Shown here in pieces: positions 1-10,662 of a DNA stretch of 10,662 bases. The position numbers and the translations under genes were made by a program. How positions within the stretch are numbered: position 1 is the first letter of the stretch; each line of letters begins with the position of its first letter. A model generated the notes under the pieces. It worked only from the letters and a program-made list of their open reading frames with translations. It was not told the origin of the DNA and searched no databases. The DNA comes from an uncultured Eubacteriales bacterium (lineage in GTDB: Bacteria > Bacillota > Clostridia > Oscillospirales > Acutalibacteraceae). The stretch is from NCBI GenBank assembly GCA_934408795.1, contig CAKRVQ010000019.1:1-10662 (forward strand), written 5' to 3'.

Positions 1-269
1 GTCTCAAGCAGGGTCGAAGCGAATCCGAAATTTCCCTTATTGAACTCCGCAGGGTCTTTGGGGCGGTTTACTCCCGCAAGATTGAAGACAAAGTCGGCAT
101 CTGCACAATATCCGTCCAGCTGCTCGGCGGTATTATTGATATCGTATTCATATATGTCGTCGATATGAAGGTCGGGGCGGGTACGGTTTTTACCGTCTCT
201 GATATTTTTTAAGTTTTCGGTCAGGTTTCTGCCCACAAAGCCCGCGGCGCCCGTGATCAATACTTTCAT
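1..269 (-). CDS. capF: CapF/FnlB/WbjC-like NAD(P)-dependent reductase, N-terminal part only
   Basis: The first 89 codons of a gene whose 3' part lies beyond the window edge. The product begins MKVLITGAAGFVGRN, a Rossmann GxxGxxG dinucleotide-binding motif (G7, G10, G13). Near residues 70-75 it has LAGVNRP followed by an EFNKGN-type stretch, a signature I associate with CapF/WbjC/FnlB. In that family the enzyme reduces the 4-keto sugar made by CapE, giving UDP-N-acetyl-6-deoxy-L-talosamine on the way to UDP-L-FucNAc. The start is supported by GGAG nine bases upstream. Its ATG overlaps the TGA of the preceding epimerase (ATGA), so the two are probably translationally coupled. The C-terminal cupin-like domain expected of CapF is not visible here, so the identity rests on the N-terminus and on the adjacent CapE and CapG genes. 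Confidence 0.85.
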   Translation of the reverse strand, partial: MKVLITGAAGFVGRNLTENLKNIRDGKNRTRPDLHIDDIYEYDINNTAEQLDGYCADADFVFNLAGVNRPKDPAEFNKGNFGFASTLLE

Positions 270-1438
270 ACATCTTTTCTCCAGACGGTTTTATTGACAA
301 CTCCCGTATATGACTGGATGATCTTTACTACCTTACTTGAAACATTTTCTTCCGTATAGTCGGGCACCGGGATACCGTAGTCCCCGTTCTTATTCATTTC
401 GACCGCGGTATCGACCGACTGAAGAAGTCCTTTTTCATCTATGCCCGAAAGTATAAAACACGCCTTATCAAGCGCCTCGGGGCGCTCTGTAGAGGTTCTG
501 ATACAGACTGCCGGGAAGGGATGACCGATACTTGTGAAAAAGCTGGATTCCTCGGGCAGGGTGCTGCTGTCGGAAACAACGCAGAATGCGTTCATCTGAA
601 GGCAGTTATAGTCGTGAAATCCGAGGGGCTCGTGTCTTATCACGCGACTGTCAAGTTCGAATCCGCTTGACTCCAGCCGTTTACGGCTTCTCGGGTGGCA
701 GGAATAGACTATCGGCATATCATATTTTTCCGCCATTCTGTTTATTGCGGAAAACAGGCTCACGAAGTTTTTCTCGGTGTCGATATTTTCCTCGCGATGT
801 GCGGAAAGAAGAATATACCTGCCCTTTTCCAGTCCGAGTCTGTTATGGATATCGCTTGACTCTATTTCCGCAAGGTTGGCTCTCAGCACCTCAGCCATAG
901 GCGAACCCGTGACATAGGTGCGCTCCTTGGGAAGTCCGCAATCGGCAAGATATCTGCGCGCGTGCTCGGAATACGCCATATTGACATCGGAAATGATATC
1001 GACTATCCGACGGTTGGTTTCTTCGGGCAGGCACTCATCCTTGCAGCGGTTGCCCGCTTCCATATGAAAAATAGGAATATGCAAACGCTTTGCGCCTATG
1101 ACCGACAGGCAGGAGTTGGTATCGCCGAGGACCAAAACGGCATCCGGCTTTATCGTCTCCATCAATGTATATGACTTTGCGATTATATTTCCGCAGGTCT
1201 CGCCGAGGTTGGCGCCCACGGCATCAAGGTACACCTCGGGGTCGGCAAGTTTAAGATCGCGGAAAAACACCCCGTTGAGGTTATAGTCATAGTTCTGACC
1301 CGTATGGGCGAGAATGACATCAAAGTACTTACGGCATTTGGTGATCACCGCTGCGAGTCGTATTATTTCGGGGCGTGTTCCGACAATGATGAGGAGCTTC
1401 AGTTTTCCGTTTTCCTGCCATTTGACATTTTCGAACAT
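266..1438 (-). CDS. capG: UDP-GlcNAc 2-epimerase-like enzyme of the UDP-L-FucNAc pathway (CapG/FnlC/WbjD type)
   Basis: A 390-aa non-hydrolysing UDP-HexNAc 2-epimerase. In the pathway known from S. aureus Cap5/8, E. coli Fnl and P. aeruginosa Wbj it inverts C2 of UDP-L-6-deoxy-TalNAc to give UDP-L-FucNAc. Visible motifs, in order: GTRPE (20-24), HTGQNYDY (45-52), GDTNS (105-109), MEAGNR (126-131), PEETNRR (138-144), SAHREEN (212-218), HPR (248-250) and SDSSTLPEES (289-298). D106, E127, E139/E140 and H214 sit where the WecB-fold catalytic residues are expected. The MEAGNR and GFHDYN wording is closer to FnlC/WbjD than to general WecB/MnaA. The ATG follows the capE TAA with no gap (TAAATG) behind an AAAGGTGG ribosome site, and the stop overlaps capF by 4 bases. 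A role as an ordinary WecB making UDP-ManNAc is the alternative, but less likely next to CapE and CapF. Confidence 0.9.
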   Translation of the reverse strand: MFENVKWQENGKLKLLIIVGTRPEIIRLAAVITKCRKYFDVILAHTGQNYDYNLNGVFFRDLKLADPEVYLDAVGANLGETCGNIIAKSYTLMETIKPDAVLVLGDTNSCLSVIGAKRLHIPIFHMEAGNRCKDECLPEETNRRIVDIISDVNMAYSEHARRYLADCGLPKERTYVTGSPMAEVLRANLAEIESSDIHNRLGLEKGRYILLSAHREENIDTEKNFVSLFSAINRMAEKYDMPIVYSCHPRSRKRLESSGFELDSRVIRHEPLGFHDYNCLQMNAFCVVSDSSTLPEESSFFTSIGHPFPAVCIRTSTERPEALDKACFILSGIDEKGLLQSVDTAVEMNKNGDYGIPVPDYTEENVSSKVVKIIQSYTGVVNKTVWRKDV

Positions 1439-2479
1439 TTATCTTCCCACCTTTGCAAGCTCATCCTGTATATACTGCAATGACGCAATTTTTGCCTTTG
1501 TTTCCTCCACACCGAGAATACGGGTATTATTGGAATTGAATTCGGTCAGAATATTGCGGTTTTCGTCGCCTTCCTTAAAATACTTATCGTAGTTAAGGCT
1601 GCGATTGTCGCTCGGGACGCGATAAAAGTTGCCCATATCAACAGCCTTTGCGCACTCTTCGTTTGTCAAAAGCGTTTCGTACATCTTTTCGCCGTGCCGT
1701 ATCCCGATGACCTTTATATCCTCTTTTTTTGCTCCGAACAATTCGCAGACCGCCTCTGCCTGGGTCGCTATGGTACAAGCCGGAGCCTTTTGGATCAGCA
1801 GATCACCGTTTTCGCCGTGTTCAAAAGCGAACAGTACAAGATCCACCGCCTCTTCAAGGGACATTATGAATCGGGTCATTGTCGGTTCGGTAACGGTGAT
1901 CGGGTTCCCTGATTTGATCTGGTCGATCCAAAGAGGGATGACCGATCCGCGCGAGCACATAACGTTTCCGTAGCGCGTGCAGCAGATCTTTGTTTTCCCC
2001 GAATGACGGGATTTTGCCACGGCGACCTTTTCCTCTATCGCCTTTGTAATACCCATGGCGTTGATCGGATAGGCGGCCTTATCGGTGGAAAGGCATATAA
2101 CGCATTCGACCCCCGCCTCGATAGCGGCGGTCAGCACATTTTCGGTGCCTATTACATTTGTACGCACCGCCTCCATGGGGAAAAACTCACATGACGGGAC
2201 CTGTTTGAGTGCGGCGGCGTGAAAAATGTAGTCCACACCGTACATAGCGCTCCTGCAGGATTCAAGGTCTCTCACATCGCCTATATAGAATTTGATCTTA
2301 TCGGCGACCTCGGGCATCTTTGCCTGAAACTCATGACGCATATCATCCTGCTTTTTCTCATCGCGGGAAAAAATGCGGATCTCGCCTATATCGGTGCGGA
2401 GAAAGCGGTTGAGAACGGCATTGCCGAACGAACCGGTACCGCCGGTGATCAAAAGCGTTTTATTTGTGAACAATCCCAT
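1439..2479 (-). CDS. capE: CapE-type UDP-GlcNAc 4,6-dehydratase/5-epimerase
   Basis: A 346-aa extended SDR, close to the usual CapE/FnlA/WbjB length. It catalyses the first step of UDP-L-FucNAc synthesis: 4,6-dehydration with C5 epimerisation of UDP-GlcNAc. It has a GGTGSFG Rossmann motif (13-19), FSRDEKKQ (38-44 region), HAAALKQVP (87-95), STDKA (131-135) and M142-x3-K146 in place of the usual Tyr-x3-Lys. The Met-for-Tyr change is characteristic of the FlaA1/PseB/CapE group. The start at 2479 is chosen because GGAGG lies 7 bases upstream and the family homology begins there. An in-frame ATG at 2527 would add 16 residues with no family match and no clear ribosome site. A 116-bp gap separates it from the upstream glycosyltransferase; only a weak -10-like TATAAA is visible there, so read-through from the operon promoter is likely. 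Confidence 0.92.
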   Translation of the reverse strand: MGLFTNKTLLITGGTGSFGNAVLNRFLRTDIGEIRIFSRDEKKQDDMRHEFQAKMPEVADKIKFYIGDVRDLESCRSAMYGVDYIFHAAALKQVPSCEFFPMEAVRTNVIGTENVLTAAIEAGVECVICLSTDKAAYPINAMGITKAIEEKVAVAKSRHSGKTKICCTRYGNVMCSRGSVIPLWIDQIKSGNPITVTEPTMTRFIMSLEEAVDLVLFAFEHGENGDLLIQKAPACTIATQAEAVCELFGAKKEDIKVIGIRHGEKMYETLLTNEECAKAVDMGNFYRVPSDNRSLNYDKYFKEGDENRNILTEFNSNNTRILGVEETKAKIASLQYIQDELAKVGR

Positions 2480-2595
2480 TTTATTTCCTCCAAATGACGG
2501 TTTATAAATATCGTGAAGGCCGCACAATTATCGCGAAGGCTGCGGCGGCACATTTCACGGTGCGTATGCCGAGCGAGCTGTGGGTCGGTACCTTT

Positions 2596-3708
2596 TTAAC
2601 TGCCGAGTTCGCTTCCGAGTACCCTTTTCCAGGCGCTTTTCCACTTTTCGTTGTCAAAACCTGTCTTTACGGTCTCATATCCGACCGCTGCCAGTCTTTC
2701 GCGGAGCTCCTTATCGCGGACCGCGGTTTTCATTGCGGTATACAAAGCTTCGACATTTCCCGCTTCGACCATGATCCCGTTGAATCCGTCTATAACAATA
2801 TTTGTCATTCCGCCGACATCGGTACATATGACTGCGCACTGCGCCGACATAGCCTCAAGGAGCGACAGGCTCGTCCCCTCGCTTCCGACGGTGGGAACGA
2901 CGGCTATATGCTTATCCCTGTGGATATTCATACTCTCGCGGCTTTCATATGTTATGAATTCGACATTATCAAATCTGTCCAGTCTTTCATGCATCCAATC
3001 GGCATCCTCGCCCGTTCCCGCCACGGTAACGCGGATGTTGTCTTCTTCGGCAAGCAGTCGCGTGATCGCCTCGGTGAAGACCCTCGTTCCCCTGTAGGAA
3101 AAGAGTCTTCTTGCAAAGATGATATTTACTGTGCCCTCGGGCTTTTTGAACGGCGGCGCAATCCGTGTGTAATTCGGGATCACGACGGTGTGTGCCGAGG
3201 GTCTGTCGACCTGTGTACGGTACCAGTTGGGGAAGTTATAGTCCACGCAGACCACGGTATTCGGGCGCTCCAACCGACTGACGGTCCTATATGAAAACAA
3301 CGCCTTTGACACGATACGGCGGAGCATCGGTCTGTCGGAAGATTTCGGGATATCCCAAAAAATTCCGTGTTGTATTGCAATGCTTCGTCCCATGATCTTT
3401 TTCGGTATCATAGTATCGGTTGCGAACACGGTCAGCACGGTATCATCGGTTCTTGTCAGCGAAGCTTTATCATAAAGCCTTTCAAACCGCGCCGTATTGC
3501 TTTTTCCGTCTATTCTGTAACCGCTTACCGAAACGGTGTCCGACAGGCGATATGTAAAATCCTCGTTTGCAAATTGGATGATCCTTACACACATTCCCAT
3601 TTCGGAAATAACTTCGCAAAGATCGGTAATATAAGTCTGTATTCCGCCGATGGTGACCTTTTTTTCCTCCGACAGATACTTGGTATAGAATATATCGACA
3701 CACTTCAT
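2596..3708 (-). CDS. GT4-family (GT-B fold) glycosyltransferase
   Basis: A 370-aa retaining-type glycosyltransferase, likely cytosolic or membrane-associated, adding one sugar to a lipid-linked capsule or exopolysaccharide repeat unit. The N-terminal acceptor domain opens with GGIQTYITDL (21-30), the usual glycine-rich loop. The C-terminal nucleotide-sugar domain has FARRLFSYRG (198-207), VAGTGED (229-235), and SEGTSLSLLEAMSAQCAVICTDVGG (written in two parts: SEGTSLSLLEAM at 276-287, then CTDVGG at 295-300). The glutamates at 277 and 285 form the E-x7-E motif of GT4 enzymes. Donor and acceptor cannot be read from sequence; UDP-GlcA or UDP-L-FucNAc, both made by this operon, are reasonable candidates. 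The ribosome site is weak (AAAGG about 12 bases upstream). It sits 56 bp after the HlpA-like gene, consistent with one transcript. Confidence 0.85.
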   Translation of the reverse strand: MKCVDIFYTKYLSEEKKVTIGGIQTYITDLCEVISEMGMCVRIIQFANEDFTYRLSDTVSVSGYRIDGKSNTARFERLYDKASLTRTDDTVLTVFATDTMIPKKIMGRSIAIQHGIFWDIPKSSDRPMLRRIVSKALFSYRTVSRLERPNTVVCVDYNFPNWYRTQVDRPSAHTVVIPNYTRIAPPFKKPEGTVNIIFARRLFSYRGTRVFTEAITRLLAEEDNIRVTVAGTGEDADWMHERLDRFDNVEFITYESRESMNIHRDKHIAVVPTVGSEGTSLSLLEAMSAQCAVICTDVGGMTNIVIDGFNGIMVEAGNVEALYTAMKTAVRDKELRERLAAVGYETVKTGFDNEKWKSAWKRVLGSELGS

Positions 3709-3764
3709 ATAATAACATTCAGCCTTTCGGGAGCTTTCCGCCGCTCAATTTTCTGCCCGTCGTC

Positions 3765-4943
3765 TTATCTGCGAAAAAGCTTATCTTTAACGGCTTTTGC
3801 CGCGCGTCTGATACCCTGTCTCAGCACAACTCCCCAGTAAGGATCGCGCAGTTCATAAGCTTCTCTTGCCTCACCCGGATGCTTAATATCGACGCTCAGT
3901 GCGTCCGACTCCGCTTTACACAGAAAAATATCATCCCCCGCGATTTCGAAGGTGACATTCGACTCGATAGGACGGGTAAGCATTCCGAACGATGCTATCG
4001 GCGCCGACGACGGGCGCTTGGTCGTGAGAATGTATTTTTTGCCGTTCGCCGACGGTCTTATTCCGTTAAGATTGACGCATATATCCTTTGCGGGGATGCC
4101 CGAGATGTCATAAGAATCGGGGAATACCCTTTCGAAAAATATATCATACTTTACGGCTTCTTCGAAATCGGGGAATCTGTAATCGGTCTTTACCGCCTCT
4201 GTCAGAGGGACCTGAAAGCAGGTGCTTGAGTGTTTCGAATGCTGCCCTGCCTCCGAAAAGTTCGTTGTCATGGCGACATACGGAATTATATAATACTTCC
4301 CGCTTTCGACCATATACTCAACAAAGTACTTTCCCCACGACTGGCTGCCCCATCTCAGTATATCACCGGGAATACGGGTGCTTTCTGCGGGAAATCTATC
4401 TTCGTTTTCCGAATACCAGCTCTTAAAGCCGTTCCACTGGTCAGCCGTCCAGCACTGACCCCAGGTTATACTGAATTGGCAGCAGAAAACATCATATCCG
4501 TTATACGAGGGTGTAAACGGAAGATGTGCAAACTCACTCCAGGAATGACTGTAAAGTGCCGTTCCGCAGATATTCGGGTCATCTTTGTATCGGTTTGCGG
4601 CACTGCATGCATAATGGTAATATGACGGCGAAACAAACAGGTCGTCCTCAAGAATTATCACGGCACCGTATTTTTCCGACAGATCGCCGCACTGTATAAC
4701 ATGCTTTCTGAGTCCCTGTCTCTCGGGGAAGGCTCTGACGGTCTTGTTCCCGTGAGTCCACGGCGCATCCTCCGCCGCTTTTACGACATCGCTTTGGTTG
4801 GCGCTGCAGTCTATACTTACGATAAGCTCGATATCATCCGACGGGTAGTCCGCCTTTTCTACGGATTCAAGCAATCTTTTAAGCGAATCCGGACGATTGT
4901 ATCCGACCGCGACGATCGCAGGCTTTATTTTTTCGGTGCTCAT
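3765..4943 (-). CDS. GT-A-fold glycosyltransferase, GT2/HlpA-like (resembles GNT-I/GT13)
   Basis: A 392-aa protein with a GT-A nucleotide-sugar domain in residues 8-240. It opens VAVGYNRPDSLKRLLESV (11-28), a typical beta-alpha donor-binding start. The metal-binding acidic motif is ILEDDLFVSPSYY (97-109, E99-D100-D101). A WGQCW block (161-165) and a GSQSWGKYF stretch (199-207) match what I recall of bacterial proteins annotated as hemolytic protein HlpA-like, which share the EDDL-SPxYF pattern with eukaryotic N-acetylglucosaminyltransferase I. Residues 285-370 form a separate, unrecognised C-terminal region. The protein ends in a basic helix (RQGIRRAAKAVKDKLFRR, 375-392) that could bind the membrane. 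GGAGG lies about 11 bases before the ATG. It follows ugd by 95 bp. The most likely role is a sugar transfer in capsule repeat-unit assembly; donor unknown. Confidence 0.75.
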   Translation of the reverse strand: MSTEKIKPAIVAVGYNRPDSLKRLLESVEKADYPSDDIELIVSIDCSANQSDVVKAAEDAPWTHGNKTVRAFPERQGLRKHVIQCGDLSEKYGAVIILEDDLFVSPSYYHYACSAANRYKDDPNICGTALYSHSWSEFAHLPFTPSYNGYDVFCCQFSITWGQCWTADQWNGFKSWYSENEDRFPAESTRIPGDILRWGSQSWGKYFVEYMVESGKYYIIPYVAMTTNFSEAGQHSKHSSTCFQVPLTEAVKTDYRFPDFEEAVKYDIFFERVFPDSYDISGIPAKDICVNLNGIRPSANGKKYILTTKRPSSAPIASFGMLTRPIESNVTFEIAGDDIFLCKAESDALSVDIKHPGEAREAYELRDPYWGVVLRQGIRRAAKAVKDKLFRR

Positions 4944-5038
4944 TTTTTGTTTTCCCTCCGACTCAAATTACGGCAGCGGCGGCAGTTCGGGTACACTGTT
5001 CCTCATCCGCCCCGCGGCGATCGCGCATACGGATCATA

Positions 5039-6223
5039 TCAATCCCTGAAATACAGATCTCTCGTATAGACCTTATCGAGCACATCGGCAAGGTCCTCGT
5101 TATATCTGTTTGCGATTATTACATCGCTGATGTTCTTGAATTCATCGATATTTCTTATCACACGGCTGTTGAAAAATGTATCCTCAGTCATTGTAGGCTC
5201 ATAGATAACAACTTCTATTCCCCGCGCCTTAATGCGCTTTATAACGCCCTGGACCGACGACTGGCGGAAGTTATCGCTTCCCGACTTCATGGTGAGGCGG
5301 TAGACGCCGACCGTCTTGGGGTCCTTGGAAATTATCTGTTCGGCGATGAAATCTTTTCTGGTACTGTTGGCTGCGACTATAGCCGAAATGATATTCTGGG
5401 GCACATGGTCATAGTTGGCAAGCAACTGCTTTGTATCCTTAGGCAGGCAATAGCCGCCGTATCCGAACGAGGGATTATTATAGTGGCTGCCTATACGGGG
5501 ATCAAGGCAGACCCCTTCAATTATCGACTTGGTATCAAGTCCGCGCACCTGAGCGTATGTATCAAGCTCGTTAAAATACGAAACGCGGAGAGCAAGGTAT
5601 GTATTGGCGAAAAGCTTGACCGCCTCCGCCTCGGTGGGGTTCATAAACCGAACCTCGATGTCCTTTTTTATCGCGCCCTCTTTGAGCAGGTCGGCGAAGG
5701 TCTCTGCAGCCTCTTTAAGCTCGTCGTTTCCCGCAGGGATGCCGACGATTATCCTGCTGGGGTAAAGATTGTCGTAAAGAGCTCTTCCCTCGCGCAGGAA
5801 TTCGGGGCTGAAAAGTATTCTGTTACAATTATACTTTTTGATCATTTCCCCGGTAAAGCCCACGGGAACCGTTGACTTTATCACCATTACGGCATCGGGA
5901 TTGACGCCTGTTACCTGTTCGATAACGCTTTCGACACTGCTCGTATCGAAATAATTTTTTGACGGATCATAATTGGTAGGCGTTGAGATTATAACGAAAC
6001 GGGCATCACGGTAAGCCGAGTCTCCGTCAAGCGTAGCCTCCAGGTCAAGCTTTTTTTCCGCAAGATACTGCTCTATTTCCTTATCGGCGATCGGAGATAT
6101 GCCGTCGTTCAGCTTTTTTACCTTTTCGGGAACAATATCGACCGCCTTTACGGTGTTGTGTTGTGCCAGAAGAACCGCCATTGAAAGTCCGACATAGCCT
6201 GTTCCCGCCACTGCAATCTTCAT
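5039..6223 (-). CDS. ugd: UDP-glucose 6-dehydrogenase
   Basis: A 394-aa enzyme oxidising UDP-glucose to UDP-glucuronate with two NAD+, very like the short E. coli-type Ugd. Visible motifs: GTGYVGLS Rossmann loop (7-14), KSTVPVGFT (116-124), FSPEFLREG (138-146), LFANTYLA (204-211, with K203 just before), and [14 protein letters not shown] (254-267) holding the catalytic Cys259. It ends with [11 protein letters not shown], matching the family's C-terminus. The ATG at 6223 has GGAGG 8 bases upstream and begins exactly at the Rossmann fold. A longer in-frame start at 6409 is excluded because it falls between the -35 and -10 of the promoter. First gene of the polysaccharide operon; its product probably supplies glucuronic acid to the polymer. 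Confidence 0.95.
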
Positions 6224-6385
6224 AGCTTTTTCCTCCAATGCGATAATACAAAATACGATTCCGAGTCCGAGTCGACGAAAGCGATCCCAACCCCGCCGTC
6301 TGTCAACATAAAGACAGGAAACGCCCGAACGGTCGGTGCGCCTTTTTCGGGCAAGCCGTTTGCGCACACGCCGCCAAAATACAAT
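6224..6385 (-). promoter_or_regulatory. Putative 5' leader of the ugd-cap operon
   Basis: About 160 nt lie between the predicted transcription start (near 6385) and the ugd ATG. Two possible RNA hairpins are visible. The arms GCCCGAA/TTCGGGC (6323-6329 with 6346-6352) are a perfect 7-bp pair around a 16-nt loop. Immediately downstream in the transcript, CTGTC/GACAG forms a 5-bp pair around an 8-nt loop. Neither is followed by a strong U tract, so I see no convincing terminator or attenuator. A leader this long before a capsule operon is compatible with post-initiation control, but this is inference. Confidence 0.4.
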
Positions 6386-6391
6386 ACATAT

Positions 6392-6420
6392 ATTATACAA
6401 CCTATGCACCGATTCGTCAA
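6392..6420 (-). promoter_or_regulatory. Sigma-A-type promoter of the ugd-cap operon
   Basis: On the minus strand TTGACG (6420-6415, five of six to TTGACA) is followed after exactly 17 bases by TATAAT (6397-6392, perfect). The predicted transcription start is about 6385. It faces ugd and is the only strong promoter I see in the window. All six genes downstream run in the same direction with gaps of 116 bp or less and no evident terminators, so it probably drives the whole polysaccharide operon. Confidence 0.85.
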
Positions 6421-6450
6421 ATAGTATTTACTTAAGGCGGGATTATTGCA

Positions 6451-6466
6451 CCGAAACGGCGTTCGG
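6451..6466. repeat. Small inverted repeat between repeat array and promoter
   Basis: CCGAA (6451-6455) and TTCGG (6462-6466) form a perfect 5-bp inverted repeat around 6 bases. It lies 31 bp upstream of the -35 box and 2 bp from the 11-bp array. It could be a small operator, but arms this short occur by chance. Confidence 0.3.
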
Positions 6467-6468
6467 AA

Positions 6469-6589
6469 GACAACCAAAGGGCAATTAAAAGGCAACCAAG
6501 ATACAACCGACGGGCAACTAATTGGTAACTAATGGGTAACCAACGGACAACTAACGGACAACTAACGGATAACCAACAGATAACCGAGC
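6469..6589. repeat. Array of eleven degenerate 11-bp direct repeats
   Basis: Eleven consecutive units of exactly 11 bp fill 121 bp without gaps. The plus-strand consensus is roughly GRYAACYAACG, or CGTTRGTTRYC on the minus strand. Units 8 and 9 (6546-6556, 6557-6567) are identical (GACAACTAACG); neighbours differ at one to four positions and the outer units are most diverged. The AA at positions 4-5 is kept in all eleven units and the following C in ten. The array ends 48 bp upstream of the -35 box of the capsule promoter. The 11-bp period is close to one DNA turn, so each unit shows the same face of the helix. The period is not a multiple of 3 and no gene crosses it, so it is not a protein repeat. 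Confidence 0.85.
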
Positions 6590-6690
6590 GGCGGCCGAGA
6601 GTGATAAAGGGGCGGCGGGCCGACAGGAGGCAGGGTTCGCTATTTCGTCAACTCAAGCCGGCAAGAATGATACTGAACCTGTCTATTCTG

Positions 6691-6884
6691 CTTATGGCAA
6701 CACCCCGCCTCAGGCAGCGCCGCGAAGCGCCGAAGGCGCTTCAAACGGGCAACGGTGCATTTGTGCTTTCAAAGGGTCCTGCTTTTTTTGATAAGGCGGC
6801 AATTTTTGCCACGCTTTCCTGCCCGTTTCGCGCCCTTCTTTGAAGGGCGCGCGGCGCTGCCTGAGGGCGGGGTGTTGCCATAAG
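6691..6884. repeat. Structured palindromic element E1 (long terminal inverted repeats, four-stem fold)
   Basis: The outer arms 6691-6724 and 6850-6884 are complementary over 34 bp with one bulged base. Inside are three further pairings. First, GAAGCGCC-GAA-GGCGCTTC (6724-6742). Second, AAACGGGCA with TGCCCGTTT (6743-6751 with 6820-6828). Third, a perfect 10-bp hairpin CGCGCCCTTC-TTT-GAAGGGCGCG (6829-6851). The central loop has T-rich runs and GGCAA-TTT-TTGCC (6798-6810). Together they make a four-way branched fold. CTG directly flanks both outer ends (6688-6690 and 6885-6887), a possible 3-bp target duplication. No credible ORF lies inside. The layout and much of the sequence recur in E2 at 7844-8021, so this is a repeat family: a MITE-like element, a structured RNA, or a REP/BIME-like repeat. 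Confidence 0.8.
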
Positions 6885-6919
6885 CTGACGGGAAGAACCG
6901 TGAAGAGCATATGAAAGAA

Positions 6920-6967
6920 GCCGCCCGTAGGACCTTCTCCGTTTGCGGAGAACACCCTACAGGCGGC
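6920..6967 (-). other. Nested hairpin downstream of the short-chain dehydrogenase gene
   Basis: Three stacked stems share one axis. GCCGCC/GGCGGC (6920-6925 with 6962-6967), then after a 1x1 mismatch GTAGG/CCTAC (6927-6931 with 6956-6960), then after a 4x4 internal loop TCTCCG/CGGAGA (6936-6941 with 6946-6951) capped by a 4-base loop. In the minus-strand transcript it lies about 45 nt after the dehydrogenase stop and is followed by TTCTTTC, so it may end that transcript or protect its 3' end. The U run is too poor to call a sure intrinsic terminator. Confidence 0.45.
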
Positions 6968-6981
6968 GTATATTTTCAATA

Positions 6982-6997
6982 AGTGCTGCGCAGCACT
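6982..6997. repeat. 16-bp perfect palindrome after the dehydrogenase stop codon
   Basis: AGTGCTGCGCAGCACT is a perfect palindrome beginning 14 bp past the dehydrogenase stop. As RNA it would give a 6-bp stem with a GCGC loop, followed on the minus strand by TTATTG, only a weak terminator context. A protein-binding palindrome is the alternative. Confidence 0.45.
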
Positions 6998-7010
6998 CGC
7001 GGTCGCCGAT

Positions 7011-7796
7011 CTAACGGTTTTTTTCGGTCTTTGCCGCGATGTATTTTTTCTCCCAGATATTCATAAGAGCCGAATGAGGCAGAAGCTTTGAAAGGAAGCA
7101 ATGGAAACGGTTATATGCTCCGTACATCGACACATCTTTTCCGCGCTTGGCATCCTTTATTGCGCGGGCGACGACCTTGTCCGGCATCACCATGGGTTTT
7201 GCGAATGTGTTTTTTGATCTCACATCTATGTCGGCGCGATCGAAAAATGCGGTTTTGACCCAACCCGGGCAGACACAGGTGACGGTTATCCCCTTACTTT
7301 TCAATTCTCTTGCGATCGCCCGCGAATAAAACTTAACAAAGCTTTTTGAAGCAGCATATACAGCGAAATGCTGGAGCGGATTATATGTCGATTCCGAACC
7401 GAGTTCGATTATTTTTCCGCCCTCTTTCATATATTTGACGGTTATGTAGGTCATCTTTACGAGGGCGGTCACATTGAGGTCGATCATCCCGAGCTGACTG
7501 TCGAGCGACTCGGCGCAGGAGTCGCCGAGCTTGCCGTATCCGGATGCATTGACAAGATACGCGACCTCGGCGTCACGGTTCTTCAGTTCGGTCTCATATA
7601 CATCAAAGCTTGACGGATCGGTTAGATCAAGCGGCAGCACCCTGCTTGCGGTCTTGAGTAAGGAAGCGGTCTCTTTCAGCTTCTCTTCTCCCCTTGCGAT
7701 AAGCCAAATCTCATCAAACCCGCCTTCTTTATCAAGCTGCAGGGCGAATTCCTTACCTATTCCCGAGGACGCGCCTGTTACGACCGTGCTCTTCAT
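7011..7796 (-). CDS. Classical short-chain dehydrogenase/reductase (SDR)
   Basis: A 261-aa cytosolic NAD(P)-dependent oxidoreductase of unknown substrate. The Rossmann motif is TGASSGIG (7-14). NASGYG (83-88) takes the place of the usual NNAG. The catalytic set is N108, S134, Y147 and K151 (YAASK), with the standard 13- and 4-residue spacing. CPGWVKTAF (176-184) matches the PG motif after the catalytic lysine. Arg35 after the second strand suggests NADP(H). Family length is typical. AAGGAG lies 10-11 bases before the ATG. It is isolated: 270 bp containing E2 separate it from the ABC genes, and 787 bp separate it from ugd. I see no good promoter of its own. The C-terminal basic/aromatic region (about 225-261) recalls DltE-like and ketoacyl-reductase-like SDRs that act on lipid substrates, but that is a guess. 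Confidence 0.85.
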   Translation of the reverse strand: MKSTVVTGASSGIGKEFALQLDKEGGFDEIWLIARGEEKLKETASLLKTASRVLPLDLTDPSSFDVYETELKNRDAEVAYLVNASGYGKLGDSCAESLDSQLGMIDLNVTALVKMTYITVKYMKEGGKIIELGSESTYNPLQHFAVYAASKSFVKFYSRAIARELKSKGITVTCVCPGWVKTAFFDRADIDVRSKNTFAKPMVMPDKVVARAIKDAKRGKDVSMYGAYNRFHCFLSKLLPHSALMNIWEKKYIAAKTEKNR

Positions 7797-7887
7797 AATT
7801 ATATATACTCCTTTTTAATAAATCTGCGCGGGTAAGCAGACGGACGGCGGCGCCGCGATACGCGCCGAAGGCGCGCATAAAAGGGCA

Positions 7888-7921
7888 CGGCGGAGGTAAC
7901 TGTCATCCGCCGCGCTTTTTT
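7888..7921 (+). terminator. Terminator-like hairpin in E2, plus strand
   Basis: CGGCGGA (7888-7894) pairs with TCCGCCG (7906-7912) around an 11-base loop. CGC and then six T (7916-7921) follow. The form is that of an intrinsic terminator on the plus strand. There is no plus-strand gene upstream in this window, so it may simply be part of the element or block antisense transcription. Confidence 0.45.
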
Positions 7922-7941
7922 CTGCAGCCGCTTCGCTGCAG

Positions 7942-7977
7942 AAAAAGCGACGGCATATAAAACGGCATCAGCCGTCG
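7942..7977 (-). terminator. Terminator-like hairpin in E2, minus strand (end of ABC operon)
   Basis: Reading leftward, CGACGGC (7977-7971) pairs with GCCGTCG (7954-7948) around a 16-base loop. One further base (C, 7947) and then five T (7946-7942) follow on that strand. It lies about 90 nt past the ABC permease stop and probably ends the TetR-ABC transcript. The large loop lowers confidence. Confidence 0.5.
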
Positions 7978-8066
7978 TGCCCGTTTGCGCCCTCCATAAG
8001 GAGGGCACGCGGCGCCGCCGTGGGATCATGCCTTGCGCAGGTCGCGAAAATTGAACTTATGCCGCT

Positions 8067-8984
8067 TTATTGCCCGTTTTTGATCCTTTTCTTTCTTCCC
8101 GTCAGCGCATTCATCATTATGTAAGCGAAGATCAGAAGCAGTACCGTTCCGATGACCACGGCAAACATTTCCCACTGTTTCACACCGTGTCCGAAAAAGT
8201 AGAGATTGCAGTCCACACTATCCTTTATCTTTTCAACAACTTCATCGGGGAATCCGAGTTTTGCCATTTCGGCAAAAGTTCCGCGCATCGAGAAATTGCG
8301 CAAAAGCGATGTACCGTATGTGCCCGGCAGGAATGAGAGTACCTTTTGCAGGGCGTCCGAAAAGCTTGATATCGGCATATACGCGCCGCATACAAAGCCG
8401 TACCCGGCGCTTACTACAGTACCGACCGCCGAAGCCTGACCGTTTGTTTTTAAGGGAAATACCACACAAGAGGAAAGCGCGGTCCCGAAAAGAGTAATAA
8501 GGAACACGGTCACTATCAGAGAAACAACATCAAGGGCGGACAAGTACCAGCCCGTGACTCCGAGATACAAAAAGCAGGCTCCGAGAGCGATATAACTGAT
8601 TATAAGTGATGAGACGAGAGTGGCGACATAATATCCGAGCGCAAGGGTCGATGACCTGACCGGTGCGACATTCAAATCGCGTCTGGCACCTGTCAGCTTA
8701 TCCTGAACCATTATCAGGTTGGAGCAGAACGGCACCGTCACGCAGCTTACGGCAAGCAGCGAAGATATAAGCTGACCTCCGACGCATCCCTTTATGAGCG
8801 AATCGGGTATCTGAGCGCCCGCCTTCATCAATTCGCCTTTGAACGACTCTTCAAAAACATTCTTTAAGAATGTGGAATACAAAACCAGAAGAATTATAGG
8901 TGTTATAAGTGATGTAAAAAACATCCCCTTATCTCTGAAATACAGTTTTACATTGCGCTTTATCAGCGCTCCGAGTCCCGTCAT
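8067..8984 (-). CDS. ABC-2 type transporter, membrane permease
   Basis: A 305-aa polytopic membrane protein of the ABC-2 (DrrB-like) family. About six hydrophobic segments are visible near residues 22-42, 69-92, 115-142, 151-177, 186-206 and 272-292. Two amphipathic features fit the family: a short cytosolic N-terminal helix and the segment around VQDKLTGARRDLNVAPVRSS (93-112), which couples to the ATPase. GAYMPISSF (200-208) is the conserved stretch before the penultimate helix. A loop of about 65 residues (207-271) lies outside the membrane. The ATG overlaps the ATPase stop (ATGA) and GGGAGG lies 9 bases upstream, so the two proteins are co-translated. Substrate unknown; drugs, lipids or small natural products are typical. 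Confidence 0.9.
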   Translation of the reverse strand: MTGLGALIKRNVKLYFRDKGMFFTSLITPIILLVLYSTFLKNVFEESFKGELMKAGAQIPDSLIKGCVGGQLISSLLAVSCVTVPFCSNLIMVQDKLTGARRDLNVAPVRSSTLALGYYVATLVSSLIISYIALGACFLYLGVTGWYLSALDVVSLIVTVFLITLFGTALSSCVVFPLKTNGQASAVGTVVSAGYGFVCGAYMPISSFSDALQKVLSFLPGTYGTSLLRNFSMRGTFAEMAKLGFPDEVVEKIKDSVDCNLYFFGHGVKQWEMFAVVIGTVLLLIFAYIMMNALTGRKKRIKNGQ

Positions 8985-9895
8985 TTATCGTCGCCTCCCG
9001 TAAGTTTTTTGCCCGTCACCGAAAGGAACACATCGTCCATTCTTCCCTTTATTATTTCATAATCCCTGAACACATCCGGATGTCCGATTATAAGTTTTGT
9101 CGCGGCGGCGGTATCGGGGACTTGTATCCTGAAAGCGTCGCGCAGGGTCTCGTAAGGTCTTCCGAGTTCTTTGATCTCTTCCTCTTTCGCATTGTATACG
9201 GTCACAAAATCGCCTGTGTATGTATTTTTAAGATCAAGGGGCGACCCCTTTGCCGCTATTTCTCCGTGATCGAGAATTATAACATAATCCGCATCGGCTG
9301 CTTCTTCCATATAATGAGTGGTAAGGAACACCGTCATATTGTCGCGGCGGCGCAGTTCGTCGACCGTTTTCCACAACAAACTTCTCGTTTGCGGGTCGAG
9401 ACCTGTCGTAGGCTCATCAAGAATAAGTATTTTCGGTTCGTGGAGCAGAGCCCTCGCAATATCTATTCTTCTGCGCTGACCGCCCGAAAGCTTGCCGACC
9501 CTGCGCTTTAAGAGGTCCTCAAATTCAAGAGTCTTTGCAAGGTCATAAAGTCTTTCGCGAAAGCGGTTTCCGCTTATTCCGTAAAGTGCGGCGCGGCTCT
9601 CGAGATTTTCCCTTACCGTTAATTCGCCGTCAAGTACCGAGTTTTGAAAAACAACTCCGAGAGATCTGCGCACATCATCGGGGTGCTCGTCGGGGTCGCG
9701 TCCGTTGATGAGAACAGAGCCCCCGTCCCTGTCTATCTGCCCGCACAGAATATTTATTGTTGTTGATTTTCCCGCACCGTTCACTCCGAGAAAGGCAAAC
9801 AACTCGCCTTCTCTGACCTCAAAGCTCAGGTCATTGACCGCTTTGACATCTCCGAACGATTTATAAAGACCGTTGATCTCAATTATATTGCTCAT
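8981..9895 (-). CDS. ABC transporter ATP-binding protein (DrrA-like)
   Basis: A 304-aa ATPase that powers the adjacent permease. Walker A GVNGAGKST (37-45), Q-loop Q84 (VVFQNS), signature LSGGQ (136-140), Walker B ILILDEP (156-162, D160/E161), D-loop GLDPQT (165-170) and H-loop H194 are all intact, so it should be active. About 85 residues follow the nucleotide-binding domain, ending in a GRMDDVFLSVTGKKL stretch typical of DrrA-like proteins with a C-terminal accessory domain. GGAGG lies 9 bases before the ATG. It begins 102 bp after the TetR gene and overlaps the permease gene by 4 bp. Confidence 0.92.
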   Translation of the reverse strand: MSNIIEINGLYKSFGDVKAVNDLSFEVREGELFAFLGVNGAGKSTTINILCGQIDRDGGSVLINGRDPDEHPDDVRRSLGVVFQNSVLDGELTVRENLESRAALYGISGNRFRERLYDLAKTLEFEDLLKRRVGKLSGGQRRRIDIARALLHEPKILILDEPTTGLDPQTRSLLWKTVDELRRRDNMTVFLTTHYMEEAADADYVIILDHGEIAAKGSPLDLKNTYTGDFVTVYNAKEEEIKELGRPYETLRDAFRIQVPDTAAATKLIIGHPDVFRDYEIIKGRMDDVFLSVTGKKLTGGDDK

Positions 9896-9908
9896 TTCAC
9901 CACTCCTC

Positions 9909-9922
9909 CGGCATATAAGCCG
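9909..9922. promoter_or_regulatory. Possible operator or mRNA hairpin before the ABC ATPase gene
   Basis: CGGCATATAAGCCG is palindromic at 12 of 14 positions and directly abuts the GGAGG ribosome site of the ABC ATPase gene. It could be a binding site for the adjacent TetR-family protein or a small hairpin affecting translation. A -10-like CATAAT lies further upstream (about 9944-9949) without a recognisable -35. Confidence 0.3.
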
Positions 9923-9997
9923 ATCGTTCTTTTTAAGGTTTATTATGTCTGCCGCTCTTCTTTTTTAAGTCGCGGCGGCGTACATCTTCACGCTTTG

Positions 9998-10642
9998 TCA
10001 TTTACACAGGGTCCCGTTCGGCATACCGATCAATCGTTTGAATTCGGCATCTTTATCGTAACCGCCGTCCGAAAAATGCGGTATATTCTTGATCGCATTC
10101 AGCACTGCAAGGCTGAATCCCGACAGTATTGAATCGATCTGCTCTCCCGTGTACGGGCATTCTCCGGTAACGATAAGGGTTGCGAGACTATGCACCACCA
10201 ACCACATATCCCTGAAATATCTGTCGGCATCATCGACCGAAATGCCGTAAATACGCATAATGGGTTCACGCACGGCATTCATCGAATGTTCCATTACGGC
10301 AACCGCGCCGCCGGTGTCGGCGTTGTCCCGCGACAAAAACAAAAGTCGGTAGAGCTGCGGTTCGTCCTTTGCAAACATTATATACTGTTTGCCGAAGCCG
10401 AGAAACGGAATCTTTTCGCCGAGTCCCTCGGCGGTATAATCGTCAAACAACCTTTCCGCTGCGATGCGGACCTCACTTTTCAGTGCCGCCATTGTATTGA
10501 AATAGGTGAACACGGGTTGCGTAGAGACATTGAGCTCCTCAGCTACCGCTTTGGCGGTAAGGCCCTCGGCGCCCCTTTCACGGACCACCCTTACCGCTGC
10601 ATTTATCATTTCTCCTCTTGTGTACTTATTTCTCGGTGCCAT
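9998..10642 (-). CDS. TetR/AcrR-family transcriptional regulator
   Basis: A 214-aa regulator with the usual TetR layout. The N-terminal helix-turn-helix spans about residues 30-49 (LTAKAVAEELNVSTQPVFTYF, written over the two helices, counted from the upstream Met at 10645), followed by a divergent all-helical ligand domain. The N-terminus is basic (MAPRNKYTRGEM). Two ATGs stand in tandem; the second, at 10642, is preferred because GAGG lies 7 bases upstream of it and only 4 before the first. It precedes a DrrA/DrrB-like ABC pair in the same direction by 102 bp, so it most likely represses that exporter and itself until a ligand binds. Its promoter lies largely outside the window. Confidence 0.88.
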   Translation of the reverse strand: MAPRNKYTRGEMINAAVRVVRERGAEGLTAKAVAEELNVSTQPVFTYFNTMAALKSEVRIAAERLFDDYTAEGLGEKIPFLGFGKQYIMFAKDEPQLYRLLFLSRDNADTGGAVAVMEHSMNAVREPIMRIYGISVDDADRYFRDMWLVVHSLATLIVTGECPYTGEQIDSILSGFSLAVLNAIKNIPHFSDGGYDKDAEFKRLIGMPNGTLCK

Positions 10643-10662
10643 CATTTCACCTCGCTTATATT

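Follow-up and report, generated by a model that had tools for sequence, protein, structure and literature searches.

The closest described kind to the elements considered here is likely that of the REPIN-type extragenic palindromes of bacteria. REPINs are extragenic inverted doublets for which both spacer length and hairpin capacity matter, and their spacers show compensatory changes; the authors of that work suggest that transposition passes through folded single strands (PMC3116915). REPs favor convergent and co-directional gaps, with most of the convergent ones no more than 20 bp from gene ends in two genomes, and they are believed to act as transcribed RNA (PMC3733652). In organelles, the selfish palindromic repeats of Volvox place noncoding palindromes with 3–5-nt loops across intergenic DNA (PMC2670323), and the same source cites double-hairpin elements of fungal mtDNA. 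Template switching between inverted repeats has been reported to homogenize their arms and to invert their spacers, with spacer inversions seen only where the arms exceed 9 bp (PMC8604942), and has also been reported both to create and to maintain hairpins (PMC8794818).

Two palindromes, E1 and E2, in the 10,662-nt stretch of DNA analyzed here (the window) and their relatives in one metagenome-assembled genome (MAG), G001, resemble REPINs and BIMEs in occurring as many short extragenic copies, few of them in divergent gaps, and in combining inverted conserved arms with a variable spacer that keeps its pairing through compensatory changes. The G001 elements are repeated, extragenic, and arranged as palindromic inverted doublets, the features by which REPs and REPINs are recognized. 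They differ in being cloverleaves of ~160 bp with a median closing stem of 29 pairs and three hairpins that vary widely between elements, and in that neither a RAYT nor a consistent tag was found with them in G001. MITEs are likewise noncoding, dispersed, and bounded by terminal inverted repeats; the cloverleaves differ from them in having no target-site duplication (26 copies), a body that is almost wholly palindromic, and no parent transposon that could be found. The Volvox and fungal elements are organellar and, as far as that source describes them, form single or nested hairpins and not a four-arm junction (PMC2670323). Hairpins arising by template switching (quasipalindrome correction) share arm homogenization and loop inversion with the cloverleaves, but, as far as those reports describe them, they are single-site events rather than the way in which a family of repeats evolves. 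No description of cloverleaf repeats in Clostridia was found in the open-license literature. E1 and E2 most likely belong to a dispersed DNA repeat that resembles REPINs but has a new architecture and in which covariation is made at the DNA level, a repeat that adds a more complex architecture to the bacterial extragenic palindromes, in Clostridia.

Architecture and Surroundings of E1 and E2

Folding and inverted-repeat reading place E1 at 6690–6885 and E2 at 7844–8021, both without assigned strand, on either side of a short-chain dehydrogenase/reductase gene (7011–7796, minus strand) that is given for context only. An earlier note, which had drawn E1 at 6691–6884 and E2 at 7844–8021 as related branched palindromes flanking a dehydrogenase gene, is thus borne out with a small adjustment of the ends. 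Each element is predicted to fold into a four-way junction from which one closing stem and three further arms extend. In E1 (parts given on the plus strand), the outer stem of 34 pairs is formed by a left arm (6690–6723) and a right arm (6851–6885) that carries its single bulge, and it encloses hairpin 1 (GAAGCGCC-GAA-GGCGCTTC, 6724–6742), a middle arm of 86 nt with an open center (AAACGGGCA...TGCCCGTTT, 6743–6828), and hairpin 3 (GCGCCCTTC-TTT-GAAGGGCGC, 6830–6850). In E2 (also on the plus strand), an outer stem of 14 pairs (left arm, 7844–7857; right arm, 8008–8021) encloses hairpin 1 (GCGCC-GAA-GGCGC, 7862–7874), a middle arm of 114 nt containing an inner hairpin (AAAAGGGCACGG...CCGTCGTGCCCGTTT, 7875–7988), and hairpin 3 (GCCCTCC-ATAA-GGAGGGC, 7989–8006). 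Both middle arms are long and pair only in part.

The components follow the same order and orientation in E1 and E2, as the earlier note had stated. Both elements have outer arms ending in GGCRGCGCCGCG/CGCGGCGCYGCC, the hairpin GCGCC-GAA-GGCGC, a middle stem that pairs GGGCA with TGCCC, and a closing hairpin with an arm resembling GCGCCCT. In sequence they agree over the innermost 12 bp of the closing stem, in hairpin 1, where the middle arm starts with GGGCA/TGCCC, and in parts of hairpin 3; outside these parts the two sequences differ and pairing is retained, again as had been claimed. With RNA parameters and short flanks, the two strands fold at −138 and −137 kcal/mol for E1 and at −119 and −122 kcal/mol for E2, with z-scores of −8.3 to −11.6 over both strands of both elements against 200 dinucleotide shuffles. 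With DNA parameters, the plus strands give −85 (z = −13.9) for E1 and −73 (z = −10.8) for E2. None of the 200 shuffles was as good in any of the six folding tests, so that both palindromes lie far beyond shuffled sequence. E2 is picked up by folding energy but falls below the stricter paired fraction of 0.72 used in the genome scan described below.

All genes of the window lie on the minus strand, in the order polysaccharide cluster (epimerase, 4,6-dehydratase, glycosyltransferases, and UDP-glucose dehydrogenase), E1, short-chain dehydrogenase, E2, ABC transporter pair, and TetR regulator, the names being best family matches of which several are under NCBIfam cut-offs. Between the dehydrogenase stop codon and E1 stands a separate strong hairpin followed by TTCTTTC (6920–6968, minus strand). 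It is likely the ordinary terminator of the dehydrogenase gene and is absent from the list returned by a simple terminator scan of the window. Upstream of the UDP-glucose dehydrogenase gene, positions 6505–6585 hold 5–6 tandem copies of an 11-bp unit (about TAACCAACGGA).

Related Elements in G001 and Other Genomes

Among named genomes, the best-scoring relative of the dehydrogenase is 52% identical and lies in the MAG Ruminococcaceae bacterium RUG13660 (G001; piece L004), which also carries relatives of the epimerase (86%) and of the dehydratase (65%) on piece L305. A single-protein scan of genome contigs with the dehydrogenase gave no relative, and an alignment scan gave relatives of at most 53% identity throughout. 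One pattern match in G001 turned out to be a complete cloverleaf sited between reading frames. A covariance model built from E1 and E2 alone, for which E-values are rough, found 10 distinct G001 loci at E ≤ 0.1 when run over the window and 60 G001 pieces; nine of the 10 overlap three-arm elements found independently by the scan described next, and the tenth, which that scan missed, folds as a cloverleaf. Core sequence and architecture thus put E1 and E2 in one kind with the elements of G001; among the hairpins, only the one with the GAA loop is evidently shared in sequence.

The G001 sample (contigs 1–60, the first 20 kb or less of each; 1,049,036 bases, about half of the genome, GC 0.489) was scanned for inverted repeats whose fold has 9 or more pairs in the closing stem, two or more arms, and no less than 72% of its bases paired, the paired fraction being adopted because energy-only detection gives many false matches in high-GC genomes. 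The scan returned 110 elements, including 84 that have exactly three arms, versus 10–15 elements (2–4 three-arm) in each of six dinucleotide shuffles; at a paired fraction of at least 78%, 70 three-arm elements remain versus 0–1 in five shuffles. The 84 three-arm elements have a median length of 165, a closing stem of 29 pairs, arms of 10, 18, and 10 pairs, and 3 unpaired junction bases. In those at least 75% paired, 200 of the 208 single-loop hairpins are distinct in sequence, and the loop has 3 or 4 bases in 167, GAA/TTC being the most frequent (39). Several have a long and open middle arm, as E1 and E2 do, and many middle arms have stems flanked by A-runs and T-runs. The midpoints of 78 of the 84 fall outside genes predicted by a simple in-house caller (80% coding). 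The 70 that lie between two predicted genes occupy 28 convergent, 35 co-directional, and 7 divergent gaps, where gap length would predict 13.1, 43.6, and 13.3, respectively (chi-square p = 2e-5), and the median distance to neighboring 3′ ends is 172 nt.

Over 56 pieces from genomes other than G001, the top two hits of the covariance model are three-arm cloverleaves in genomes G046 and G025; over 394 sampled genomes of the order, searched with stricter filters and seven candidates scored per listed genome, one matches at E ≤ 0.001, namely G001. The search of related genomes that the earlier note had proposed did recover relatives. A first sequence pattern applied to 398 family genomes gave 9 matches in 8 genomes, versus 15 in the reversed control, which is chance level, one of the 9 being a real element. 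A second pattern matched 35 of the 394 order genomes, and 50 of its 56 places outside G001 were folded: three-arm elements with at least 78% paired occur at only two of these places, one each in G046 and G025, while a place in genome G244 reaches 73% and another, in G070, forms just one long hairpin. In 40 genomes sampled by one stretch each (20 from the family and 20 chosen; 3 stretches were unreadable), no three-arm element at least 78% paired was found, and six were present at 72–74%. G025 and G046 have one element in common at the same place, in surroundings 88–93% identical, which argues against an artifact and shows stability; G046 carries a second element besides. Among viral contigs, the first pattern matched three stretches that look like coding coincidences and the second gave at least 120 matches; phages gave no match, and plasmids only one short match, inside the dehydrogenase gene. 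Two other inverted structures were noted. A palindrome in G560 (L346:14164–14279), starting GTAGGGGCG, has four inner arms and an unrelated core and is possibly another element in similar style, and a long inverted repeat in G070 (L381, G070:C60:16500–17300) contains ACTATATATAGT repeats and folds as one stem with 84% of bases paired.

Covariation, Arm Homogenization, and Loop Inversion

A core pattern recovered 39 places in G001, the single genome examined for its genus, versus 5 for the reversed control. Once 7 copies whose hairpins are different and 1 copy lying on a contig end are left out, there remain the 31 copies of subfamily A, in which the core GCGCGCCGC (nine core pairs) is invariant through the choice of search pattern. 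Both sides have changed in 35 of the 58 pairs, amounting to 141 cells, versus a shuffle mean of 38.6 (0 of 500 as high) and 9–42 cells for slid structures. The compensatory variation that the earlier note had read from two elements is thus statistically firm in the 31 G001 copies.

The paired arms of one copy agree with each other better than the same arms agree between copies: mismatch within versus between copies is 0.118 versus 0.274 in the closing (outer) stem, 0.077 versus 0.236 in the middle stem, and 0.029 versus 0.152 in the third. This excess of agreement means that copies carry private, matched changes. The short-armed first hairpin shows no such effect over the 31 copies (0.048 within versus 0.047 between).

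The loops vary in a related way. In the middle hairpin of the 31 copies they read TTT (9), GTT (5), AAA (4), AAC (3), and GAA (3), with seven others once each, TTC among them. Leaving out homopolymers (13 of the 31 loops), 18 copy pairs are reverse complements, versus 1 related by reversal alone and 3 by complement alone; letter shuffles average 8.1 and never reached 18 in 5000 trials. Third-hairpin loops at least 80% alike comprise 14 pairs best related by reverse complement, 22 best related by identity, and none by reversal or complement, and exact matches only give 1, 0, and 0 for reverse complement, reversal, and complement. With loop borders derived from folding in 30 copies (one of the 31 left out), the same three counts are 10, 1, and 2 for the middle hairpin and 2, 0, and 0 for the third. 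In all of these counts the loops are short (3–8 nt) and the copy pairs are not independent. The first hairpin, with arms of 4–5 bp, has TTC in 27 of the 31 copies, never GAA, and no reverse-complement pair, a count from which flipped loops could have been excluded, since the subfamily filter demanded T as the first loop base; none of the 7 left-out copies resembles a copy with a flipped first loop. Reverse-complement loops therefore occur in the two long-armed hairpins of the subfamily and not in the short-armed one. The G001 pattern matches template switching as it has been reported, including its absence from the short-armed hairpin.

The closing stem of one element (L317:5385–5565) is perfectly paired for ~10 bases past the subfamily consensus, as if the flank had been mirrored, and two further elements (L103:16344–16481 and L105:1679–1864) also have very long closing stems. 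These extended stems fit palindrome growth through template switching.

Origin of the Pairing and Competing Explanations

On RNA, G-U pairs are tolerated and A-C pairs are not, so that a fold selected on a transcript should leave a strand-specific trace. In the paired cells of the 31 copies, G-T (40) does not exceed A-C (53; p = 0.21), with 37 other mismatches. Wobble pairs on the two strands number 127 versus 130 over 70 elements, and 59 sense versus 46 antisense (p = 0.24) in the 29 elements between co-directional genes; 15 tRNAs of G001, by comparison, gave 50 versus 27. The strand-symmetric covariation, the arm homogenization, and the loop inversion look like the work of a DNA-replication process and not of RNA selection. 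The explanation favored here, with moderate confidence, is that E1 and E2 are intergenic DNA palindromes with a predicted four-arm fold, likely REPIN-like, whose arms are kept complementary by template switching rather than by selection on RNA. In such a process a copying strand would pass one arm, fold back or jump, and then copy the other arm; this arm-to-arm switch would homogenize the arms and could flip the loop. Template switching as the agent is inferred from sequence patterns in one subfamily of one MAG, and the same process may have shaped E1 and E2. The earlier note's step from compensatory variation to selection on structure is accordingly supported for the covariation itself but not for selection on RNA structure, given the strand symmetry, arm homogenization, and loop inversion; selection on DNA structure may also act. 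An RNA structure is ordinarily proved by compensatory base changes; in this family such changes appear to be made on DNA without regard to strand and have flipped loops as their fingerprint, which is a warning for covariation-based searches for noncoding RNA. Rewriting of arms at the DNA level could explain perfect hairpins without RNA selection, and this naturally occurring family, with dozens of copies in a single genome, offers a direct genomic test bed for the origin and maintenance of hairpins.

Selection on a DNA fold is possible, at a distinctly lower probability, and is not mutually exclusive with template switching: a host or mobile-element protein could bind an extruded cruciform or folded single strand, with selection compensating changes in the arms. 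Strand-symmetric covariation could arise in this way as well, the four-way design recurs with few unpaired junction bases (median 3), and folded single strands are the transposition intermediates proposed for REPINs (PMC3116915). Some hairpins, however, run to at least 20 nearly perfect pairs and are unrelated in sequence, which would exceed the needs of a binding site, and loops that are reverse complements at one site require a mechanism and not selection alone. A bolder form of the template-switching account, held only tentatively and less likely than not, is that the cloverleaves form an altogether new class of mobile DNA in bacteria, which would spread as folded single strands, with the three hairpins constantly rewritten by template switching, the fold alone inherited, and the sequence left free.

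A structured noncoding RNA family, with pairing selected on the transcript, is unlikely. The predicted RNA folds are very strong, covariation is present, and for REPs a role as transcribed RNA is likewise assumed (PMC3733652), but G-U does not exceed A-C and the sense excess of wobble pairs is not significant, whereas the tRNAs gave 50 versus 27, and loops are present in both complements. E1 has 1 wobble pair on the strand that matches the transcript of the neighboring genes versus 7 on the other, and E2 has 2 on each. Nor is there an Rfam match: the three in the window are all far under the gathering score, and in six G001 pieces nothing except one tRNA reached threshold, in keeping with the earlier note's failure to recognize a named RNA.

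It is similarly improbable that the elements serve as bidirectional transcription terminators or 3′-end stabilizers. Their two-fold excess in convergent gaps would also suit a function at 3′ ends, A-run/T-run-flanked stems stand in many middle arms, and a strict scan finds a separate terminator facing the element for only 5 of the 31 copies, so that the elements could substitute for one. Against this, they lie a median of 172 nt from 3′ ends, whereas most convergent REPs of two genomes are within 20 bp of gene ends, and the dehydrogenase has its own hairpin ahead of E1.

Because subfamily A consists of many copies of one ~160-bp consensus at many sites, copying is indicated, and transposition or a copying process of some sort may have spread the family. 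No target-site duplication was detected in the 26 of 31 copies with recognizable ends (permutation p = 0.17–0.94 over six lengths). No filled/empty site pair was seen, the sole orthologous pair (G025 and G046) having the element at the same place; a 164-bp indel between these two genomes is not a cloverleaf. Ordinary REPINs moved by a RAYT transposase are a quite unlikely explanation. The elements are extragenic, 52 of 72 matches to the REP-like arm of subfamily A stand in inverted doublets, and compensatory changes are reported from REPIN spacers too (PMC3116915), yet G001, a possibly incomplete MAG, yielded no RAYT with flanking repeats. Its one Y1_Tnp (PF01797) match is a 150-aa protein, IS200-like by size, with no cloverleaf within the 3,357 bases of its piece (L331, G001:C8), where by inspection the neighbors of this single Y1 transposase gene are a tRNA and an EF-Tu-like frame. 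The subfamily A flanks carry no general GTAG or CGTC tag, although 5 of the 62 flanks have CTGACG (complement CGTCAG) beyond the closing stem versus 0.6 expected. TGACGA is likewise present there in 5 of 62 (0.6–0.7 expected), and these hexamers are possibly a remnant end signal.

Long palindromes are attacked by SbcCD. An SbcD match is absent from G001, G025, and G046, which may be incomplete, and is at least weak in 24 of the 30 other genomes; SbcC and SbcD are both clear in only 4 of 33. Clear loss does not single out the carriers, so that loss of SbcCD as a permissive factor is a lead only.

A metagenome assembly artifact is very improbable, for although the relatives used are metagenome assemblies and subfamily arms lacking a mate lie near contig ends in 6 of 11 cases, the identical architecture appears in four assemblies, one element sits at the same place in two genomes 88–93% identical, and the arms contain mismatches. 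The six mateless arms are at L087:89, L305:12985, L309:12620, L314:8766, L316:41, and L322:4049, and assembly of the MAG seems to break at cloverleaf palindromes.
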